Source: Acidobacteriota bacterium
GTDB taxonomy: Bacteria > Acidobacteriota > Blastocatellia > Pyrinomonadales > Pyrinomonadaceae
DNA length: 64,000 nucleotides
Reading direction: 5' to 3'
Assembly: GCA_019639235.1 (NCBI GenBank)
Contig: JAHBSG010000021.1
Coordinates: forward strand, 1-64,000
Part shown: positions 1 through 64,000 of the stretch, one piece after another
Position numbering within the stretch: the stretch's first letter is position 1
Layout: each line of letters starts with the position of its first letter
Notes under the pieces: generated by a model
What the model was told of the DNA's origin: nothing
Database searches by the model: none
Seen by the model: the letters and a program-made list of their open reading frames with translations, nothing else
Translations under genes and position numbers: made by a program

Positions 1-1
1 G

Positions 2-274
2 GCCGTTTTTGCAATTCTTATCGTTGGCACGTGGATAACGTATGTCGTTGCGTTTTGGGACCTCGACGCGATCTTCCCCGGAGCGAATACGCTGCTCGCA
101 CTTGCGATCGCCTTCACCAAGATGACGGTCGTTATGCTTTATTTCATGCACGTCCGGTGGAGCAAGGAGCTTATTTGGCTATCGGCGGTTGCCAGTTTCT
201 TCTGGCTGATCATTATGTTCGCCTTTACGATGCAGGATTATTTCACCCGCGTTTCGGGAGTCTTCTCCTCCTAG
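2..274 (+). CDS. cytochrome c oxidase subunit IV (caa3-type), 3' part
   Basis: This is the C-terminal 90 residues of a gene that begins before the window. It reads in frame from base 2 to the TAG at 272-274. Three hydrophobic segments are visible, at about residues 1-17, 30-50 and 54-76 of the visible part. The second carries the Lys-Met/Leu-Tyr-Phe-Met-His pattern seen in the small subunit IV (COX4_pro) of bacterial caa3/aa3 oxidases. It is an inner-membrane accessory subunit of the terminal oxidase and is usually the last gene of the ctaCDEF-type operon. The strong terminator that follows fits that position. Confidence 0.8.
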   Translation, partial: AVFAILIVGTWITYVVAFWDLDAIFPGANTLLALAIAFTKMTVVMLYFMHVRWSKELIWLSAVASFFWLIIMFAFTMQDYFTRVSGVFSS

Positions 275-297
275 GGTATCGAGGAATAATTCATGGA

Positions 298-332
298 CGC
301 GTCGGCCCTTTTTGCGGGGCGGGCGCGTTTTT
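298..332 (+). terminator. rho-independent terminator after the oxidase operon
   Basis: A GC-rich stem of about 11 bp with one mismatch and one wobble (left arm starts CGCGTCGG, right arm ends GGCGCG) is followed directly by TTTTT. It lies 24 bases after the subunit IV stop codon. Confidence 0.7.
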
Positions 333-453
333 CCGTTGTGGCTAGAAGTTGCCCCGTGTACGTGTTATTATCATCGGTTTGATGTCTTGAATTGGGACAT
401 TTCGGCCCCTTTTCGTGCAACAGGGCCGCCGTGTCGGACATCAGAGATTGGAG

Positions 454-1521
454 ATGATTCGCCCTTTTTATTCAAGCGTTGTGCGCGTGGCTCTTGTTGT
501 CGCTTTTGCGGCCTTTTTTTCGGGCTGCATTTCGGTCAAGGATGAACGCGGCACCCCGACGCTTCTGAAGACCGAAGAGGCCACGCTTGCGTTTCTTCGA
601 AGCGAGGTGGATCGCTTTGCGCGGGTCGATTCGCTCAGGGCGAAGATGGACCTGAAGTTCGAGGACAATTCCTTTGCCCAATTTGGCAGCAAGGAGGTTT
701 ATCGCTCGGCCGACGGAGAGGTCGTCGTCCAGCGTCCGGCGAGTATCTATCTCAAGGTGCAGGTCCCGGTCTTGAAGACCGATGTCGCCCAGATGACCTC
801 CGACGGCGAAAAGTTTCGCGTCGCCGTGCTTCAGGATGGCGGGAGCGGCAAATACAAGAAATTCGTGATGGGCACGAACAATGCCGATTACACAAAGCTC
901 CAGCGTGAGATCGACCTCGCCAATGGCGACGGCACGATACGCCAAAACGTCAACGCCTTTGCCAATCTCCGCCCGCAGCACTTTACCGATGCGATGCTCG
1001 TTAGGCCGACCGGCGGCGAGCACACGTATTCGATGAGCTCGACGTTCCTTATTGAGGAAGACCAGAAACAGCAGAAAAAATCGCCGCTCAGGATCGTCAA
1101 CCGCGGGTACTATCTGTTGGATGAATTTGGGCATAATGCCGATGGCGAACTGCAGATCGTCCGGCGATTCTGGTTCGACCGTGTCGGCGGCATCCGGCTC
1201 GCCCGCCAGCAGATCTTCGACGCCCGCGGCGAGATCGAGTCAGACATTGTTTACGGCCGAGAAGGCGTTCTCGGTGATACGGGCGAGCACAAGAATCTCC
1301 CGCTTGAGATCGTAGTAACGCGCCCGAAGGAAAAATATTCGATGCGGCTGACCTATCAGGTGCCTGAAAAGGTGATGATCGGCAACCAGTTTCCGCAGGA
1401 GGCTTTCGTTCTGCAAAACTCGTGGAACCTCGAGGAGGTCGATCTCGACAAGATGCTCCGCGAACTGAACGCCGGGTCACCGACGCCGCGGCCCGTTCCG
1501 GAGGCAAGCCGGCTGCAATAG
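454..1521 (+). CDS. outer-membrane-type lipoprotein, LolB/LolA-fold-like
   Basis: A 355-residue predicted lipoprotein. The ATG at 454 is preferred over one 13 codons upstream because it gives a normal signal peptide: a short basic start, a hydrophobic core, and Cys25 in the context Phe-Ser-Gly-Cys. The mature part is beta-rich ([11 protein letters not shown], then alternating strands) and resembles the curved-barrel fold of LolA/LolB and DUF4292 lipoproteins; I infer this from pattern only. It lies 8 bases upstream of a LolD-like ATPase and near a LolA-like gene, so a role in handling lipoproteins or lipids at the outer membrane is likely. No exact family was recognised. Confidence 0.7.
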
Positions 1522-1529
1522 CCCACGTA

Positions 1530-2222
1530 ATGAAGACCATTCTCAAGACAGAGGACCTGACAAAGTCCTACCGGATCGGAAAGAAGATCGATGTCCCTGC
1601 ACTGCGGGGCGTTTCGCTTGATATCCAGGAAGGCGAGTTCGTCGCGATCATGGGCCCCTCGGGCTGCGGCAAATCGACGCTGCTGCATCTGCTCGGCGGC
1701 CTGCTTAGCCCGACCACCGGCCGGATCATAATCGACGGCGAAGACATCTCCAATGTCTCCGATGCCAAGCGGACCGACATCCGCCGGCGGAAAATCGGCT
1801 TCGTCTTTCAGCGATTCAATCTTTTTCCGACGCTTTCGGCCGAGGGAAACCTGAAACTCGCCGAGCGGATCCATACCGGCGACCATAGCCACGACGATTC
1901 GAAACGGCGCGAGGTATTGCGGCTTTTGAAGCTGGAAGATAAAATGCACCACAAGCCGCTTGAACTTTCCGGCGGCGAGCAGCAGCGTGTCGCACTCGCA
2001 CGTGCCGTTATCAACGAACCGGCGATCATCCTCGCCGACGAGCCGACCGGAAATCTCGATACGGAGAATTCGAAGATCGTGCTCGATATGTTCCGCCGGC
2101 TGAACGAAGAATTTAATCAAACGATCATCATGATCACCCATAACCCCGAGGCGGCGGCCGTATGTTCGCGGACGATAAATATGCGCGATGGGCGAGTGGT
2201 CGAGGAAGAAAAGGTCGGATAA
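1530..2222 (+). CDS. ABC transporter ATP-binding protein, LolD/MacB-type
   Basis: A 230-residue ATPase. It has Walker [10 protein letters not shown] at residues 42-50, a Q-loop ([11 protein letters not shown]), the signature [14 protein letters not shown], Walker [13 protein letters not shown] and the switch His in MITHN. The TGNLD after Walker B and the overall length are typical of the LolD/FtsE/MacB ATPase group, which works FtsX-type permeases on lipoproteins or other envelope substrates. No permease gene is adjacent. It is probably cotranscribed with the lipoprotein gene 8 bases upstream and the one-TM protein 3 bases downstream. Confidence 0.93.
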
Positions 2223-2225
2223 ACG

Positions 2226-2528
2226 ATGGGCGTTTTCAAGCGAGCAGTCCTGTGGGATTACGGTCGGGAGACCTCGATCTACGTCATTTTTTGCCTGCTG
2301 ATCGTCGCCTTTATATTTCTGACGCCGCGGTCGTGGTTCGATAAGCGGGAAAAGCTTGCAACCCAGACCTCGCGGCTGATCGTCAAAGCCGAGGACTTCT
2401 CGCCCGACAGGGCAACGCTCGAACGCCGCGTTCGTGAGCTGAGCGGAAATCCATCGGCGGTCGTGGTCGAGACCCGCGAGAAAAAGAACGCTCGCGGAGA
2501 GACCGTTTATGAGATAGAGATCCGCTAG
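2226..2528 (+). CDS. single-pass membrane protein, unknown function
   Basis: A 100-residue protein starting 3 bases after the ABC ATPase stop. One transmembrane helix lies at about residues 17-33 (SIYVIFCLLIVAFIFL) after a short cytoplasmic N-terminus that contains a Trp and charged residues. The remaining 65 residues form a soluble, charged tail with an Arg/Glu-rich helix and a terminal beta pattern. No family was recognised. Tight spacing on both sides suggests it works with the ATPase and lipoprotein genes of this cluster. Confidence 0.75.
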   Translation: MGVFKRAVLWDYGRETSIYVIFCLLIVAFIFLTPRSWFDKREKLATQTSRLIVKAEDFSPDRATLERRVRELSGNPSAVVVETREKKNARGETVYEIEIR

Positions 2529-2571
2529 ATCGGCCCGCGTGCCTTTCTTGCATTTACGGAGATTTATTTAT

Positions 2572-3264
2572 ATGAGCAACTTAAAGCGATATTTGGGCTT
2601 TGCCGCATTGCTATTTGTTTTCATCGGCGGTGCGGCCGCGAGCGAGGCCTCGGGCCAGTTGAAAAACACGATTTTGAGCCGTATGGACGCCCATAACAAG
2701 GCACTTCAGTCGCTCAGGGCCGATGTGACAATGGTCAAGGAGAACACGCAGCTACGCGTTAAAGACACGACCGAAGGCAAGGTGCTCTATGTGCCTCAGC
2801 GAAACAGCGACCCGCTCGTCCGGATTGATTGGCGGAGCCCGGATGAAACGTTTGCGGTCGCAAAGGGCACTTACATAATCTATCGTCCGCGTCTTCAGCA
2901 GTACATCACCGGCAGCACCAAACAGGCAAAAGGCAAGGGAACCGCGGGCGGAGCACTTGCATTTATGAATATGTCGCGTGCTGAGCTTCGCAAGAATTAT
3001 GAGGTGGTAATTTTGAGTGAGAACGCATCGTTGAGCGGTGGGGTCAGTACGATCCACCTGAAGCTCACGCCAAAGACCAAGACCTCTTATCAATATGCCG
3101 AGGTTTGGGTCGATTCTGACGGAATGCCTCGGCAGTCGAAGATCGTCGAAAATAATGGAGATTCGACCACGATCTTGCTCAAGAATCTGGAGAAGAACAT
3201 CACGATTGACCGGTCCACCTTTCAGGTCAAGCTTCCGCCCGGAACGAAGCGGGTAGATGCCTAG
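2572..3264 (+). CDS. LolA-like outer membrane lipoprotein carrier / sorting protein
   Basis: A 230-residue exported protein. The ATG at 2572 follows a GGAG 10 bases upstream and gives a signal peptide ending near Ala-Ala-Ser-Glu-Ala-Ser-Gly. The mature sequence has the LolA-type layout: an N-terminal helix (ILSRMDAHNKALQSLRADV) packed on an 11-strand half barrel, the phrase RIDWRSPDETFAVAKG, and a late SKIVENNGDSTTILLKN strand pair. LolA-fold carriers ferry lipoproteins through the periplasm to the outer membrane. Its place after a LolD-type ATPase and a lipoprotein supports that role. It ends at a clear terminator. Confidence 0.8.
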   Translation: MSNLKRYLGFAALLFVFIGGAAASEASGQLKNTILSRMDAHNKALQSLRADVTMVKENTQLRVKDTTEGKVLYVPQRNSDPLVRIDWRSPDETFAVAKGTYIIYRPRLQQYITGSTKQAKGKGTAGGALAFMNMSRAELRKNYEVVILSENASLSGGVSTIHLKLTPKTKTSYQYAEVWVDSDGMPRQSKIVENNGDSTTILLKNLEKNITIDRSTFQVKLPPGTKRVDA

Positions 3265-3284
3265 TTTGGCGGTCATTTTCGATC

Positions 3285-3318
3285 AGCCCCGGGCGAAAGC
3301 GGTCCGGGGCTTTTTCTT
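3285..3318 (+). terminator. rho-independent terminator after the Lol-like cluster
   Basis: AGCCCCGG pairs with CCGGGGCT around an 11-base loop and is followed by TTTTCTTT. Confidence 0.85.
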
Positions 3319-3323
3319 TCGGT

Positions 3324-3352
3324 TTGAATTGCCGTTCACCGCATCTTATAAT
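3324..3352 (+). promoter_or_regulatory. sigma-70-type promoter for the radical SAM gene
   Basis: TTGAAT at 3324-3329, a 17-base spacer, and a perfect TATAAT at 3347-3352. The downstream ATG is at 3400, giving a leader of about 40 bases. It starts right after the terminator of the previous cluster. Confidence 0.75.
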
Positions 3353-3399
3353 TTCGGTTTCGGCAGATAAGCGGAAGGCCGGCCTTCCAGCAGAGTTTT

Positions 3400-4425
3400 A
3401 TGCCCAAGGCAAGTTCATTTAGCAGGTTCACACGCGGCGTCCGCCATACGGTGCGGGCGTTCGCTTCGACCAAGCACCCGGTGCTGGTCCACATCGTCCC
3501 GATGCGGCGGTGCAATCTTTCGTGTACCTACTGCAATGAATATGACAAGACGAGCGATCCGGTGCCGATCGATGTAATGCTCGAGCGGATCGATAAACTC
3601 GCTGAGTTCGGTTCATCGGTTATCACCATCTCGGGCGGCGAACCGATGATGCACCCAGAGATCTACGAGATCATCGCCCGAATCCGCCACCACGGAATGA
3701 TCGCCGGCCTTATCTCGAACGGCTACTATTTTCAGGTCGATAAGATCAAAAAGCTGAACGAAGCCGGGCTCGATTATCTGCAGATATCGATCGATAACGT
3801 GACGCCTGACGATGTTTCAAAGAAGAGCCTCAAAGTGCTCGATTCGAAGCTCGTCAACCTCCGCGACCATGCAAAGTTCAAGGTGAACATCAATTCGGTC
3901 GTCGGCGGCGGCGTGGCTAATCCCGAAGAAGCTTTGATCATCGCGAGCCGTGCCCGCGAGCTTGGTTTCTCATCGACCGTCGGCGTCATCCACGACGAGA
4001 TGGGCCTGAACAAGGGCCTGACCGACCGCGAGAAGGAAGTTTACAAAGAGATCAAATCGAAGGGCACGCGGTCATACGCCCGCTGGAATTGGTTCCAAGA
4101 CGCGCTCGTCGAAGGCAAGGAATACGAATGGCGGTGCCGTGCCGGCGCCCGCTATCTTTATGTTGATGAGGGCGGCATCGTGAGCTGGTGCTCGCAGCAG
4201 CGGGGCACGCCGGGAATTCCGCTGCTCGAATATACCCGCGAGGATATGGAGCGGGAATACATCACCGAGAAATGGTGTGCACCAACCTGCACCATCCAAT
4301 GCGTCCATCAGGTCGGCCACCTCGACGCCTGGCGGGATAAACAGATCTCGATAAGCGACTACAACAACCGCAAAGGCAATGGCCTGAAAAAGGAGACTGT
4401 CGCACAGGTCCTCAACACCGAATAA
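3400..4425 (+). CDS. radical SAM protein with C-terminal Cys cluster
   Basis: A 341-residue radical SAM enzyme. The CxxxCxYC motif (Cys38, Cys42, Cys45) binds the 4Fe-4S cluster that cleaves S-adenosylmethionine. It is followed by the GGEP motif ([11 protein letters not shown]) and the later LQISID strand of the partial TIM barrel. A second set of cysteines occurs near residues 246, 264, 288, 292 and 296 ([27 protein letters not shown]), as in SPASM/twitch-type auxiliary cluster domains. The barrel and CRAG...YVDEGG region recall HpnH-like and cofactor/peptide-maturation radical SAM proteins, but no substrate can be assigned. It stands alone between its own promoter and terminator. Confidence 0.88.
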
Positions 4426-4431
4426 AGGAAC

Positions 4432-4459
4432 CGCCGGGCACGTCCCGGCGTATTTATTT
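4432..4459 (+). terminator. rho-independent terminator
   Basis: CGCCGGG and CCCGGCG form a perfect 7-bp stem with a 5-base loop, followed by TATTTATTT, directly after the radical SAM stop. The following gene starts at 4462. Confidence 0.75.
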
Positions 4460-4461
4460 CA

Positions 4462-4953
4462 ATGACCGGCGAAGAACATAACAAGTACGTATCATGGGCC
4501 TTTTTGGCGTATGGGATATTTCAGGCTGTGGTGCTGCTTTTCATCGCCGCGGTATTTCTTGTTATCTTCGGTGCGGCCGGTGCGAGCGACCCGAACTTTC
4601 CGGGGCTTCTCTTCGGGGTGATCGCCACGGTCGCTATTCTAATTAACCTCGTTTTTGCGGCTCCTTCGTTCATCGCCTATTACGCGATGAAAAACCGAAA
4701 GCCCTGGGCACGCATCGCGGCAATCGTCGCCGGAGCGTTGGCCGTGATGAACGTGCCGTTTGGTACGCTCGCCGGCGTTTATGCCTTCGTGTTCTTTCTC
4801 GGCGAGGACTGGAAGCAGGTTTACGAGCCGCAGCGGCCGCCGCAGTTTCTCGGCAACGAAGCCGGATTCGGCTCTTCATTCGGCCGCGACGATTACACGG
4901 CCGCCGACCGCGACGCTCAATTCCAATACCGCGAACCGCCCGACTGGCGATAG
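4462..4953 (+). CDS. small multi-pass membrane protein, unknown
   Basis: A 163-residue protein with three to four hydrophobic segments (about residues 10-38, 48-74, 84-112) and a hydrophilic tail rich in Pro, Arg and aromatic residues. The Lys-Asn-Arg-Lys-Pro-Trp-Ala-Arg stretch before the last helix looks like a cytoplasmic loop. The pattern resembles DUF4870/DUF2127-like small membrane proteins, but nothing specific was recognised. The start directly follows a terminator, so its transcription probably begins within or just after that hairpin, or depends on read-through. Confidence 0.65.
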   Translation: MTGEEHNKYVSWAFLAYGIFQAVVLLFIAAVFLVIFGAAGASDPNFPGLLFGVIATVAILINLVFAAPSFIAYYAMKNRKPWARIAAIVAGALAVMNVPFGTLAGVYAFVFFLGEDWKQVYEPQRPPQFLGNEAGFGSSFGRDDYTAADRDAQFQYREPPDWR

Positions 4954-5000
4954 GCCAACCGTTACGTCGTTCGGTCCCGATCGAACATCCGAACAAATCC

Positions 5001-5034
5001 TTGTATAAACCCAAGTGATACTTTAATATCACTT
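5001..5034 (+). promoter_or_regulatory. promoter and palindromic operator of the TA operon
   Basis: AAGTGATA at 5013-5020 and TATCACTT at 5027-5034 are perfect 8-bp inverted repeats around CTTTAA. A promoter fits over it: TTGTAT at 5001-5006, a 17-base spacer, and TAATAT at 5024-5029 inside the palindrome. Transcription would then begin at or next to the antitoxin ATG at 5036. Type II antitoxins commonly repress by binding such palindromes. Confidence 0.75.
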
Positions 5035-5035
5035 T

Positions 5036-5293
5036 ATGCGAGCCGAACTTGTTACCACACTAAAACGGAAAGCGACAGAGTTGATCGCCGAGGTCGACCG
5101 AGATAAGCAGCCGATACTGATCACACACCGCGGACTGCCTGCGGCCTATTTGGTAGATACCGAAACCTTCGAACTGCAGCAGCGGCGGATCGAGATACTC
5201 GAAGCGATCGCCAGAGGTGAACGGGCCCTTGCCGAAGGGAAGACACGTACTCACGACGAGGTCGAGCGAAGATTTGAAAAATGGCGCAAGTAA
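5036..5293 (+). CDS. type II antitoxin, Phd/YefM family
   Basis: An 85-residue antitoxin. The N-terminal half (MRAELVTTLKRKATELIAEV, then PILITHRGLPAAYLVD) is the Phd/YefM DNA-binding fold, and the C-terminal half is a charged helix that would bind the toxin. The ATG lies one base after the palindrome at 5013-5034 with no room for a Shine-Dalgarno site. The start is nevertheless supported because family members begin with the same MxxELVTTLKR pattern. The gene overlaps the toxin start by 13 bases, so translation is probably coupled. It is expected to neutralise the ParE/RelE toxin and repress its own promoter. Confidence 0.88.
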   Translation: MRAELVTTLKRKATELIAEVDRDKQPILITHRGLPAAYLVDTETFELQQRRIEILEAIARGERALAEGKTRTHDEVERRFEKWRK

Positions 5294-5598
5294 TTTGGCT
5301 CGAACCGGCGGAGCTTGACCTAGAGGAGATCGCGGAATATATTGCGCTCGACGACCCGGAAGCCGCGAACGAATTTGTTGTTCGTGTTCTCAAAAGAGTA
5401 AGACTCTTGATAGATCACCCGCGAATTGGAACGTTTATCCCCGAACTGCCTGAGTCGAAATATCGCCAACTCATCGTCGGCCCGTGCCGGATATTTCATC
5501 GCATTGAAGAGGACAAGGTCTATATTGTTCACATTCGTCGATCGGAACAGTTGTTTCGACCTTCGTTGTTGGATGAACTCGACACGGAGGCTTCCTGA
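5281..5598 (+). CDS. type II toxin, RelE/ParE superfamily
   Basis: A 105-residue toxin of the RelE/ParE fold. Typical features are the opening strand VIWLEPAELDLEEIAEYI, the helix PEAANEFVVRVLKRVRLLIDHP, the G-T-F-I-P-E-L turn, and the late strands YRQLIVGPCRIFHRIEED and VYIVHIRRS. The DLEEIAEYIA and R-Q-L-I-V-G-P-C-R-I-F patterns favour ParE, which acts on gyrase, over the mRNA-cleaving RelE branch, but this is inference. It follows its antitoxin with a 13-base overlap. Confidence 0.88.
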   Translation: MAQVIWLEPAELDLEEIAEYIALDDPEAANEFVVRVLKRVRLLIDHPRIGTFIPELPESKYRQLIVGPCRIFHRIEEDKVYIVHIRRSEQLFRPSLLDELDTEAS

Positions 5599-5636
5599 TT
5601 TCACGCGCTGAACCGAATTCGGTTATTCTTGGATAT

Positions 5637-6239
5637 ATGAAATACAACAGGAACCAGGCGAAAACCCTGACGAACGCAAAGGAACTAGAGCTGTATGACA
5701 TGGCGCGTCCGCCGCGTCTGAGCAAGCTCACGGTGAAGCAATTGAAGAACCTGGTCAAGCGTAGCCGAACGCTCCGCGATAAGCTTAAGGACGTAAAGCG
5801 AAGCCAGGTGAGGGCGAAGCAGGCCGGTGCGAAGGCCCGCGGTGCGGTTCCGGCCGACCGCAGCAAGGAGAAAGCCGAGCTTTTTGCCGAGGTCCACGAC
5901 GTATTTGTCGCCCGGCTTGAAAAGGCCGAAGCCGCCGAGGCAAAGGCAAAGGAAAAAGCGAAGGCCGCGGCAAAGAAGCCGCTAGCTTCGGCCGCCAAGG
6001 GCCGCGGTGCCGGTGCCGGAAAGATCCCGGCAAGCCGGTCCGACAAGGCGACCTTCGCTTCAAAGGCCGCTGCACATCCTGAGGTTGATGCGTCGAAGGG
6101 AGCACAGGCGAAGGCCCGGCTCGAAGACCCAAAAGCTCAGGTCGAAGAGACCCGGATCGCCCGCGGCGGGCTGAAACGACAGCAAGGCCACATGGCCCGG
6201 CTCAATAAGCAGCGGCAGGGAAAGCGAGACTCGAAATAA
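5637..6239 (+). CDS. Lys/Ala-rich basic protein, possibly nucleic-acid binding
   Basis: A 200-residue, strongly basic protein. Residues 23-65 (ARPPRLSKLTVKQLKNLVKRS and onward) look like a structured helical head. Residues 95-150 are an Ala/Lys/Glu-rich low-complexity helix with AKAKEKAKAAAKKP-type repeats, recalling histone H1-like or HU-tail proteins. The tail is again basic (GGLKRQQGHMARLNKQRQGK). I do not recognise the family. DNA or RNA binding is inferred from composition. It is monocistronic, ending at a strong hairpin terminator. Confidence 0.7.
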   Translation: MKYNRNQAKTLTNAKELELYDMARPPRLSKLTVKQLKNLVKRSRTLRDKLKDVKRSQVRAKQAGAKARGAVPADRSKEKAELFAEVHDVFVARLEKAEAAEAKAKEKAKAAAKKPLASAAKGRGAGAGKIPASRSDKATFASKAAAHPEVDASKGAQAKARLEDPKAQVEETRIARGGLKRQQGHMARLNKQRQGKRDSK

Positions 6240-6245
6240 ATGGAC

Positions 6246-6285
6246 AAAGCCGGCGGGGGAATAAACCTGCCGGCTTTCGTCCTTT
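6246..6285 (+). terminator. rho-independent terminator
   Basis: AAAGCCGGC pairs perfectly with GCCGGCTTT around a 14-base loop, followed by CGTCCTTT. Confidence 0.75.
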
Positions 6286-6292
6286 AGCCCCT

Positions 6293-6868
6293 ATGAGCGA
6301 AAAACTTTACGTACCGATACTGCTCGGCACGAACCGAAAGGACCGCCAAAGCGAGCACGTTGCGAAGTGGGTCTTTGCAAAGATGAAGGAACGCGACGAC
6401 ATCGAGCCCGTCTATTTCGACGTTCGCGATTTCGATCTGCCGCGGGAACATTACGGCACTGAGATCGGGCATCTTTTCCCTGAGTGGCGCGATGCGGTGA
6501 TCCGGGCGGACGGTCTCGTCATCGTTACGCCGGAATATAATCACGGCTATCCGGGAGCGCTCAAGAGCATTCTTGATCTGCTCTTGAAAGAGTACATCCA
6601 CAAGGCCGTTGCTCTCGTCGGCGTGTCGGCCGGCCCGTGGGGCGGGACGCGTGTCATCGAATCGATGGTGCCGATGGTCCGCGAACTCGGGCTCGCCGTG
6701 ACCTTTACCGACCTCAACTTCCCGAAGGTCGGCACCAAGTTTGATTCCGACGGCAAGTTGCTTGATGATGCCTACGAAAAGCGGGTCACAGGCTTTCTCG
6801 ATGAACTCGTCTGGATGGCCCGGGCTCTTAGGTGGGGAAGAGAAAACCTCGTTTCTAAGCATCATTGA
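6293..6868 (+). CDS. NAD(P)H-dependent FMN reductase family flavoprotein
   Basis: A 191-residue flavodoxin-fold oxidoreductase. The FMN phosphate loop is LLGTNRKDRQSEHVA near the N-terminus. The second family motif, VIVTPEYNHGYPGALKSILD, lies near residue 80 and stacks on the flavin. Such enzymes reduce FMN, quinones or azo/chromate compounds with NAD(P)H in the cytoplasm. The length matches the PF03358 family. It precedes a VIT-type transporter by 17 bases, so the two may share a transcript. Confidence 0.9.
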   Translation: MSEKLYVPILLGTNRKDRQSEHVAKWVFAKMKERDDIEPVYFDVRDFDLPREHYGTEIGHLFPEWRDAVIRADGLVIVTPEYNHGYPGALKSILDLLLKEYIHKAVALVGVSAGPWGGTRVIESMVPMVRELGLAVTFTDLNFPKVGTKFDSDGKLLDDAYEKRVTGFLDELVWMARALRWGRENLVSKHH

Positions 6869-6885
6869 TCGAAGCCCGATGAACT

Positions 6886-7578
6886 ATGCGGCATTCTGAA
6901 TTCCACAGGACCGAACGGATCGGTTGGCTGCGTGCCGCGGTATTGGGTGCCAACGACGGCATCGTCTCTACGGCGAGCCTCGTTATCGGTGTCGCGGCGG
7001 CGGCGGGTGACCGCGACGCCATCTTGATCGCGGGTATTGCCGGCCTGGTCGCCGGAGCGATGTCGATGGCCGCCGGTGAATACGTTTCGGTCTATTCGCA
7101 GGCGGACACCGAGCGGGCCGACCTTGAGCGGGAGAAGAAGGAGCTTGAAGAAGACCCGGAGGGCGAACTGGCTGAGCTTACCGGCATCTACATCGACCGC
7201 GGGCTCAGCCCCGGGCTTGCCAAACAGGTAGCCGAGGAACTCACCGCCGGCGACAAGCTTGCCGCCCATGCCCGCGACGAGCTTGGTTTGACAGAAGAAC
7301 TCAAGGCAAGGCCCGTACAGGCGGCGGTCTTTTCTGCGCTGAGCTTCGCGGCGGGAGCACTAATTCCCCTTGCCCTTGCTTGGGGCTTCACCGGCGGTTG
7401 GCTGATCTACATCGTCGGCGGCGGTTCTCTGATCTCGCTTGCATTGCTTGGCGCTTTGGCGGCACGAACAGGCGGAGCCGATCCGGTTCGCGGTGCGGCG
7501 AGGGTCGCTTTCTGGGGAGCGGCGGCGATGATCGTGACCGCCTTGGTCGGAAAGATCTTTGGAACGACGGTCGGATGA
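6886..7578 (+). CDS. VIT1/CCC1 family iron/manganese transporter
   Basis: A 230-residue membrane protein of the VIT family. The N-terminal motif RAAVLGANDGIVSTASLVIG and the second motif AGAMSMAAGEYVSVYSQADTE are diagnostic. A charged helical insert (about residues 80-135) is the metal-binding cytoplasmic domain. Three further helices follow. Members export or sequester Fe2+/Mn2+. The upstream flavin reductase could supply reduced metal, which is only an association by position. Confidence 0.93.
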   Translation: MRHSEFHRTERIGWLRAAVLGANDGIVSTASLVIGVAAAAGDRDAILIAGIAGLVAGAMSMAAGEYVSVYSQADTERADLEREKKELEEDPEGELAELTGIYIDRGLSPGLAKQVAEELTAGDKLAAHARDELGLTEELKARPVQAAVFSALSFAAGALIPLALAWGFTGGWLIYIVGGGSLISLALLGALAARTGGADPVRGAARVAFWGAAAMIVTALVGKIFGTTVG

Positions 7579-7600
7579 TTTCGAAAGCTTTCCTGTTCAA

Positions 7601-8350
7601 ATGAAAAAGGTTCTCCTCGCGATAGGTATTCTGATCGGCTCGCTGCTTCTCTCGGTCGGAGTTTTTCTTGGCTGGGCGTTGTGGATACCGTCGCCGATGC
7701 CGGAGGCTCTTGCGGCGATGACGAGCGACGAGACGGTCGAGGTGCGCGCCGAGCCTACTCTCACCTTTCTTCCAAAAACAGCGAAGCCGAAGGCCGGTAT
7801 TGTCATCTATCCCGGAGCAAGGGTCGATCCGCGTTCCTATGCTCCGCTCGGCCGGCGGCTCGCCGAGGCCGGATATCTTGCGGCGATCCCTTCTGTGCGG
7901 CTAAATATGGCGGTCCTCGAACCGGATGCGGCGGCTAGGGTCATTGCAGAAAATCCGGATGTACCAACCTGGATCGCGGCGGGGCATTCGCTCGGCGGGA
8001 CGATGGCTGCGAGGTTCGCGGAGGCCAACCCGGGGCAGTTCCGCGGCGTTATTTTTCTTGGGTCGTATCCGTTGGCCGCCTCTCAATTAAAGGATTCGGG
8101 CCTGGCGGTGATTTCGATTTATGGAACGCTCGACGGCGTTTCCGAGCCCCGGGAGGTTCGGGCGGCCGGGCTTGTTCTGCCGGCGAACACCGTTTGGGTC
8201 GCGATCGAGGGCGGGAACCACGCTCAGTTCGGCTACTACGGCGACCAGAGCGGCGACAATGCCGCCGCGATCAACCGCGAAGAGCAGCAGCGGCAGACGG
8301 CCGAGGCGATCATTAGTTTTCTTAGTTCTCTTGAGACGGCGCAGCCTTAA
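7601..8350 (+). CDS. membrane-anchored alpha/beta hydrolase
   Basis: A 249-residue alpha/beta hydrolase with an N-terminal hydrophobic anchor (residues 5-28). The nucleophile elbow is GHSLGG. An acid residue in YGTLDG and a His in EGGNHAQFG complete a plausible Ser-Asp-His triad. The order fits the short PF12695-like hydrolases seen as esterases or unknowns. The ATG at 7601 is chosen because upstream in-frame codons run into the VIT gene and the signal anchor begins here. Its last 29 bases overlap the 3' end of the convergent pyruvate kinase gene. Confidence 0.85.
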   Translation: MKKVLLAIGILIGSLLLSVGVFLGWALWIPSPMPEALAAMTSDETVEVRAEPTLTFLPKTAKPKAGIVIYPGARVDPRSYAPLGRRLAEAGYLAAIPSVRLNMAVLEPDAAARVIAENPDVPTWIAAGHSLGGTMAARFAEANPGQFRGVIFLGSYPLAASQLKDSGLAVISIYGTLDGVSEPREVRAAGLVLPANTVWVAIEGGNHAQFGYYGDQSGDNAAAINREEQQRQTAEAIISFLSSLETAQP

Positions 8351-9800
8351 GGTCGCGATGCGGCACATCCGTTCCGATGGTCCAGACGACCACCGAGCTT
8401 GAAAGCCCGAGCCCCGAGAGCCGGCCCGCCATCATTACAAGCGTCTCGCCCGCCGAGACAACGCCCGCCTCGAGAAGCGTCCGCTCGCCGATCTTCAGCA
8501 TTTCCTGCGTTGCCCAGGGCACCTCGTGAACGAATGGCTGAACGCCCCAGATGAGTGAAAGCTGGTTATAGGCGTCCTCCGATGTCGTCAGCCCAAAGGT
8601 TTTCAAGCCGGACCGAAAACTCGAAAGGCGGCGTGCCATCAATCCCGATTCGGTATAGACGGCGATCTTCTCGGTCATCGTTTCCTTCGCAGCGTAGGCG
8701 GCGGCTTTGCAAAGTGCCTGGCTCGTCCGGCCCGAGGGCGGGAGCGAATATTTGACCGGTTTCTTTAGCTGGTCGGGCCTGATCGTCTCGGCCGCGTCGA
8801 TGATCTGGGCCATTGTCCGAACCGTCTCGACCGGATATTTTCCGGAGGCAGTCTCCGCAGAGAGCATTACGGCATCGGTGCCGTCCCAAACGGCGTTGGC
8901 GACGTCCGATGCCTCGGCACGCGTCGGGTACGGGCTGTCGATCATCGATTGCAGCATCTGTGTCGCGGTGATGACAAAACGATCATTGGCGACGGCCCGT
9001 TCGATGATGCGTTTCTGATAGACCGGAACCAGCTCTACCGAGGTCTCAACACCGAGGTCGCCGCGGGCGACCATAACGCCGTCTGTCTCCTGGATAATCT
9101 CCTCGAGGTGCTCGATGGCTTCGGCTTTTTCGATCTTGGCGACGAGCAGTGCACGGCCCATCTCCCTGGTATTTAGCTTCTTGATCAGCTCCTTCGCCTC
9201 TCGGCAATCCTCCGCACGGCGGACAAATGAAAGCGCGATGTAATCAACATTTTGCGCCATCGCCCACTCAAGATCGACGTGGTCTTTTTCGGTCATTGAG
9301 GGGATCGGCAGCTTTGTTGAGGGAAGGTTTATTCCCTTGCGTTCATTTAGTTCGCCGCCAACGACGACCGTGCAGTTAACGTCGGTTTCCGTTACCGAAT
9401 CGACCTTGAGCTTGAGTGCTCCGTCGTCGAGAAGTATCACGGATTCGGGCGTGACAACCTTTGGGAGTTCTGAGAAATTTGTGCCAACGATCTTGTTCGT
9501 GCCATCCACTTCGCGGGTCGTGATGGTGAAGGGCGAGCCCTCACTTAGCGTTACGGCCTGGCCGCCGATCAGCGAACGAGTGCGGATCTTCGGCCCGGAA
9601 AGGTCGACAAGGATCGCAAGCGGGCGGTCGATCGAGCGTGCCGCTGCCCGAGCATTGGCGATGGTCTGTTCATGCTCGCTATGGGTGCCGTGCGACATAT
9701 TGATGCGGACGGCATTGACTCCGGCTTCGAGCATCGTCCGGATGATCGGTTCGGTATTTGAAGCCGGCCCGAGCGTTGCGAGGATCTTTGCGTTTCTCAT
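8322..9800 (-). CDS. pyk: pyruvate kinase
   Basis: A 492-residue pyruvate kinase, which converts phosphoenolpyruvate and ADP to pyruvate and ATP. It has the N-terminal KILATLGPASN strand, the substrate Arg/Asn motif VNAVRINMSHG, LVDLSGPKIRT, the Mg/K site MVARGDLGVE and the TATQMLQSM motif. The B domain and C-terminal allosteric domain are present, so it looks intact. It is the last gene of a minus-strand series (TlpA, Nudix, GH15, pyk) with 76 bases to GH15. Its 3' end overlaps a plus-strand hydrolase by 29 bases. Confidence 0.97.
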   Translation of the reverse strand: MRNAKILATLGPASNTEPIIRTMLEAGVNAVRINMSHGTHSEHEQTIANARAAARSIDRPLAILVDLSGPKIRTRSLIGGQAVTLSEGSPFTITTREVDGTNKIVGTNFSELPKVVTPESVILLDDGALKLKVDSVTETDVNCTVVVGGELNERKGINLPSTKLPIPSMTEKDHVDLEWAMAQNVDYIALSFVRRAEDCREAKELIKKLNTREMGRALLVAKIEKAEAIEHLEEIIQETDGVMVARGDLGVETSVELVPVYQKRIIERAVANDRFVITATQMLQSMIDSPYPTRAEASDVANAVWDGTDAVMLSAETASGKYPVETVRTMAQIIDAAETIRPDQLKKPVKYSLPPSGRTSQALCKAAAYAAKETMTEKIAVYTESGLMARRLSSFRSGLKTFGLTTSEDAYNQLSLIWGVQPFVHEVPWATQEMLKIGERTLLEAGVVSAGETLVMMAGRLSGLGLSSSVVVWTIGTDVPHRDLKAAPSQEN

Positions 9801-9876
9801 TATTTGGATTGTATCTCACAGCGGCGGCACCTGCGAAAATGGCCGCCCGCGGGTTAACAGATATGTTTATCGTTCG

Positions 9877-11820
9877 TTACTTTGTGAGCTCCCGAAGCTT
9901 TTCAAGATAGTGCAGCGTCGCGGCGACAAAGGTCGAGTGCGACCACGTGAGCGGTGCGACCGAGACCGGCCCGCCGGTTACGGGGTCGGCCTGCTCGGCG
10001 AGCACTCCGGAGGGCAACGCCTTCTGCACGACCCAATCGATGAGGGCGAGAGCTTTCATGAGTTCCGCGGCGGTCATCGCCCGGGCGATGTAGTACTCGG
10101 CAAGCCAAAGGGTACAGATGAACCACGCATTGCCGGGTTCGCGGTCCGAGACGCGCATGTAGCCGTCATTTTCAAAGCGGGCCGTGCCGCCGCTTGAGAC
10201 GCCAAGCTTTTCTTCGATCGCCCGCATCGTGCTTGCGACCTTCGGGTCGGTGACGGAAAAGCAATCAAAATAAAACAGGCCGAAAAGCGAGGCATCGACA
10301 GTTGCGTCGGGCTCAAAGTTATCATCTCCGTTGAACTGCAGCGAGCGGAGATAGCGGCCGTACTGCTCGCTGAAAAGGTAACGCTCCATCGCGGCGACGA
10401 TCGAATCTGCCCTTTCTCGATAGCGTTCGGCCCTGCCGTGCTCCGCAAAGAGCTCGGCAAAGTTTGCGGCTGCCCGAAGCCCCGCAACGACCGAAGCACA
10501 GGTAAATGTGTGAATGCCGCGGCGGTCTTCCCAGAGGTTCCAGCTCGGTGCCGGAAGCCCAAGCTCCGGATGAATGAACTCGGCCATGAAATCGGCACAA
10601 GGAATCGTCATTCGCGTATAGAGCCGATGGGCGAATTCGATGTCGCGATAGCGGTCGTAGTGCTCCCAGAGCGACCAAAGGACGAGAGCCGTTTCGTCCT
10701 CCTGGATCGGCACCTGCGGCTTTCCGCTCCAGCGATCCCAGGCGGCGTGCCAGCCCGAGGCGACCGTTCCGTCGGCATTGTATTTCTGCAGGAAATAGCC
10801 GTTTGGATGAACGATCCTCCCGCACAGGTCGAAGAACTTTCGCGTCAGGTGCGAGAAGCCCGCTAGGTCGAGAGCCTCGGCGACAAAAGCACCGTCACGC
10901 GGCCAGAGATAGCTGTAGTGGTCGGTCGCGCGGAGCGTAACGTCCCAGTCGTTGGCCGCGAGGATCGCGCCGCCGTTGTCCATCTGGCTGTGGACGATGA
11001 GCAGCGAACGCTTGAACAGTTCCTTGATCTCAGGCGATAGCGGCTCAAGGTCGGTCTCGTTCTTGTTGACCCACGCCCGCCAATAATTTGCCGTGTAGTC
11101 CAAATACTCGCTCGGGTCAGAGCTGGCAACGTGCCCGTTGAGCCGTGCGACCTCGGCGTGGTCCGTTCCGGCGGCGATCCAGTAAAAGAACTCAAAATTT
11201 CCACCCGGTTCAAGCTCAAAATGCACACCAATGGTCGAATCGACAGAGCCTTCGGTGACCACGCCGCCGTGGAGTTCGCCGTCCTCAGCGTCTCGCCAAG
11301 TGCCTTCCTGCCCTTGAAAATCTTTCCGCCCCGTTGCAAAGGTATCGAAATGCGGCGCCGTATTAATAAGAAAGTAGCGTTCCTTTTGGTAATGGATCAG
11401 CGAACGCGTCTCGGGATCGTAATAGGCCGTATCGCCGACCTTGTTCTCATAAAGCCGAAAGTCGTGGTGGAGAAAAACGCGGACGCTCCGCTTCCGTCCG
11501 GCGATATCAAAAATGCGGACGCGGCGGAGGAAGATATTCTCGTGGCTCGCGACGGTATCATTCGCTTCGATAACGATGCCGAGCGATGCGTTCTTGAGCT
11601 TGACGGCCGTGACGAGTGTTTCGGGCTGGTAGCGAAGATCGCGTTCCCAGCCGGCGTCCGACGTCCACGCAAAACTCCCGTCGCACCAAACGCCGAAACG
11701 CGAGACGGCCCCGTACGTATGGTTCTCTTGCCCGACGTGCGGAAAATATATGTCGCGAATTTGGTACTTGTCGTCGAAATTGACGAGCAGCGAACCATTG
11801 CCTACGGGGATATCACGCAT
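9877..11820 (-). CDS. glycoside hydrolase family 15 glucoamylase-like protein
   Basis: A 647-residue cytoplasmic GH15 enzyme without a signal peptide. An N-terminal beta-sandwich (MRDIPVGNGSLLVNFD, IRDIYFPHVGQENH) is followed by the (alpha/alpha)6 barrel. Barrel motifs include HYSYLWPRDGAF, QEDETALVLWSLW and SWNLWEDRRGIHTFT, whose Glu corresponds to the general acid. LAEQADP (Glu609) and PLTWSHSTF near the C-terminus match the general-base region of the family. GH15 enzymes release glucose from alpha-glucans or cleave trehalose. A pyruvate kinase gene lies downstream and a Nudix gene 19 bases upstream. Confidence 0.93.
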   Translation of the reverse strand: MRDIPVGNGSLLVNFDDKYQIRDIYFPHVGQENHTYGAVSRFGVWCDGSFAWTSDAGWERDLRYQPETLVTAVKLKNASLGIVIEANDTVASHENIFLRRVRIFDIAGRKRSVRVFLHHDFRLYENKVGDTAYYDPETRSLIHYQKERYFLINTAPHFDTFATGRKDFQGQEGTWRDAEDGELHGGVVTEGSVDSTIGVHFELEPGGNFEFFYWIAAGTDHAEVARLNGHVASSDPSEYLDYTANYWRAWVNKNETDLEPLSPEIKELFKRSLLIVHSQMDNGGAILAANDWDVTLRATDHYSYLWPRDGAFVAEALDLAGFSHLTRKFFDLCGRIVHPNGYFLQKYNADGTVASGWHAAWDRWSGKPQVPIQEDETALVLWSLWEHYDRYRDIEFAHRLYTRMTIPCADFMAEFIHPELGLPAPSWNLWEDRRGIHTFTCASVVAGLRAAANFAELFAEHGRAERYRERADSIVAAMERYLFSEQYGRYLRSLQFNGDDNFEPDATVDASLFGLFYFDCFSVTDPKVASTMRAIEEKLGVSSGGTARFENDGYMRVSDREPGNAWFICTLWLAEYYIARAMTAAELMKALALIDWVVQKALPSGVLAEQADPVTGGPVSVAPLTWSHSTFVAATLHYLEKLRELTK

Positions 11821-11839
11821 TCTGAATCAAGCTAAAGTT

Positions 11840-12280
11840 CTACTTCGAAGTCATCTCAAAATTGGCCTTACCGAGAATCACGACCGATTTTTCGCTGTCG
11901 AAGGCGAGGGTGCTGATGGCTTCATCGACCGGGAACCAGCGGGCCTCGGCCACTTCGTGGTCGTGGTCGGCGACGTCGCCGGAGACGTACCGCATCAGAT
12001 AAAAATGAACGAATTTATGTATTCTGATCGGCGTTCCGGAGCGTGAATCGACGAACCAATATTCGATAGTCTCGATAGGCTCGATGAGTTCGCACTCGAT
12101 GCCGGCTTCCTCGCGGACCTCGCGGAGAGCGGCCTGCTCGGGAGTTTCGCCGGGGTCGATGATGCCTTTCGGCAATTGCCACCGCATTTCCGGGATCATC
12201 AGCACAAGCGCGACCTCAAGCTTGCCGTCTGTTTCCCTAAATGCGGCCCCGCCCGCCGAAACCTGCTTTCGTGTTTCCAT
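11840..12280 (-). CDS. Nudix hydrolase
   Basis: A 146-residue Nudix protein. The Nudix box GIIDPGETPEQAALREVREE followed by AGI matches GX5EX7REUXEEXGU exactly. The MRWQLPKG lead-in and the short length resemble bis(5'-nucleosyl)-tetraphosphatase (Ap4A) type hydrolases. Substrates are nucleoside diphosphates linked to X. It lies 6 bases after the TlpA-like gene and 19 before the GH15 gene on the same strand, so the three are probably one operon. Confidence 0.92.
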   Translation of the reverse strand: METRKQVSAGGAAFRETDGKLEVALVLMIPEMRWQLPKGIIDPGETPEQAALREVREEAGIECELIEPIETIEYWFVDSRSGTPIRIHKFVHFYLMRYVSGDVADHDHEVAEARWFPVDEAISTLAFDSEKSVVILGKANFEMTSK

Positions 12281-12286
12281 CGTGGG

Positions 12287-12853
12287 CTATTTTGCGATCG
12301 CCTGTGCGATGGCTTCGTCAAGCTGGGCGGCGATCTCCTTATCGAAGCCAACGATCTTGCGGACGAACTTGCCTTCACGGTCGAAGATCGCCGTTTGCGG
12401 TATCGCCGATTCTTCGCCAAAAACGAACCGCGTAAGTTCGTCCTCGGGAACCGCGAGCGGATAGGTGATCTTCATTTCCTCAAGAAACGCCGGGACCTTT
12501 GGCCGATCTTCCGGGCCGCCGACGTGGAGCCCGATGACCTGCAGGTCGTTCGGATAGCGCGCCTGAAGCTCGAGCAAATGCGGAATGCCTTCCTTACACG
12601 GCGGGCAATAGGTAGCCCAGAAATCAAGCAGCAAAACGCGGCCCTTGAAGTCCTTGACCTTCTGCACATTGCCTTCAAAGGTGCTCCAGCTAAGCTCGGC
12701 CTCGGGCTTCATCGCACGCCGCGGAGCGTCCTTGACCGGCATCCCGTTGACCGCAACCGGACGGTCACCAACGGCCACCGGAGCCGCCGCGGGCTTGCAG
12801 GCGGCCGAGAAGATAAGCGATACGATCCCAATAAAAAACAATCCAAACCGCAT
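12287..12853 (-). CDS. TlpA-like thioredoxin-fold lipoprotein
   Basis: A 188-residue protein with a signal peptide and lipobox (Phe-Ser-Ala-Ala-Cys19). A Pro/Ala/Val-rich linker is followed by a thioredoxin fold whose active site is WATYCPPC (Cys83, Cys86). The cis-Pro is in the phrase AIPQTAIFD. Such TlpA/ResA proteins are membrane-anchored thiol-disulphide reductases in cytochrome maturation or oxidative defence. It is the first gene of the minus-strand series running to pyk and is divergent from the NifU-like gene. Confidence 0.92.
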   Translation of the reverse strand: MRFGLFFIGIVSLIFSAACKPAAAPVAVGDRPVAVNGMPVKDAPRRAMKPEAELSWSTFEGNVQKVKDFKGRVLLLDFWATYCPPCKEGIPHLLELQARYPNDLQVIGLHVGGPEDRPKVPAFLEEMKITYPLAVPEDELTRFVFGEESAIPQTAIFDREGKFVRKIVGFDKEIAAQLDEAIAQAIAK

Positions 12854-12929
12854 AGCCCGATTTTACATAAGTTCGCCGGTAAGTTCACATTGGCGGTAGT
12901 CTTCGGCCGACCTGTGGCAAAATTGTTAT

Positions 12930-13475
12930 GTGCCGCAGGGAAGCGAAAAATTGTCGGACGTTCTCGGAAGGGCTCTCGCCCTCCAATGTGACGAGCCGAA
13001 TGCCATTGGCAGAGCGGTGCGGTTTGCCTGCGGCTGCTTTGTCGAGTTCAGTCTTGCGATCGACGATGAAAGCCGTGTGATCGGCCAGCTTTCGCTTGAG
13101 ACCAACGGATGCCCGGCGATGATCGCGGCCGCCGTAGCGTTAACTGATCGGCTATCGGGCCGCAGTTTGCAGGGCCTTGAGGGGCTTGAGGACTTCGGGC
13201 AAGGCGACGAAGAAGGCGGCTGTGCTGAAATCGCCGCAGATGCGCTCCGGTCGGCACTCGCGGCTTACCGTGACCGGCAGGTTGCCGAGTTCATCGGCGA
13301 GCGGGCGCTGATCTGTTCCTGCTTCGGAATTGGCGAGGACGCTATCGAGGCGGCACTCCGCGACCCCGAAGTTCATTCGCTCGATGACCTGATGGACACG
13401 ACACGCGCCGGAACGGGCTGCGGCTCGTGCCGAATGCTGCTCGTAGAGATGCTTGATGCCCGCGAGGAGCGTTGA
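12930..13475 (+). CDS. NifU-like protein: IscU-type scaffold plus BFD-like [2Fe-2S] domain
   Basis: A 181-residue protein in two parts. Residues 25-113 look like an IscU scaffold, with Cys34 (FACGC), Cys61 (TNGCPA) and Cys98 (EGGCAE) in the places of the three cluster-binding cysteines. Residues 126-175 match the central ferredoxin-like domain of NifU: CSCFG (Cys129, Cys131) and TRAGTGCGSC (Cys164, Cys167). The C-terminal Nfu domain of full NifU is absent. The role is probably Fe-S cluster assembly or delivery. The best start is GTG at 12930; the ATG two bases earlier is out of frame. No nif or isc genes are nearby. Confidence 0.8.
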   Translation: MPQGSEKLSDVLGRALALQCDEPNAIGRAVRFACGCFVEFSLAIDDESRVIGQLSLETNGCPAMIAAAVALTDRLSGRSLQGLEGLEDFGQGDEEGGCAEIAADALRSALAAYRDRQVAEFIGERALICSCFGIGEDAIEAALRDPEVHSLDDLMDTTRAGTGCGSCRMLLVEMLDAREER

Positions 13476-13608
13476 TTTTTGTGGTTTTCGTTATGATATA
13501 ATTCCGAAGTTCGTCAGGCGCTGTGTTTTGGCGAACGATCTCAATTAGGGAGTGGTATTTTGTTTCGGGCTGCCGTTTGAGCAGCGTAAAAGTTTTGTTC
13601 GATAAGTA

Positions 13609-15042
13609 ATGGACGACCCTGCCAGTTTATCTGCCTTGATCTCGGGTCCTGTGCTGAACTTCGCTCTGGAGTTTCCTTCGATAGGATCTGTCACGTTCAA
13701 CTTTATCTTGGTGATCGCGCTTGTCCTGGCCAACGGATTTTTCGTAGCCAGCGAGTTCGCCTTGGTCAAGGTGCGCCGGTCGCGGATCGAATCGCTTGCC
13801 GCCGAGGGCGACCGAGCCGCGATCCGGCTGCTCGGCATGCTCACGAACCTGAACGCCTACGTCTCGGCAACCCAGCTCGGTATCACGCTCTCCTCGCTCG
13901 GGCTTGGTTGGCTCGGTGAGCCGGCGGTGGCATCGGTTCTTGAGCCTTTCCTCAGCCAATTTGCGGAGATGGCCGGGCTTCCGTGGCTTGCGTCCGGAGC
14001 CGTGCTTCACACGGTCTCTTTCGCCATCGCGTTCTCGTTGATCACATTCCTGCACATCGTCTTTGGCGAGCTTGCGCCAAAGACCGCGGCGCTCGAGATC
14101 TCAGAAAAGGTCTCGTATTTCGTCGCGGTACCGCTGCAGATCTTTTACAAGGTCTTCTATTACCCGATCCGCCTGCTCGATTGGGCCGGTACAAAGACCG
14201 CAAAGGCCTTCGGGCTCGAGCCGACCGGTGAGCACGGGGCGAGCTATTCAGAAGACGAGATCCGGGCGTTGATAAATGCTTCGCAGGAGAAAGGGCTGCT
14301 CAATGAGGACGAACGGCGGCTTATTAACCAGGTCTTCGAGTTCTCCGAAACGACCGTTCGCGAGGCGATGGTGCCGCGGACCGAAATGGTCGCGATCCAG
14401 GCAAAATGTTCGCTCGACGAGATAGTCGAAGCTTTTCGAAGCCACGGCTATTCGAGGCTGCCGGTCTATGATGAATCGCTCGACGACATCCGCGGCGTCA
14501 TCCATAGCAAGGACATCCTTCGGTTCATCAATTCCCCGAACTCATTTCGGCTTGAAAAGATACTTCAAAAGCCGGTTTATGTTGTCGACGCCGCCCGGCT
14601 CGAGGATGTGCTTCGGCAGATGCAGCAGGAGAAATTCCACTTCGGTTTTGTTGTCGATGAGCACGGCGGCGTTGAGGGCATAATCACGCTTGAGGACCTG
14701 CTTGAGGAGATCGTCGGCGAGATCAGCGACGAGCACGACGAAGAGGTCAACGAGCAGATACACGAACAGCCGGACGGCAGCTTTGTGCTCGACGGCGGCC
14801 TTGCGGTCCGCGACCTGAACAAGCGGCTCGGGCTTCATTTGCCGATCTCTGAGGCCTACACGACGATCGCCGGCTTCCTGATGTCCGAGTCCGGCCAGAT
14901 ACTAGATGAAGGCGACCTTGTCCCATTTAATGGCCATACTTTCGAGGTTGAAAAAACAGCGAAACGCCGGATCATCAAGGTCCGAATGCGGGCGACCGTA
15001 AAGGCGGAGGCTCCGGAAGCCGATGCGGCACTCGCGGCCTAG
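13609..15042 (+). CDS. CNNM/CorC (HlyC) family membrane protein with CBS pair
   Basis: A 477-residue hemolysin-family protein. It has an N-terminal DUF21/CNNM membrane domain (the ANGFFVASEFALVKVRRSRI signature, three to four helices), a CBS pair around residues 245-370 (VPRTEMVAI; HGYSRLPVYDESLDDIRGVI; VVDEHGGVEGIITLEDLLEE) and a C-terminal CorC_HlyC transporter-associated domain. The family is linked to Mg2+/Co2+ export. A TATAAT at 13497-13502 with TTGATT 19 bases upstream may be its promoter, leaving a leader of about 100 bases. No clear Shine-Dalgarno precedes the ATG. Confidence 0.95.
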   Translation: MDDPASLSALISGPVLNFALEFPSIGSVTFNFILVIALVLANGFFVASEFALVKVRRSRIESLAAEGDRAAIRLLGMLTNLNAYVSATQLGITLSSLGLGWLGEPAVASVLEPFLSQFAEMAGLPWLASGAVLHTVSFAIAFSLITFLHIVFGELAPKTAALEISEKVSYFVAVPLQIFYKVFYYPIRLLDWAGTKTAKAFGLEPTGEHGASYSEDEIRALINASQEKGLLNEDERRLINQVFEFSETTVREAMVPRTEMVAIQAKCSLDEIVEAFRSHGYSRLPVYDESLDDIRGVIHSKDILRFINSPNSFRLEKILQKPVYVVDAARLEDVLRQMQQEKFHFGFVVDEHGGVEGIITLEDLLEEIVGEISDEHDEEVNEQIHEQPDGSFVLDGGLAVRDLNKRLGLHLPISEAYTTIAGFLMSESGQILDEGDLVPFNGHTFEVEKTAKRRIIKVRMRATVKAEAPEADAALAA

Positions 15043-16445
<1,403 letters not shown>

Positions 16446-16446
<1 letters not shown>

Positions 16447-16958
16447 TGGATATTCGAAAGGCTTTACTGGCGGAGCACTCGAAGCGGATGACAACGGCGA
16501 TAACGGATCATGTCGCGGATGACGCCGGCCGATTTCGTGTTCTGGCAAGGCTTTTTCTCGGTCCCGATCCGCTGATCGCTCAGCGAGCCGGTTGGCCGCT
16601 CAGCAACGCGGTTGAGCGAAATCCCGAACTCGCGACACCGTACCTATCGGTTTTTGTCGATCAGCTAACTCGAAATGATGTTCACAACGCTGTAAAGCGA
16701 AACGTTGTTCGGCTGCTGCAGTTCGTTGACATTCCTGAACGGCTGCAGGGAAAGGTCTTCTCGCATTGCCTCGACCTGATCGCCGATCCGCGAGAGCCGA
16801 TCGCGGTCAAGGCGTTTTCAATAACGGTCGCCGAACGTATCGCTCAGGCCGACCAGGCATTGGTCGATGAACTCAAGCTCGTTGCCGGGCCACTTGTAAA
16901 GAATGCGTCGCCCGGTCTGCGGGTTCGGCTGAGAAAGATGTTCCCTGAGCTGCGTTAG
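16446..16958 (+). CDS. conserved HEAT/ARM-like helical protein
   Basis: A 170-residue, all-helical protein that I recognise as similar to a conserved uncharacterised family common in Bacteroidetes. Those homologues begin near MNIRQALLEEHSK, matching VDIRKALLAEHSK here. This supports the GTG at 16446, which shares its G with the enolase stop. Later blocks (AQRAGWPLSNAVERNPEL, NAVKRNVVRLLQFVDIPE, REPIAVKAFSITVAERIA) look like successive HEAT-type helix pairs of about 35-40 residues. Function is unknown; a protein- or nucleic-acid-binding scaffold is a guess. The next gene follows after 7 bases. Confidence 0.8.
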
Positions 16959-16965
16959 AGGGCCC

Positions 16966-17382
16966 ATGACTATCTCGATCACAGAAGACATATCGAAGCT
17001 CGACATCGAGCTTATCCATCGATTTCTGGTCGAAGAGTCCTATTGGGCACGTGAGCGAACGCTTGAGCAAACCAAGACGGCGATCGAAAATTCGATGTGC
17101 TTCGGCGTTTACGATGGCGAGCGGCAGGTCGCCTTTGCCCGCGTCGTCAGCGACAAGGCCACATTCGCATACATAGGCGATGTTTTCGTGGTCGAAGGAT
17201 ATCGCGGCCGCGGCGTCAGCAAGATGCTGATGCAGTACATTGTCGAGCACCCCGAACTGCAGGGCCTTCGGCGATGGGTTCTTGCGACCCGCGATGCCCA
17301 CGGGCTTTACGAACAGTTCGAATTCGCACCGCTCCGCCATCCCGAACGCTGGATGGAGAAAACGGCCCCGAACGCTTACTAA
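16966..17382 (+). CDS. GNAT family N-acetyltransferase
   Basis: A 138-residue GNAT acetyltransferase. The acetyl-CoA pyrophosphate loop is VVEGYRGRGVSKML near residue 75, preceded by the beta-4 strand FAYIGDVFV. The N-terminal WARERTLEQTKTAIENS and the late HGLYEQFEFAPL are typical of a small subgroup annotated as YjdJ/ElaA-like acetyltransferases. Substrate unknown. It starts 7 bases after the HEAT-like gene and closes the eno transcript. Confidence 0.9.
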   Translation: MTISITEDISKLDIELIHRFLVEESYWARERTLEQTKTAIENSMCFGVYDGERQVAFARVVSDKATFAYIGDVFVVEGYRGRGVSKMLMQYIVEHPELQGLRRWVLATRDAHGLYEQFEFAPLRHPERWMEKTAPNAY

Positions 17383-17517
17383 AAAACCTCTGGTAAAGGC
17401 ACGCCGATTTCCGATATAATTTCATTAGCGGCGTTCCCACATGCGTCGCACTTTCCTGTAATTTTTTCGACCCTCGTTATCGCTGTTGCATCATTGCAGT
17501 AAGCGATCTACCTCAAA

Positions 17518-19062
17518 ATGAACAAACCTCTCGAAAGGCCGCTTGCTCTTATCATCCTTGACGGATGGGGTTCCGCCGATGCTTCGGAAGCGAACGCCAT
17601 CGCCGCCGCACACACGCCCTATTACGACGAGATCTGTCGCCGCTATCCGGAAACACGGCTTTCTGCCGCCGGTGAGGCGGTCGGGCTCGCCGCCAACGAG
17701 CCGGGCAATGCCGAACTCGGCCATATGAACATCGGTGCCGGCCGCGTCGTTCGAACGCCTGTTTCGAACATTCGCGAGGCGGTCCGCTCGGGCGCATACA
17801 TGGAGAACGAGGTTCTCACCCGTGCCTTTGCCGAGGCAAAAGCCGCCAGACAGAAGGTCCACCTCGTCGGAATGATCAGCCAGGGCGACATTCACTCCTC
17901 GCAGGAAAATCTCTTTGCGATGATCCGAATGGCGAAGAAATTCGGGCTTGCCGATGTCTTTATTCACGGCATCTTAGATGGCCGCGATGAGCCGCCGCGA
18001 ACGTCGGACGTGCTCGTCGAAGCGCTCGAGGTCAAACTCGCCGATTTCGGCATCGGCCGGATCGCATCGCTTTGCGGCCGGTTCTACGGAATGGACAGCA
18101 GCGAGAATTGGGAGCGGACTGCCCGCGCATTTACTATGCTGGTCCATGCCGAGGGCGAGCGGGCCGCGGACCCTGTGATGGCCGTTCGGAGTTCGTTCCT
18201 TCGCGGCATCTCGGATGAGTTCATCGCCCCGATCGTCTTCGAATCCTCACCCGGCGTGCCGGTCGCGACGGTTCAAAGCGGCGACCTTGTCATCTATTTT
18301 AATCACCGGCCCGATACGGCCCGCCAACTCGTCCGGGCGCTTTCCGTGCCGGATACCGGAATGATCACAGCCGCCTCAAAGCCCGAGGTCAACAGCGTTT
18401 GCCTTGCCGAATACGACCCGAACTTCGGGCTGCCGGTCGCTTTTCCGTCGCCGGTCATTGGCGGCGTTCTCGGCTCGGTCCTCGCGGCAAATCAGATCGC
18501 GAATTTCCGCATTTCCGAGTCCGATCGCTTTCCGCACGTCTCGCGATTTCTCGACTGCGGCGTCAGCGATGCCGCCGAGTTCGAGGTCGGAGTCGAGGTG
18601 CCTTCGCTTGAGGGCTTTGACCGTGCGGCCGAGCCCGAACTTCGCAGTTTCAAGATCACCGATCGCTTCATCAAGGCCGTTCACGAAGAACCCGGGAGCG
18701 TTTTCGTTCTTAACTTTCCGGCGCCGGGATTATTGGCCGAAACCGGCAGCTTTGAACGGACGGTCGAGGCCGTTCAGTATGTCGATACCTGTCTCGGCGG
18801 TGTCATTCGCCACCTGCGCAATGCAGGCGGAGCGGCCATCGTCACCGCGACCCACGGAAACTGCGAACAAATGACGGACGAGAGCGGCGAGCCCGATCGG
18901 AATGCCACCGTGAACCCGGTACCGTTCCATCTTGTCGATGACCTGGCTCAGGGCACGGCATTGCGGCCGGACGGCACGCTCGCCGATGTCGCACCGACGC
19001 TGCTCGCGATGGCCGGGCTTTCGAGCTCACCGGAGATGACCGGCAGCGATCTTCGCGCCTGA
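17518..19062 (+). CDS. 2,3-BPG-independent phosphoglycerate mutase homologue, active site degenerate
   Basis: A 514-residue protein with the full length and layout of iPGM (GpmI). It has ILDGWG at 13-18, the NxELGHMNIGAGRVV block, GILDGRDEPP, NHRPDTARQ, ISESDRFPHVS, a THGN block and NPVPF. Most catalytic residues are replaced relative to the Geobacillus enzyme. The phosphorylated Ser62 is Ala65, Asp403 is Gly404, His407 is Glu408, Asp444 is Thr445 and His462 is Ala463. Only Asp15 and His446 of the seven metal ligands remain. Arg264 is Thr and Lys336 is Arg. The frame is intact and codon use is like that of its neighbours, so it is a conserved-looking pseudoenzyme candidate rather than a decayed gene. 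TATAAT at 17415 may be its promoter. Confidence 0.85.
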   Translation: MNKPLERPLALIILDGWGSADASEANAIAAAHTPYYDEICRRYPETRLSAAGEAVGLAANEPGNAELGHMNIGAGRVVRTPVSNIREAVRSGAYMENEVLTRAFAEAKAARQKVHLVGMISQGDIHSSQENLFAMIRMAKKFGLADVFIHGILDGRDEPPRTSDVLVEALEVKLADFGIGRIASLCGRFYGMDSSENWERTARAFTMLVHAEGERAADPVMAVRSSFLRGISDEFIAPIVFESSPGVPVATVQSGDLVIYFNHRPDTARQLVRALSVPDTGMITAASKPEVNSVCLAEYDPNFGLPVAFPSPVIGGVLGSVLAANQIANFRISESDRFPHVSRFLDCGVSDAAEFEVGVEVPSLEGFDRAAEPELRSFKITDRFIKAVHEEPGSVFVLNFPAPGLLAETGSFERTVEAVQYVDTCLGGVIRHLRNAGGAAIVTATHGNCEQMTDESGEPDRNATVNPVPFHLVDDLAQGTALRPDGTLADVAPTLLAMAGLSSSPEMTGSDLRA

Positions 19063-19080
19063 AAATTGCTCAAATTGATG

Positions 19081-19127
19081 AAGCCTCGCGCGCCCGATTT
19101 CGGACTGCGGGGCTTTTTCTCTATAAT
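19081..19127 (+). terminator. terminator after the PGM homologue, overlapping a -10 box
   Basis: AAGCCTCGC pairs with GCGGGGCTT (one G-T wobble), followed by TTTCT, at 19081-19119. A perfect TATAAT at 19122-19127 follows at once and could serve thymidine kinase (ATG 19157), though its -35 (TTCGGA at 19099) would lie inside the hairpin. Confidence 0.65.
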
Positions 19128-19156
19128 CGAGTTTTTCGTCCGCACGACAGGAACTA

Positions 19157-19771
19157 ATGATAGAAGGCTACTTTGACGATACGGAAGAGCGCCGCAAGCA
19201 GCGGCAGAACGGCACAGGTTGGATAGAGGTGATCGTCGGATCGATGTTCTCGGGGAAATCCGAGGAGCTGATCCGCCGGCTAAACCGGGCACGAATCGCC
19301 CGGCAGAAGGTGCAGGTCTTCAAGCCGAAGATCGACGCCCGCTATTCACGCGAAGAGATCGCCTCGCACTCGGGCCAAACGCACACCTCGCTGCCGGTGA
19401 CGACCGCCGCCGAGCTGCTTGCCGAGATCGAGCACGACACCCAGGTCGTCGGCATCGACGAAGGGCAGTTCTTTGACATGGAACTTGTCGAAGCGGTGAA
19501 CCGCCTTGCGGCGGAAGGGAAGCGGGTGATCGTCGCGGGGCTTGATCAGGACTACACCGGCAGGCCGTTCGAGCCGATGCCGCAGCTTCTCTGCGTGGCG
19601 GAGTTCATCACAAAAACGCACGCCATCTGCGTAAAGTGCGGCTCAACGGCGAATTATTCACAGCGGACGGTCGAATCCGATGCACGGGTTGAGGTCGGTG
19701 CGGCAGATAAATACGAAGCCCGCTGCCGGAAGTGCTTCGTCCCGCACGCCGACGCACCAACGGCCGGATAG
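19157..19771 (+). CDS. tdk: thymidine kinase (class II)
   Basis: A 204-residue type II thymidine kinase that phosphorylates thymidine for dTTP salvage. The Walker A is GSMFSGKS at residues 28-35, a Walker B-like [10 protein letters not shown] follows, and the lasso region has two CxxC zinc motifs (CVKCGS, CRKC). [15 protein letters not shown] is the substrate-loop motif. The N-terminus has about 20 extra charged residues before the first strand; a later start is possible, but no internal ATG precedes the P-loop. Confidence 0.93.
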
Positions 19772-19773
19772 TC

Positions 19774-19990
19774 AATGGTGAATGGTGAATGGTGAATGGT
19801 GAATGGTGAATCGCCGTGTCAGTAGCCCGACCGTGAGGGAGGGCGCGTCGCAGTGACGAGTGGTGAGTGACGAGGGGCGAGCAGTAAATAGCGAATAGTG
19901 AATCGTGAATAGTGAATCGTGAATGATGAATGGTGGAGGTCGCAGGTTTATACCGGCTCTCTATTCACTATTCACCATTCACAATTCACC
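19774..19990. repeat. tandem heptamer arrays (AATGGTG family), direct then inverted
   Basis: Three blocks: five perfect AATGGTG units at 19774-19808; six GAATAGT/GAATCGT-type heptamers at 19893-19934; and four units in inverted orientation (ATTCACT, ATTCACC, ATTCACA, ATTCACC) at 19963-19990. The second and third blocks can pair into a hairpin with a loop of about 28 bases. They lie between the convergent tdk and lipoprotein genes. They resemble the short tandemly repeated repetitive (STRR) heptanucleotides known from cyanobacteria in style, not in sequence. Confidence 0.85.
19816..19844. repeat. REP-like hairpin repeat, copy 1
   Basis: GTGTCAG then a hairpin at 19825-19844: GCCC, GA, CC, loop GTGA, GG, GA, GGGC. 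The outer and inner stems flank a symmetric GA/GA internal loop and the loop is a GNRA tetraloop. Copies 2 and 3 are at 20822 and 20935. Confidence 0.75.
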
Positions 19991-19997
19991 ATTTTCC

Positions 19998-20633
19998 TTA
20001 CCCCTTCGAGATCTTCATTGAGTACATAATGGCCGCGAAGGTGTCGCGTTTTTGGTCAAACTCATTCCCCTTGGTCGAGACCATGATGTTGAGTTGCTGG
20101 TTCTGGCCCTGATAGTTGCGGAAGGCGATCCACTGGTGCCGCCGCGGGCCGGTCTTATCTTCGGGCATTGCTTCGATCCACTCCACGCCCTTGATGCCGT
20201 CTATCTCAAGCCAGCGGACCTTTTCGTATTTGCCCTGTTTTAGCTGTTCGAGGGCCGAGTCGTACTGCGCCTTGAGGCTGACATCGGCCGGGAAGCTCGC
20301 CGGCAGCACGGAGATCGTCCCGATCAAGAAACCGACCGAAGGCGAGCCGTAGTTGAAGTTCTCCTTCTTCACATCCATCTTGTTCCAGCCGTTCGGCAGC
20401 CGCCATGAGATGTTCTGTTCATCCCATTTGGTTTCGGTCGCCGCATCGGCAATCGCCTTCTGGTCCGAGTTCAAAGAGGCCTTCTCCGCCTCGCCGTCCG
20501 CCGTTTTATCGGCTGACGTCGGCGTCGAACCGCCCGGTGCATCCGAACCGCTCTGCATCTGCTTGAGCCGGTCGCCGAGCCCGCAAAACGACAACGCGAA
20601 AAATAACATCCCAAATCCGAGCAATGACTTCAT
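19998..20633 (-). CDS. predicted lipoprotein, unknown function
   Basis: A 211-residue lipoprotein. The signal peptide ends in LSFC (Cys17) and a Ser/Gly/Thr/Asp-rich linker covers residues 25-60. The globular domain (ISWRLPNGWNKMDVKKENFN onward) has alternating strands and a helix, with the phrase VEWIEAMPEDKTGPRRHQWIA. It looks like the PsbP/DUF1795-type stress protein fold, but that is a weak guess. GGAGG lies 8 bases before the ATG at 20633. Heptamer repeats sit just past its 3' end. Confidence 0.75.
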   Translation of the reverse strand: MKSLLGFGMLFFALSFCGLGDRLKQMQSGSDAPGGSTPTSADKTADGEAEKASLNSDQKAIADAATETKWDEQNISWRLPNGWNKMDVKKENFNYGSPSVGFLIGTISVLPASFPADVSLKAQYDSALEQLKQGKYEKVRWLEIDGIKGVEWIEAMPEDKTGPRRHQWIAFRNYQGQNQQLNIMVSTKGNEFDQKRDTFAAIMYSMKISKG

Positions 20634-20727
20634 TATTGAACCTCCGGTAAATTGTTTGCTTTAAGGTGCGTGGTGGAAAATTACCCGCTATTGTCGGCCG
20701 AAACGCCCGAAAGGTCAAATTCCGGAT

Positions 20728-20791
20728 AGAGTTGCGGAGTTGCAGAGTTTCAGAGTTTCAGAGTTTTAGAGTTGCGAAGTTGCTAAAGTTC
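20728..20791. repeat. tandem octamer array (AGAGTTKC)
   Basis: Eight consecutive 8-base units: AGAGTTGC, GGAGTTGC, AGAGTTTC twice, AGAGTTTT, AGAGTTGC, GAAGTTGC, TAAAGTTC. It lies upstream of the lipoprotein gene (start 20633) in the 668-base gene-free stretch 20634-21301. That stretch also holds two REP-like hairpins and the small RNA described below. Confidence 0.8.
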
Positions 20792-20807
20792 CGAGTCCCG
20801 GCTTTAG

Positions 20808-20841
20808 CCGGCATTGTGAAGGCCCGCACGTAAGTAAGGGC
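20808..20841. repeat. REP-like hairpin repeat, copy 2
   Basis: CCGGCATTGTGAAGGCCCGC at 20808-20827 recurs with one change at 20913-20932. The hairpin at 20822-20841 is GCCC, GC, AC, loop GTAA, GT, AA, GGGC. Compared with the other copies the inner stem changed from CC/GG to AC/GT, which keeps pairing. Confidence 0.7.
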
Positions 20842-20912
20842 GGTTCATCCGAAATCATTCTCCCGCCGTGGAATGAGGGGGCCCGCAAGCTGATTTGAGT
20901 CCTCGCTTTTGC

Positions 20913-20963
20913 CCGGCATTGCGAAGGCCCGCGTGTGTCAGAAGCCCGACCGTAAGGGAGGGC
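20913..20963. repeat. REP-like hairpin repeat, copy 3
   Basis: Contains the 20-base block shared with copy 2, then GTGTCAG and a hairpin at 20944-20963 (GCCC, GA, CC, loop GTAA, GG, GA, GGGC) that matches copy 1 except for the tetraloop base. Confidence 0.75.
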
Positions 20964-21013
20964 TCACGCCAAATGCGGAACGAAAGAATCACTCACTCAC
21001 AAAGCGAGGTGTT

Positions 21014-21146
21014 TAAAAAGCGAGAAGGGCAATGATCACGTCTCCCACACCGTAACCCTCGCCCTTCTCTAATTCGTTGCTAGCCGGTTTTGGGGCCGGC
21101 CCGCAACGAACTAACTCGCGTTTCAACAAAAAAACCGTGAAACTAA
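21014..21146 (-). ncRNA. candidate small RNA with three hairpins and terminator
   Basis: Read on the minus strand, a near-consensus promoter (see 21153-21180) is followed by about 133 bases with no open frame of note. Hairpin 1 is GTTTCA/TGAAAC with a 12-base, T-rich loop. Hairpin 2 is TTCGTTGC/GCAACGAA enclosing CCGGC/GCCGG. Hairpin 3 is GAGAAGGGC/GCCCTTCTC with a 30-base loop, followed by GCTTTTT, i.e. an intrinsic terminator at 21014-21069. No known RNA class was recognised; it does not look like 6S, SRP, tmRNA or RNase P RNA. Confidence 0.7.
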
Positions 21147-21152
21147 ACTCGG

Positions 21153-21180
21153 ATTATACGCCGATTTTCGGCATCGTCAA
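21153..21180 (-). promoter_or_regulatory. sigma-70-type promoter of the small RNA
   Basis: On the minus strand TTGACG (21180-21175), a 16-base spacer and TATAAT (21158-21153). The spacer contains GCCGAAAATCGGC, itself an inverted repeat that could be an operator. The expected start is near 21146. Confidence 0.78.
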
Positions 21181-21301
21181 GCACAAAATCGGTTTCGGCA
21201 GCGTGTTACGAAAAAATTAATTTTCGGCCCGATTTAAGGAAAAGGCAACCGGCGGGGCGTTCCGGTCGTAATCAAGTATAATCATTACAGCGATTACGAA
21301 C

Positions 21302-22228
21302 ATGCAGGAAGAACAAGCGACTCTACAAGCCAAAGGTGTCACAAAACGCTACGGCGATTTTACGGCGGTCGATGACCTCAGTTTTGAGGTGCGGCCGGGG
21401 CGTGTGTTCGGCTTTCTCGGGCCGAACGGTGCGGGTAAGACGACGACGATTCGGATGATAGTCGGCATTACCTTCCCGGACGAAGGGCAGATAAAGCTCT
21501 TCGGACAGCCGGTAACGACCGAAACGCAAGGCCGCATCGGCTATTTGCCCGAAGAACGCGGGCTTTACAAGAAGATGAAGGTCGTCGATCAGCTAAAGTA
21601 CTTCGCTGCCCTAAAAGGCGTTTCGGGCCGCGAGGCCGAGCGGCGGATCGACTTCTGGCTTGAGCGGATGCAGCTTGCCGATTGGAAGAAAAAGAAGACG
21701 ACCGACCTTTCAAAGGGAATGCAGCAGAAGATCCAGTTCATCGCGACGGTGCTGCACGACCCCGATCTGCTGATCCTCGATGAGCCCTTCTCCGGCCTCG
21801 ACCCGGTCAACGTCGAGTTCCTCATCGATGTCATCAGCGAATTCCGCACCGGCGAAAAGACGATCATCTTCTCAACGCACCTGATGGAAACGGCCGAGCG
21901 GCTTTGCAGCGATATTTTGCTGATCAATAAGTCGCGGAAGGTGCTCTTCGGCAGCCTGCGTGAGATCAAGGAAAGTTACGGGCAAAACCTGATCGCTTTT
22001 CGCGGCGAAGGTGCCGGTGCGATCCTTGAGGACCGGGCGATGATCGACCGCGTCGTGACGCACGCCGACGAGCAGGAGTTGCACCTCGCCGAAGGCGTTG
22101 ATGCACAGGACGTGCTCAGGCGGATGGTCGCCGCGGGCGTCTCGATCTCAAAATTTGAGAAGACCGAGCCCAGCCTCAACGACATCTTCATCGACCGGGT
22201 AAAGGGAGGAGATAACTCTGATGAATAG
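21302..22228 (+). CDS. ABC-2 type transporter ATP-binding protein (NatA-like)
   Basis: A 308-residue ATPase of the NatA/CcmA-like group. Walker A is GPNGAGKTT, the signature LSKGMQQKIQFIATV and Walker B LLILDEPFSGLDP; the switch His is in STHLMETAE. The C-terminal 90 residues form the DUF4162-like accessory domain of these ATPases. It overlaps the permease gene by 8 bases, so the two form an exporter unit. A TATAAT at 21277-21282 lies 20 bases before the ATG and may be the -10 box. Confidence 0.95.
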   Translation: MQEEQATLQAKGVTKRYGDFTAVDDLSFEVRPGRVFGFLGPNGAGKTTTIRMIVGITFPDEGQIKLFGQPVTTETQGRIGYLPEERGLYKKMKVVDQLKYFAALKGVSGREAERRIDFWLERMQLADWKKKKTTDLSKGMQQKIQFIATVLHDPDLLILDEPFSGLDPVNVEFLIDVISEFRTGEKTIIFSTHLMETAERLCSDILLINKSRKVLFGSLREIKESYGQNLIAFRGEGAGAILEDRAMIDRVVTHADEQELHLAEGVDAQDVLRRMVAAGVSISKFEKTEPSLNDIFIDRVKGGDNSDE

Positions 22229-23573
22229 GTTCCTGGCCGTCGTCGTTCACGAATACAAAAAGGTCGTGCTCAAGTGGTCGTTCCTCGTCGGGACGCTGCT
22301 TTTGCCGGTGCTCGCGGGAGTATTTGCGTTCGTCCCGGCGATCATCTTTTCGCTCAAGGGCGAGCCGACGCGTATCGCTCTGGTGGACCGCTCGGGCACG
22401 GTCGCTCCTCGCCTGAAGGACAATCTTTCGGCCGATAAGATGGCCGAGCGTGCCCGCAAGGCAGCCGCGGACGCCGCTGTCGATATCACGCCCTCGCAGG
22501 ATGAACAGCTCAAACGGACCTCGGCACAGCTTGTCGAATCGTTCATCTTTACCGACGTCGATCCGGCCGGCCGCTCGCTGGAGGAAATCCGCTCCGATTT
22601 GACCTCGCGCATAACTGCCGAAGAATTCGACGCATATCTGATCATTCCGCCGGACGTTAACGATACCGCGGCCGTTTATGAATTCCGCTCGCGGAAAGGT
22701 GCCGATTTCATTACCAACGATTCGCTTCGCGACGCGCTTAACAGCGCCGTCCGTTCGCAGCGGCTGGCCGAGGCAAACATCAGCGAAGAGCGGCTTGCCG
22801 CGATCGGGAAGCCGGTCGTAATGGACGCGAAAGGGCTCGATGACCGCGGCGGTGAGAAGGACACGACCGGGCTTATGATCGCCTCATTCGTCATCGGGCT
22901 GATGATCTACATTACGCTCGCCATCTATGGCCAGGCGATAATGGGAGCCGTTGTCGAGGAAAAAGAGACGCGGATCTCCGAGATACTTTTCTCATCGGCA
23001 CGTCCGTTCACGCTTCTTTTTGGCAAGCTCGTCGGGGTTGGCCTCGCGGGGTTGACCCAGCTCGCTATCTGGATCGTAAGCGCCGCCGCCTTGCTCGCTT
23101 TTCTGGCATTGCAGACGGATCTGTCGCAGCTCGTCGGCGCGGTGCCGGAGATATCGCTGCTGATGATCTTCTACTTCCTCATCTACTTTCTCATCGGCTA
23201 TTTTATCTATGCGTCGATCTTTGCACTGATCGGTTCGGTCGTCACATCGCTTCAGGAAGGCGGCCAGTTCGCCTTTCCGCCGGTGATGCTTTTGCTCGTC
23301 GCGTTCTATTTCAGCCTCGCGGTCATCCGCGACCCGAACTCGACGCTCTCATTCTGGGTCTCGATCGCACCGTTCTTTGCACCGATAACAATGCCGATCC
23401 GCATCATGGCCGAGACGCCGCCTTTTTGGCAGATCGCACTTTCGATCGGCATCAATGTGCTCGCGATAGCAGGGCTCGTTTGGCTTGCCTCGCGCGTCTA
23501 TCGCGTCGGGATGCTGATGTACGGTAAGCGTGCGACGATCCCCGAGATCTGGAAGTGGATCCGCTACGCCTGA
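22221..23573 (+). CDS. ABC-2 type permease (NatB-like)
   Basis: A 450-residue permease. One N-terminal helix is followed by a large extracytoplasmic domain (about residues 50-225) and five to six helices. The strand GAVVEEKETRISEILFSSARP is the conserved motif of the NatB/ABC2_membrane_3 family. With the NatA-like ATPase it would export Na+ or another small substrate; the substrate is not evident. It overlaps the ATPase gene by 8 bases and the next gene starts 4 bases on. Confidence 0.93.
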   Translation: MNRFLAVVVHEYKKVVLKWSFLVGTLLLPVLAGVFAFVPAIIFSLKGEPTRIALVDRSGTVAPRLKDNLSADKMAERARKAAADAAVDITPSQDEQLKRTSAQLVESFIFTDVDPAGRSLEEIRSDLTSRITAEEFDAYLIIPPDVNDTAAVYEFRSRKGADFITNDSLRDALNSAVRSQRLAEANISEERLAAIGKPVVMDAKGLDDRGGEKDTTGLMIASFVIGLMIYITLAIYGQAIMGAVVEEKETRISEILFSSARPFTLLFGKLVGVGLAGLTQLAIWIVSAAALLAFLALQTDLSQLVGAVPEISLLMIFYFLIYFLIGYFIYASIFALIGSVVTSLQEGGQFAFPPVMLLLVAFYFSLAVIRDPNSTLSFWVSIAPFFAPITMPIRIMAETPPFWQIALSIGINVLAIAGLVWLASRVYRVGMLMYGKRATIPEIWKWIRYA

Positions 23574-23577
23574 TCAA

Positions 23578-24114
23578 ATGATCGAAACTGAAAAGAAATA
23601 CCGGCTGCCCGCCGAACTGCGTGCCGAGGTCGAAAAGCGGCTGGCCGAGTTCGGCGCCGAATATCTTGGCGAGGACGCGGAGGAAAACATCATTCTCGGC
23701 GGCGGCCCGCTTGCGGATCTTAACTCAGTGATGCGGATCCGAAAGACGCCGGAACGCACGATACTTACGTTCAAGAAACGGCTTCCCGGCGTCTCCGACG
23801 TAAAGCAGCAGATCGAGGAAGAGACCGAGATCGCCGATGGCGAAGCGATGGAGCGGGTGCTCGCGGCGATCGGCATAACGCGAAAGCTCGTTTACGAAAA
23901 GCGGCGGCGGAAGTGGCAGTTCCGCTCGACCGAAACGGTCATTGACGAACTCCCGTTCGGGCTCTTTATGGAGATCGAGGGCCCGCTGACCGCGATCCGC
24001 GAGGCCGAGATGCTGCTTGAGATCGACACGCTCGAAGCCGAGAATAAGACCTATCCGCGATTGACCGCCGAGCTTGGACGCGAGTCGGACGGCGTTATCG
24101 AATCACGATTCTGA
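23578..24114 (+). CDS. CYTH domain protein (class IV adenylate cyclase/thiamine triphosphatase type)
   Basis: A 178-residue CYTH protein. The signature ExExK appears as IETEKKYRL at the N-terminus, followed by strand-rich segments with paired charges (VMRIRKTPERTILTFKKRL, KQQIEEETEI, YEKRRRKWQF, DELPFGLFMEIEG). Such tunnel-fold proteins act on triphosphates, as adenylate cyclase, thiamine triphosphatase or polyphosphatase. The ATG at 23578 is chosen because the EXEXK motif normally sits within the first ten residues. It starts 4 bases after the ABC permease. Confidence 0.9.
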   Translation: MIETEKKYRLPAELRAEVEKRLAEFGAEYLGEDAEENIILGGGPLADLNSVMRIRKTPERTILTFKKRLPGVSDVKQQIEEETEIADGEAMERVLAAIGITRKLVYEKRRRKWQFRSTETVIDELPFGLFMEIEGPLTAIREAEMLLEIDTLEAENKTYPRLTAELGRESDGVIESRF

Positions 24115-24135
24115 ATACATACCTTGGAGGAAATT

Positions 24136-24909
24136 ATGAAAAAACTCATTGCGCTGAGTGCGCTTGCAATTCTCTCGGCCGCCTGCGGGCAGGCCGCAAA
24201 TGAAACGGCCAAGAACGCCGCTCCGGCACCGAACCCGGCGGCGACCACATCGAAACCGGTGATGACCGACCCGCAACCGGCTACGCCCGCGGGCCAACCG
24301 GTGACACAGGAGGTTGAGGTAAAGTTTGCCGAAAAGCTGCCCGATGGCTGGACGTTCACCGACCCCAAAAAGGAAGGCCCGGCATCGGACATGAAAATAA
24401 CGAACGGCCGGCTCGTGCTGCCGATACCCAGCGGCCGCGACCTTTACGCCGATAACCTGACCGCACCTCGCGTTACGAAGGCGATCAAAGGCGATTTTCA
24501 GATCGATACCCGCGTAAAGTTCTCGCCGAAGCAGGACTATCAGGGAGCCGGGATCGTCGTTTTTGGCGGAAAGGATCAGTACCTCAGGCTTGAGCGTGCA
24601 TTTGGCGGAACGGGCGGCGGTGAAGGCGGCATCCGCCTCGATGTCCGCAAGGGCGACCAGTATTATCCGCTCTCAACGCCGCAGGACATCGCCACCGATG
24701 CCGATGAGGTCGAGCTCAGGCTGATGCGGAAAGGGAACCGGTTCTCGGCTTACTGGCGGCTCAACGAAGAGGCCGAGTGGCGTGAGGTCGGGCAGGTCGA
24801 GCTTGCCTACGGCGAGAGTGTCGAGGTCGGTTTGCTCGGCTGCAATACGGGCGATGACACCGTCGCCGAGTTCTCGTTCATCAAACTCGCACCGGTCAGA
24901 TCGGCTTAG
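24136..24909 (+). CDS. lipoprotein with concanavalin-like (DUF1349-type) domain
   Basis: A 257-residue lipoprotein. GGAGG lies 5 bases before the ATG at 24136. The lipobox is LSAACG (Cys17) and a Pro/Ala/Thr-rich linker runs to residue 60. The C-terminal 190 residues look like a jelly roll of the DUF1349/concanavalin kind (DFQIDTRVKFSPKQDYQGAG, DQYLRLERAFGG, RLMRKGNRFSAYWRL, VGLLGCNTGDD). Such domains bind carbohydrate or related ligands at the cell surface. It follows the CYTH gene by 21 bases and faces the hybrid kinase. Confidence 0.85.
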   Translation: MKKLIALSALAILSAACGQAANETAKNAAPAPNPAATTSKPVMTDPQPATPAGQPVTQEVEVKFAEKLPDGWTFTDPKKEGPASDMKITNGRLVLPIPSGRDLYADNLTAPRVTKAIKGDFQIDTRVKFSPKQDYQGAGIVVFGGKDQYLRLERAFGGTGGGEGGIRLDVRKGDQYYPLSTPQDIATDADEVELRLMRKGNRFSAYWRLNEEAEWREVGQVELAYGESVEVGLLGCNTGDDTVAEFSFIKLAPVRSA

Positions 24910-24953
24910 GCTTTTACCGGGAAACGGGCAAGCGGTTCGGAGCTTCAATGGAG

Positions 24954-26939
24954 CTACGAGCCGCTTTGTTTTGTCAGTTCGAGGATCAGCGCGACCAGCG
25001 GTTCCGGGTCGAAAGGCTTGGTCGCGTATCGCTGAAACCCTGCAGCAAGAGCTTCATCGCGGCTTTGCTCGGAGGTGAAAGCGCTGAGGGCGATCGCCGG
25101 GATCGCTCCGCCCGAGTCTGCATCGAGCGAACGAAGCCGCGAAATGAATGAAAGCCCGTCCTCGCCGGGCATCGCAAGGTCCGAAATGATCAGTTCCGGA
25201 AGGCGGCCGTTCGAGCCGTTGAGGATCGCGGTCGCCTGTTTTGTGTCCATCGCGGCATGGATATCGGCCCCGTTCTGTTGAAGGAAGAGCTGGAGCACCT
25301 CCCGGGAATCCGGGTCATCCTCAACTATGAGTATCTTAAGCCCGTCGAGCCTGCGTGCATCCGGCCGTGCCTGTTCGCCGGTTGATACCGCTGCAGGTGC
25401 GTCCTTGAGCGGCAGCCGGACCGTAAACGCGGAACCGCGGCCCGGTCCGTCGCTCTCTGCCGTTATCGTCCCGCCGTGCCGTTCGGCAAGTATCTTTGCG
25501 ATCGAAAGCCCAAGCCCGAACCCGGCGCTGTTCTTGCCGCTCTCAGATTGCCCTTGTGAGAACTGGCGAAAGATCGCCGTCAGAGCGTCGGCCTTGATGC
25601 CTTGTCCTGTGTCGGCGATTCGGACCGTCGCAGTGCTGTCGTCCGAGGTCAATTCGACGGAGACCTTGCCGCCCGGCTCGGTGAACTTGATGGCGTTCGA
25701 AATGATGTTGCCGAAAACCTGCTGCAGACGGTTCGCATCGGCGAAAACTACAAGGTCTTCGCGGTCGGCCGAAAATGTGAACTCGAGTTCCCGCGAGGTC
25801 GCCGCCGGCTGATGTGCCTGAACGGCGCCGCGGACAAGCTTGAACAGATCGGTCGGGCGATACTCAAGCCTTAGCTTGCCTGACGCGACGCGGGCCGAAT
25901 CGACGAGGTCGTTGATCAGCTTTGCCTGCACCTGAGCACTTCTCTCGATCGTTTCAAGCGCGTTCCGCCGCGTCTCGTCGTCGACTTCCTTGGACAAGAG
26001 TATCTTCGACCAACCCATTATCGCGTTCAGCGGAGCACGGAGTTCGTGCGAGACGAGCGTCAGGAAAAAGTCCTTCGCCCGATTGGCCTCGGTCGCCTCT
26101 TCGCGTGCCTTGCGTTCGCGTTCGTAGATCTTCGAAAGCTCCTCGGCGGCGGTCTTTTCGGCGGTTATTTGCCGCAGCTTGCCGAGAATTCGCGGCCCGG
26201 AATTTTCGCCGGCGCCAACTATCTTACCCAAGGCTTGTATCCACTGCGTCTTGCCGTCCGGATAAACAACGCGAAATTCCTGGTCGAACCTGCCGGGGCG
26301 ATTTTCAGCGTCTTTGATAAAGGCAGCGATCCGTTGCCGGTCATCCGGATGGATCGCTGAAATAAAGGCCTCGTATTCAAGCGGTTCGTAGGGCGACATC
26401 CCGAGCAGTTCATTCGTCCGCGGGATTGAGCGGGCCCGTCCGCTTTCAATGTCCCACACGAAAAGCCCGGCTCCGGCGGCTCCGGCGGCCTCGGTGAGTT
26501 CGGCATAATGGCCCGTTTCCTCGTCGTGAAATTCCGTATCCGACCGGCGGCCGGCAACGATCGCCATCGGGCCGTTCTCACGTGCATTGACCGGAAACAG
26601 GAAAAGCTCGATGGGAACGCTTTGGTTCACACCGAGCCTGAAATCGAGGACAAGACGACGCTGTGTTCCGGCCAATGCGTCGGCAACAGCCGCGGCAAGC
26701 AGAGCAGAAGTGTTCTCGGTCGATTGCCAAAAGACCGTCTCCGAGAGGACCTGGCCGGCCAGAAGAGCCGGGTCCGACTTTGTCTTCTCGAAAATGGTGC
26801 CGTTCATCGAGACGACACGCCCTTCTGCACCGATCAAGCCACAGAGATCAAAAGCTTCCGCGAAGAGCGGCCCGAAAAGGCCGCCCGGAAGCATTTGTCC
26901 GAGGACATCATTGATCTCTGCAGCGGGCCGTGCGTCCAT
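24954..26939 (-). CDS. hybrid sensor histidine kinase/response regulator
   Basis: A 661-residue soluble hybrid kinase without transmembrane helices. In order: a PAS-like region (residues 20-130), a second PAS/PAC (about 145-270, GLFVWDIESGRARSIPRTNE, RFDQEFRVVYPDGKTQWI), a coiled coil, HisKA with His298 (LVSHELRAPLNAIMGW), HATPase with N, G1 and G2 boxes (NIISNAIKFTEP, DTGQGI, GFGLGLSIAK) and a C-terminal receiver with Asp587 (LIISDLAMP). Input is presumably a cytoplasmic ligand or redox cue. It lies next to a sigma-54 response regulator, but a direct phosphotransfer between them is only inferred. Confidence 0.95.
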   Translation of the reverse strand: MDARPAAEINDVLGQMLPGGLFGPLFAEAFDLCGLIGAEGRVVSMNGTIFEKTKSDPALLAGQVLSETVFWQSTENTSALLAAAVADALAGTQRRLVLDFRLGVNQSVPIELFLFPVNARENGPMAIVAGRRSDTEFHDEETGHYAELTEAAGAAGAGLFVWDIESGRARSIPRTNELLGMSPYEPLEYEAFISAIHPDDRQRIAAFIKDAENRPGRFDQEFRVVYPDGKTQWIQALGKIVGAGENSGPRILGKLRQITAEKTAAEELSKIYERERKAREEATEANRAKDFFLTLVSHELRAPLNAIMGWSKILLSKEVDDETRRNALETIERSAQVQAKLINDLVDSARVASGKLRLEYRPTDLFKLVRGAVQAHQPAATSRELEFTFSADREDLVVFADANRLQQVFGNIISNAIKFTEPGGKVSVELTSDDSTATVRIADTGQGIKADALTAIFRQFSQGQSESGKNSAGFGLGLSIAKILAERHGGTITAESDGPGRGSAFTVRLPLKDAPAAVSTGEQARPDARRLDGLKILIVEDDPDSREVLQLFLQQNGADIHAAMDTKQATAILNGSNGRLPELIISDLAMPGEDGLSFISRLRSLDADSGGAIPAIALSAFTSEQSRDEALAAGFQRYATKPFDPEPLVALILELTKQSGS

Positions 26940-26942
26940 TGA

Positions 26943-26992
26943 AAATTTTTAAGGGGCGTTCCGGCGAGGTTAAGCGACCGCCGAAACACCCC
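26943..26992 (-). terminator. hairpin terminator after the 49-residue membrane gene
   Basis: On the minus strand GGGGTGTTTCGGCG pairs with CGCCGGAACGCCCC (14 bp with two wobbles) and is followed by TTAAAAATTTT. It lies just before the kinase start at 26939, so the kinase may depend on read-through. Confidence 0.6.
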
Positions 26993-27001
26993 AATTGTAA
27001 C

Positions 27002-27151
27002 CTAAACGGCACGCCGGCCGGTAAGCAGCCTAATTACAAAAACTACGAGTGCGACGAGAAGCAGGGTATGAAGAACACCGCCAAAGGTCGAACCGCTGAT
27101 CATGCCAACAAGCCAAAGAAGTAAAACGATAACAATGATAGTTTCAAGCAT
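27002..27151 (-). CDS. 49-residue membrane protein, lmo0937 family
   Basis: A tiny gene that is easily missed. It starts at ATG 27151 with GGAGGAA 5-10 bases upstream and encodes 49 residues: a first hydrophobic helix (LETIIVIVLLLWLVGMI), a Gly-rich turn (SGSTFGGVLH), a second helix (LLLVALVVFVIRLL) and a basic tail (TGRRAV). This is the typical pattern of the lmo0937-type membrane proteins found across bacteria, often in stress regulons. Function unknown. A sigma-54-like promoter lies 54 bases upstream (27205-27220). Confidence 0.88.
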   Translation of the reverse strand: MLETIIVIVLLLWLVGMISGSTFGGVLHTLLLVALVVFVIRLLTGRRAV

Positions 27152-27204
27152 AGTTCCTCCGTATTCAAAAATCACGTTTCTCGTGTGGACACGCCGGAGG
27201 TAGT

Positions 27205-27220
27205 TTCAATCGGCGTGCCA
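27205..27220 (-). promoter_or_regulatory. sigma-54-like promoter, imperfect -12 element
   Basis: On the minus strand TGGCACG (27220-27214), 4 bases, then TTGAA (27209-27205). The -24 element is perfect; the -12 GC is GA. It points to the 49-residue membrane gene at 27151, at almost the same distance as the perfect site at 29322-29337 lies from its gene. Confidence 0.5.
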
Positions 27221-27441
27221 GATGCCGCCGTAGTGCGTTTTTCAAGCAGACCGGCGAATTTGGCGCGGCAGAACGAACCCAGCTAGGTATTTTCGCATCA
27301 AAAACATACACTAATGCGTATCGCTTCAGGACGTGATATTTCGAGACATTCGACGCCAATAGCGGCTGTATGGAAGTAAAACACAAATGATGGCGTGTCA
27401 TTCAAATGGGTTACGGAAATGACCGTGTTTATTGGGCTCGA

Positions 27442-27457
27442 TGGCACAGACCTTGCA
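27442..27457 (+). promoter_or_regulatory. sigma-54 promoter of the sigma-54 response regulator
   Basis: TGGCAC at 27442-27447, 5 bases, TTGCA at 27453-27457; GG and GC are separated by exactly 10 bases. It points to the NtrC-family gene at 27530. The rest of the 378-base gap 27152-27529 shows the divergent site at 27205 and no open frame. Confidence 0.75.
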
Positions 27458-27529
27458 AACTTATCCGGCAGATAATTTCGATTGGCGAGGGCAGCACGCT
27501 AGCGACGCTCTCGAATACTAGGTCAATAA

Positions 27530-29038
27530 ATGCATTCTATGGGACTTAAAGCACTTGTAATCGACGACGATACCGTTACACTCGACCTCCTGAGTTTTCA
27601 GCTTAAGGACGAAGGCTTTGAAACGGCGACGGCCGTCTCGGGCGTCAAGGGCCTCGACCACATAAAGACCGACGAGTTCGACGTTATTCTCACGGACCTT
27701 AACCTGCCGGATATCAACGGCATCGACCTGATCAAGCAAGCAAAGCTTATCTCGCCGGATACCGAGATCATCATCATCACCGGATATGACCGGGCTGAGA
27801 AGGCGATCGAAGCGACACGCGTCGGTGCCTTCGGCTATCGCGTGAAGCCGCTTAATCTCGAGGACCTGATGCTCGACGTCCGCAATGCGGTCGAATCCAA
27901 ACGGCAAGCCGTGATCAACCGCAAGCAGGCCGCTGAGATCAAGGAACTCCGGACAAAGCTGACCAGCCGAAACTCGTATGAAGGTATCATCGGTGGCTCG
28001 CGGGCGATGCAGAACATTTACGAGATAATCGAGAACGTCGCCGAATCAGACGCGAACATACTGATTCTCGGCGAATCCGGCACGGGTAAAGAGGTGATCG
28101 CAAACGCCATCCATTACAAGAGCCATCGGTCGGACGAAGCTTTCGTTAAGGTCAACTGCTCGGCATTGCCGAAGGAGTTGATCGAATCGCAGCTTTTCGG
28201 CCATGTTAAGGGGGCTTTCACGGGAGCGAACGCGGACAAGATCGGGTTTATCGGCCAATCGAACCGCGGCAGCCTGATGCTGGACGAGATCGGCGAAATG
28301 CCCATCGACCTTCAGCCAAAACTCTTGCGCGTGCTTCAGGAAAAGGTCTACTACCGCGTCGGCAGCGACCGGCCGCAGGACGCCGATTTCCGTCTCATCG
28401 CGGCGACCAACCGCGACCCATTTGAGGCGATCCAGGAAGGCAATCTCCGCGAGGATCTTTATTACCGCATCAACACCATCGAGATACGGATCCCGCCGCT
28501 GCGGGAACGTACGGAGGACATCCCGATGCTCGCCGAGCATTTCCTGCGCATCTATTCGGAGAAGTATCGGCGTCCGGATGCTGAGTTCTCGCAATCGGCG
28601 TACGACCAGATGCTCCATTACAGTTGGCGGGGAAACGTCCGCGAACTCCAGAATGCAGTCGAGCGGGCAGTGCTGCTCAGCAAGTCGGGCAGGATCACGG
28701 CACTCGATATTCCCGGCGGGATCGGTGCTGAGGCCGAAGAAGCGATGATCGGCGGGCAAACATATCCGGCCACGAATGGAAACGGTGCGGCTCATTTCTC
28801 GCGAGCACAGCTCGGACCCGAAGACCTTATGCGCGAGGCCGGTGCTGCGATAGTTGAAAGCCTGCCGGACCCGGAAGACGGAAAGTCCAACGATGACATC
28901 TTCGAAGGTATCGAGCGTGAGGTCGTGACCGCCGCTCTCAAACGCACCAAGGGAAACAAACAGGCGGCCGCAAACCTGCTCGGGCTCTATCGGCCGCGGC
29001 TTTACGGAATGATAAAACGCCACGGCCTTGAGGTCTGA
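27530..29038 (+). CDS. sigma-54-dependent response regulator (NtrC family)
   Basis: A 502-residue regulator. The receiver domain has acidic DDD at 12-14, phosphoacceptor Asp56 (LTDLNLPDINGIDL), Thr in IITGYD and Lys in YRVKP. The AAA+ domain follows with Walker A GESGTGKE, the sigma-54 contact loop GAFTGA, Walker B SLMLDEIGEM and the R-finger region (DLYYRIN). The C-terminal Fis-type HTH is complete (KGNKQAAANLLGLYRPRLYGMIKRH). It would activate -24/-12 promoters. It lies downstream of such a promoter and between small membrane genes with similar promoters. Start choice: ATG 27530, preceded by AGGT; ATG 27539 is possible. Confidence 0.96.
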   Translation: MHSMGLKALVIDDDTVTLDLLSFQLKDEGFETATAVSGVKGLDHIKTDEFDVILTDLNLPDINGIDLIKQAKLISPDTEIIIITGYDRAEKAIEATRVGAFGYRVKPLNLEDLMLDVRNAVESKRQAVINRKQAAEIKELRTKLTSRNSYEGIIGGSRAMQNIYEIIENVAESDANILILGESGTGKEVIANAIHYKSHRSDEAFVKVNCSALPKELIESQLFGHVKGAFTGANADKIGFIGQSNRGSLMLDEIGEMPIDLQPKLLRVLQEKVYYRVGSDRPQDADFRLIAATNRDPFEAIQEGNLREDLYYRINTIEIRIPPLRERTEDIPMLAEHFLRIYSEKYRRPDAEFSQSAYDQMLHYSWRGNVRELQNAVERAVLLSKSGRITALDIPGGIGAEAEEAMIGGQTYPATNGNGAAHFSRAQLGPEDLMREAGAAIVESLPDPEDGKSNDDIFEGIEREVVTAALKRTKGNKQAAANLLGLYRPRLYGMIKRHGLEV

Positions 29039-29049
29039 TCGAACGCAAA

Positions 29050-29082
29050 AATGCCGGGTGCAAAGCCCGGCATTCTTTTTCC
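29050..29082 (+). terminator. rho-independent terminator
   Basis: AATGCCGGG and CCCGGCATT form a perfect 9-bp stem with a 7-base loop, followed by CTTTTT, 11 bases after the regulator stop. Confidence 0.9.
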
Positions 29083-29098
29083 CCCTTGTTCAATTCAA

Positions 29099-29266
29099 CT
29101 AGCGGCTGTTAGTAACGCCCGGTACCGAGACCTCAACGTCAACCTCATGCTTTTTCTTCCCGCTTAGGATGCCGCCGTAATACAAAGCACCCGCCACCAT
29201 TCCAACAATAATGATCATAGCCACTGCCCAAATAAGATTGTTCGCTACACTTTTTCCTTCTGACAT
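29099..29266 (-). CDS. 55-residue single-pass membrane protein, unknown
   Basis: A short gene starting at ATG 29266 with GGAGGAA 8-14 bases upstream. The product has a short polar N-terminus (MSEGKSVANN), one helix at about residues 11-31 (LIWAVAMIIIVGMVAGALYY), a basic KKKHE cluster and an acidic/Val-rich tail (VDVEVSVPGVTNSR). No family was recognised. It is convergent with the sigma-54 regulator and carries the best sigma-54 promoter in the window 56 bases upstream, so it is a likely target of that regulator. Confidence 0.78.
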   Translation of the reverse strand: MSEGKSVANNLIWAVAMIIIVGMVAGALYYGGILSGKKKHEVDVEVSVPGVTNSR

Positions 29267-29321
29267 ATAAAGGTTCCTCCCTAAGTAAAAACATCGATCT
29301 GAAAACTACACTGGGATATTC

Positions 29322-29337
29322 AGCAAGCACCGTGCCA
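29322..29337 (-). promoter_or_regulatory. consensus sigma-54 promoter
   Basis: On the minus strand TGGCACG (29337-29331), GTGC, TTGCT (29326-29322), which equals the TGGCACG-N4-TTGCW consensus. It points to the 55-residue membrane gene starting at 29266. A GTGCC/GGCAC inverted repeat with a 4-base gap (29332-29345) overlaps its upstream edge. Confidence 0.82.
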
Positions 29338-29446
29338 GTCGGCACAGCAACTCTTGCTCAGAAAAATCTATTGTGGATTCGGGCAAAACTGTGCAAAGAT
29401 AGGGGAGTTCCGAACAATTTTTAATCAGACAAAAGGAGAAAGGTCT

Positions 29447-29716
29447 ATGTTCAGCGCTATCGGTACTGTCATTGTCGGTTTGATCGTGGGCATCATCGCC
29501 CGGTTTTTGCTGCCCGGTAAAGAGGCCCTGCCCGATGGCCTTACCGGCATTCTTCTTACGGTCGTGGTCGGCATCGCGGGTGCGTTTCTCGGTACCTTCA
29601 TAGGCGGAGCTCTTTGGGGCGGAGCCAATTATGCCGCCGGGTGGATCATGTCCATTGTCGGTGCCGTGATCCTGCTTCTTCTTTTGAGGCTCGTATTTGG
29701 TGCCAAGGCTCAATAG
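29447..29716 (+). CDS. GlsB/YeaQ/YmgE family small membrane protein
   Basis: An 89-residue protein of the transglycosylase-associated family. It has three helices with Gly-rich faces: TVIVGLIVGIIARFLLPG, ILLTVVVGIAGAFLGTFIGG and GWIMSIVGAVILLLLLRLV. The GxxxRFLLPGK start and the GIAGAFLG core are the family pattern. Related proteins (YeaQ, GlsB) are induced by stress. AAGGAGAAAGG precedes the ATG at 29447; upstream in-frame codons are not membrane-like. A weak sigma-54-like match lies about 53 bases upstream. Confidence 0.9.
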   Translation: MFSAIGTVIVGLIVGIIARFLLPGKEALPDGLTGILLTVVVGIAGAFLGTFIGGALWGGANYAAGWIMSIVGAVILLLLLRLVFGAKAQ

Positions 29717-29740
29717 TTTGGTCGAAATCTAAAAGATAGA

Positions 29741-29770
29741 AAGGCTCCGCCTCGTGCGGGGCTTTTTGTT
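29741..29770 (+). terminator. rho-independent terminator
   Basis: GGCTCCGC pairs with GCGGGGCT (one wobble) around CTCGT and is followed by TTTTGTTTTT. Confidence 0.8.
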
Positions 29771-29851
29771 TTTCATGGCAGCGGGAGAGAAGTTGTGGAA
29801 GCCCGGCCCGATTGGCGCTTTTATCGGGACACGCAGAAAAGGCCATAAGTT

Positions 29852-29922
29852 TCCACGCTCCGTTGCGCGTGGATCAGGAAAGGCGGACGGCATTTTTGAA
29901 GAGAGGTGCCGGCCGTCTTTCC
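29852..29922. other. two adjacent intergenic hairpins
   Basis: TCCACGC/GCGTGGA (29852-29873, 8-base loop) is followed by a 16-bp imperfect stem (29877-29892 with 29907-29922, two mismatches) around a 14-base loop. No U-run follows. They lie in the 308-base gap between the YeaQ-like gene and the secreted protein at 30025, where I see no credible gene. Confidence 0.5.
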
Positions 29923-29946
29923 GCGCTTTGTCGCCTCAAAAATAGG

Positions 29947-29962
29947 TGTGACGCCTGTCACT
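29947..29962 (+). promoter_or_regulatory. CRP/FNR-type binding site
   Basis: TGTGA at 29947-29951, 6 bases, TCACT at 29958-29962, matching 9 of 10 positions of the CRP half-sites TGTGA-N6-TCACA. It overlaps TTGACC at 29962-29967, a possible -35 box for the gene at 30025. Confidence 0.5.
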
Positions 29963-30024
29963 TGACCCAAGGCGTAGAATAGAGATAGGAAGCCGAAAAC
30001 TTTTCGGCGAAGGAGGTAAACATC

Positions 30025-30612
30025 ATGCGAACCCATCACAAAATTATCATTGCAACACTAATTATGGCGTTCGCCTGCGTTTCCGCGTTTGCCCAGGGTG
30101 GGCAACGCGACACATATACCGGAACGATCATAAGTTTTGGGACGGGATTGAGTACACGAACGACGACCGCTACGTTTACGCTTGATCTTCGGGGGCGTAC
30201 GACAGATGAGCAGGCGGCTCGCTTCTTGGCCGTTTTGGCCGAGGGCGGCCAGGACACACTTCTAAAGGAGTTGAATGACGAGGATCTCGGTTCTTTCTCG
30301 GTTGGCGGCCGGCTCGGCCGGACGATCAACGCCGTTAGGGTTAGAGAGGTCGACGGAAAGATCCGCGTTTTCGCGGTCTTCGAACGCTGGATAAGGTTCG
30401 CGGAACTAAGAGGCGGATACAACTCGGTAGATTATCCGTTCGGGATCATCGAGCTTTTCATCGACCCAAAGACCGGCCGCGGTGAAGGAACTTATATCGC
30501 AGCGGCAAAGGTTCGCTGGAAACGCGACTCGAAGGACGGGGAATACCACGTTGAGATCGAGAATTTCGCGACGTTCCCGGCCCGGTTGATGGGCGTAATG
30601 AAACGAAAATAG
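30025..30612 (+). CDS. exported protein, unknown function
   Basis: A 195-residue protein with a clear signal peptide (cleavage near Ala-Phe-Ala-Gln). The mature part opens with YTGTIISFGTGLSTRTTTATFTLDLRG and continues with strands and one Asp/Glu-rich helix (LLKELNDEDLGSFSVGGRLG). I do not recognise the family, although similar short secreted proteins are common in Blastocatellia. AAGGAGG lies 9 bases before the ATG. A CRP-like site lies 63 bases upstream. It converges on the gene at 30619 with 6 bases between the stops. Confidence 0.75.
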   Translation: MRTHHKIIIATLIMAFACVSAFAQGGQRDTYTGTIISFGTGLSTRTTTATFTLDLRGRTTDEQAARFLAVLAEGGQDTLLKELNDEDLGSFSVGGRLGRTINAVRVREVDGKIRVFAVFERWIRFAELRGGYNSVDYPFGIIELFIDPKTGRGEGTYIAAAKVRWKRDSKDGEYHVEIENFATFPARLMGVMKRK

Positions 30613-30618
30613 CCGGGT

Positions 30619-31038
30619 TCAGCTTGCTGCGTCGGCCGATTCGGGTGGGAGTTCCATTCGGATAAGGCCGTCGAACTGGACGTTATAGCCGACACCTTTA
30701 ACAGGAACCGACATCTCTTCGTCGGTCTTGCCCTCGGCGTTTGCTATGCCGATGCTGGCAAAATAGCAGGAAGCTCCATGGGCTTTCGCATGGCGGACAA
30801 GCGTTTCGAACGCTTCCATTCCTTCCTCAAACCGTCCGCGTTTGGGGTGAACATCGGTGCGGACGACAAAGAAGGCGAGTTCGCCTTCTTTTTTTGCGAC
30901 CAATTGGGGCTCGGTGCGGATATCTGCCAGGACGTCCGCTGAGTCGATCACCCAGCCGTCCTTTTCGAGCTGTTTGTAGAGAATTTCGACACCAAAAGCA
31001 TGGATGTCCGCCGGTGTCATCAGTTCACGTTCTTCCAT
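30619..31038 (-). CDS. conserved hypothetical protein
   Basis: A 139-residue soluble protein. The N-terminus MTPADIHAFGVEILYKQLEKDGW and the phrase QLVAKKEGELAFFVVRT match a small family that is often misnamed NQR subunit F in databases, though it has no Fe-S or flavin motifs. The fold looks like a restriction-endonuclease-type alpha/beta core (helix, then strand with Lys-Lys-Glu-Gly-Glu), which is speculative. No operon partner is visible. Confidence 0.7.
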   Translation of the reverse strand: MEERELMTPADIHAFGVEILYKQLEKDGWVIDSADVLADIRTEPQLVAKKEGELAFFVVRTDVHPKRGRFEEGMEAFETLVRHAKAHGASCYFASIGIANAEGKTDEEMSVPVKGVGYNVQFDGLIRMELPPESADAAS

Positions 31039-31131
31039 TGTTTTAATCGTAACGTTCGCGGGCTTTGCGGCAAAGCCGCGGCCGATGCTTCACGCCCAAA
31101 ATTCCACGTTTTGAGGAGACTCAATTCTTTC

Positions 31132-31160
31132 TTGACTTATTTCTAACTTAGCTCTATTTT
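31132..31160 (+). promoter_or_regulatory. sigma-70-type promoter of the large beta-helix protein
   Basis: TTGACT at 31132-31137, a 17-base spacer, TATTTT at 31155-31160. It implies a leader of about 175 bases before the ATG at 31343. The gap 31039-31342 contains nothing else but the leader hairpin below. Confidence 0.6.
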
Positions 31161-31229
31161 CATTCCACTGCTCATTTCATTGCATTGCGCCCGCGTTTGG
31201 CCGGAGAAGCCGTAAGTGTCCGTCTTTTG

Positions 31230-31281
31230 GGAACTTCCGGTGGCTATCCTACCGGCGATCGCCGGGCTACCATCAGGTTCC
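31230..31281 (+). other. structured 5' leader hairpin
   Basis: Three nested stems: GGAAC (31230) with GTTCC (31277), GGTGG (31239) with CTACC (31267), and CCGGC (31252) with GCCGG (31261) closed by GATC. It lies within the predicted leader of the 31343 gene, about 60 bases before its Shine-Dalgarno. No riboswitch class was recognised. Confidence 0.5.
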
Positions 31282-31342
31282 GAAAGTGATCGCAAAACGC
31301 ACCTCGGAACTGTTTCGTTGACCTTTTCTTTTGGAGGAGAAA

Positions 31343-34300
31343 ATGAAAGAAGTTTCAGGTTTTTTCAAACACTACAGATCGATCGCGGTGGCGGTTACGC
31401 TTGCCGTGTTCTTCGCGATCGGGCTTGGTGTTAATGTCGCCGAACCCGTTTCGGCAAATAAAAATAGGGCCGAAATGGCTGAAGTTCAGCCTGCGGTCGG
31501 TGCCAATGTGGTCGTGAACCCGGGCAACGGGCAATACTCGACCCTGACCGCCGCATTCGACGCGATCAATGCAGGTACTCATACCGGCGCCGTGACCGTC
31601 ACGATCTTTTCGAACACTACCGAGCCCGGATCTGCTGTCCTCAACTCGAGCGGAGCCGGTGCGGCATCTTACACCTCTGTGACGATACAGCCCGGAAGCG
31701 ACAATGTGACCGTCGCCGGGCCAAGTCTTCAAGGCCGCGGACTCATCGAACTTAACGGTGCTGACAATGTAACGATCGACGGCGACAATCCGAATACTGC
31801 CGGTACGAACCGAAACCTTACTCTTCAAAACACGGCAGCGAACACCGTTACGTTCACTTCGGTCATCCGCGTGGCTCTGAACACGACAACCGTAACGAAC
31901 GCTGACTTCAATTCGTTTCGTAATCTGAATGTGGTCGGGAGTGCGACTGGGCAGAACGTATCGACCGCCACGTCAACGACCGGTCCGCAGAACACGACGT
32001 TCGGAATCGTTATTGGACCGAATGCATCGGGAGCCACGACAGCCCCGACGGCGCTTACATCCGTGACCGGAAACATTGGAGCCGGAACAACTGTCGCCAA
32101 CCTTGAGATCGAGAACAACCGTATCGTAACCGCTGCGCGTGGCGTATCGATCAATTCTTCTGCGGCAACGGTACTTTTGGGACTGGAGATCACGTTGAAC
32201 CAAATCGGAAATCCGGTCGCAGGCGAGGCTGACCAGGTAACGGCTGCCGGAATTACGGTAGGTGGTTCGACCAGTGCTTTGATCAGCGAGAACACGGTCT
32301 ATCTTGAGGGCTATGTCGCTTCAAGCGCGGCGAATCACGGTATAGCGGTCGGTGTTCTGAGCGCTACAGCAACTGAAGCGGTTATCGAGAACAACCGTGT
32401 GAACCGCGTAAAGAACAACAATCCTGCAACCTGGTCTGCTTGGGGAATTACTCTCGGCGGCGGTAATGGCCACGCTGTCCGGAACAACTTCGTCTCAAAT
32501 GTGATCAACGATCAGACCGCCGGAACCGGTGGCTTTGGTACTACGTTCGGTGCCTATGGTATTCGCATCGCCTCGGGAACCGGGCACTTCGTTTATCACA
32601 ACTCTGTTCACCTTTCCGGAAACATGGGCGGAACGACCAGCACGAACCTCACGGCCGCGTTCGTCATGACCGCGACGACACAAACGGGCGTTGATGTTCG
32701 AAATAACCTTTTCTCGAACCAGATAGCCGGCGGAAATCCGGCCGGTACGCGAAATACGGTCATCTATCTCCCGCCAAGTGCGACGAGCGCGATGAACCTG
32801 ACGATGAACAACAACGGTATGTTTGCGGGCAGCGACGCGCTCAACACGCTCGGCCAATCCGGAACTACGTTTGCGACAAGCGTCAATTTTACTGTCGCAG
32901 ACTTTAACCCTTCCACAACCACCCCTGCGACGAATTTAAGAGCTTATACGAGCACACTTTCGGCCGCGGGCACGAACGACAATGCGTCGTTCGCATTTAC
33001 CGGAGCACCGCCGATCGTCAGCAATACGGACCTTCACATTCCGGATGGAACGGCGACACCGCTTGAATCACGAGGCACCGGTGTCAGTGTTGGAGCCGAC
33101 ATCGATGGGCAGGCCCGTAACGTAACGACGCCGGATATCGGTGCAGACGAATTTGCGGGTGTGTTTGTTACAGATTTCCTCCCGCCGTCACAGACCTACA
33201 CGCCGTTCGGTAACACCGCGCAGACCACGAATCGTGTTCTTACGGTGACAATGACCGACGAAACCGGTGTGCCGACCGCCGGCGGTACGGTACCGCGGAT
33301 CTATTTCCGTAAGAACGCGGGCTCGTATTTTTCGACCGCTTGTGCTTTGACCGGCGGTACCGGAACGAACGGAACCTGGGACTGCACGATCGACGTCGCG
33401 CTTCTGGGTGGAGTAGTTCTCGGCGATACGGTCTCTTACTTCACCATCGCTCAGGACACGGCTACACCGATCAATGTCGGAACCAATCCGGGCGGCGGAA
33501 CAGCCACGGACGTTAACACCGTAACGAATCCTCCGGGAACGCCGAACAGCTACCTGATCGTCGGAGCACTACCGGCAACGGTCAACGTCGGCACGGGTGA
33601 GACATTCACATCGCTTACCAATGCAGGCGGCCTCTTTGAGGCTTTGAACAGCGGCTTTACGCTCGCCGGGAACACGACGATCCTCATCACAACCGATCTA
33701 ACAGCAGAAACCGGTGCGGTCGGCCTTAACGAGTTCGCCGAGGACGGCCCGGGCGGTTATACGCTGACGATCCGGCCTTCGGGCGGTGCTCGTGTGATCA
33801 GCGGATCCGGTGCGACGAGCAACGGGTTGATCAACCTCAATGGAACGGATCGATTGGTCATCGATGGTTCGCTCACACCGGGCGGAACGACTCGCGACCT
33901 GACGATCACGAACAATCAAACCGGAACTTCCACGGTCATTTGGTTCAAGACGATCGGGACCAACGGCTGCAACAACAACGTTATCCGAAACACCATCATC
34001 AACGGTGGTCCGGGGCCAAACTCGACTTCGACCGCCGGCATCCTTACCGGCAGCAGCACGACCATCGGCAATGACGGTTCGGCGCCGCAAAACAACAACA
34101 CCATACAGAACAACTGGATCTATCGCGTCCAGAATTCGCTCTATGTTCGCGGCGGAACGGCCGCAAACATCGATGAGGGCTGGACCATTATCGGCAATAC
34201 GCTCGGTTCGAATGATGCCAACGACAACAACATTTTCCGCGGTATGTTGATCGGTAACTCGAACAACTTCATCGTTGCGAACAATACGGTCAACGGAATT

Positions 34301-35314
34301 CGCTCAACCGCCACGACCACGGCGGCGATGAGCGGAATTCAGGTCGGTTTGGTTGCGACCAACGGCGTTGTTGCGAACAACGTGATACGAAACATCAAGA
34401 ACGTGAGCTCCAGCGGCACGGGTGCATTCGGTATTTCGGTCATCGCTACCTCCACGGCATCAAACGTCTCGATCACGAACAACATGATCGACGACATAGC
34501 GGCAAATGGCTCGGCAACCGTTGCGAGCAATGGCCACGGCATCTCGATCACAGGCGGTTCGGGCTGGAATGTTTACTACAACTCGGTGAACATGGGCACG
34601 AATCAGGCATCGGGAACCACATCGGCGATGTTCGTTTCGGCGGCGGTAACGGCGGCGGGAGCGGTAAATGCTAGGAACAACATCCTTGCAAATACGCAGA
34701 CCTCGGGGGCGACCCGCTTTAGCGTTTACAGCCTTGCTCCGGCAAGCATCTTCGGTACGATCAACAATAACAACTACTTCTCATCCGAGAACGTAGGGTT
34801 CATTGGCGGTTCGGCCCGGGTGACGCTTGGCGACTGGCAGACGGCCACAACGCAGGACGCTAACTCGGTGGCGGTCGATCCGCTCTTCGTTTCGGCGAGC
34901 GATCTGCACCTCACGGCGAGCAGCCCGATGATCGGAGCCGCGGCACCGATCGCCGGCATCACGACCGACATCGACGGCCAGACTCGCGACGCGGCGACAC
35001 CGGACATCGGCGCCGACGAGTTCGTCTCAACCGCTCCGGGGCCGCCGGCGGTAATCTCCGGGCAGGTGACGGACGCAGCCCAGAACGGACTCGCGTTCGT
35101 TATGGTCACGCTGAGCGGGCCCGCGTTCGGGGATGTTGGCTTCACCGTTATGACCAACAGCTTCGGCCGGTTCACTTTCCCGGCGGTGCCGACGAATGTT
35201 ACCTACACGGTAACGGTCTCGAACCCGCGGCGTTACGTTTTCGCCAATCCTTCGCAGCAGATCAACCTGCAGGGAGACGTCGATAACGTTAACTTCATCG
35301 GCAGCGAACCCTAG
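31343..35314 (+). CDS. large secreted beta-helix protein with C-terminal CarboxypepD-reg-like module
   Basis: A 1323-residue exported protein; GGAGGA lies 5-10 bases before the ATG at 31343. After the signal peptide two right-handed beta-helix regions (about residues 45-580 and 760-1215) show the Asn-rich ladder typical of PbH1 repeats (VIENNRVNRVKNNN, NNTIQNNWIYRVQNS, VANNVIRNIKN). Each ends in a DIDGQ-R-PDIGADEF motif, as in choice-of-anchor/pectate-lyase-like proteins. An Ig-like stretch with two Cys lies between them. The last 85 residues form a CarboxypepD-regulatory-like domain shared by three other proteins in the window. It is probably a surface adhesin or polysaccharide-binding protein; no catalytic residues were identified. 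Confidence 0.85.
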   Translation: MKEVSGFFKHYRSIAVAVTLAVFFAIGLGVNVAEPVSANKNRAEMAEVQPAVGANVVVNPGNGQYSTLTAAFDAINAGTHTGAVTVTIFSNTTEPGSAVLNSSGAGAASYTSVTIQPGSDNVTVAGPSLQGRGLIELNGADNVTIDGDNPNTAGTNRNLTLQNTAANTVTFTSVIRVALNTTTVTNADFNSFRNLNVVGSATGQNVSTATSTTGPQNTTFGIVIGPNASGATTAPTALTSVTGNIGAGTTVANLEIENNRIVTAARGVSINSSAATVLLGLEITLNQIGNPVAGEADQVTAAGITVGGSTSALISENTVYLEGYVASSAANHGIAVGVLSATATEAVIENNRVNRVKNNNPATWSAWGITLGGGNGHAVRNNFVSNVINDQTAGTGGFGTTFGAYGIRIASGTGHFVYHNSVHLSGNMGGTTSTNLTAAFVMTATTQTGVDVRNNLFSNQIAGGNPAGTRNTVIYLPPSATSAMNLTMNNNGMFAGSDALNTLGQSGTTFATSVNFTVADFNPSTTTPATNLRAYTSTLSAAGTNDNASFAFTGAPPIVSNTDLHIPDGTATPLESRGTGVSVGADIDGQARNVTTPDIGADEFAGVFVTDFLPPSQTYTPFGNTAQTTNRVLTVTMTDETGVPTAGGTVPRIYFRKNAGSYFSTACALTGGTGTNGTWDCTIDVALLGGVVLGDTVSYFTIAQDTATPINVGTNPGGGTATDVNTVTNPPGTPNSYLIVGALPATVNVGTGETFTSLTNAGGLFEALNSGFTLAGNTTILITTDLTAETGAVGLNEFAEDGPGGYTLTIRPSGGARVISGSGATSNGLINLNGTDRLVIDGSLTPGGTTRDLTITNNQTGTSTVIWFKTIGTNGCNNNVIRNTIINGGPGPNSTSTAGILTGSSTTIGNDGSAPQNNNTIQNNWIYRVQNSLYVRGGTAANIDEGWTIIGNTLGSNDANDNNIFRGMLIGNSNNFIVANNTVNGIRSTATTTAAMSGIQVGLVATNGVVANNVIRNIKNVSSSGTGAFGISVIATSTASNVSITNNMIDDIAANGSATVASNGHGISITGGSGWNVYYNSVNMGTNQASGTTSAMFVSAAVTAAGAVNARNNILANTQTSGATRFSVYSLAPASIFGTINNNNYFSSENVGFIGGSARVTLGDWQTATTQDANSVAVDPLFVSASDLHLTASSPMIGAAAPIAGITTDIDGQTRDAATPDIGADEFVSTAPGPPAVISGQVTDAAQNGLAFVMVTLSGPAFGDVGFTVMTNSFGRFTFPAVPTNVTYTVTVSNPRRYVFANPSQQINLQGDVDNVNFIGSEP

Positions 35315-35337
35315 TTCGCGGCCAATTCATTAACCCG

Positions 35338-35366
35338 AGGGGCGGAGCGATCCGCCCCTTTTTTAT
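35338..35366. terminator. terminator between convergent genes
   Basis: GGGGCGGA and TCCGCCCC form a perfect 8-bp stem with a 4-base loop, followed by TTTTTTA on the plus strand. It serves the beta-helix gene; the convergent regulator stops at 35363 within the T-run. Confidence 0.85.
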
Positions 35367-37339
35367 TTGGAGATACCTGAACGAAGCTCGTTGATGAGGG
35401 CGTCAAATTCCTGGTCGCCGGCGAGGAAGCGATATTCCGGATCGTGAAGAATTTGCAGAAGCCATGGGTCGCGGACCTTGAGCGATTCCCGAAGCCACTT
35501 CATCGTGTTCTCCCGATCCTTCGCAAATGCCGCGACCAAAGCGATGTTGGAAGGCGGAAAATATTTTTCTGCGTAGCGGCTTTCCAGCGCCTCTCGCCAT
35601 TCGCGAAGCCCGGCATCTCGCTGGCCGCTATCGAACTTGGCGCGTACCGCATCAACCAGTTCGGAATTGCCTTCGTCGATCGCGAATGCCGTGAAGTACT
35701 CGTTCATCGAGGCCTCGACATCGTTGCGCAAAAAGTAGATGGTGCCGAGATACCAGTGCGGAAGGCTAAAATCCGGGGCCGTCCTTATGACATTAAGAAG
35801 TACGCTTTCCGCTTGTTGAAGGTCGCCCGAGAGCATCAAGTTGTAGGCAATGTTCGTCTGGCCGATGCGAGATGTCGGGTCGAGTTCCTCAGCCTTCCTT
35901 AGCTGAACAAGCCCTTCCTCAGTGCGTCCGGCAACCGAGAGCATCCAGCCGAAACGAAGCCGCGGGGTCGCATCTCGCGGCGAAAGTTCGATCGCACGAG
36001 CAAAGTCCGCTTCCGTCGCGGCCCAATCGCGGTCGTGCAAAAAGGCGATCGAAGCTCTCGCTGAAAATGCCTCCGAAAGCGTCGGTTTTAACGCCAGGGC
36101 CCGCTCGACGGCCGCCCGAGCTTCCGGTACCGACGTCGTGGCGGGCTTGTAGCCGTAGTCGTAAAACCCCAAATGAACATCGGCAATGCCCGCGTGTGCC
36201 TCAGCGAACCGTGGATCAAGACTGACCGCCTGCTCAAAATACGCAAGGGCCTTTTGAAATCCATCAAGATTTCGGCGGCTCCAATGGTAACGGCCGCGGA
36301 GGTACGCCTGATATGCCTCGCTGTTCGCGGTCATCTTTTCATGAAGACGCGCGAACTGCTCGTCAGAGACATGTGCGACAAGCGCTCGTGCGGTAAGGTC
36401 CGCCACACTGTCCTGAATACTGAACAGATCGTTGCCCGAGAAGACAAATGATTGTTCCCAAAGCTGCTTCCCATCAGCAACGTTCAATAGCTGTGCACTT
36501 ATTCGGTTTTCCCCGTCCGAAGGCTGAAGCTTCCAATCGACGATCGCGTCAACCCCGAGCTTTCGCCCGATCGCAAAGGAATCGCTTTCGCCTTCAGCCG
36601 CGGTCAGCGTCGAACCGAGAGGACGGACGACCAAACCCTCGGCACGTCCCAATTGGCGGATCAACGCATCGGTCAAGCCGAGTGTCAGCGAATTATCGAC
36701 ATTCGCTCCGGAAAGATCCTTGAGAGGCATTACGGCTATTGTGCGCTGGTTATTTAATGGCTGTGGTCGTGTGAAATACCAGCCAGCACCGGCGACGAAG
36801 ACAGCAAGCAGGAACAAAAGTGCGACGCTGAGTGGCTTTCGAAATGGATGGTAAGTTCGGGCCGGCAGTGCACGGCCGGGGTCGATCATCGCTCCGGCGT
36901 CGTCGCTTTCTTCGATCCACTCTTCGCTGACCGTTCTGCGCTCGAGCACCACCTCGGCAAACTGGTTCGGCCGGCTAAGAGCGGTTTCGCTCTCCTTTAC
37001 CTCAGCAACAAAACGAAATCCGCGGCGGGGAACCGTTTCTACAAAGACCGTGTCAGGCTCATAGGCCGCCAGCGTCTTCCTGAGTTGCGAAATGGTGTAG
37101 GAAAGTGCGTTGTCCTCAACGAAGGTGTCTTGCCAAACGGCTGAGAAGATCTCGTCCTTGGAAACGATCCGCTCGCGGTTCGTGACCAGATAGGCAAGCA
37201 CCTGATAGACCCGCGGGGCAAGCCGGACGACGGCCCCGGAATGCGTTAAAAGTCCTGAGGAAACGTCGAGGGAAAACCCTGAGAACGTATATAACTCCCG
37301 TTGTGTCAGCGATTTACCGTTTCCTTCCAAATTGCTCAC
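35363..37339 (-). CDS. membrane-bound winged-helix (ToxR/CadC-type) regulator with TPR domain
   Basis: A 658-residue regulator. Residues 15-112 are an OmpR/PhoB-type winged helix (ALSYTISQLRKTL, VETVPRRGFRFVAEV). A linker is followed by one transmembrane helix at about 169-189. Outside lie a TolB/FlgO-like domain (about 195-320: IAVMPLKDLSGAN, RQLGRAEGLVVRPLGST) and a long TPR array (about 330-600). This layout is that of CadC/ToxR-like one-component sensors common in Acidobacteriota. The start is GTG at 37339; no ATG fits. It is divergent from the S74 genes and likely controls part of this secreted-protein island. Confidence 0.9.
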   Translation of the reverse strand: MSNLEGNGKSLTQRELYTFSGFSLDVSSGLLTHSGAVVRLAPRVYQVLAYLVTNRERIVSKDEIFSAVWQDTFVEDNALSYTISQLRKTLAAYEPDTVFVETVPRRGFRFVAEVKESETALSRPNQFAEVVLERRTVSEEWIEESDDAGAMIDPGRALPARTYHPFRKPLSVALLFLLAVFVAGAGWYFTRPQPLNNQRTIAVMPLKDLSGANVDNSLTLGLTDALIRQLGRAEGLVVRPLGSTLTAAEGESDSFAIGRKLGVDAIVDWKLQPSDGENRISAQLLNVADGKQLWEQSFVFSGNDLFSIQDSVADLTARALVAHVSDEQFARLHEKMTANSEAYQAYLRGRYHWSRRNLDGFQKALAYFEQAVSLDPRFAEAHAGIADVHLGFYDYGYKPATTSVPEARAAVERALALKPTLSEAFSARASIAFLHDRDWAATEADFARAIELSPRDATPRLRFGWMLSVAGRTEEGLVQLRKAEELDPTSRIGQTNIAYNLMLSGDLQQAESVLLNVIRTAPDFSLPHWYLGTIYFLRNDVEASMNEYFTAFAIDEGNSELVDAVRAKFDSGQRDAGLREWREALESRYAEKYFPPSNIALVAAFAKDRENTMKWLRESLKVRDPWLLQILHDPEYRFLAGDQEFDALINELRSGISK

Positions 37340-37392
37340 AATTTGCTCAGACTTCCCTCAAGACTCGTATTCGAAACGCCGATATTATAGCA
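37332..37392 (-). promoter_or_regulatory. extended -10 promoter and direct-repeat operator of the regulator
   Basis: On the minus strand TGCTATAAT (37392-37384) is an extended -10 element. Two direct 7-base repeats, TTGCTCA on the plus strand at 37332-37338 and 37343-37349, are 11 bases apart (one helical turn) around the GTG start. OmpR-type winged helices often bind such tandem repeats, so autoregulation is likely. Confidence 0.45.
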
Positions 37393-37417
37393 AAAATCGC
37401 CGAAACGCCCAGAAAAA

Positions 37418-37630
37418 ATGAGCCCGATAAGAAGAGTTTACAGACGCGTAACAACGACCGAACGGGTCGTCATCTATCACAATGACAGCCCGCCGACAGA
37501 AGCGGCCGCCGAGCGATTCATCTCCGAAGTGACGGTCGAGCCGATGGTTGTGGAACCTGAGCCTTATGCGCCGCTGCAGCTTACCGCGGGCAATACCGAT
37601 GTTGAAAATGAGGATGGAACAAATGATTAA
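37418..37630 (+). CDS. possible 70-residue protein upstream of the first S74 gene
   Basis: An open frame of 70 codons from ATG 37418 whose stop overlaps the start of the S74 gene by 8 bases. The product is polar with a basic N-terminus (MSPIRRVYRRVTTTERVV) and a Pro/Glu/Val-rich tail, without a signal or helix. Codon choice resembles that of neighbouring genes, which argues for coding. There is no clear Shine-Dalgarno site. It could be a leader for translational coupling or simply a chance frame. Confidence 0.4.
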   Translation: MSPIRRVYRRVTTTERVVIYHNDSPPTEAAAERFISEVTVEPMVVEPEPYAPLQLTAGNTDVENEDGTND

Positions 37631-39356
37631 AAAGCCTATCGTGATAATTCTTGCACTGATATTCGCCGCTTCCGGAACCGCCCTCGGGCAAACGAGTGCC
37701 TTCACCTTTCAGGGCAAGCTGACGGACACTTCGCTCCCGGCAAATGGGCCGTACGACCTGGTTTTCAGGCTGTTTGATTCCGCCGAGGCCGGCACGCAGA
37801 TCGGGCCGGACATTACCATCGAGGACGTAAATGTTTCCGGCGGGCTGTTTACTGTAACGCTGAATTTTGGACAAGCCGCATTCTCGATCGGCGATCCGAG
37901 ATTTATCCAAGTTAGCGTCAGGCAGGGAGCAAGCACCGAGGCCTTTACGGAACTGACACCTCGGCAGGAGATAACCAGTTCACCCTTCGCGATCAAAAGC
38001 CGGAAGGCAGACGAGGCCGACACAGCGGCCAATGCAGCGAATGCCGACAATGCCGTGAATGCCGCAAACGCTGCAAACGCTGCAAACGCCGCACAGCTCG
38101 GCGGTATCGCCGCAGATCAATACGTTGTCACGACCGACCCGCGAATGTCCGACGAACGCCCGCCGGCTCCCGGAAGCTCGAATTACATTCGGAATTCGAC
38201 GTCGCCGACTTCGGGCAGCTTCAATATAAGTGGAAGTGGGAGTGCAGCCGGTGGGTTCGACAGCACTTTTGGCGGTTATCGTTCAAGAGGCATTAGAGTG
38301 CTAGACGCCAGTTCTGTTGATGTTTTTCTTGGCAATAATACTTTTCCAAACGGTTTTCAAAACGCCTTCGGAGCCACAATGCTTGGAGCAGAGACCGGCT
38401 TCACAAGCGGCGGTGGAATTGGTCGGTTTAACGCGACTGCAGTCGGCTTTCGCGCCTTTGTAGCCGCAGACAACTCGGTCGTTCTCGGTAGCATAAACGG
38501 GGTCAATGGTGCGACGTCGGATACGAACGTTGGTATCGGCACGACCGTGCCGTCCCAGCGACTGCATGTGGTTGGGAATAGTCTGTTCAATGGCAATGCC
38601 ACGGTATCCGGAAATACTACGCTCAGCGGCAATGCCTCAGTATCCGGGAACGCCACGTTCAGCAGTAATGTCGGTATTGGTACGAGTACTCCGTCCAGTG
38701 CTTTGCATGTCAACGGAGCGATCCTCGTTACCGGTCCGCGAACCTCGACGCCCTCGGGGAATGCGATGACCTTAAGCAGCGATGCGACCGCCGATACGAT
38801 CCAGTCGTTCGGAAATCGGCCGCTGTCGTTCAACCCTGCTGGAAATAACGTCGGTATCGGTACAAATGACCCGACGGCAAGGCTGGACGTCAACGGAGTA
38901 GTCCGAGTCAGAACACTCGGCTCGGCGGGCTCGGACAGCCTTTGCCGCAACGCAAGCGGCCAGATATCGAGCTGCAGTTCCAGCCTTCGTTACAAAGAGA
39001 ACATTTTTCAGTTCGGACGTGGATTGGACCTGATCCGTCGGCTCGACCCGATCACATTCAATTGGATGGGAAACGGAGCCCTTGACCTCGGACTCGGCGC
39101 TGAAGACGTTGCCGCCATCGAGCCGCTTCTCGTCAACTACAACGAAAAAGGCGAGGTCGAAGGCGTCAAATACGACCGCATCGGCGTCGTTTTGGTAAAT
39201 GCGGTAAAAGAGCAGCAAGAGCAGATCGCCTCGCAAACCGCCGAGATCGATCAACTAAAGCAAAGGCTTGAGCTTCAGCGGCGGGAGATCGCCGAGCTGC
39301 GGGCCTTGGTCTGTTCCGTCACGCCAGGAGCCGGGATCTGTTCCTCACCGAAATAG
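37623..39356 (+). CDS. secreted tail-fibre-like protein with C-terminal S74 chaperone domain (1)
   Basis: A 577-residue exported protein. The start at 37623 gives a clean signal peptide (MIKKPIVIILALIFAASG). An N-terminal beta domain (FTFQGKLTD, YDLVFRLFD, SPFAIKS) is followed by a coiled stretch of Ala-Asn repeats (NAANAANAANAA) and a long region of GNATVSGNTTLSG-type beta repeats with NVGIGT signatures. The end is a peptidase S74 intramolecular chaperone domain with a Ser..Lys pair in SSSLRYKENI (about 455-462), LGLGAEDV, YDRIGVVLVNAVKEQQ and a terminal coiled coil. S74 domains trimerise and then cut themselves off phage fibres. This one is bacterial and secreted, so a trimeric surface fibre is likely. 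Confidence 0.9.
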   Translation: MIKKPIVIILALIFAASGTALGQTSAFTFQGKLTDTSLPANGPYDLVFRLFDSAEAGTQIGPDITIEDVNVSGGLFTVTLNFGQAAFSIGDPRFIQVSVRQGASTEAFTELTPRQEITSSPFAIKSRKADEADTAANAANADNAVNAANAANAANAAQLGGIAADQYVVTTDPRMSDERPPAPGSSNYIRNSTSPTSGSFNISGSGSAAGGFDSTFGGYRSRGIRVLDASSVDVFLGNNTFPNGFQNAFGATMLGAETGFTSGGGIGRFNATAVGFRAFVAADNSVVLGSINGVNGATSDTNVGIGTTVPSQRLHVVGNSLFNGNATVSGNTTLSGNASVSGNATFSSNVGIGTSTPSSALHVNGAILVTGPRTSTPSGNAMTLSSDATADTIQSFGNRPLSFNPAGNNVGIGTNDPTARLDVNGVVRVRTLGSAGSDSLCRNASGQISSCSSSLRYKENIFQFGRGLDLIRRLDPITFNWMGNGALDLGLGAEDVAAIEPLLVNYNEKGEVEGVKYDRIGVVLVNAVKEQQEQIASQTAEIDQLKQRLELQRREIAELRALVCSVTPGAGICSSPK

Positions 39357-39391
39357 ACGCAAAGGGAAAGTTAGCCAAGAGGGGAAATCGA

Positions 39392-39910
39392 ATGAAGTTA
39401 TTCCATATTGTGATCATCGCTGCTTCGGTTGCGTTTCTCGCGTCCTCGGCCCTTGGCCAGGTCGCGTCCGGCGGGCAGTTTGAGCTAAAGCAGGTTGTCG
39501 TAGGAGGCGGCGGGGCAACCTTGAGCGGCGGTTCTTTCTCAATGCAAACGTCCACCGGCGAACCGGCTGCCGGAACGAATTCGACTGGGCTCTTGCTCCG
39601 CGTGCGGGCGGGCTTTCTGCAGGATGAGCAGATCGGACCGACCTCGGCCGGTGTATCGGTTTCCGGACGGCTGCTCACCGCCGATGGGTTTGGCGTCGGT
39701 AATACGCCGGTGTTCCTTACGGATATGTCCGGCGTGAGGCTCCGGACCATCTCGACGTCGCTCGGTTATTACCGGTTCGACGACATCGCCGCGGGACAGA
39801 CCTATCTGATCGAGGTTCCGGCAAAGCAGCTCACGTTCACTCCGCGGCTGATCAATCTGTTTGACGACAACCTTAATTTCGACATCGTCGCGGAGCCTTC
39901 GGGCAATTGA
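39392..39910 (+). CDS. small secreted protein with CarboxypepD-reg-like module
   Basis: A 172-residue exported protein with a signal peptide ending at SSALGQ. Residues 24-85 form a short domain with a Gly-rich strand (VVVGGGGATLSGGSFSMQ) and the phrase GEPAAGTNSTG. Residues 90-172 are the CarboxypepD-regulatory-like module (VSGRLLTADGFGVG, SLGYYRFDDIAAGQTYLIEV, FTPRLINL). It sits 35 bases after the first S74 gene and 130 before the second, so it probably belongs to the same surface system. No enzyme motif was seen. Confidence 0.8.
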   Translation: MKLFHIVIIAASVAFLASSALGQVASGGQFELKQVVVGGGGATLSGGSFSMQTSTGEPAAGTNSTGLLLRVRAGFLQDEQIGPTSAGVSVSGRLLTADGFGVGNTPVFLTDMSGVRLRTISTSLGYYRFDDIAAGQTYLIEVPAKQLTFTPRLINLFDDNLNFDIVAEPSGN

Positions 39911-40040
39911 ACATCCCGCAGATTCGGCTCAAGCCAGTGGCCGACCATTTCTGCTTGGAGAATTCGAAGTGTGAATGCAAACAAGAACGAACAACACTAA
40001 GCAAGACCTTGGGTCTGCTCGATAATACGGAGTTTAAAAA

Positions 40041-41933
40041 ATGAATCGAATCTGTTACTGCACGGCGATAATTGCTATTTATTTGATCAGCGTTTCGGCT
40101 AACGCATCAGCACAAACAACAGCCTTCACCTACCAAGGCAATCTCAGTTTGAACAGTTCGCCGCAAGCGAGTCCGGACGGTCGAGGGATAACTGCGAATG
40201 GAAGCTTCGATTTCACATTTGCGCTTTTCGACACGCTGAACGGCGGATTACAGATCGGTCCGACGATCACGCGTGACGCCGTTCAAGTAGTGAACGGTAA
40301 CTTTTCGGTAACACTAGATTTTGGCCCGCAGTTTCCTGGTGCCGACAGGTTTCTACAAATAAGCGTTCGGAACACCGGGAGTCCAAGCCCACACACGCTT
40401 CTCACCCCGCGCACAAGGGTCAGCAGCACTCCATACGCCGTTAAGAGCATAACTGCAGAAACTGCATCGAATGCAACCCAACTTGGTGGTGTTTCGTCCA
40501 GCCAATATGTTCTGACGACTGATCCGAGAATGTCCGACGCCCGTCCGCCGACTCCTGGAAGTGCGAACTACATCCAAAATTCGACGACGTCAACTACTGG
40601 AAATTTCAACATCACCGGAACGGGAACTGCAGGAACGATAAATGCCGCCACGCAGTACAACATAGGCGGAAATCGAATTCTGGGCAGCTCGGGTGCCGGA
40701 GATCTCTTTATCGGCATAGCCGCCGGCAATGGAAACACTACAGGAATCTTGAACACATTTGTAGGGGCCGAGGCCGGAAATGTTAATTCAACCGGAAACC
40801 TTAATGCATACTTCGGCTATCGTGCTTCACGATTGATGACCGGCAATCGAAATGCGGTTTATGGGGCAAATGCTGGGTCACAATTCGGATCTGGAAATGA
40901 AAATTCGTTCTTCGGCAACGAAACTGCATCCGCGATCGGCGTCAGTTCGGGGAACCAGAACTCCTATTTTGGACATAGGGCCGGTGCGGGCACTGACTTC
41001 GCAGACGGCAATACTTATATTGGGGCGTTTACTGGTTCGCTCGTGTCTATTGGTGCCTATTCGAACAATGTTGCAGTTGGAATAAATGCCAAGAATCAAG
41101 GTATAGCATTGACTAATTCAACAGCGATTGGTGCCCGTGCATTGGTAACCTCATCAAACTCGATGGTGCTGGGAAGCATAAACGGCGTGAACGGTGCGAC
41201 GGCGGACACTAATGTCGGCATCGGCACGACGGCTCCGACGCAGCGGCTTCATGTGGTCGGGAACAGCCTTTTTTCCGGCTTTGTATCAATGGGCGACGAT
41301 ACGACAGTTGACGGAGCAGTTATCGTAAACGGCGCGGCACCAGGATTCTTCGTGGGAAATCCCTTGGTGCTTAGCAGCGAAAGTACATTCGCATCGATAA
41401 CGTCAGTAGGACGCGCATTAATCCTGAATTCGAGCGGTGCACAAAACGTCGGAATTGGAATCACTACGCCTACCGATCGTTTGGACGTGAACGGAACTAT
41501 TCGGGTAAGAACGCTCGGCGCTGCCGGTGCAACGACGATATGCCGGAACACATCCGGCCAGATCTCTTCATGCAGTTCGAGTCTGCGGTACAAAACTAAC
41601 GTTAACCGATTCGGCTTTGGTGTTGACCTGATCAGACAACTGAGGCCGATCACTTTTGATTGGATCAATGGCGGGATGAAAGACCTCGGACTCGGCGCTG
41701 AAGACGTTGCCGCCATCGAGCCGCTTCTCGTCAACTACAACGAAAAAGGCGAGGTCGAAGGTGTCAAATACGACCGCATCGGCGTTGTCCTCGTCAATGC
41801 CGTAAATGAACAGCAGACGGACATTGAAAGTTTGAAGGCAAAACTCGTTCGACAGGAACGCGAGATCGCCGAACTCAAGGCGTTGGTCTGCGGGCTAATG
41901 CCTGGTGCATCGGTCTGTTCGGAGCGGAAATGA
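40041..41933 (+). CDS. secreted tail-fibre-like protein with C-terminal S74 chaperone domain (2)
   Basis: A 630-residue paralogue of the 37623 protein: signal peptide (to Ala-Ser-Ala-Gln), N-terminal domain FTYQGNL...YAVKSI, the ATQLGGVSSSQYVLTTDPRM block, and a fibre region. Its middle part differs, with YadA-head-like GNxNxxFG repeats (GNLNAYFGYRASR, GNENSFFGNETAS, GNQNSYFGHRAGAG). NVGIGTTAPTQRLHVVGNS precedes the S74 domain with SSSLRYKTNV (about 511-519). The last part shares an 80-base identical DNA tract with the first gene. The GNxN repeats suggest an adhesin head on a self-assembling stalk. Confidence 0.9.
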   Translation: MNRICYCTAIIAIYLISVSANASAQTTAFTYQGNLSLNSSPQASPDGRGITANGSFDFTFALFDTLNGGLQIGPTITRDAVQVVNGNFSVTLDFGPQFPGADRFLQISVRNTGSPSPHTLLTPRTRVSSTPYAVKSITAETASNATQLGGVSSSQYVLTTDPRMSDARPPTPGSANYIQNSTTSTTGNFNITGTGTAGTINAATQYNIGGNRILGSSGAGDLFIGIAAGNGNTTGILNTFVGAEAGNVNSTGNLNAYFGYRASRLMTGNRNAVYGANAGSQFGSGNENSFFGNETASAIGVSSGNQNSYFGHRAGAGTDFADGNTYIGAFTGSLVSIGAYSNNVAVGINAKNQGIALTNSTAIGARALVTSSNSMVLGSINGVNGATADTNVGIGTTAPTQRLHVVGNSLFSGFVSMGDDTTVDGAVIVNGAAPGFFVGNPLVLSSESTFASITSVGRALILNSSGAQNVGIGITTPTDRLDVNGTIRVRTLGAAGATTICRNTSGQISSCSSSLRYKTNVNRFGFGVDLIRQLRPITFDWINGGMKDLGLGAEDVAAIEPLLVNYNEKGEVEGVKYDRIGVVLVNAVNEQQTDIESLKAKLVRQEREIAELKALVCGLMPGASVCSERK

Positions 41934-42083
41934 TGTTGCCAAATTTCTATGCCGGAGAATTTTTAAGACGAAACTATCCAGTATTCCGGGCCGTCACGCG
42001 GCGGCCCACCTTTAAGGCCCTGATCCCTTAGGCAACCTGGAAGTCCGAACTTTATTTATCGATGACCATTGAGGGTAAGAATT
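41934..42083 (+). other. structured leader of the 42084 gene
   Basis: A possible three-way junction: CCAG (41978) with CTGG (42037), GGGCCG (41988) with CGGCCC (42002), and TAAGG (42013) with CCTTA (42026). It could also act as a terminator for the S74 gene, but no U-run follows the GC hairpin. It shares the order CTATCC, GC hairpin, ACC, AGG with the leader at 31230. Confidence 0.4.
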
Positions 42084-45000
42084 ATGAGATCGAACACACA
42101 AAGAAACTGCTTTTTGATCTTTGCTTTAGTGATTGTAACCCTGTTCCAAACCGGGGTTTCCGCCGCGCCGAACACTGCCAATTATACATTCGAAACGAAC
42201 ACCGACGGTTCGCTGACGAACATGGCTGGTTCGATCAACTTGCTTCAGGTTGCGACCGGATCTGGGGCTTCAACGGGAGATTCGGCGGTCTCCCAGATAG
42301 CTCCCATCGGTTTCGATTTCTACTTCATGGGTTCGGCTACGCCCGCCCGGTTCAATGAGTTTGCAGTCAATTCCGACGGTGTGATGCGGCTCGGTTCGAC
42401 CGATCCTTCGATCAACTTCAACGGAATGACCGCACCGCTCGGCCAGTCGAATGACCTGCCCGTGCTCGCGGCTTATGCACAAAACCTCTGTCTTTCTTCA
42501 AACGGCGGACGTGTTCATTACATCGTGACCGGAACGGCGCCGAACCGTGTTCTGACCGTCGAATGGCGAAATATGTACTCGGGCGGTTTTGCCAATCCGG
42601 TTCAGTGCGGAACTCCGGACCTGACGTTCCAGATCCGGCTCTACGAAACCAGTGGAGTCATCGAATATGTTTACGGCTCGATGACCGAGACCGGCGACCC
42701 CGGCTCGGCACAAATCGGATTCACATCGGCGAACGCGATCGGCCAGATCGGCACTGTCGATGCCCAGGACGCCGGGAACATCACCTACAACGGCTCGACA
42801 AACACGGCCGTTACGAACAATTTTCCTCTCGGCAATATCGCTTCGCTCCACTCCACAGCTAACGGTTCCCGCCGTGTGTTTCGGTTCATCCCGCCGGTGC
42901 CGAATGCTCCGCTGAACCTGACTTTCGCTAACGTGCTGGCTACTTCGATGACACTCCAATGGGCTGATAATTCCATCGACGAAAAAGGCTTTGCCGTTTA
43001 CGCCTCGGACGATGGCGGCGTGAATTTCGAGTTTCGCGGACTGGTAGGTGAGAACGCAACGTCGGCGAATATCACCGGGCTGCGTTCAAACACGAAGTAC
43101 CAGTTTCGGGTCTATGCCGTATCCGAAGGCGGCTTAAGCGATCCGCTCGAAGGAGCCGAAGCCACGGCAGCGGCTACCATCTTTTCCGCGAACTCAGGAG
43201 GCGGTAACTGGTCAAATCCGGCGACATGGGCAAATGCTGCAGTGCCGACAGCCGAGAACGACGTTTTCATTCCGAGCGGAGCGACCGTAGTTCTCGATTC
43301 GGCGACGCAGAACGCGAACGATATCGTAATCGACGGCGTCCTTGAGTTTTCCGCCACGAACGCGACGCTCAATGCCGGTTCGGTCTCGATCGAGCCCTCG
43401 GGCACATTCCGAACCTCGAACACCAGCAATTCACACACGCTGAATGTTAAGGGCAATGTGGTCAACAACGGGACTTTGAACTTTAGCGCCGATTCGAGTT
43501 CAGGCGGCGTGAATCTATTGTTCCAGGGAAGCAAGGACGCATCGCTAAGCGGAACGGGCTCCGTAACCGATATTCACACCATCAGCGTGAATCAACTTGG
43601 GACTGACGGAACTCCAAGGATAGTCGAATTAAGCCCCGCAAACTTCAGCGTCCGAAATTCAACGACCTCGACAGTGGGTTTCCTGGGAACGTTGACCAAC
43701 GGGACGATAAAGATCTCGGGAACCTTCACGGGAACGCACCGAACGTTTACCGGCGACCTGTCCGGGCGAAGGGTCGGCTTTCATCTGAACAATCCGAACT
43801 TTACGGTCTCGACCAACACGCTGCTTCAGTTCATCAGCAGCAGCCTGACCGTTTCGGCCGGCAACCTGACGCTGACCAACGTCAGCAGCAACAACGGCAT
43901 ACTTTTCACGACCGGTAGAACGCTGATCGAAGGCGGAACCGTGAATATCCCGTCTGTTTTTCTCACCGAGGACTACACACAAACCGGCGGGACCCTTACG
44001 ACTTGCAAGGCGGGGGCGTCATTCTTCGGCTGCGGATTCTCGGCCGGCGGGCCGCCATACACAAGATTCGCGATGAGCGGCGGAGCCATCGTGCTCGAAA
44101 GAACCGGCTCATTCTCAAACTTGACCGGCACCCGGAGTGTCACCGGCGGCACGCTCCAGTTGGGCAACGCCACGAGCCCGTCATCGCAGACCTTCACGAT
44201 CGCCGGGCTGGTACCCAATTTGACGCTTGACAATTCCGCCAGCGGCCAGCAAACCTTCGTAGATCCGAACAACAACCTCACTGTGCTCGGCACGACCGAG
44301 ATCAAAAGCGGCACGACCCTGCGAACGGGAGGCATCTCGACCGGTAGTTCATCATTCAGTCAGGTGGGACCCACATTTATCAACAACGGAACCCTTCGAG
44401 TCACTCAAAACATCACGAACACGAGCCCGTTCTCGTTCTCGTCCAGCGTGCCGCAGACCTATAGCGGGACAGGTGTCGCCGGGACGACGGCCACGCCGCT
44501 TAGTGATTTTGGCTTTTTCAACCCTGCGGGGGTGACGATCGATCCGGCAGCGACAACGATCATCACCAGCCGCGTCACTCTATTTACCGGCACGATCAAC
44601 AATTCCAACAAAATACAGATCCAGACGACGAGTTCACTGAGTGCGACCATCCAACGCGGGAACGCAAATGCGCAAACGCAACCGCCGGGCGAGTTCGACG
44701 TTGCTCCCTCATTCGTGATCGGTTCAACCGGCCTCGAGATCTTCTACGCAAACGCCGGAGCTAACATACAAACAGGTAATGAGATACCTGCATCGAGGAC
44801 CGTCAGGAGAGTGCTCTTCAGTTGCCCGCAGGGGATAACTATCGCCGGCGGCGATCTGACCATCGCGAACGGCTCGCCGGCCGGAGCGGTGCTGTTTACC
44901 AGCGGGATCGTAAACACTGGTCCAAACACATTGGTCCTCGCCGCAAATACGACCATCACACGAACTGACGGCTACGTTGACGGAAATCTCCTGATCAACT

Positions 45001-45665
45001 TCAGTTCGACCGGCAGCAAGGTGTTTCATGTCGGGACGGCGAATGGGTATTCGCCGGTGACCGCGAATGTGACGGCGTTGGGCGTTGCCCCTTCGAGCCT
45101 GACCGTCCGTGCAAATGAGGTAACGCACCCGAACGTACCGAATGCCGCTTCGGCACTCCGGCGGTTCTGGAGCCTTACAGAGTCAGGAGACCTCGCCGCG
45201 ACGCTGAGCTTTGTTTACCAACAGGCCGACGTGCCGGCGGCTGTTCCTGAATCCTCGCTTGAACTGCGGCGATATACAGGAGCGGGAACGGTCTTCGATC
45301 AGATCCCGGCCACACTCGACACCGCTACGAACACAATAACGACGAGCAGCCCGATCAGTGATTTTTCCGACTGGACGCTTTTCTCGTCGCTTGCCCCGAC
45401 GTCCGCAAACGTTTCAGTTGCGGGCCGGGTTATGTCGAACGGCCGCGGTGTTGCGTTTGCTACGGTCGACGCGACCGATCCTGACGGGACGACCAGGACG
45501 GCCGTTTCAAATCACCTCGGGTATTTTCGGATCGAGGACGTTCCGGCCGGAGAAAATTATGTGATCTTTGTCCGGCACAAGCGGCTCCAGTTCGCGAGCC
45601 GTGTTATCTTTGCCACGGAGGATATCTTCGACCTGCAATTCGACGCCGAAAGCGACGAGAAATAA
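42084..45665 (+). CDS. large secreted multidomain protein (FN3, G8-like, CarboxypepD-reg module)
   Basis: A 1193-residue exported protein; ATG 42084 follows GAGGG and gives a signal peptide to VSAAPNTANY. An N-terminal beta domain (about 30-270; GFDFYFMGS, LTVEWRNMYSGG) is followed by fibronectin type III (about 275-365; NAPLNLTFANV, SMTLQWADNS, TGLRSNTKYQFRVYAVSE) and a G8-like entry to a long beta-solenoid (NWSNPATWANAAVPTAENDV). Later repeats are Thr/Ser/Asn rich. The C-terminus is the CarboxypepD-regulatory-like module (VAGRVMSNGRGVAF, LGYFRIEDVPAGENY). It is probably a surface-exposed or secreted binding protein; no catalytic motif was found. Confidence 0.85.
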   Translation: MRSNTQRNCFLIFALVIVTLFQTGVSAAPNTANYTFETNTDGSLTNMAGSINLLQVATGSGASTGDSAVSQIAPIGFDFYFMGSATPARFNEFAVNSDGVMRLGSTDPSINFNGMTAPLGQSNDLPVLAAYAQNLCLSSNGGRVHYIVTGTAPNRVLTVEWRNMYSGGFANPVQCGTPDLTFQIRLYETSGVIEYVYGSMTETGDPGSAQIGFTSANAIGQIGTVDAQDAGNITYNGSTNTAVTNNFPLGNIASLHSTANGSRRVFRFIPPVPNAPLNLTFANVLATSMTLQWADNSIDEKGFAVYASDDGGVNFEFRGLVGENATSANITGLRSNTKYQFRVYAVSEGGLSDPLEGAEATAAATIFSANSGGGNWSNPATWANAAVPTAENDVFIPSGATVVLDSATQNANDIVIDGVLEFSATNATLNAGSVSIEPSGTFRTSNTSNSHTLNVKGNVVNNGTLNFSADSSSGGVNLLFQGSKDASLSGTGSVTDIHTISVNQLGTDGTPRIVELSPANFSVRNSTTSTVGFLGTLTNGTIKISGTFTGTHRTFTGDLSGRRVGFHLNNPNFTVSTNTLLQFISSSLTVSAGNLTLTNVSSNNGILFTTGRTLIEGGTVNIPSVFLTEDYTQTGGTLTTCKAGASFFGCGFSAGGPPYTRFAMSGGAIVLERTGSFSNLTGTRSVTGGTLQLGNATSPSSQTFTIAGLVPNLTLDNSASGQQTFVDPNNNLTVLGTTEIKSGTTLRTGGISTGSSSFSQVGPTFINNGTLRVTQNITNTSPFSFSSSVPQTYSGTGVAGTTATPLSDFGFFNPAGVTIDPAATTIITSRVTLFTGTINNSNKIQIQTTSSLSATIQRGNANAQTQPPGEFDVAPSFVIGSTGLEIFYANAGANIQTGNEIPASRTVRRVLFSCPQGITIAGGDLTIANGSPAGAVLFTSGIVNTGPNTLVLAANTTITRTDGYVDGNLLINFSSTGSKVFHVGTANGYSPVTANVTALGVAPSSLTVRANEVTHPNVPNAASALRRFWSLTESGDLAATLSFVYQQADVPAAVPESSLELRRYTGAGTVFDQIPATLDTATNTITTSSPISDFSDWTLFSSLAPTSANVSVAGRVMSNGRGVAFATVDATDPDGTTRTAVSNHLGYFRIEDVPAGENYVIFVRHKRLQFASRVIFATEDIFDLQFDAESDEK

Positions 45666-45725
45666 CGGCTGAAGACGTCCGGGAACAGCTCCTTCCCCGA
45701 TCGTCACACGCCAAGGAGGAAAACG

Positions 45726-46193
45726 ATGGCGTTTCTGTATATTGATTCGTTCGTGCCCGGGGCCTCGGAGCTTCCCGGGATAGTTGACGACAAGAATGCC
45801 CTGCTGAAGCGGATGAAGCTCGTAATGCTTCGCATTTCGGGTGAACCCGTGATCACGTCCTACGGCTACCTTTACCCGAAGCCGCCGAAAGGGCTCAGCC
45901 GAAGCCGCGACCAGCTCAAGTCGAATTACAAGAAGATCTGGGAGGACGTGATCATCGCCTTTGATTGGGACACCTACGGGGCGACAGCAAATACCCGCAC
46001 GTACGAGGTCAATATCGGTGAGTTCTTTCTCAAGAAGGAGATACCCGAACTCGATCTGCAGAAAGTCGTCATGCACGAGATCCTGCATATCTTCCTTGAT
46101 ATGCCGAGGTCTATGCATCACCCGCAGATCAATAAGATCATCAAACATAGCCTCGGTCTGAAAGGTGAGCCAAATCCTTTCGGCACCGATTAA
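45726..46193 (+). CDS. putative zinc metallopeptidase-like protein (HExxH)
   Basis: A 155-residue protein without a signal peptide. AAGGAGG is 5-11 bases upstream. A central helix carries HEILH (His117, Glu118, His121) in the context QKVVMHEILHIFLDMP, typical of zincin active-site helices; a HH pair and a His follow within 25 residues and could give the third ligand. The N-terminal half has strands and the phrase SYGYLYPKPPKGLSRSRDQ. The family was not recognised. Activity is inferred only from the motif. Confidence 0.7.
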   Translation: MAFLYIDSFVPGASELPGIVDDKNALLKRMKLVMLRISGEPVITSYGYLYPKPPKGLSRSRDQLKSNYKKIWEDVIIAFDWDTYGATANTRTYEVNIGEFFLKKEIPELDLQKVVMHEILHIFLDMPRSMHHPQINKIIKHSLGLKGEPNPFGTD

Positions 46194-46266
46194 TTGCATG
46201 CAGCGGCTAAGAATCCCTGTCTTTTCGGCTTTAGCACGGCGGGCGGCTTTGGTAGTCTGTTCTGGT

Positions 46267-47163
46267 ATGAAGAGCTTTCTTTTTGCGTTGATCTTCGCAG
46301 TTGCCATGACCATTCAAGCCGCCGGACAGGCGAACCCTGACCACTACACGATCTTTACATCGGACGGGAAGCCGGCCACGCTCGACGATATAATGCGTGC
46401 CGCGGCGGCATCTGACGCCGTTTTTCTCGGCGAATATCACGACGACACGGTCGCCCACGCTCTTCAGTTCGAGATATTCAAACGTGCAGTTGAGCAGTTC
46501 GGCCCGAACCGAAAGGTCCAACTCTCGCTCGAAATGTTCGAACGCGACGTTCAGATCGTGCTTGACGAATACCTCGCAGGAAAGATCACCGAAGACCACT
46601 TTCTCCGCAGTTCGCGGCCCTGGAACAACTACAAGACCGACTACCGGCCGCTGGTCGAGCTCGCGAAAGAGAAGCGGCTGCCCGTGATCGCAGCGAACGC
46701 TCCGCGGCGATACGTGAACATGGTCGCCCGGCTCGGCAAAGATTCTGTCCTCTCGCTTTCGCCCGAAGCGAAGAAATGGCTTGCTCCGCTCCCGTTTGGC
46801 GAGCCTTCGGAAGCATATTCTAGAAAGTTCAACGCATTGATGGGCAAGATCCACGACTCCTCGCAGCCCGTCAGCCCCATGCTCTATTCGCAAACGCTCT
46901 GGGACGCGACGATGGCATACTGGGTCGCCAAGGCCCTGAAGGAGCACAAGGGCTCGCTCGTCGTTCATCTAAACGGCGGGTTCCATACCGAGTCGCGGCT
47001 CGGAACCATCGAAAAGCTCGCCAAATACCGCTCAAACGCAAAGTCCCTGGTCGTAACCATGCGGTACGAAGAAAACTTCCGCACCTTCGACCCGGCCAAA
47101 CACACGGGCCTCGGCGACTTCGTAATCCTGACCGACAGCAAACAGCCCCGCAGCCAAAGATAG
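46267..47163 (+). CDS. ChaN/DUF399-like exported protein
   Basis: A 298-residue exported protein of the ChaN (PF04187, haem-binding uncharacterised) family. The signal peptide is MKSFLFALIFAVAMTIQAAG, which fixes the start at 46267. Family motifs are FLGEYHDDTVAHALQ, VQLSLEMFERDVQ, LAKEKRLPVIAANAPRRYV, LWDATMAYWVAKAL and LNGGFHTESRLG. The paired EYHDD and GGFH residues are the conserved pocket of the EreA/ChaN-like fold. Campylobacter ChaN binds haem; here the ligand is unknown. A TonB receptor gene follows, which fits an iron/haem link. Confidence 0.88.
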   Translation: MKSFLFALIFAVAMTIQAAGQANPDHYTIFTSDGKPATLDDIMRAAAASDAVFLGEYHDDTVAHALQFEIFKRAVEQFGPNRKVQLSLEMFERDVQIVLDEYLAGKITEDHFLRSSRPWNNYKTDYRPLVELAKEKRLPVIAANAPRRYVNMVARLGKDSVLSLSPEAKKWLAPLPFGEPSEAYSRKFNALMGKIHDSSQPVSPMLYSQTLWDATMAYWVAKALKEHKGSLVVHLNGGFHTESRLGTIEKLAKYRSNAKSLVVTMRYEENFRTFDPAKHTGLGDFVILTDSKQPRSQR

Positions 47164-47167
47164 ATCT

Positions 47168-47214
47168 CTGGGGAATGTCCCCAGGCTTTGCCTGAGCGTC
47201 GCCAGAACTTGGCG
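47168..47214 (+). other. run of three short hairpins
   Basis: CTGGGG/CCCCAG (47168-47184), CAGGC/GCCTG (47182-47194) and CGCCA/TGGCG (47200-47214). The first two share CAG and so exclude each other. There is no U-run. The remaining 167 bases to the TonB receptor gene are AT-rich and probably hold its promoter; none is clear. Confidence 0.4.
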
Positions 47215-47381
47215 GTGTGGGATGCGCTTTCCCGCTTGGCTTACCGATTCATTTCAAACATCAGCAACACTAATTTAAGCACGGTAGTAGTGTAATTAAT
47301 GCTAATGAATTGTTTCATGCTTCGATTCCGTAGACTACAAAAGAGGGAAATCATTCCTATCTTCACTATAAGGGGTTCTTT

Positions 47382-49874
47382 ATGGACATCATCCTCTCAA
47401 TTCGTGGTCGCATTCTTACTCTTTTCGCCGGCGTACTTCTTCTTGCCGGTTTGGTCGTCGTTCCGGTCCAGGCACAGCAGACGGGCCGGATAGGTATTAC
47501 CGTCAAGGACTCGGCCGGAGCGGTCGTCTCCGGTGCCGCCGTTAAGATAACCACGCGGTCCGGGGCGACCCGTACGGCCGTGACCGGCGAGACCGGCGTG
47601 GCCGAGTTCGAACTCGCGGTTGATGGTGAGCTACGCGTGGTCGTTTCAGCCGCCGGCTTCCCGGATAAACTCGTTTCGCTTGCCGGCAATGGTGCGGCGA
47701 TCGATTCCGAGATCGTTCTCGACCTGGGAACGATAAATGAATCCGTTACCGTCACCGCGGCCCGGACGCAGATCTCATCAGAAGAAACTCCCGTTCCGGT
47801 CAGTGTCCTTGGCAGCGAAGAGATCACCCGCAAGGGCATCAACACGCTTGGCGATGTCTTCCGGACACTTCCGGGAACTTCGACCGTCAATGAAGGAGCA
47901 TTTCAGGTGCGTCCGCGTATTCGCGGGCTCGACAGCAACCGCGTCCTGATCCTCGTGGACGGTGAGAGGCTCAACAATTCCCGAACCTCGACCGGCCAAT
48001 CGGGGATCGAGGGCGGACTTGTCGAGACATCGCAGATCGACTCGATAGAGGTCGTCCGCGGAAGCGGCTCGGTGCTTTATGGCACGGACGCCCTCGCCGG
48101 TACGATCAACATAATTACCAAGGACACGCCGACACGCCGCGATAGCGGCTTCCGATTCGGTGCCGCTCTCGATACGTTCTACAGTTCCAATGAGTCCGGC
48201 CGACGCGGCAATCTCGCGGTTACGGGTGCGAGCAAGTTCTTTGCATTCAGGGTAGCTCAGTCGCTCGAGCGATATGGCAATTATTCGACCGGCGATCCGG
48301 CCGGCCGTGTGATCGACGGCGTAACCGCAGACGGCGAAGTGCTAAACTCGCAGTCGCATGGCGGAAATACGCAGGCGACCGGGCGTTTCTTTATCAATGA
48401 GACGAACACGCTCAAGCTCAATTATGAACGGCGTCGGGCGTCGAATATCGGGTCGCCGACGCTTGTCGGAGTGTTCAACGGGTTCTTCCCGTTCTCAAAC
48501 CGCGATAAGTTCAGCGGCCGCTACGATGTTGCTGCCATCACCAAGAACCTGCAGCGTGTTTCGGTAATGGGACACTATCAGACCCAGAACCGGAACTTCA
48601 CAAACATCCTGACCGTCCCGCCGGTCCTGCCGTTCTTTCCCGGCCAATATCAGTTCAGCGAGACCGTTACCGATACGGACAGCACAGGGTTTGATGTTCA
48701 GACCGATTGGATCTTCGGCACTCGGGTGAACCTGATCGCCGGAGCCAGCTATTTCAACGATTTCAATTCGGATCGCCGGCTTTTCATAACGGCAACGACG
48801 CCGGCCTCACCGAACCGAAACATCTCAACCTCGCGGAGCGTCCCGGACGCATCGCTTTCGAACATCGCCGCTTTCGCCCAAGGCGAGATACGCATCACAA
48901 AGCGGCTGAAGGCCGTCGCCGGGATTCGCTTTGACCGGTTCAGGACATCGGCCGAGCCGACGGCGGAGTTCTCGCTGCCCGGGTCGCTGACGCCGAGCCA
49001 GATCGAAGACCTCGGTCTCGACGGCCTGACCTCAGGCCTCTCGGTCGATAATTCCGCGGTGACGGGTGATGTGGGGCTTGTCTTTGTCGTCAACCAGAAC
49101 CTGAATCTCTCGGCAAGGGTCGGCCGGTCATTCCGGACGCCTAACATCTTCGAGCGGTTCTTTACGGACTTTGGCTCGGTCGGCGGCTTTTTGGTCGGTA
49201 ATCCGAATCTCGATCCCGAGACAGGCGTAAATTTCGACGCGACCGTTCGGTTCAAGACGTCGCGTTTTTCCGGCTCGGTGACCTATTTCAACAACCGGTA
49301 CGAGAATTTCCTCGCGACCCAAACGGCACTCGACCGAAATGGAATGCCGATCGTGCTCCCGCGGCCGGCACCGCAGCAGCCGATACCGGTCTTCCAAACT
49401 CAGAACGTCCGCTCTGCCCGCATTCAAGGACTTGAGGCGGAGATCGAAGCGCCGATAAAGATCAGCCTCGGATATCTGACGCCCTACGGGAATTTCAGCT
49501 ATCTTCGCGGCGATGACCTTGATGAGGACGTACCGCTCGACATCATCAGTCCGCTTCGGACCAATGCCGGGTTCCGTTGGCAGAACTTCCTGAAGAATTA
49601 CTATATGGACTACAACGCTCGTATCGTCGTAACTCAGGACAGGCTCTCGCCGGCGTTTCTCTTGCCGATATTCCAGGGCGGCAACGGCGGTCCGGAACCG
49701 GGATTCGTGACGCACAACGTAAGCGGCGGGTACATCTTCCGGAAGGAACGGTTCAACTTTTCCGTCAACCTCGGAGTCTCGAACATCTTCGACCGCTTTT
49801 ACAGCGAACAGTTCGTTTTTGCTCCGGCACGCGGACGTTCGTTAACGATCGGAACGACGTGGCAGATAAGATAA
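47382..49874 (+). CDS. TonB-dependent outer membrane receptor
   Basis: An 830-residue receptor. After the signal peptide (to Val-Gln-Ala-Gln) comes a CarboxypepD-reg-like domain (residues 35-115; GRIGITVKDSAGAVVSGAAV), then the plug (about 120-245; ESVTVTAARTQISSEETPVPVS as TonB box/plug start, RIRGLDSNRVLILVDGERLN, VEVVRGSGSVLYGTDALAGTIN) and a 22-strand barrel. The arginine-rich plug motifs are those of siderophore, haem or cobalamin receptors. The protein ends in TIGTTWQIR rather than the usual aromatic residue. AAGGGG lies upstream of the ATG. Substrate not assignable. Confidence 0.95.
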   Translation: MDIILSIRGRILTLFAGVLLLAGLVVVPVQAQQTGRIGITVKDSAGAVVSGAAVKITTRSGATRTAVTGETGVAEFELAVDGELRVVVSAAGFPDKLVSLAGNGAAIDSEIVLDLGTINESVTVTAARTQISSEETPVPVSVLGSEEITRKGINTLGDVFRTLPGTSTVNEGAFQVRPRIRGLDSNRVLILVDGERLNNSRTSTGQSGIEGGLVETSQIDSIEVVRGSGSVLYGTDALAGTINIITKDTPTRRDSGFRFGAALDTFYSSNESGRRGNLAVTGASKFFAFRVAQSLERYGNYSTGDPAGRVIDGVTADGEVLNSQSHGGNTQATGRFFINETNTLKLNYERRRASNIGSPTLVGVFNGFFPFSNRDKFSGRYDVAAITKNLQRVSVMGHYQTQNRNFTNILTVPPVLPFFPGQYQFSETVTDTDSTGFDVQTDWIFGTRVNLIAGASYFNDFNSDRRLFITATTPASPNRNISTSRSVPDASLSNIAAFAQGEIRITKRLKAVAGIRFDRFRTSAEPTAEFSLPGSLTPSQIEDLGLDGLTSGLSVDNSAVTGDVGLVFVVNQNLNLSARVGRSFRTPNIFERFFTDFGSVGGFLVGNPNLDPETGVNFDATVRFKTSRFSGSVTYFNNRYENFLATQTALDRNGMPIVLPRPAPQQPIPVFQTQNVRSARIQGLEAEIEAPIKISLGYLTPYGNFSYLRGDDLDEDVPLDIISPLRTNAGFRWQNFLKNYYMDYNARIVVTQDRLSPAFLLPIFQGGNGGPEPGFVTHNVSGGYIFRKERFNFSVNLGVSNIFDRFYSEQFVFAPARGRSLTIGTTWQIR

Positions 49875-49895
49875 GTCTGTTCACCCAAAATGAGA

Positions 49896-49935
49896 AGAGC
49901 CCGGCGACTTACGCGTCCCGGGCTCTTTACTTTTT
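49896..49935. terminator. bidirectional terminator between convergent genes
   Basis: AAGAGCCCGG and CCGGGCTCTT form a perfect 10-bp stem with a 13-base loop, followed by TACTTTTT on the plus strand; the minus side has CTCATTTT. Confidence 0.85.
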
Positions 49936-49944
49936 GTGGCGAGG

Positions 49945-52290
49945 CTACTTAGGCCGGGCCGCGGTGAAGGGAAGCGTCCCGAAGCCGGGGACATTGAGTG
50001 TGCCCTTCATTTTGTCACCCTCAAGCGTTCCGGACATCTCGATCGTGGTCGGGCTACCCTGCACATCCGCTTGGATCGTTCCGGTCACCTTATTCCCATC
50101 GACCTTGCCTTTTTCGATCTTGCCGCCGCCGACCGGCGATGCCATTGTTCCGGTAAAGTCGTTATCGGCTTGGGTGATCTCCAGATTCAGGTCGATAAGT
50201 TGCCCACCGGCATCAACCGTCATCGTCCATTTGCCGCTGAGGCTTCCCGAGCCCGTAGAACTGCCCGAACTCCCCGGATCGGCAACCGTAACTTTCGAAA
50301 CATCGACCGTGATCTCGCCAAGCCGTTTCGCGACCTCCGGCGTCATCGTCGCCTGATACCGCCCGCCAAGGTGCTTGGCAAGGAACTTCTCCGCGGCGGC
50401 GACCATCGCCATATTGTTGACCGGCCGGGCAAATCCGTGGCCTTCATCCGGTGCGAGGATGTACTCGACCGGATATTTTCGGTCGCGGAGAGCGATGACG
50501 ATCTGGTCCGATTCGCGTTGCTTGACCCGCGGGTCATTCGCACCTTGGACGATCATCAGCGGCGTCTTGATCTTGTCCGCGTGCAAGTGCGGCGATTGCC
50601 GCTTCATTTGGGCAAGGCCTTCAGGTGTTCGCGGATCGCCCATTCGCTTGTAGAAAGTCTCGCGAATTGCTTCCCAATAGGGCGGGATCGAATCGAGCAG
50701 CGTCTGCAGGTTTGAAGGCGGCACTATCGCCACCGAGGCAGCATAAACATCCGGCGTAAAGGTCACACCGGCAAGTGCCGCATAGCCGCCGTAGCTTCCG
50801 CCCATTATGCCGACGCGTTTGGCATCGACCGTCCCCTGATCAACGAGGTACTTTATGCCCCAGGTGATGTCGTCCTGCATCTTCTCGCCCCATTCGTTGT
50901 TACCGGCGTTCAGAAACTTCTTTCCAAATCCGGTCGAGGCACGGAAGTTCGGCTGCAAAACGGCATAGCCGCGGTTTGCGAGAAACTGGGCATAGCTGTC
51001 GTAACCCCACGTATCGCGGCCCCAGGGTCCGCCGTGCGGAAAGACGACGAGCGGCAGGTTCTTTGCCGCGAGGCCCTTCGGCAGCGTCAGATACGCTTGT
51101 ATCTCGAGGCCGTCCGAAGACTTGTACCGAACCGAGGTCATCGGCGAAAGTGCCTTTCGGTCCAGCTTTTCGCGGACCTGATAAAGCGTTGAAAGATTTC
51201 GGCTGCCGGTGTCGTAAACCCAGACCGTTCCGGGGTCAACGTCGCTCGAGCTGACGACGATGAACTTCTTTTCATCGCTGGTCGCCGACTGGAAGTTGAT
51301 CTCGCGGTCGCCGAGCCGCTTCTTTATGTCGTTGTAATACTTTTCGTATTTCTTGTCCTTGAAATAGATACGCGGCTTGTCGTCGTAGTAAACGGTCGCG
51401 ACGATGTCCTTCGTGACGCTCGAAAAATTGACGCCGTCAAGATCGACTTTGCCGAGCGGATCGCCCTCGACCTTTTCGACCTTGCCGGTCGCGACGTCCA
51501 GCAATGCCAGCTCGATCAGGTCCAGCGAACCCTTGTTCGTGCGGATGTACACCCGCTTGTTGTCCTTGTGGAATGCGACCGGGCCGCAGTCCTCGAATGC
51601 GTTGCAGTCATAGATCTTGGTCGTCTTGCCGTCGGCTTCGACCCGGAGCAATTCGGTGTCGCCATTTGGTGCCGAGCGAACGGCCATCCGGAGCTTGTCC
51701 GCGTGGTCAAAGACCATCCCTTGAAGGCGGTCGCGGTTCTCGCTGATCAGCGTCCGTTCGCCGGTCGAGATCTTTACTTTGTAGAGGTCGTGCCACGCCT
51801 TGTCGCGTTCGTTCAGCCCGACATAGATAGCATCCGGATCCGATTCCGGCACGTGCTGGATGATCGCCCTTACGCCCTGTGCGGCCGTGATATTGCGAGC
51901 GGCCGGGACCGGCGAACCCGCGGCCGGTTTGTCCATCGGGTTGACGGCGTAAACGTTGAAGTTCTCGTCGCCGCCGTTGTCCTGTACGAAAAGGATGAAC
52001 TTGCCGTCGCGTGACCAGAAGTACGAGCGGACGGGCCGCTTCTGGTCGTTCGTCATCGGCCGTGCCGCCGAGAACGGCTCCGAAAAGCCCTTGACCCAGA
52101 CGTTCATCGTTCCGTTGAGCGGCTTGATGAACGAGATATATTTTCCGTCGGGCGAGATCTGTGCGCCCGAGTACTCCGGGTTATCGAAAAAGATCTCGCG
52201 GTCGATGAGCGGCGGCTGCTGTGCGGTCGCGGCCGGCTGCGATGCGGCAAGAGCGAGGGCGAGCCCAAGAAAAACCAATGTTCTTTTCAT
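49945..52290 (-). CDS. S9 family prolyl oligopeptidase-like protein with extra C-terminal domain
   Basis: A 781-residue exported peptidase (signal peptide to Ala-Thr-Ala-Gln). The beta-propeller is about residues 30-390 (SPDGKYISFIKP, YFWSRDGKFILFVQD). The catalytic alpha/beta hydrolase domain follows, with nucleophile Ser499 in GIMGGSYGGYAAL, Asp in GANDPRV and His in DEGHGFARP. This is the S9C acylaminoacyl/dipeptidyl peptidase arrangement. An unusual tail follows: a Gly/Ser linker (SSGSSTGSGS) and a 99-residue beta domain (683-781; SLSGKWTMTVDAGG, GTLNVPGFGTLPF). That tail looks like a small beta barrel and may bind peptide or the cell surface. Confidence 0.93.
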   Translation of the reverse strand: MKRTLVFLGLALALAASQPAATAQQPPLIDREIFFDNPEYSGAQISPDGKYISFIKPLNGTMNVWVKGFSEPFSAARPMTNDQKRPVRSYFWSRDGKFILFVQDNGGDENFNVYAVNPMDKPAAGSPVPAARNITAAQGVRAIIQHVPESDPDAIYVGLNERDKAWHDLYKVKISTGERTLISENRDRLQGMVFDHADKLRMAVRSAPNGDTELLRVEADGKTTKIYDCNAFEDCGPVAFHKDNKRVYIRTNKGSLDLIELALLDVATGKVEKVEGDPLGKVDLDGVNFSSVTKDIVATVYYDDKPRIYFKDKKYEKYYNDIKKRLGDREINFQSATSDEKKFIVVSSSDVDPGTVWVYDTGSRNLSTLYQVREKLDRKALSPMTSVRYKSSDGLEIQAYLTLPKGLAAKNLPLVVFPHGGPWGRDTWGYDSYAQFLANRGYAVLQPNFRASTGFGKKFLNAGNNEWGEKMQDDITWGIKYLVDQGTVDAKRVGIMGGSYGGYAALAGVTFTPDVYAASVAIVPPSNLQTLLDSIPPYWEAIRETFYKRMGDPRTPEGLAQMKRQSPHLHADKIKTPLMIVQGANDPRVKQRESDQIVIALRDRKYPVEYILAPDEGHGFARPVNNMAMVAAAEKFLAKHLGGRYQATMTPEVAKRLGEITVDVSKVTVADPGSSGSSTGSGSLSGKWTMTVDAGGQLIDLNLEITQADNDFTGTMASPVGGGKIEKGKVDGNKVTGTIQADVQGSPTTIEMSGTLEGDKMKGTLNVPGFGTLPFTAARPK

Positions 52291-52353
52291 ATATGTCTCC
52301 GAATGTTCGTGAAAAACTAGTCTTAATCTCTACGACCGCCCGCAGCGATCGGT

Positions 52354-52851
52354 TCAATAAAATCCGACCGATGGATCTTCATGCCACCGCCTCTTCTTGA
52401 AACGGTGCTCGGTCCAGAGTGCCGGGAAGTGCTCCACCTTTGGCTGCTCGCCGGGGATGAAGACCACCGTCAGGCCATCGAACCGGTAGGGCATTTCAAA
52501 CACGCCGAAGATGCGGCGGTAAACAAGTGCTGTCCGTGTGATCAACCGCTGTTTTTGTAGGTCGATCGCCCCGAGCGGCCCGGCGATGTCCTCGCTGCTG
52601 CGTGTCTTGACCTCGACGAAGCAGATCGTTTCGCCATCAAGCGTGATCAGGTCGATCTCGCCGCGTACCTGAACGCCTTTCGTGTTCCGGCCGATGGGTG
52701 CGGTGAAGTTCCTAGCGACGAGCCGATGTCCGAGCGATTCGAGAAACTCGGCCGCAAGTTCCTCGCCCTTTGTGCCGGTCGCCCTTGTCGCGGCCTGCGG
52801 CAAGGCACTATCCTTTTCTAAAAGGTTCAGAGGTCCGTTCGGCGAGTCCAT
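52354..52851 (-). CDS. YraN/UPF0102 family endonuclease-like protein
   Basis: A 165-residue YraN protein. The core has GTKGEELAAEFLESLGHRLVARN, then the nuclease-like GEIDLI (Asp) and FVEVKTR (Glu, Lys) motifs of the PD-(D/E)XK-like fold. An N-terminal extension of about 25 residues precedes the core. The insertion between RN and GEIDLI (FTAPIGRNTKGVQV) is longer than usual. Function is unknown in the family; DNA repair or Holliday junction roles have been suggested. It is divergent from the YyaL-type gene. Confidence 0.88.
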   Translation of the reverse strand: MDSPNGPLNLLEKDSALPQAATRATGTKGEELAAEFLESLGHRLVARNFTAPIGRNTKGVQVRGEIDLITLDGETICFVEVKTRSSEDIAGPLGAIDLQKQRLITRTALVYRRIFGVFEMPYRFDGLTVVFIPGEQPKVEHFPALWTEHRFKKRRWHEDPSVGFY

Positions 52852-52908
52852 ATTTTTCGGTCGCCCGAATTATAACAGAAACGGCCTTTATGGTCTTACA
52901 TCGACAAA

Positions 52909-54948
52909 ATGCAGAAACCGCAAAAATACACAAATAAGCTGATCAACGAGAGCAGCCCGTATTTGCTCCAGCACGCACATAACCCGGTGGATTGGTATCC
53001 ATGGGGCGACGAGGCGTTCGAGCGTGCCCGGGCCGAGGATAAGCCCGTTCTGGTCAGCATCGGCTATTCGGCCTGCCACTGGTGCCACGTGATGGAGCAC
53101 GAATCCTTTGAGGACGAGGCTGTTGCCGCCATCCAGAACGAGCACTTCATCAACATCAAGGTCGATATGGAAGAGCGGCCCGATGTCGATCAGATCTATA
53201 TGAACTTCGTTCAGCTTACGACCGGCCGTGGCGGCTGGCCGATGAACGTTTTCGTAACTCCGGAAAAGCTGCCGTTCTTTGGCGGCACGTATTTCCCGCC
53301 GAGCCCGCGTTACGGTATGCCGAGCTGGCCGCAGCTCCTGCAGAGCATCGCCGAGGCGTGGCGGGAACGCCGCGATGAACTGATGGGCTCGGCGTTCGAG
53401 ATCCTCGGCGAGTTGCGGCGGCTGACGGTCGCCGAACCGGCCGCGTCGGGGCTCAACACCGAGTTGCTCGACACGGCGTTCGCGAGTTTTGTCCGCTCTT
53501 TCGACGCCAAGAACGGCGGTTTCGGCGGAGCCCCAAAGTTTCCGGCGGCGATGTCGATGGAATTTCTGCTCCGCTACTGGAAGCGGACGGGCAATGAGAA
53601 CGCCCTGACGATGGTCAAACACACCGCAGAAAAAATGGCCCGGGGCGGCATCTATGATCAACTCGGCGGCGGCTTCCACCGCTACGCGGTCGATGCGATA
53701 TGGCTTGTGCCGCACTTCGAGAAGATGCTGTACGACAACGCCCAGCTCATCCGCATCTATCTACACCTATATCAGATCACGCGTGACGAGTTTTTCCGCC
53801 GCATCGCCGAAGAGACACTTGAATACGTCCGCCGCGAGATGATCGGCCCGGAAGGCGGATTCTACTCGACGCAGGACGCCGACAGCGAGGGCGAAGAAGG
53901 GAAGTTCTTCGTCTGGTCGCCCGAGGAGATCGTCGAGATACTGGGCGAGAACGAGGCCCGCATATTTTGCCTTTACTACGACGTCACTGAGGAAGGGAAC
54001 TTCGAGGGGCACAACATTCCCAATATCAAGAACGCTCCTGGGGATACCGCAAAATCACTCGGCATCAGCGAAGACGAGCTTGCAGCCTCTGTCGAACGCA
54101 GCCGCGAGGAGCTTTTTGCCGAACGCGAGAAACGCATCAAGCCGTTCCGCGATGAGAAAATTCTGACCGCCTGGAACGGCCTTATGCTCGCGGCATTTGC
54201 CGAGGCAGCGGCGGTTCTTGGAAACGATGAATATCTCGCGGCCGCGAAAGCGAATGCCGATTTTCTTTTACGCGAACTGGTCAGCGAGGGCCGCGTTCTC
54301 CGCACCTGGAAGGACGGCCGGGCAAAGCTGAACGGCTACATCGAAGACTACGCAAACCTTGCCGACGGCCTGCTCGAGCTTTATCAGGTCTCCGGCGAAA
54401 CCCGGTATTTCACGGAAGCTCGCCGGCTTGCCGAGATGATGATCACCGAATTTTGGGATGCGGAGAACGGCGGCTTCTTTTTCACCTCGAACGACCACGA
54501 GGAACTGATCGTCCGCAATAAGGACTTCAACGACAACGCGACGCCATCAGGTAATTCGGTCGCCGCGGATGTTCTTTTAAAGCTCGCAAAATTTACCGGC
54601 GAGGAAAAATACGAACGGTTCGCGATGACCGTACTTCGATTGATGTCCCGTCAGATCCGCCGCTTTCCGAATGGCTTTGGGCGGGCACTCGCGACTCTCG
54701 AATTCGCTCTCGGCGAAACGAAAGAAGTTGCGATCGTCGGAGATGATGCTGGCGAACTTGCCGCTGAACTTTGGCGCGAGTACCGGCCGCTGAAGGTCGT
54801 TGCGGTCGCGGGCGAAGCGGCGGGGAATGATGTTCCGCTTCTCGAAGGCCGGGTACCGGTTGACGGAAAAGCGGCCGCGTATGTTTGCGAAGGCTTTGTC
54901 TGCAAGCGGCCGGTCACGTCAGCGGAGGAGCTTGCCGAACTTTTATAG
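52909..54948 (+). CDS. YyaL/DUF255 protein: thioredoxin-like domain plus (alpha/alpha)6 barrel
   Basis: A 679-residue protein of the YyaL/SPATA20 family. The N-terminal thioredoxin-like DUF255 domain has [18 protein letters not shown] and the CxxC motif in [39 protein letters not shown] and WPMNVFVTP continue it. The rest is an (alpha/alpha)6-like barrel related to epimerases and glycosidases ([60 protein letters not shown]). The family's true function is unknown; redox-linked sugar or protein folding roles are guesses. A terminator follows. Confidence 0.95.
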
Positions 54949-54969
54949 TTGAAAGAGCAAACGCAAAAA

Positions 54970-55008
54970 GAAAAGCACCGCGTCCTAGGTACGAGGTGCT
55001 TTTCAATT
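54970..55008. terminator. bidirectional terminator
   Basis: GAAAAGCACC and GGTGCTTTTC form a perfect 10-bp stem with a 15-base loop, with AATTTT on one side and T-rich sequence on the other. It separates the YyaL gene from the convergent small lipoprotein gene. Confidence 0.8.
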
Positions 55009-55025
55009 TTGAGATGAACGTGCGA

Positions 55026-55325
55026 CTACTTGTTAGCGTTAGCCGTGTTCGAGTTGCTGGTTGCATTAGCAGCCGGCTTGTTAGCCATTGCGTTAGCAGC
55101 GTTCGAAGCTGCGTTTGCAGCCGTGCTTGCTGCATTTGAGGCAGCGTTAGCAGCGTTGGCCATTGCATTCGCAGCATTCGCCATCGTATTTGCCGCGGTG
55201 TTCATTGCGTTGGCAGCAGCCTTGTTAGCGTTTGCCGCAGCGTTGTTGGCGGTGCCGGCATCGCCGCAAGCCATACCGAGAGCACCCATTGCCAAAAGGA
55301 TCGTAAGTCCGATAACTTTCTTCAT
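55026..55325 (-). CDS. Ala/Asn-rich low-complexity lipoprotein (1)
   Basis: A 99-residue lipoprotein. The start at 55325 (MKKVIGLTILLAMGALGMACG) gives a signal peptide with Cys20; an in-frame codon nine residues earlier lies in the Shine-Dalgarno region (ACAGGAGAAG). The mature part is nearly only Ala, Asn, Met, Ser and Thr (NAANAMANAANAASNAAS), ending KPAANATSNSNTANANK. It would be an extended or helical, outer-membrane-tethered rod. No family was recognised. It is a paralogue of the gene at 55613-55915, with a matching promoter. Confidence 0.85.
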   Translation of the reverse strand: MKKVIGLTILLAMGALGMACGDAGTANNAAANANKAAANAMNTAANTMANAANAMANAANAASNAASTAANAASNAANAMANKPAANATSNSNTANANK

Positions 55326-55436
55326 TTGAAATTCTTCTCCTGTCTTCTTCAAAGATTAAATTTAACCTATATTTTCGCCGGACAATAAAACGTCCGGAGA
55401 CGTCCCAATAACAAGCAGAATTATGGAACAAACGAC

Positions 55437-55465
55437 AATATAGTAATCAACGCTCCGATAGTCAA
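55437..55465 (-). promoter_or_regulatory. promoter of low-complexity lipoprotein 1
   Basis: On the minus strand TTGACT (55465-55460), a 17-base spacer, TATATT (55442-55437), preceded by GGGG. A CCGGAC/GTCCGG hairpin with an 8-base loop (about 55378-55397) lies in the leader. Confidence 0.75.
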
Positions 55466-55544
55466 CCCCTAAAACGCGAAAACTTGCCCTTTAACCAAAC
55501 CGCATCAAGCGTTTAAAGGCTGCCGTTTTGATATCCGAACTACC

Positions 55545-55584
55545 GTAAAATGAAAAGCACCGGCCGGTGTGAACCGATCGGTGC
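55545..55584 (-). terminator. terminator of low-complexity lipoprotein 2
   Basis: On the minus strand GCACCG pairs with CGGTGC, followed by TTTTCATTTT. A second hairpin, TTCTTCCC/GGGAAGAA, lies between it and the stop codon. Confidence 0.7.
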
Positions 55585-55612
55585 CCGTAAATTCTTCCCT
55601 GAGGGAAGAAGC

Positions 55613-55915
55613 TTACTTTGCGTTGGCGTTAGCCGGCTTGTTTGCGTTGGCCGAGCTGTTTGCCGTCGAATTCGAGGTCGAATTCGAAGTCGAGTTCGAA
55701 GTGGTGTTCGAGGTCGAGTTCGAGGTCGTGTTCGAAGTCGTGTTCGAGGTGGTGGCGTTCGACGTCGTGTTCGAGGTCGTGTTAGCCGTGGTGTTCGTGT
55801 TCGCCTTGTTAGCGTTTGCGTTGGTCGCGGTGTTGTTTGCCGGAGCAGCATCACCACAAGCCATACCCATTGCACCAAGTGCGATAACGGTTGAAAGAAC
55901 AAAAACCTTCTTCAT
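55613..55915 (-). CDS. Asn/Thr/Ser-rich low-complexity lipoprotein (2)
   Basis: A 100-residue lipoprotein starting at 55915 (MKKVFVLSTVIALGAMGMAC, Cys20). The first residues after Cys, GDAAPANN, match the paralogue (GDAGTANN). The middle is a tandem four-residue repeat of Asn-Thr-Thr-Ser type (NTTSNTTSNATTSNTTS), encoded by 12-base DNA units, and the end is NKPANANAK. The reverse frame is also open and Val/Glu/Phe-rich, but the signal peptide, Shine-Dalgarno (ACAGGAGAT) and promoter lie on the minus strand. Likely a surface-tethered, disordered spacer; function unknown. Confidence 0.85.
   Translation of the reverse strand: MKKVFVLSTVIALGAMGMACGDAAPANNTATNANANKANTNTTANTTSNTTSNATTSNTTSNTTSNSTSNTTSNSTSNSTSNSTANSSANANKPANANAK
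55665..55800. repeat. 12-base coding tandem repeat
   Basis: Repeated TTCGAGGTC / TTCGAAGTC / TTCGAGGTG units with 12-base periodicity inside the lipoprotein 2 gene, encoding the Asn-x-Thr-Ser repeat on the minus strand. Unit gain or loss would keep the frame. Confidence 0.75.
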
Positions 55916-56021
55916 ATCTTGCAAGATCTCCTGTCTTCTAAAGAGATTGTGTATCCTGTTTCTTAACTAATTTACTGCCGTAGCAGTTTGCCCCGAAATG
56001 ATCAATTTCAAGGCAAACGTC

Positions 56022-56050
56022 ACTATAGAAATCCCAAAGCCTCTAGTCAA
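56022..56050 (-). promoter_or_regulatory. promoter of low-complexity lipoprotein 2
   Basis: On the minus strand TTGACT (56050-56045), a 17-base spacer, TATAGT (56027-56022), preceded by GGGG as in paralogue 1. The leader contains GTTTGCC/GGCAAAC enclosing GAAAT/ATTTC. The gap 55916-56238 holds nothing else that I can identify. Confidence 0.75.
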
Positions 56051-56238
56051 CCCCAAAAACCGAAAAAAGCGGCATTTTTGAAATAATTTTTTGACCCTTT
56101 TTTCGGGAAAAAGTCGTGCTTTTTGCGGCCGGCATCAGGCAAAAGTCTGTTGACGCCGGCCGCGGTCTCGCGTAAGCTCTCATTTGAGCGTCCCACCGCT
56201 TGTCCCAACCGTTCCTTATCGCGTCTATCATCAAGCCA

Positions 56239-57039
56239 ATGGCCGAATCTAACGAGGTTAAAAACACCGCAGCCGGTTCCGAGATCGACCGTGCCCAGTT
56301 CGCATTGCTGCTCTTCGGACTGATCGCTCCGGCCATCACCTTTGCCATCGCAGTTTCGAACCTTTCGATGTTCGCCAAGACCGCGGCCCTCGTCGGGCTT
56401 TCGGCCCTTTACGGCATCGGCTGGCTTGCGGCACTCAGACGCCGAAGCCCGGACCCGGAACGAGAAGCGACAACCGACATACCTTTGGCTCCGTGCGTGA
56501 TCATTGATCCGGCAGACGAAATGGATATCGGCTCTCTTGCCCACCCGCGGACGAGCCTGCCGAATGAGCGTGCCTTTTTCGTCGTACTCGAAAATCAGAT
56601 TGCCGAATCCGCAAGGTCAAAGGACGAACGCCCGCTTTCGATCCTCTCGATCGACATCAAAGGGTTTGACGATATCTGCAAGCGCTTCGGCAATTCTACG
56701 GGCGACCGGCTCCTTAGGTTCGTTGCCGAGGCCATTGGGTCGCAGCTCAGAAAAATGGACCTGATAACGCATTTCGGTGCCGCCGAGTTCAACGTTGTCC
56801 TGCCGACGGCCAATGCCGCGACCGCCGCCGAGATAATCGCTCGCATCAACGACGAGCTTCTTTCCCGGCCGTTCGAGGCTTCCGAGGACGAATCGATAAA
56901 GGTCTGGCTCAGCTTCGGTACCGCGACCTTCCTCAAAGACGGTGAATCCGCTGACCAACTCCTGAAGATCGCCCGTCAGCGAAAGCTTGATGAAAGCGGC
57001 GGGAACGTCGTCTCCATCGAACACGATTATGTCAACTGA
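56239..57039 (+). CDS. membrane protein with degenerate GGDEF domain
   Basis: A 266-residue protein. Two helices at about 20-60 are followed by a GGDEF-type fold (residues 100-258; LPNERAFFVVLENQI, LSILSIDIKGFDDICKRFG, STGDRLLRFVAEAI). The signature GGDEF is GAAEF (180-184), so the catalytic and metal-binding Asp is lost. The inhibitory-site RxxD (RKMD, 171-174) is kept at the normal distance of five residues before it. It is therefore unlikely to make c-di-GMP but may still bind it. ATG 56239 is preferred over a TTG 13 codons upstream. Confidence 0.85.
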   Translation: MAESNEVKNTAAGSEIDRAQFALLLFGLIAPAITFAIAVSNLSMFAKTAALVGLSALYGIGWLAALRRRSPDPEREATTDIPLAPCVIIDPADEMDIGSLAHPRTSLPNERAFFVVLENQIAESARSKDERPLSILSIDIKGFDDICKRFGNSTGDRLLRFVAEAIGSQLRKMDLITHFGAAEFNVVLPTANAATAAEIIARINDELLSRPFEASEDESIKVWLSFGTATFLKDGESADQLLKIARQRKLDESGGNVVSIEHDYVN

Positions 57040-57082
57040 TCGAACCTCCCAATTCCGCCGACCTGTGCTACATTCTTAGCCG

Positions 57083-58486
57083 ATGGCAAAGATAAGCTTC
57101 TACGGCGGCGTCGGTACGGTCACCGGTTCCAAATATCTCATCGAACACGACGGCAAGAAGGTGCTGGTCGATTGCGGGCTCTTTCAGGGCTTCAAGGAAC
57201 TCCGCGAGCGGAACTGGCAGCCGCCGCCGTTCGAGCCCGAAACGCTCGACGCGGTCATTATCACCCACGCACATATCGACCACACCGGCTATCTGCCCCG
57301 CGTCGTCCGGCTCGGGTACGATAAGCCTATATATACGTCGAAGGGAACCGGCGACCTGCTAAAGATCTTGCTGCCCGATTCGGCCCGCCTTCAGGAAGAA
57401 GAGGCCGACTTCCGCAACCGCCACCAATTGACGACCCACACGCCGGCTTTGCCGCTCTATGACGAGAACGATGCCCGCGACACGCTCAAGCTTCTACACA
57501 CCGTTCCGAACGACGGCGTCCCGGTCGAGGTCGCTCCCGGGATCCGGGCAAGCTTCCTCGTCGCCGGCCACATAATGGGAGCGAGCCTTGTGCTTCTTGA
57601 AATTGACGGTGCGGGCGAGGACGGCGGAACACTGCGATTTCTATTCTCGGGCGACCTTGGCCATTACGACCAGCCGATCGTGAAAGATCCGGCTCCGCCG
57701 CCGGTTTGCGATTACTTGATGGTCGAATCGACCTATGGCAACCGGCTGCACGGCGATGTCGATTCAGCTACACAGATGGCCCGGATCATTAATGAAGCGG
57801 CTGAACGCGGCGGTCCTGTCCTGATCCCGGCGTTTGCGGTCGGCCGAACGCAGGAAGTGCTTTACCTCATCCGCGAGCTCGAGGACGACAAGCGGATCCC
57901 GATCCTTCCGGTCGTGGTCGATTCGCCAATGGCCGCCCAGGCAACGCAGGTCTATAACCGCTGGACCGATGAGCACGACGAGGAATATGCCTCGATCCTC
58001 AACACCAAGCGGCATCCTCTGCGGACCGGCTCGATGACGACTGCTTCGACCCGAGACGAATCGAAGAAGGTCAACAATATGAAAGGAGCCCGGATAATCA
58101 TCTCGGCATCCGGGATGATGACCGGCGGCCGCGTGCTGCACCACGCGGTCCGCATTCTGCCGGACGAGAACGCGACCGTCGTTTTCGTCGGCTTTCAGGC
58201 CGCGGGGACGACCGGCCGCCGCGTTCAGGAAGGCGAGCGGGAAGTGAAGATAATGAAGCAATGGGTACAGGTTAATTGCCGGGTTGAAAAGGTCGAAGGC
58301 TTTTCCGCTCACGCCGACTGGAAGGCCGTTCTCCGCTGGCTCGAAGGCCTGCCCAACCGTCCGAAAAAGGTATTCACGACGCACGGCGAACCCGAAGCCG
58401 CCGAAGCAATGGCCGAGCACATCCGCGACCGCTTTGGCTGGGATGTAATGGTTCCGGACTATCTGGAAACGGAAGAGTTAAGCTAG
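57083..58486 (+). CDS. beta-CASP metallo-beta-lactamase-fold RNA-processing exonuclease
   Basis: A 467-residue MBL/beta-CASP protein of the YsiA/CPSF-73-like family. Metal motif 2 is THAHIDHTG (His62, His64, Asp66, His67). Further motifs are AGHIMGA (His), SGDLG (Asp), the beta-CASP motif VESTYGNR, PAFAVGRTQEVLY, SASGMMTGGRVLHH, and the C-terminal VEGFSAHAD and TTHGEPE. All ligands look intact. Such enzymes process or degrade RNA in the cytoplasm. It is followed after 20 bases by a DUF4440-type gene. Confidence 0.95.
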   Translation: MAKISFYGGVGTVTGSKYLIEHDGKKVLVDCGLFQGFKELRERNWQPPPFEPETLDAVIITHAHIDHTGYLPRVVRLGYDKPIYTSKGTGDLLKILLPDSARLQEEEADFRNRHQLTTHTPALPLYDENDARDTLKLLHTVPNDGVPVEVAPGIRASFLVAGHIMGASLVLLEIDGAGEDGGTLRFLFSGDLGHYDQPIVKDPAPPPVCDYLMVESTYGNRLHGDVDSATQMARIINEAAERGGPVLIPAFAVGRTQEVLYLIRELEDDKRIPILPVVVDSPMAAQATQVYNRWTDEHDEEYASILNTKRHPLRTGSMTTASTRDESKKVNNMKGARIIISASGMMTGGRVLHHAVRILPDENATVVFVGFQAAGTTGRRVQEGEREVKIMKQWVQVNCRVEKVEGFSAHADWKAVLRWLEGLPNRPKKVFTTHGEPEAAEAMAEHIRDRFGWDVMVPDYLETEELS

Positions 58487-58506
58487 TTGAAACTGCGAGG
58501 TGTTAA

Positions 58507-59430
58507 ATGGGATCCGCATTCTGTTTTGTCGCTCTTTTTATTATCGGTTTTACGTCGGGCATTGAGGCCCAGGTCAAAGTGACTGACGAATTGACGCTCG
58601 CACCGGGCGTTCAGAAACACGCCGGACTGGACGAGGTCTATCGAAAATTCAGCCAAGCGTATCGTGACCTCGATGCCGCTGCATTCAAGCAGATATACAC
58701 CTCCGACGCCGCGTACCTCGTTCCGGGACAGAATGTAGAGATCGGCATCGAACCGGTCACAGCGAACTTTGCCCGGTTTTTCGATTCAATAAGGCAACGG
58801 GAAGCGCGGATCACGATCGCGTTCGAGATCGTCCAGCGAAAGGCCGAAAGTTCGATGGCCTACGATGTCGGCATTTACACCATCCGGACCTTCAACAAGC
58901 AAGGAGCGGAGATCGGCGTCGGAAAAGGGAAGTTTGTTGTCGTCGGGCTTCGTATTGACGACGCATGGAAGTTTCAGGTCGATGGCTACAGCGCGTTGCC
59001 GGCCGATACCGCTCAGGCAGCACCGACTGTCAGTTCGGTTTCATGGATCGCCGGTTGCTGGGAGATAAATGATACGGCCCGCGAGCGGATCGTGCAGGAG
59101 CAATGGATGAAGCCCGCCGGCGGCGTAATGCTCGGGATGGCAAGGACGATCCGTGCGGGCCGGCTCGTCAACTGGGAGTTCACCCGCCTCATCGAAAAGG
59201 ACGGCGATGTTTTTTACGTTGCGAAGCCGTCGCAGAACGCCGCCGAGACCTTCTTCAAGCTGGTCAAAAGTTCACCGAACGAGGCCATCTTCGAGAATCC
59301 GGAACACGACTTCCCGCAGCGGATCATCTACCGCCGCTCGGGCGATAAAATAACCGCCCGCATCGAAGGCACGAACAACGGCAAACCCGCCGCGATGGAT
59401 TACCCCTTCACGAAAGCCGCCTGCGAGTAG
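58507..59430 (+). CDS. exported two-domain protein: SnoaL/DUF4440-like plus DUF6265-like
   Basis: A 307-residue exported protein (signal peptide to Gly-Ile-Glu-Ala-Gln). The first domain, residues 38-160, is a cystatin-like SnoaL/DUF4440 fold (FSQAYRDLDAAAFKQIYTSD, AYLVPGQNVEIG, VVVGLRIDDAWKFQVDGYS). The second, about 175-307, begins WIAGCWEINDTARERIVQEQW and ends FENPEHDFPQRIIYRRSGD, the pattern of DUF6265. No enzyme activity can be assigned; both domains often bind small ligands. It converges on the permease gene with 3 bases between the stops. Confidence 0.85.
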   Translation: MGSAFCFVALFIIGFTSGIEAQVKVTDELTLAPGVQKHAGLDEVYRKFSQAYRDLDAAAFKQIYTSDAAYLVPGQNVEIGIEPVTANFARFFDSIRQREARITIAFEIVQRKAESSMAYDVGIYTIRTFNKQGAEIGVGKGKFVVVGLRIDDAWKFQVDGYSALPADTAQAAPTVSSVSWIAGCWEINDTARERIVQEQWMKPAGGVMLGMARTIRAGRLVNWEFTRLIEKDGDVFYVAKPSQNAAETFFKLVKSSPNEAIFENPEHDFPQRIIYRRSGDKITARIEGTNNGKPAAMDYPFTKAACE

Positions 59431-59433
59431 CGG

Positions 59434-60699
59434 TCATTCGTACCGCAGGCATTCGATGGGGTCGAGTTTTGCGGCCTTGCGGGCCGGCAGCACGCCGAAG
59501 ACGAGGCCGATAAGGACCGAGACCGTTAGCGACGTAATGATCATCCACGGTTCGACCGTCGCCGGCATCGAGGGGATCAAGAGCATCAAGAGGTTGCTGA
59601 TGCCGAGCGAAAGTACGACGCCGATCAACCCGCCGAGGAGCGTCAACGCCATCGCCTCCGAGAGGAACTGAAATACGATCGCCGCTCGCGTCGCGCCGAT
59701 GGCCTTTCGGATGCCGATCTCCTTTGTCCGTTCGGTCACTGAGACGAGCATGATGTTCATCACGCCGATGCCGCCGACCAGCAGGCCAAGCATCGAGATG
59801 GCAATGGCGGCAGCACCGATCCCGGCTAGCATGCCGTCAAACTGCCGCATAAAGTCATCGGCCGTTTTTATGTCAAAGTTGTTCGGGTCGCCGAACTTCA
59901 CCTCGCGGCGGACCCGGAGAATGCCCTCGATCTCCTGCACCGCTTCCTGGATCATTCCGTTCTTCGCCTGCGCGATGTGCAGCACGGCATCACGCGTCGG
60001 AGCGACCTTTCGCGCCGTCCGGAACGGCATAAAGATCTTTCGGTCCTCTTCGTTCTCGCCGAAAAAGCCGGTCTTCCGTTTTTCGAGCACGCCGATGATC
60101 TCCCAAGACATTCCGTTCATCCGGATGGTCTTGCCGAGAGCCTCGTCCGGGTCGCCGTCAAACAGTGCCTCGACCGCGCTTATCCCTACGACAAGAACGT
60201 TTCGACGTTCGAAGTTATCAAGCTCCGTAAGCCAGCGGCCGTTCCGCATGCTTACGTTGGCAATATCCGCATAGTTCGGCGTAACGCCGTCGGTCAATGC
60301 CCACCGGTAATTCTTGTCCCGGTAGATCATATTGTCGTCAAAGCCGGTGCCCCACGAACCTATGTTTACTGCAACGGTCGCAACATCCTGCACCGTCGAC
60401 GACTGAGCGACAATGGCGTTTGCGTCGTCGATGGTCAGCGGCTTGCGGTTCCGTTCATCGCGGTTGCTCGGACCAAAGCCGGTCGAAAGATGGAAAAGAT
60501 AGATGTTGTTCGTGCCGTATTCTTCGAACATCGAGACGATGTTCTGCCGCATTCCGGTCAGGATCGAGGCAACAACGACCGCCGTCAGAATACCGACCAC
60601 AATGCCAAGGATCGTCAGGAACGAACGAAACTTGTGGCCCATGATGCTGTCATAGGCCATCTTCAGAACTTCGACCGGTAATGATGTAGAGATACTCAT
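59434..60699 (-). CDS. FtsX/MacB-type ABC permease (1)
   Basis: A 421-residue permease. An N-terminal helix ([24 protein letters not shown]) is followed by a large periplasmic MacB_PCD domain (about 45-285) and three helices at the end with the FtsX signature ([33 protein letters not shown]). It is paired with a second permease 4 bases upstream. Such pairs work with a LolD/MacB-type ATPase to move lipoproteins, peptides or macrolides mechanically. No ATPase gene is adjacent. Confidence 0.93.
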
Positions 60700-60703
60700 A
60701 CTC

Positions 60704-61948
60704 TTAGCTTTTGGTCAGGGCAACGATCGGGTCGAGCCGCGACGCCTTCCACGCCGGATAAAGCCCGGCCAAAATGCCGATAATGCTCGAGACCGCGATC
60801 GAGAGCACCACATAGAAAGGCGTGATGGTCATCGTCATGCTCAGCAGATAGCCGACAAGCTGGGTCGCCCCGACCGCAAGCACAAGCCCGAGCAATCCGC
60901 CAACGACACAAAGCAACGCAGATTCGATCAGGAACTGCAGCATTATCTGGTTCCGTGTCGCCCCGATCGCCTTTCTCAGGCCGACCTCGAACGTCCGCTC
61001 CGTCACGGAAACCAGCATGATGTTCATCACAACAATGCCGCCCACAACGAGGATGATCAGCGTGATCGGGATAACGACCGCCGCGATCGCTCCGGTCACC
61101 TGGTCCATTGTCGAGTTGAATTCATCAACATTGACGACGCTGAACGTGTCCTCATCCGAACCGAGAAGCTGTCTCTTATTTCTAAGCAGCAGATGCGCCT
61201 CGTCGATCGCCGGCTTGAAGGTGTCCTTCTCGATGGTCTTTCCGTGGACCTGAATGCCGCCGGTGCGGTTAAAGATCTGGTTGTGCAGCGTGATCGGTAT
61301 ATAGACATGCCGGTCCTGCGATTGCCCAAAGAACGACCCACGCTTTTGCTCAACGCCGATTATCGTAACCGGAACGCCGCGGATTCGGATCTCCTCACCG
61401 ATGGGCGACTTGAACTCAAAGAAGCGCTCGACGACATCAAAACCGATCACGGCAACACGAGCCGAGCGTTCGACCTCTTCCTTGGAAAAGAATCGGCCGG
61501 CGGTCAGCGTTTTGTCCTCGATCTCATACATATTGTCGGTCACGCCAATTATGCGCACCGACGGCATCTCGATCGTGCCGACCTGCAGATCGGTGCCGGC
61601 GTTCATCTGTGCCCCGACGTAGCTGCAGAGCCGGCAATTGTCGCGGATATACTCGTATTCTTCCCAGGTGATGTCCTTGTTGCGGCGGTTGCGGCGTTCG
61701 TATTCCTCGTCCGAAAGCTCGCCCATATTGGCCATCCGCGTCATCATGAAATGGTTCGAACCGAGTACTTTCGAGACCTGATCGATGACATACGTCTTCA
61801 GCCCGGCGATCGAGGCTCCCACCACGATCACCGCCGCGACACCGATGATGATGCCGACAAGCGTCAGGAGTGCCCGCAGTTTGTGCTCGAGGATCGATTT
61901 GAGTGCGATCCAGAACGCATCGAAATAGAATGAGTAGAGCTGCCGCAT
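60704..61948 (-). CDS. FtsX/MacB-type ABC permease (2)
   Basis: A 414-residue permease with the same layout as its neighbour: first helix ALLTLVGIIIGVAAVIVVGASI, a periplasmic domain with a CRLCSYVG loop, and a C-terminal FtsX domain ([35 protein letters not shown]). The pair probably arose by duplication and may form a heterodimer. A perfect 14-base palindrome, CACGCCTCGGCGTG at 61960-61973, lies 11 bases before the start codon and could hold a repressor or fold the leader. Confidence 0.93.
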   Translation of the reverse strand: MRQLYSFYFDAFWIALKSILEHKLRALLTLVGIIIGVAAVIVVGASIAGLKTYVIDQVSKVLGSNHFMMTRMANMGELSDEEYERRNRRNKDITWEEYEYIRDNCRLCSYVGAQMNAGTDLQVGTIEMPSVRIIGVTDNMYEIEDKTLTAGRFFSKEEVERSARVAVIGFDVVERFFEFKSPIGEEIRIRGVPVTIIGVEQKRGSFFGQSQDRHVYIPITLHNQIFNRTGGIQVHGKTIEKDTFKPAIDEAHLLLRNKRQLLGSDEDTFSVVNVDEFNSTMDQVTGAIAAVVIPITLIILVVGGIVVMNIMLVSVTERTFEVGLRKAIGATRNQIMLQFLIESALLCVVGGLLGLVLAVGATQLVGYLLSMTMTITPFYVVLSIAVSSIIGILAGLYPAWKASRLDPIVALTKS

Positions 61949-62142
61949 TTGTTAGATTGCACGCCTCGGCGTGTGCTTTCCCGGGAATCTGACCTAACCC
62001 TTGATCGAGTCAGAAGGGGTAACGCTTTCCGCGGCAAAAAAGTTCGGAAAGAATTTCGACCGTAGTTCTTGATCTGCGATGAGACTCGCGGCCGGGACTT
62101 TCGGCCATGCGGCAGGGATTTGGGTTGTTGGGCCGTGGTGAA

Positions 62143-62171
62143 CAAAAAAAGGGCAGCCATCGCGGCTGCCC
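62143..62171 (-). terminator. rho-independent terminator
   Basis: GGGCAGCC and GGCTGCCC form a perfect 8-bp stem with a 5-base loop, followed on the minus strand by TTTTTTTG. It terminates the secreted-protein gene at 62195. The gap 61949-62194 contains otherwise only the palindrome near 61966. Confidence 0.9.
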
Positions 62172-62194
62172 GTTTCCTTACTAGCGTTTATCCC

Positions 62195-63160
62195 CTATCT
62201 TTTCCCGCCGAACACATCGTTAGAAGCAGACGGCAAGAAGTCGAGATCGCCGATGCTTTCATTTAGCGTGACAACTCTCGGCGCAAAACTGAATCGCTTC
62301 GAGCCGACGGTTACAACGACGGTTTGGCCGGCCGTCAGTCCCTCAAACCGGAAATTGCCGAACGAACTGCTTGTTGCCCGATGAATCTCTCCATCCTGGT
62401 CGGTCAGCGTCACGGTCGCGTTTTGAATGCCGCGGCCTTCGGAGTCCATTATTCGCCCCTCGACGGAGACGCCCGAACTTGAAGGTATCTGGTAGATCGG
62501 CACAGGGTTCGAAGCGAACGTTCCTGAACCTGCTGCCGACATGCTCTGAAGAAAGCTTCCTGCACCTAGCGAAAGCGAAGGAGATAGCGAAGAGAAACTG
62601 AACGCCAGATTACGCTGCGTGGTTGATGCGAACGACAAAAAGTGCGAGCCGAATGTGACCGTGTGGTCAGGCGTAGTAGCCGACATCGTGGCCGAGTTTC
62701 CGCCGTTTGCTCCGGTGATGGAGGGCGACTGAGAATTCGGAGAAAACACTGCCGTCAACAAATTGGTTCGGTCGCCGCCGCCAACTCCCGGAGGTGCGGG
62801 CGTGTCGCGAATGATCTGAATGATCACAGTTTGATCCAAGGGCTGCGAGAGGGTTCCGCCGTTTACAGAACCAGGCTGCGTTGTGACCGTCGTGATGTAA
62901 AGACGAGCGCTCTGAATGCCCACCAGAGAGGGCGGAAGACCCGCGATGTTCTGATACAGAAAGAAGATCGGGGAGCCGCCGCTCACCTGATTAAAAGTTC
63001 CGCTAGTCGTCAAGTTGTTAAAAACAAAATCTTGTGTGCCGTTCTGCTCGAAGAACTGAGCAAACGTTACGGTCTGTGCAGACGCTGAGAAGGTGAACAC
63101 CAGCGAAAGCGAAAGAACGGCGGCGATCTGACGTAGTTTCACGATAAAAGGAAGTTTCAT
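62195..63160 (-). CDS. secreted protein with C-terminal CarboxypepD-reg-like module
   Basis: A 321-residue exported protein. The start at 63160 follows GAGGCC; an ATG four codons upstream has no ribosome site. The signal peptide ends at SASAQTVTFAQF. The body (residues 30-230) is a Ser/Thr/Asn-rich beta domain (TQDFVFNNLTTSGTF, SARLYITTVT) of unknown family. Residues 235-315 form the module VEGRIMDSEGRGIQNATVTL, SFGNFRFEGLTAGQTVVV, FAPRVVTLNE seen in three other proteins here. It is divergent from sucD with its own promoter. Confidence 0.82.
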   Translation of the reverse strand: MKLPFIVKLRQIAAVLSLSLVFTFSASAQTVTFAQFFEQNGTQDFVFNNLTTSGTFNQVSGGSPIFFLYQNIAGLPPSLVGIQSARLYITTVTTQPGSVNGGTLSQPLDQTVIIQIIRDTPAPPGVGGGDRTNLLTAVFSPNSQSPSITGANGGNSATMSATTPDHTVTFGSHFLSFASTTQRNLAFSFSSLSPSLSLGAGSFLQSMSAAGSGTFASNPVPIYQIPSSSGVSVEGRIMDSEGRGIQNATVTLTDQDGEIHRATSSSFGNFRFEGLTAGQTVVVTVGSKRFSFAPRVVTLNESIGDLDFLPSASNDVFGGKR

Positions 63161-63275
63161 TTGGGGCCTCATTTTGGTTAGTCGGAGTTTTGCGGGAAAG
63201 AGTTCGGGACTGGCGTAATGAATGGACTAAATTCTTAGGGCGCTAAAGCAGGAACACCCCTTGCTGTCAAACGCT

Positions 63276-63304
63276 AGTATACAAGGTACAACAAGTTTTG
63301 TCCA
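63276..63304 (-). promoter_or_regulatory. sigma-70-type promoter of the secreted protein gene
   Basis: On the minus strand TGGACA (63304-63299), a 17-base spacer, TATACT (63281-63276) with a TG one base upstream. The leader is about 108 bases. The opposite sucD side has a weaker TAGAAT at 63371-63376. Confidence 0.72.
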
Positions 63305-63440
63305 CAGTTTTCTTTAGGCCGGTTTGGGGGCGAAGCATGCAGGCGTTTTTCGAAACTTCGTGACGGATGTTAGAATCAACCGCATAGTTGAATTAGTCGA
63401 AGGTCCTACTTCAAATAAAAATCCTTTTGGAGAAATAAGT

Positions 63441-64000
63441 TTGGCAACACTAGTCGATAAGAACACGCGCCTGATCGTTCAGGGCATTACCGGTAAAGAG
63501 GGAACCTTTCACACGCTCCAGATGCGTGATTACGGCACCAACGTCGTCGGCGGCGTAACGCCCGGCAAGGGCGGGACGACCCACGAGGGCATTCCGGTCT
63601 TTAATACCGTTGCCGATGCCGTAAAAGAAACCGGTGCGAATGCCTCGGTCATTTATGTGCCGCCGGCATTTGCCGCGGACGCGATAATGGAAGCCGCCGA
63701 TGCGGGCTTGCCGCTCGTTGTCTGCATCACCGAGGGAATCCCGGTCGCCGATATGGTCAAGGCGAATGAGTATCTGAGCACTCGCTCGACGCGGATGATC
63801 GGGCCGAACTGCCCCGGCATCATCTCGCCCGGCAAGTGCAAGATCGGCATTATGCCCGGCCATATACATAAGGAAGGCCGGATCGGCGTGGTTTCCCGCT
63901 CGGGAACGCTTACCTATGAGGCCGTCGGCCAATTGACGGCGTTGGGCCTAGGCCAATCGACCGCCATCGGCATCGGCGGTGACCCGATCATCGGGACGAC
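63441..64000 (+). CDS. sucD: succinyl-CoA ligase alpha subunit, 5' part
   Basis: The first 186 codons of sucD; the gene runs past the window. The start is TTG at 63441 with GGAG about 9 bases upstream; no ATG or GTG fits. The sequence [20 protein letters not shown] is the canonical N-terminus of SucD. It is followed by the CoA-binding-domain motifs [60 protein letters not shown] and [12 protein letters not shown]. It catalyses the substrate-level phosphorylation step of the TCA cycle with SucC. The catalytic His lies beyond the end of the window. Confidence 0.95.

Follow-up and report, generated by a model that had tools for sequence, protein, structure and literature searches.

A phosphoglycerate mutase homologue without its catalytic residues is maintained as a probable pseudoenzyme in a genus of Pyrinomonadaceae

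Is a gene that keeps the whole layout of an iPGM (GpmI) but few of its catalytic residues a relic on its way out, or a protein retained for some other purpose? The question is raised by a gene at positions 17518-19062 (+ strand) of the window, by which we mean the whole 64,000-nucleotide stretch of DNA analysed here. We assign it as a degenerate iPGM orthologue of 514 aa on the basis of the TIGR01307 profile, a table of ligand residues, dN/dS and fold. The frame runs for 514 codons without an internal stop, and its codon usage is that of the neighbouring genes, as an earlier preliminary description of the locus had stated. The protein scored 459 bits against TIGR01307 (pgm_bpd_ind; cut-off 331), spanning positions 2-503 of 504, and Pfam iPGM_N (residues 85-300) and Metalloenzyme cover it end to end. 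With limits taken from the Geobacillus layout, the transferase (iPGM_N) domain corresponds to residues 80-313 (17755-18456, +). An AlphaFold model built with a 91-row alignment as input (pLDDT 90.6) matched iPGM crystal structures with Z values of 45-47 across ~500 residues, and the nearest solved structures are iPGMs; the model predicts that the iPGM fold is retained. By profiles and fold, homology along the whole length and the two-domain iPGM architecture are both met.

Active-site residues are numbered after the Geobacillus iPGM, and a 92-row alignment was also used. The phosphorylated Ser62 is replaced by Ala65 (17710-17712, +), and the metal ligands D403, H407, D444 and H462 are replaced by Gly404 (18727-18729, +), Glu408 (18739-18741, +), Thr445 (18850-18852, +) and Ala463 (18904-18906, +). 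Five of the seven metal-ligand or nucleophile positions are changed, and only Asp15 (Geobacillus D12; 17560-17562, +), which is present in 32/32 genus members, and His446 (H445; 18853-18855, +) remain. An active iPGM would have the Ser62 nucleophile, site 1 (D403, H407 and H462), site 2 (D12, D444 and H445) and the full set of eight substrate residues, and the window protein fails on every count. The Geobacillus-based list is consistent with the set from the C. elegans iPGM structure, in which site 1 consists of D426, H430 and H485 and site 2 of D37, S86, D467 and H468 (PMC5382265). Five of the eight substrate residues are retained, namely H123, R153, D154, R185 and R261 (H126, R156, D157, R188 and R264 in window numbering), and R191, R264 and K336 are altered to S194, T267 and R337 (R191S, R264T and K336R). 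The preliminary description had reported a complete iPGM layout with two of seven metal ligands left, the five replacements at Ala65, Gly404, Glu408, Thr445 and Ala463, and the change of Arg264 to Thr; all of this held in the alignment against the Geobacillus iPGM, and the changes of R191 and K336 had been overlooked. These results demonstrate that the window protein belongs to the iPGM family by sequence and fold and fails the nucleophile, metal-site and part of the substrate-site criteria. That it cannot carry out the Mn/phosphoserine mutase reaction is inferred from the loss of these residues, and its mutase activity is likewise a matter of inference without biochemical data.

The gene lies in a conserved neighbourhood. 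Enolase (15154-16446, +; Pfam Enolase_N and Enolase_C), which probably starts downstream of the 15058 start given in the list of open reading frames, is its ancestral neighbour by synteny. A GNAT acetyltransferase (16966-17382, +; Pfam) usually sits immediately 5' of gpmI in active and disabled clades, and thymidine kinase (tdk; 19157-19771, +; Pfam and synteny) follows downstream. Pyruvate kinase (8322-9800, -) is about 7.7 kb away, in keeping with the earlier statement that enolase is adjacent and pyruvate kinase 7 kb off. Active and disabled copies alike stand in the order enolase-GNAT-iPGM, in many cases with thymidine kinase next, and this shared synteny identifies the window gene as the ancestral gpmI, an orthologue and not a paralogue. 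Since the enolase linkage is ancestral and also occurs with active iPGM, it provides no evidence for a new role. No conserved operon partner was found that only the disabled clade has; GNAT adjoins gpmI in active clades too. The linkage of GNAT with gpmI is family-wide, and GNAT persists after gpmI has been deleted. An open frame at 16338-16958, between enolase and GNAT, is 40-60% identical across the genus, and its C-terminal 171 aa gave no match in a Pfam search.

Named records assign the group to Pyrinomonadaceae (Acidobacteriota), and iPGM is encoded in 101 of the 119 genomes of this taxonomic family. The tree and ligand table rest on 91 usable full-length Pyrinomonadaceae orthologues. The tree, made without the active-site columns, split into clade A (38 rows, all ligands intact) and clade B (53 rows), which holds every loss. 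At least one of the seven ligand positions was lost in 45/91 orthologues, all of them in clade B, and a loss-only count on the tree gave seven lineages that left the intact state. Ligand loss thus occurred repeatedly and in parallel, in about seven lineages within clade B. In the window genus, all 32 full-length orthologues are degenerate, which meets the pseudoenzyme criterion of clade-wide catalytic loss, and two additional fragments from the genus show the same degeneration. At position 62, 30 of these 32 have A or P; position 407 is never H and in most members is E, and position 444 is S or T throughout; position 462 is never H and varies among A, P, T, N, G and S, position 403 varies among G, A, S, T and D, and H446 is kept in 30 and is Tyr in two. 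The substrate residues H123, D154, R185 and R261 are retained in 91-100% of the genus. Among the columns lost in the genus, metal and substrate sites taken together were enriched (p = 0.013), and metal ligands alone were not significantly so (p = 0.07). Two other species, whose proteins are 93% and 89% identical to the window protein, bear the same seven letters in the same gene order; together with the degeneration of all 32 genus members, this goes far past what chance would give. Retention of the ligands in close relatives would have refuted the preliminary description; the relatives bear the same substitutions, and it was not refuted.

In some genomes the gene is gone altogether. iPGM was cleanly deleted in G059, G055, G010, G011 and G015, where GNAT and thymidine kinase remain, and a profile search of the GNAT-tdk gap in genomes without the gene revealed no iPGM remnants; in G055 and the g5 genomes a lipoprotein-like gene stands in that gap. 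These clean deletions indicate that iPGM is dispensable in some lineages. Some other absences are assembly gaps, as G051 and G077 also lack enolase and the enolase of G080 sits at the end of a contig; given these gaps, the loss count is stated as a minimum.

How, then, is the mutase step supplied? The window genome (G000) is a draft of 46 contigs in which no second iPGM was found, so that this further sequence-level route to refuting the preliminary description failed as well. A separate, intact GpmA is encoded at G000:C7:53549-54277 (NCBI equivalog, 423 bits) and bears the catalytic H, E and H. The mutase step is therefore accounted for despite the disabled iPGM, and we infer that GpmA presumably carries it out. 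An archaeal-type apgM (TIGR00306) was rejected as a substitute mutase, with no match over the cut-off in G000 or in this family. Across the family, gpmA was over the cut-off in 44 of the 45 genomes with a ligand-loss iPGM and missing in 39 of the 46 whose iPGM has all seven ligands. All clade-B genomes carry gpmA except G005, G006 and G031, the last with a gpmA fragment at a contig end; among the 38 clade-A orthologues, only one genome has gpmA. Furthermore, the sampled clade-B gpmA sequences are monophyletic (99/95 support) and separate from the sole clade-A gpmA. It is likely that gpmA entered once, at the base of clade B. An independent-pairs test of gpmA against ligand loss was not significant, with too few pairs; because a single gpmA acquisition underlies most of the correlation, the paired test had no power.

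The disabled gene is under selection. Close disabled pairs gave pairwise codon-model dN/dS values of 0.04-0.09, with likelihood ratios (LRT) against dN/dS = 1 of 173-469; the window pair G000/G065 gave 0.053, and the LRT was ~300 for the closest pairs. Active pairs ranged from 0.02 to 0.17. No internal stops occurred in the listed iPGM matches of the family genomes, and genus members down to 44% identity are still full length. The window gene meets the pseudoenzyme criterion of an open frame under purifying selection and fails that of a pseudogene (stops, frameshifts or dN/dS near 1). The iPGM/enolase distance was 1.7 in the sole clade-A pair, 2.1-2.4 in comparisons that involved ligand-complete clade-B members, and pairs from the genus gave 2.6-8.1; relative to enolase the genus iPGM evolves about 1.5 to 4 times as fast as that of clade A. 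Purifying selection on the genus iPGM is strong, yet weaker than on the active enzyme. The earlier claim that the gene is maintained and not decaying held, supported by the dN/dS of about 0.05 for the closest pairs, by open frames throughout the genus and by new near-invariant columns.

We defined signature residues as those present in at least 85% of clade B and rare in clade A, which gave 26 positions. The transferase domain holds 22 of them, more than its size would predict (p = 8e-5), and R161, D164, C186, T206, L228 and H263 are among these. D164, L228, H263 and A402 are present in 53/53 clade-B rows and absent or nearly so in all 38 of clade A. The signature is also found in the ligand-complete clade-B members G030, G034 and G003, and it therefore arose before the ligands were lost. 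Along the sequence, signature positions were not significantly closer to substrate residues (8/22 vs 70/234), and there are no 3D clustering data. In addition, constraint was gained mainly in the transferase domain (9/11 columns) and lost mainly in the phosphatase domain (28/36 columns, against 8/36 in the transferase domain; gained vs lost, p = 6e-4). The phosphatase/transferase distance ratio was 0.67 in clade A, 1.56 in the window genus and 1.55 in a pair from the independently degenerate genus g6. Among sister pairs the phosphatase domain was slower in 11/11 of clade A and faster in 12/15 of clade B (p = 5e-5); the closest pair, G000/G065, is an exception in which it was not faster. Taken together, these results demonstrate that constraint has flipped: in the disabled genus it is now stronger on the transferase domain, and the phosphatase domain evolves faster. 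The loss after gpmA acquisition, its occurrence in about seven lineages and the shift of the remaining constraint to the transferase domain all go beyond the preliminary description.

The reading we favour, at a probability of about 0.62, is a maintained pseudoenzyme whose transferase domain has a metal-independent role in sensing or scaffolding around lower glycolysis; both the role and the inactivity are inferred. The sequences themselves show that the ancestor of clade B had an intact, unrelated cofactor-dependent mutase, gpmA, whose copies form one clade. The clade-B iPGM fixed its signature, mostly in the transferase domain, while all seven metal ligands were still there, and the metal and nucleophile residues were then lost in about seven lineages, with clean deletion of the gene in some. 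In the window genus the protein has survived at full length under strong purifying selection. By inference, its remaining function would be metal-independent and located on the substrate-binding transferase domain. It would most likely bind a phosphoglycerate-like metabolite, a partner (GpmA, enolase or pyruvate kinase) or both, as a lower-glycolysis sensor or scaffold. The kept H126, D157, R188 and R264 form part of the phosphoglycerate site, and our leading guess is accordingly that the protein binds a related acid metabolite or a glycolytic partner; since R191, R264 and K336 are altered, phosphoglycerate itself is possibly not the ligand. Other points also weigh against the favoured reading. 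There are no biochemical data, and loss of activity and a different function are inferred only from residue loss and gained constraint; clean deletions show dispensability, and constraint relative to enolase is weaker than in clade A; and the association with gpmA mostly rests on a single acquisition. The preliminary description had suggested either a regulatory or structural pseudoenzyme or new chemistry; maintenance as a pseudoenzyme is supported, and the role itself is only inferred. A bolder version is possible, in which the transferase domain is a new metal-free module (a sensor of phosphorylated acids, or an activity built on R161, D164 and H263) that arose within a fully equipped enzyme, before gpmA relieved it of its catalytic duty.

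One alternative is slow decay, in which a redundant gene is leaving after the gpmA takeover and the fold persists merely for lack of time. The clean deletions in several genomes, the faster evolution of the genus iPGM than that of clade A relative to enolase and the parallel, repeated ligand losses would fit it. This reading was already disfavoured by the dN/dS of about 0.05, with neutrality strongly rejected, and we consider it unlikely: the listed matches have no internal stops, genus members only 44% identical still keep full length, columns gained constraint after the split, and the rates differ between the domains. Artefact is all but excluded. A sequencing or assembly error or a contaminant contig might be suspected in a draft of 46 contigs, but the two other species, 93% and 89% identical and known from independent MAGs, share both the substitutions and the gene order. 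An annotation or frame error was rejected, as full-length frames are conserved.

Could the protein still be an enzyme acting on another substrate, with one metal on Asp15 and His446 (perhaps with Glu408/Thr445) or with new chemistry on the transferase face? D15 is invariant, H446 is kept in 30/32 and E stands at 407 in most of the genus; R161, D164 and H263, which are polar and newly invariant, are close to substrate residues along the chain; and G002, G003 and G006 keep all metals and have lost substrate arginines, which suggests a changed substrate midway. This reading nevertheless appears doubtful, because 30/32 members have Ala or Pro in place of the Ser nucleophile, site-1 ligands are free to vary, H446 is Tyr in two members and the phosphatase domain is the faster half. 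A pure scaffold, serving only as the partner of another protein such as GpmA or enolase and binding no ligand, would find support in the plant complex of PGAM, enolase and pyruvate kinase with its inactive-PGAM rescue (PMC7481185), and in the 22/26 signature positions in the transferase domain. We regard it as improbable too, since a protein that binds nothing at its substrate face would not be expected to keep H123, D154, R185 and R261 in 91-100% of the genus.

The window protein resembles bacterial iPGMs (GpmI; TIGR01307; 1ejj, 1o98 and 4nwj) in full-length homology, two-domain fold and enolase-side locus, and differs from them in having lost the Ser nucleophile along with four more metal ligands and in the altered R191, R264 and K336. 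Phosphopentomutase, archaeal apgM and the apgM-type homoserine kinase BT2402 belong to the same metalloenzyme superfamily; unlike the window protein, BT2402 retains its zinc-site residues (PMC9765024). In plants, PGAM forms a complex with enolase and pyruvate kinase, and an inactive PGAM rescues in complementation (PMC7481185), a case like the present one in that an iPGM-type protein has a catalysis-independent role, which for the window protein is inferred. The plant protein was made from an active enzyme by site-directed mutation, whereas the inferred inactive state here is natural and fixed. In some bacteria gpmA displaces gpmI in mutase function by non-orthologous gene displacement (PMC2964296). 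That survey dealt with whether the genes are present, absent or pseudogenes; in the present case the displaced enzyme persists in disabled form under selection. Pseudoenzymes are already a known kind, and in the open-access literature searched we found no earlier account of an iPGM-derived example or of the present clade.

The retained disabled iPGM has probably acquired a second job, although its function is inferred. In a whole genus of uncultured Acidobacteriota and in several independent side branches, a core glycolytic enzyme has been replaced by an unrelated one and the old protein kept in a disabled state. The same survey (PMC2964296) left open whether the presence of both PGM types reflects early displacement or a retained ancestral state. 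The family includes intact iPGM alone, intact iPGM with gpmA, partial loss, lost catalysis with the protein kept, and clean deletion, and this graded series answers the question for one lineage. The parts of iPGM needed for catalysis can be separated from those kept for other reasons, which makes a catalysis-independent role of a glycolytic enzyme directly testable. There is also a warning for annotation: the NCBI equivalog model calls phosphoglycerate mutase above its cut-off despite the absent catalytic residues.

Several further observations concern relatives of the window genome. The gpmA matches of G119-G125, G127 and G128 lack profile positions 123-145, which resembles the short monomeric dPGM type (PMC2964296). 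The GNAT-thymidine kinase gap of L184 (G055), L181 (G011), L182 (G010) and L183 (G015) holds a lipoprotein-like gene of 516-571 aa. The orthologues of genus g3, at L036 (G003), L042 (G002) and L105 (G006), keep the seven metal ligands and have lost R153, R191 and R264; they may possibly represent a metal-dependent enzyme with a changed substrate, an intermediate stage. Finally, in another family of the class, L150 (G149:C56:10800-13985) encodes an iPGM with D12S and H445N directly downstream of gpmA, which we infer from sequence alone to be a separate, partial early case of the same process.
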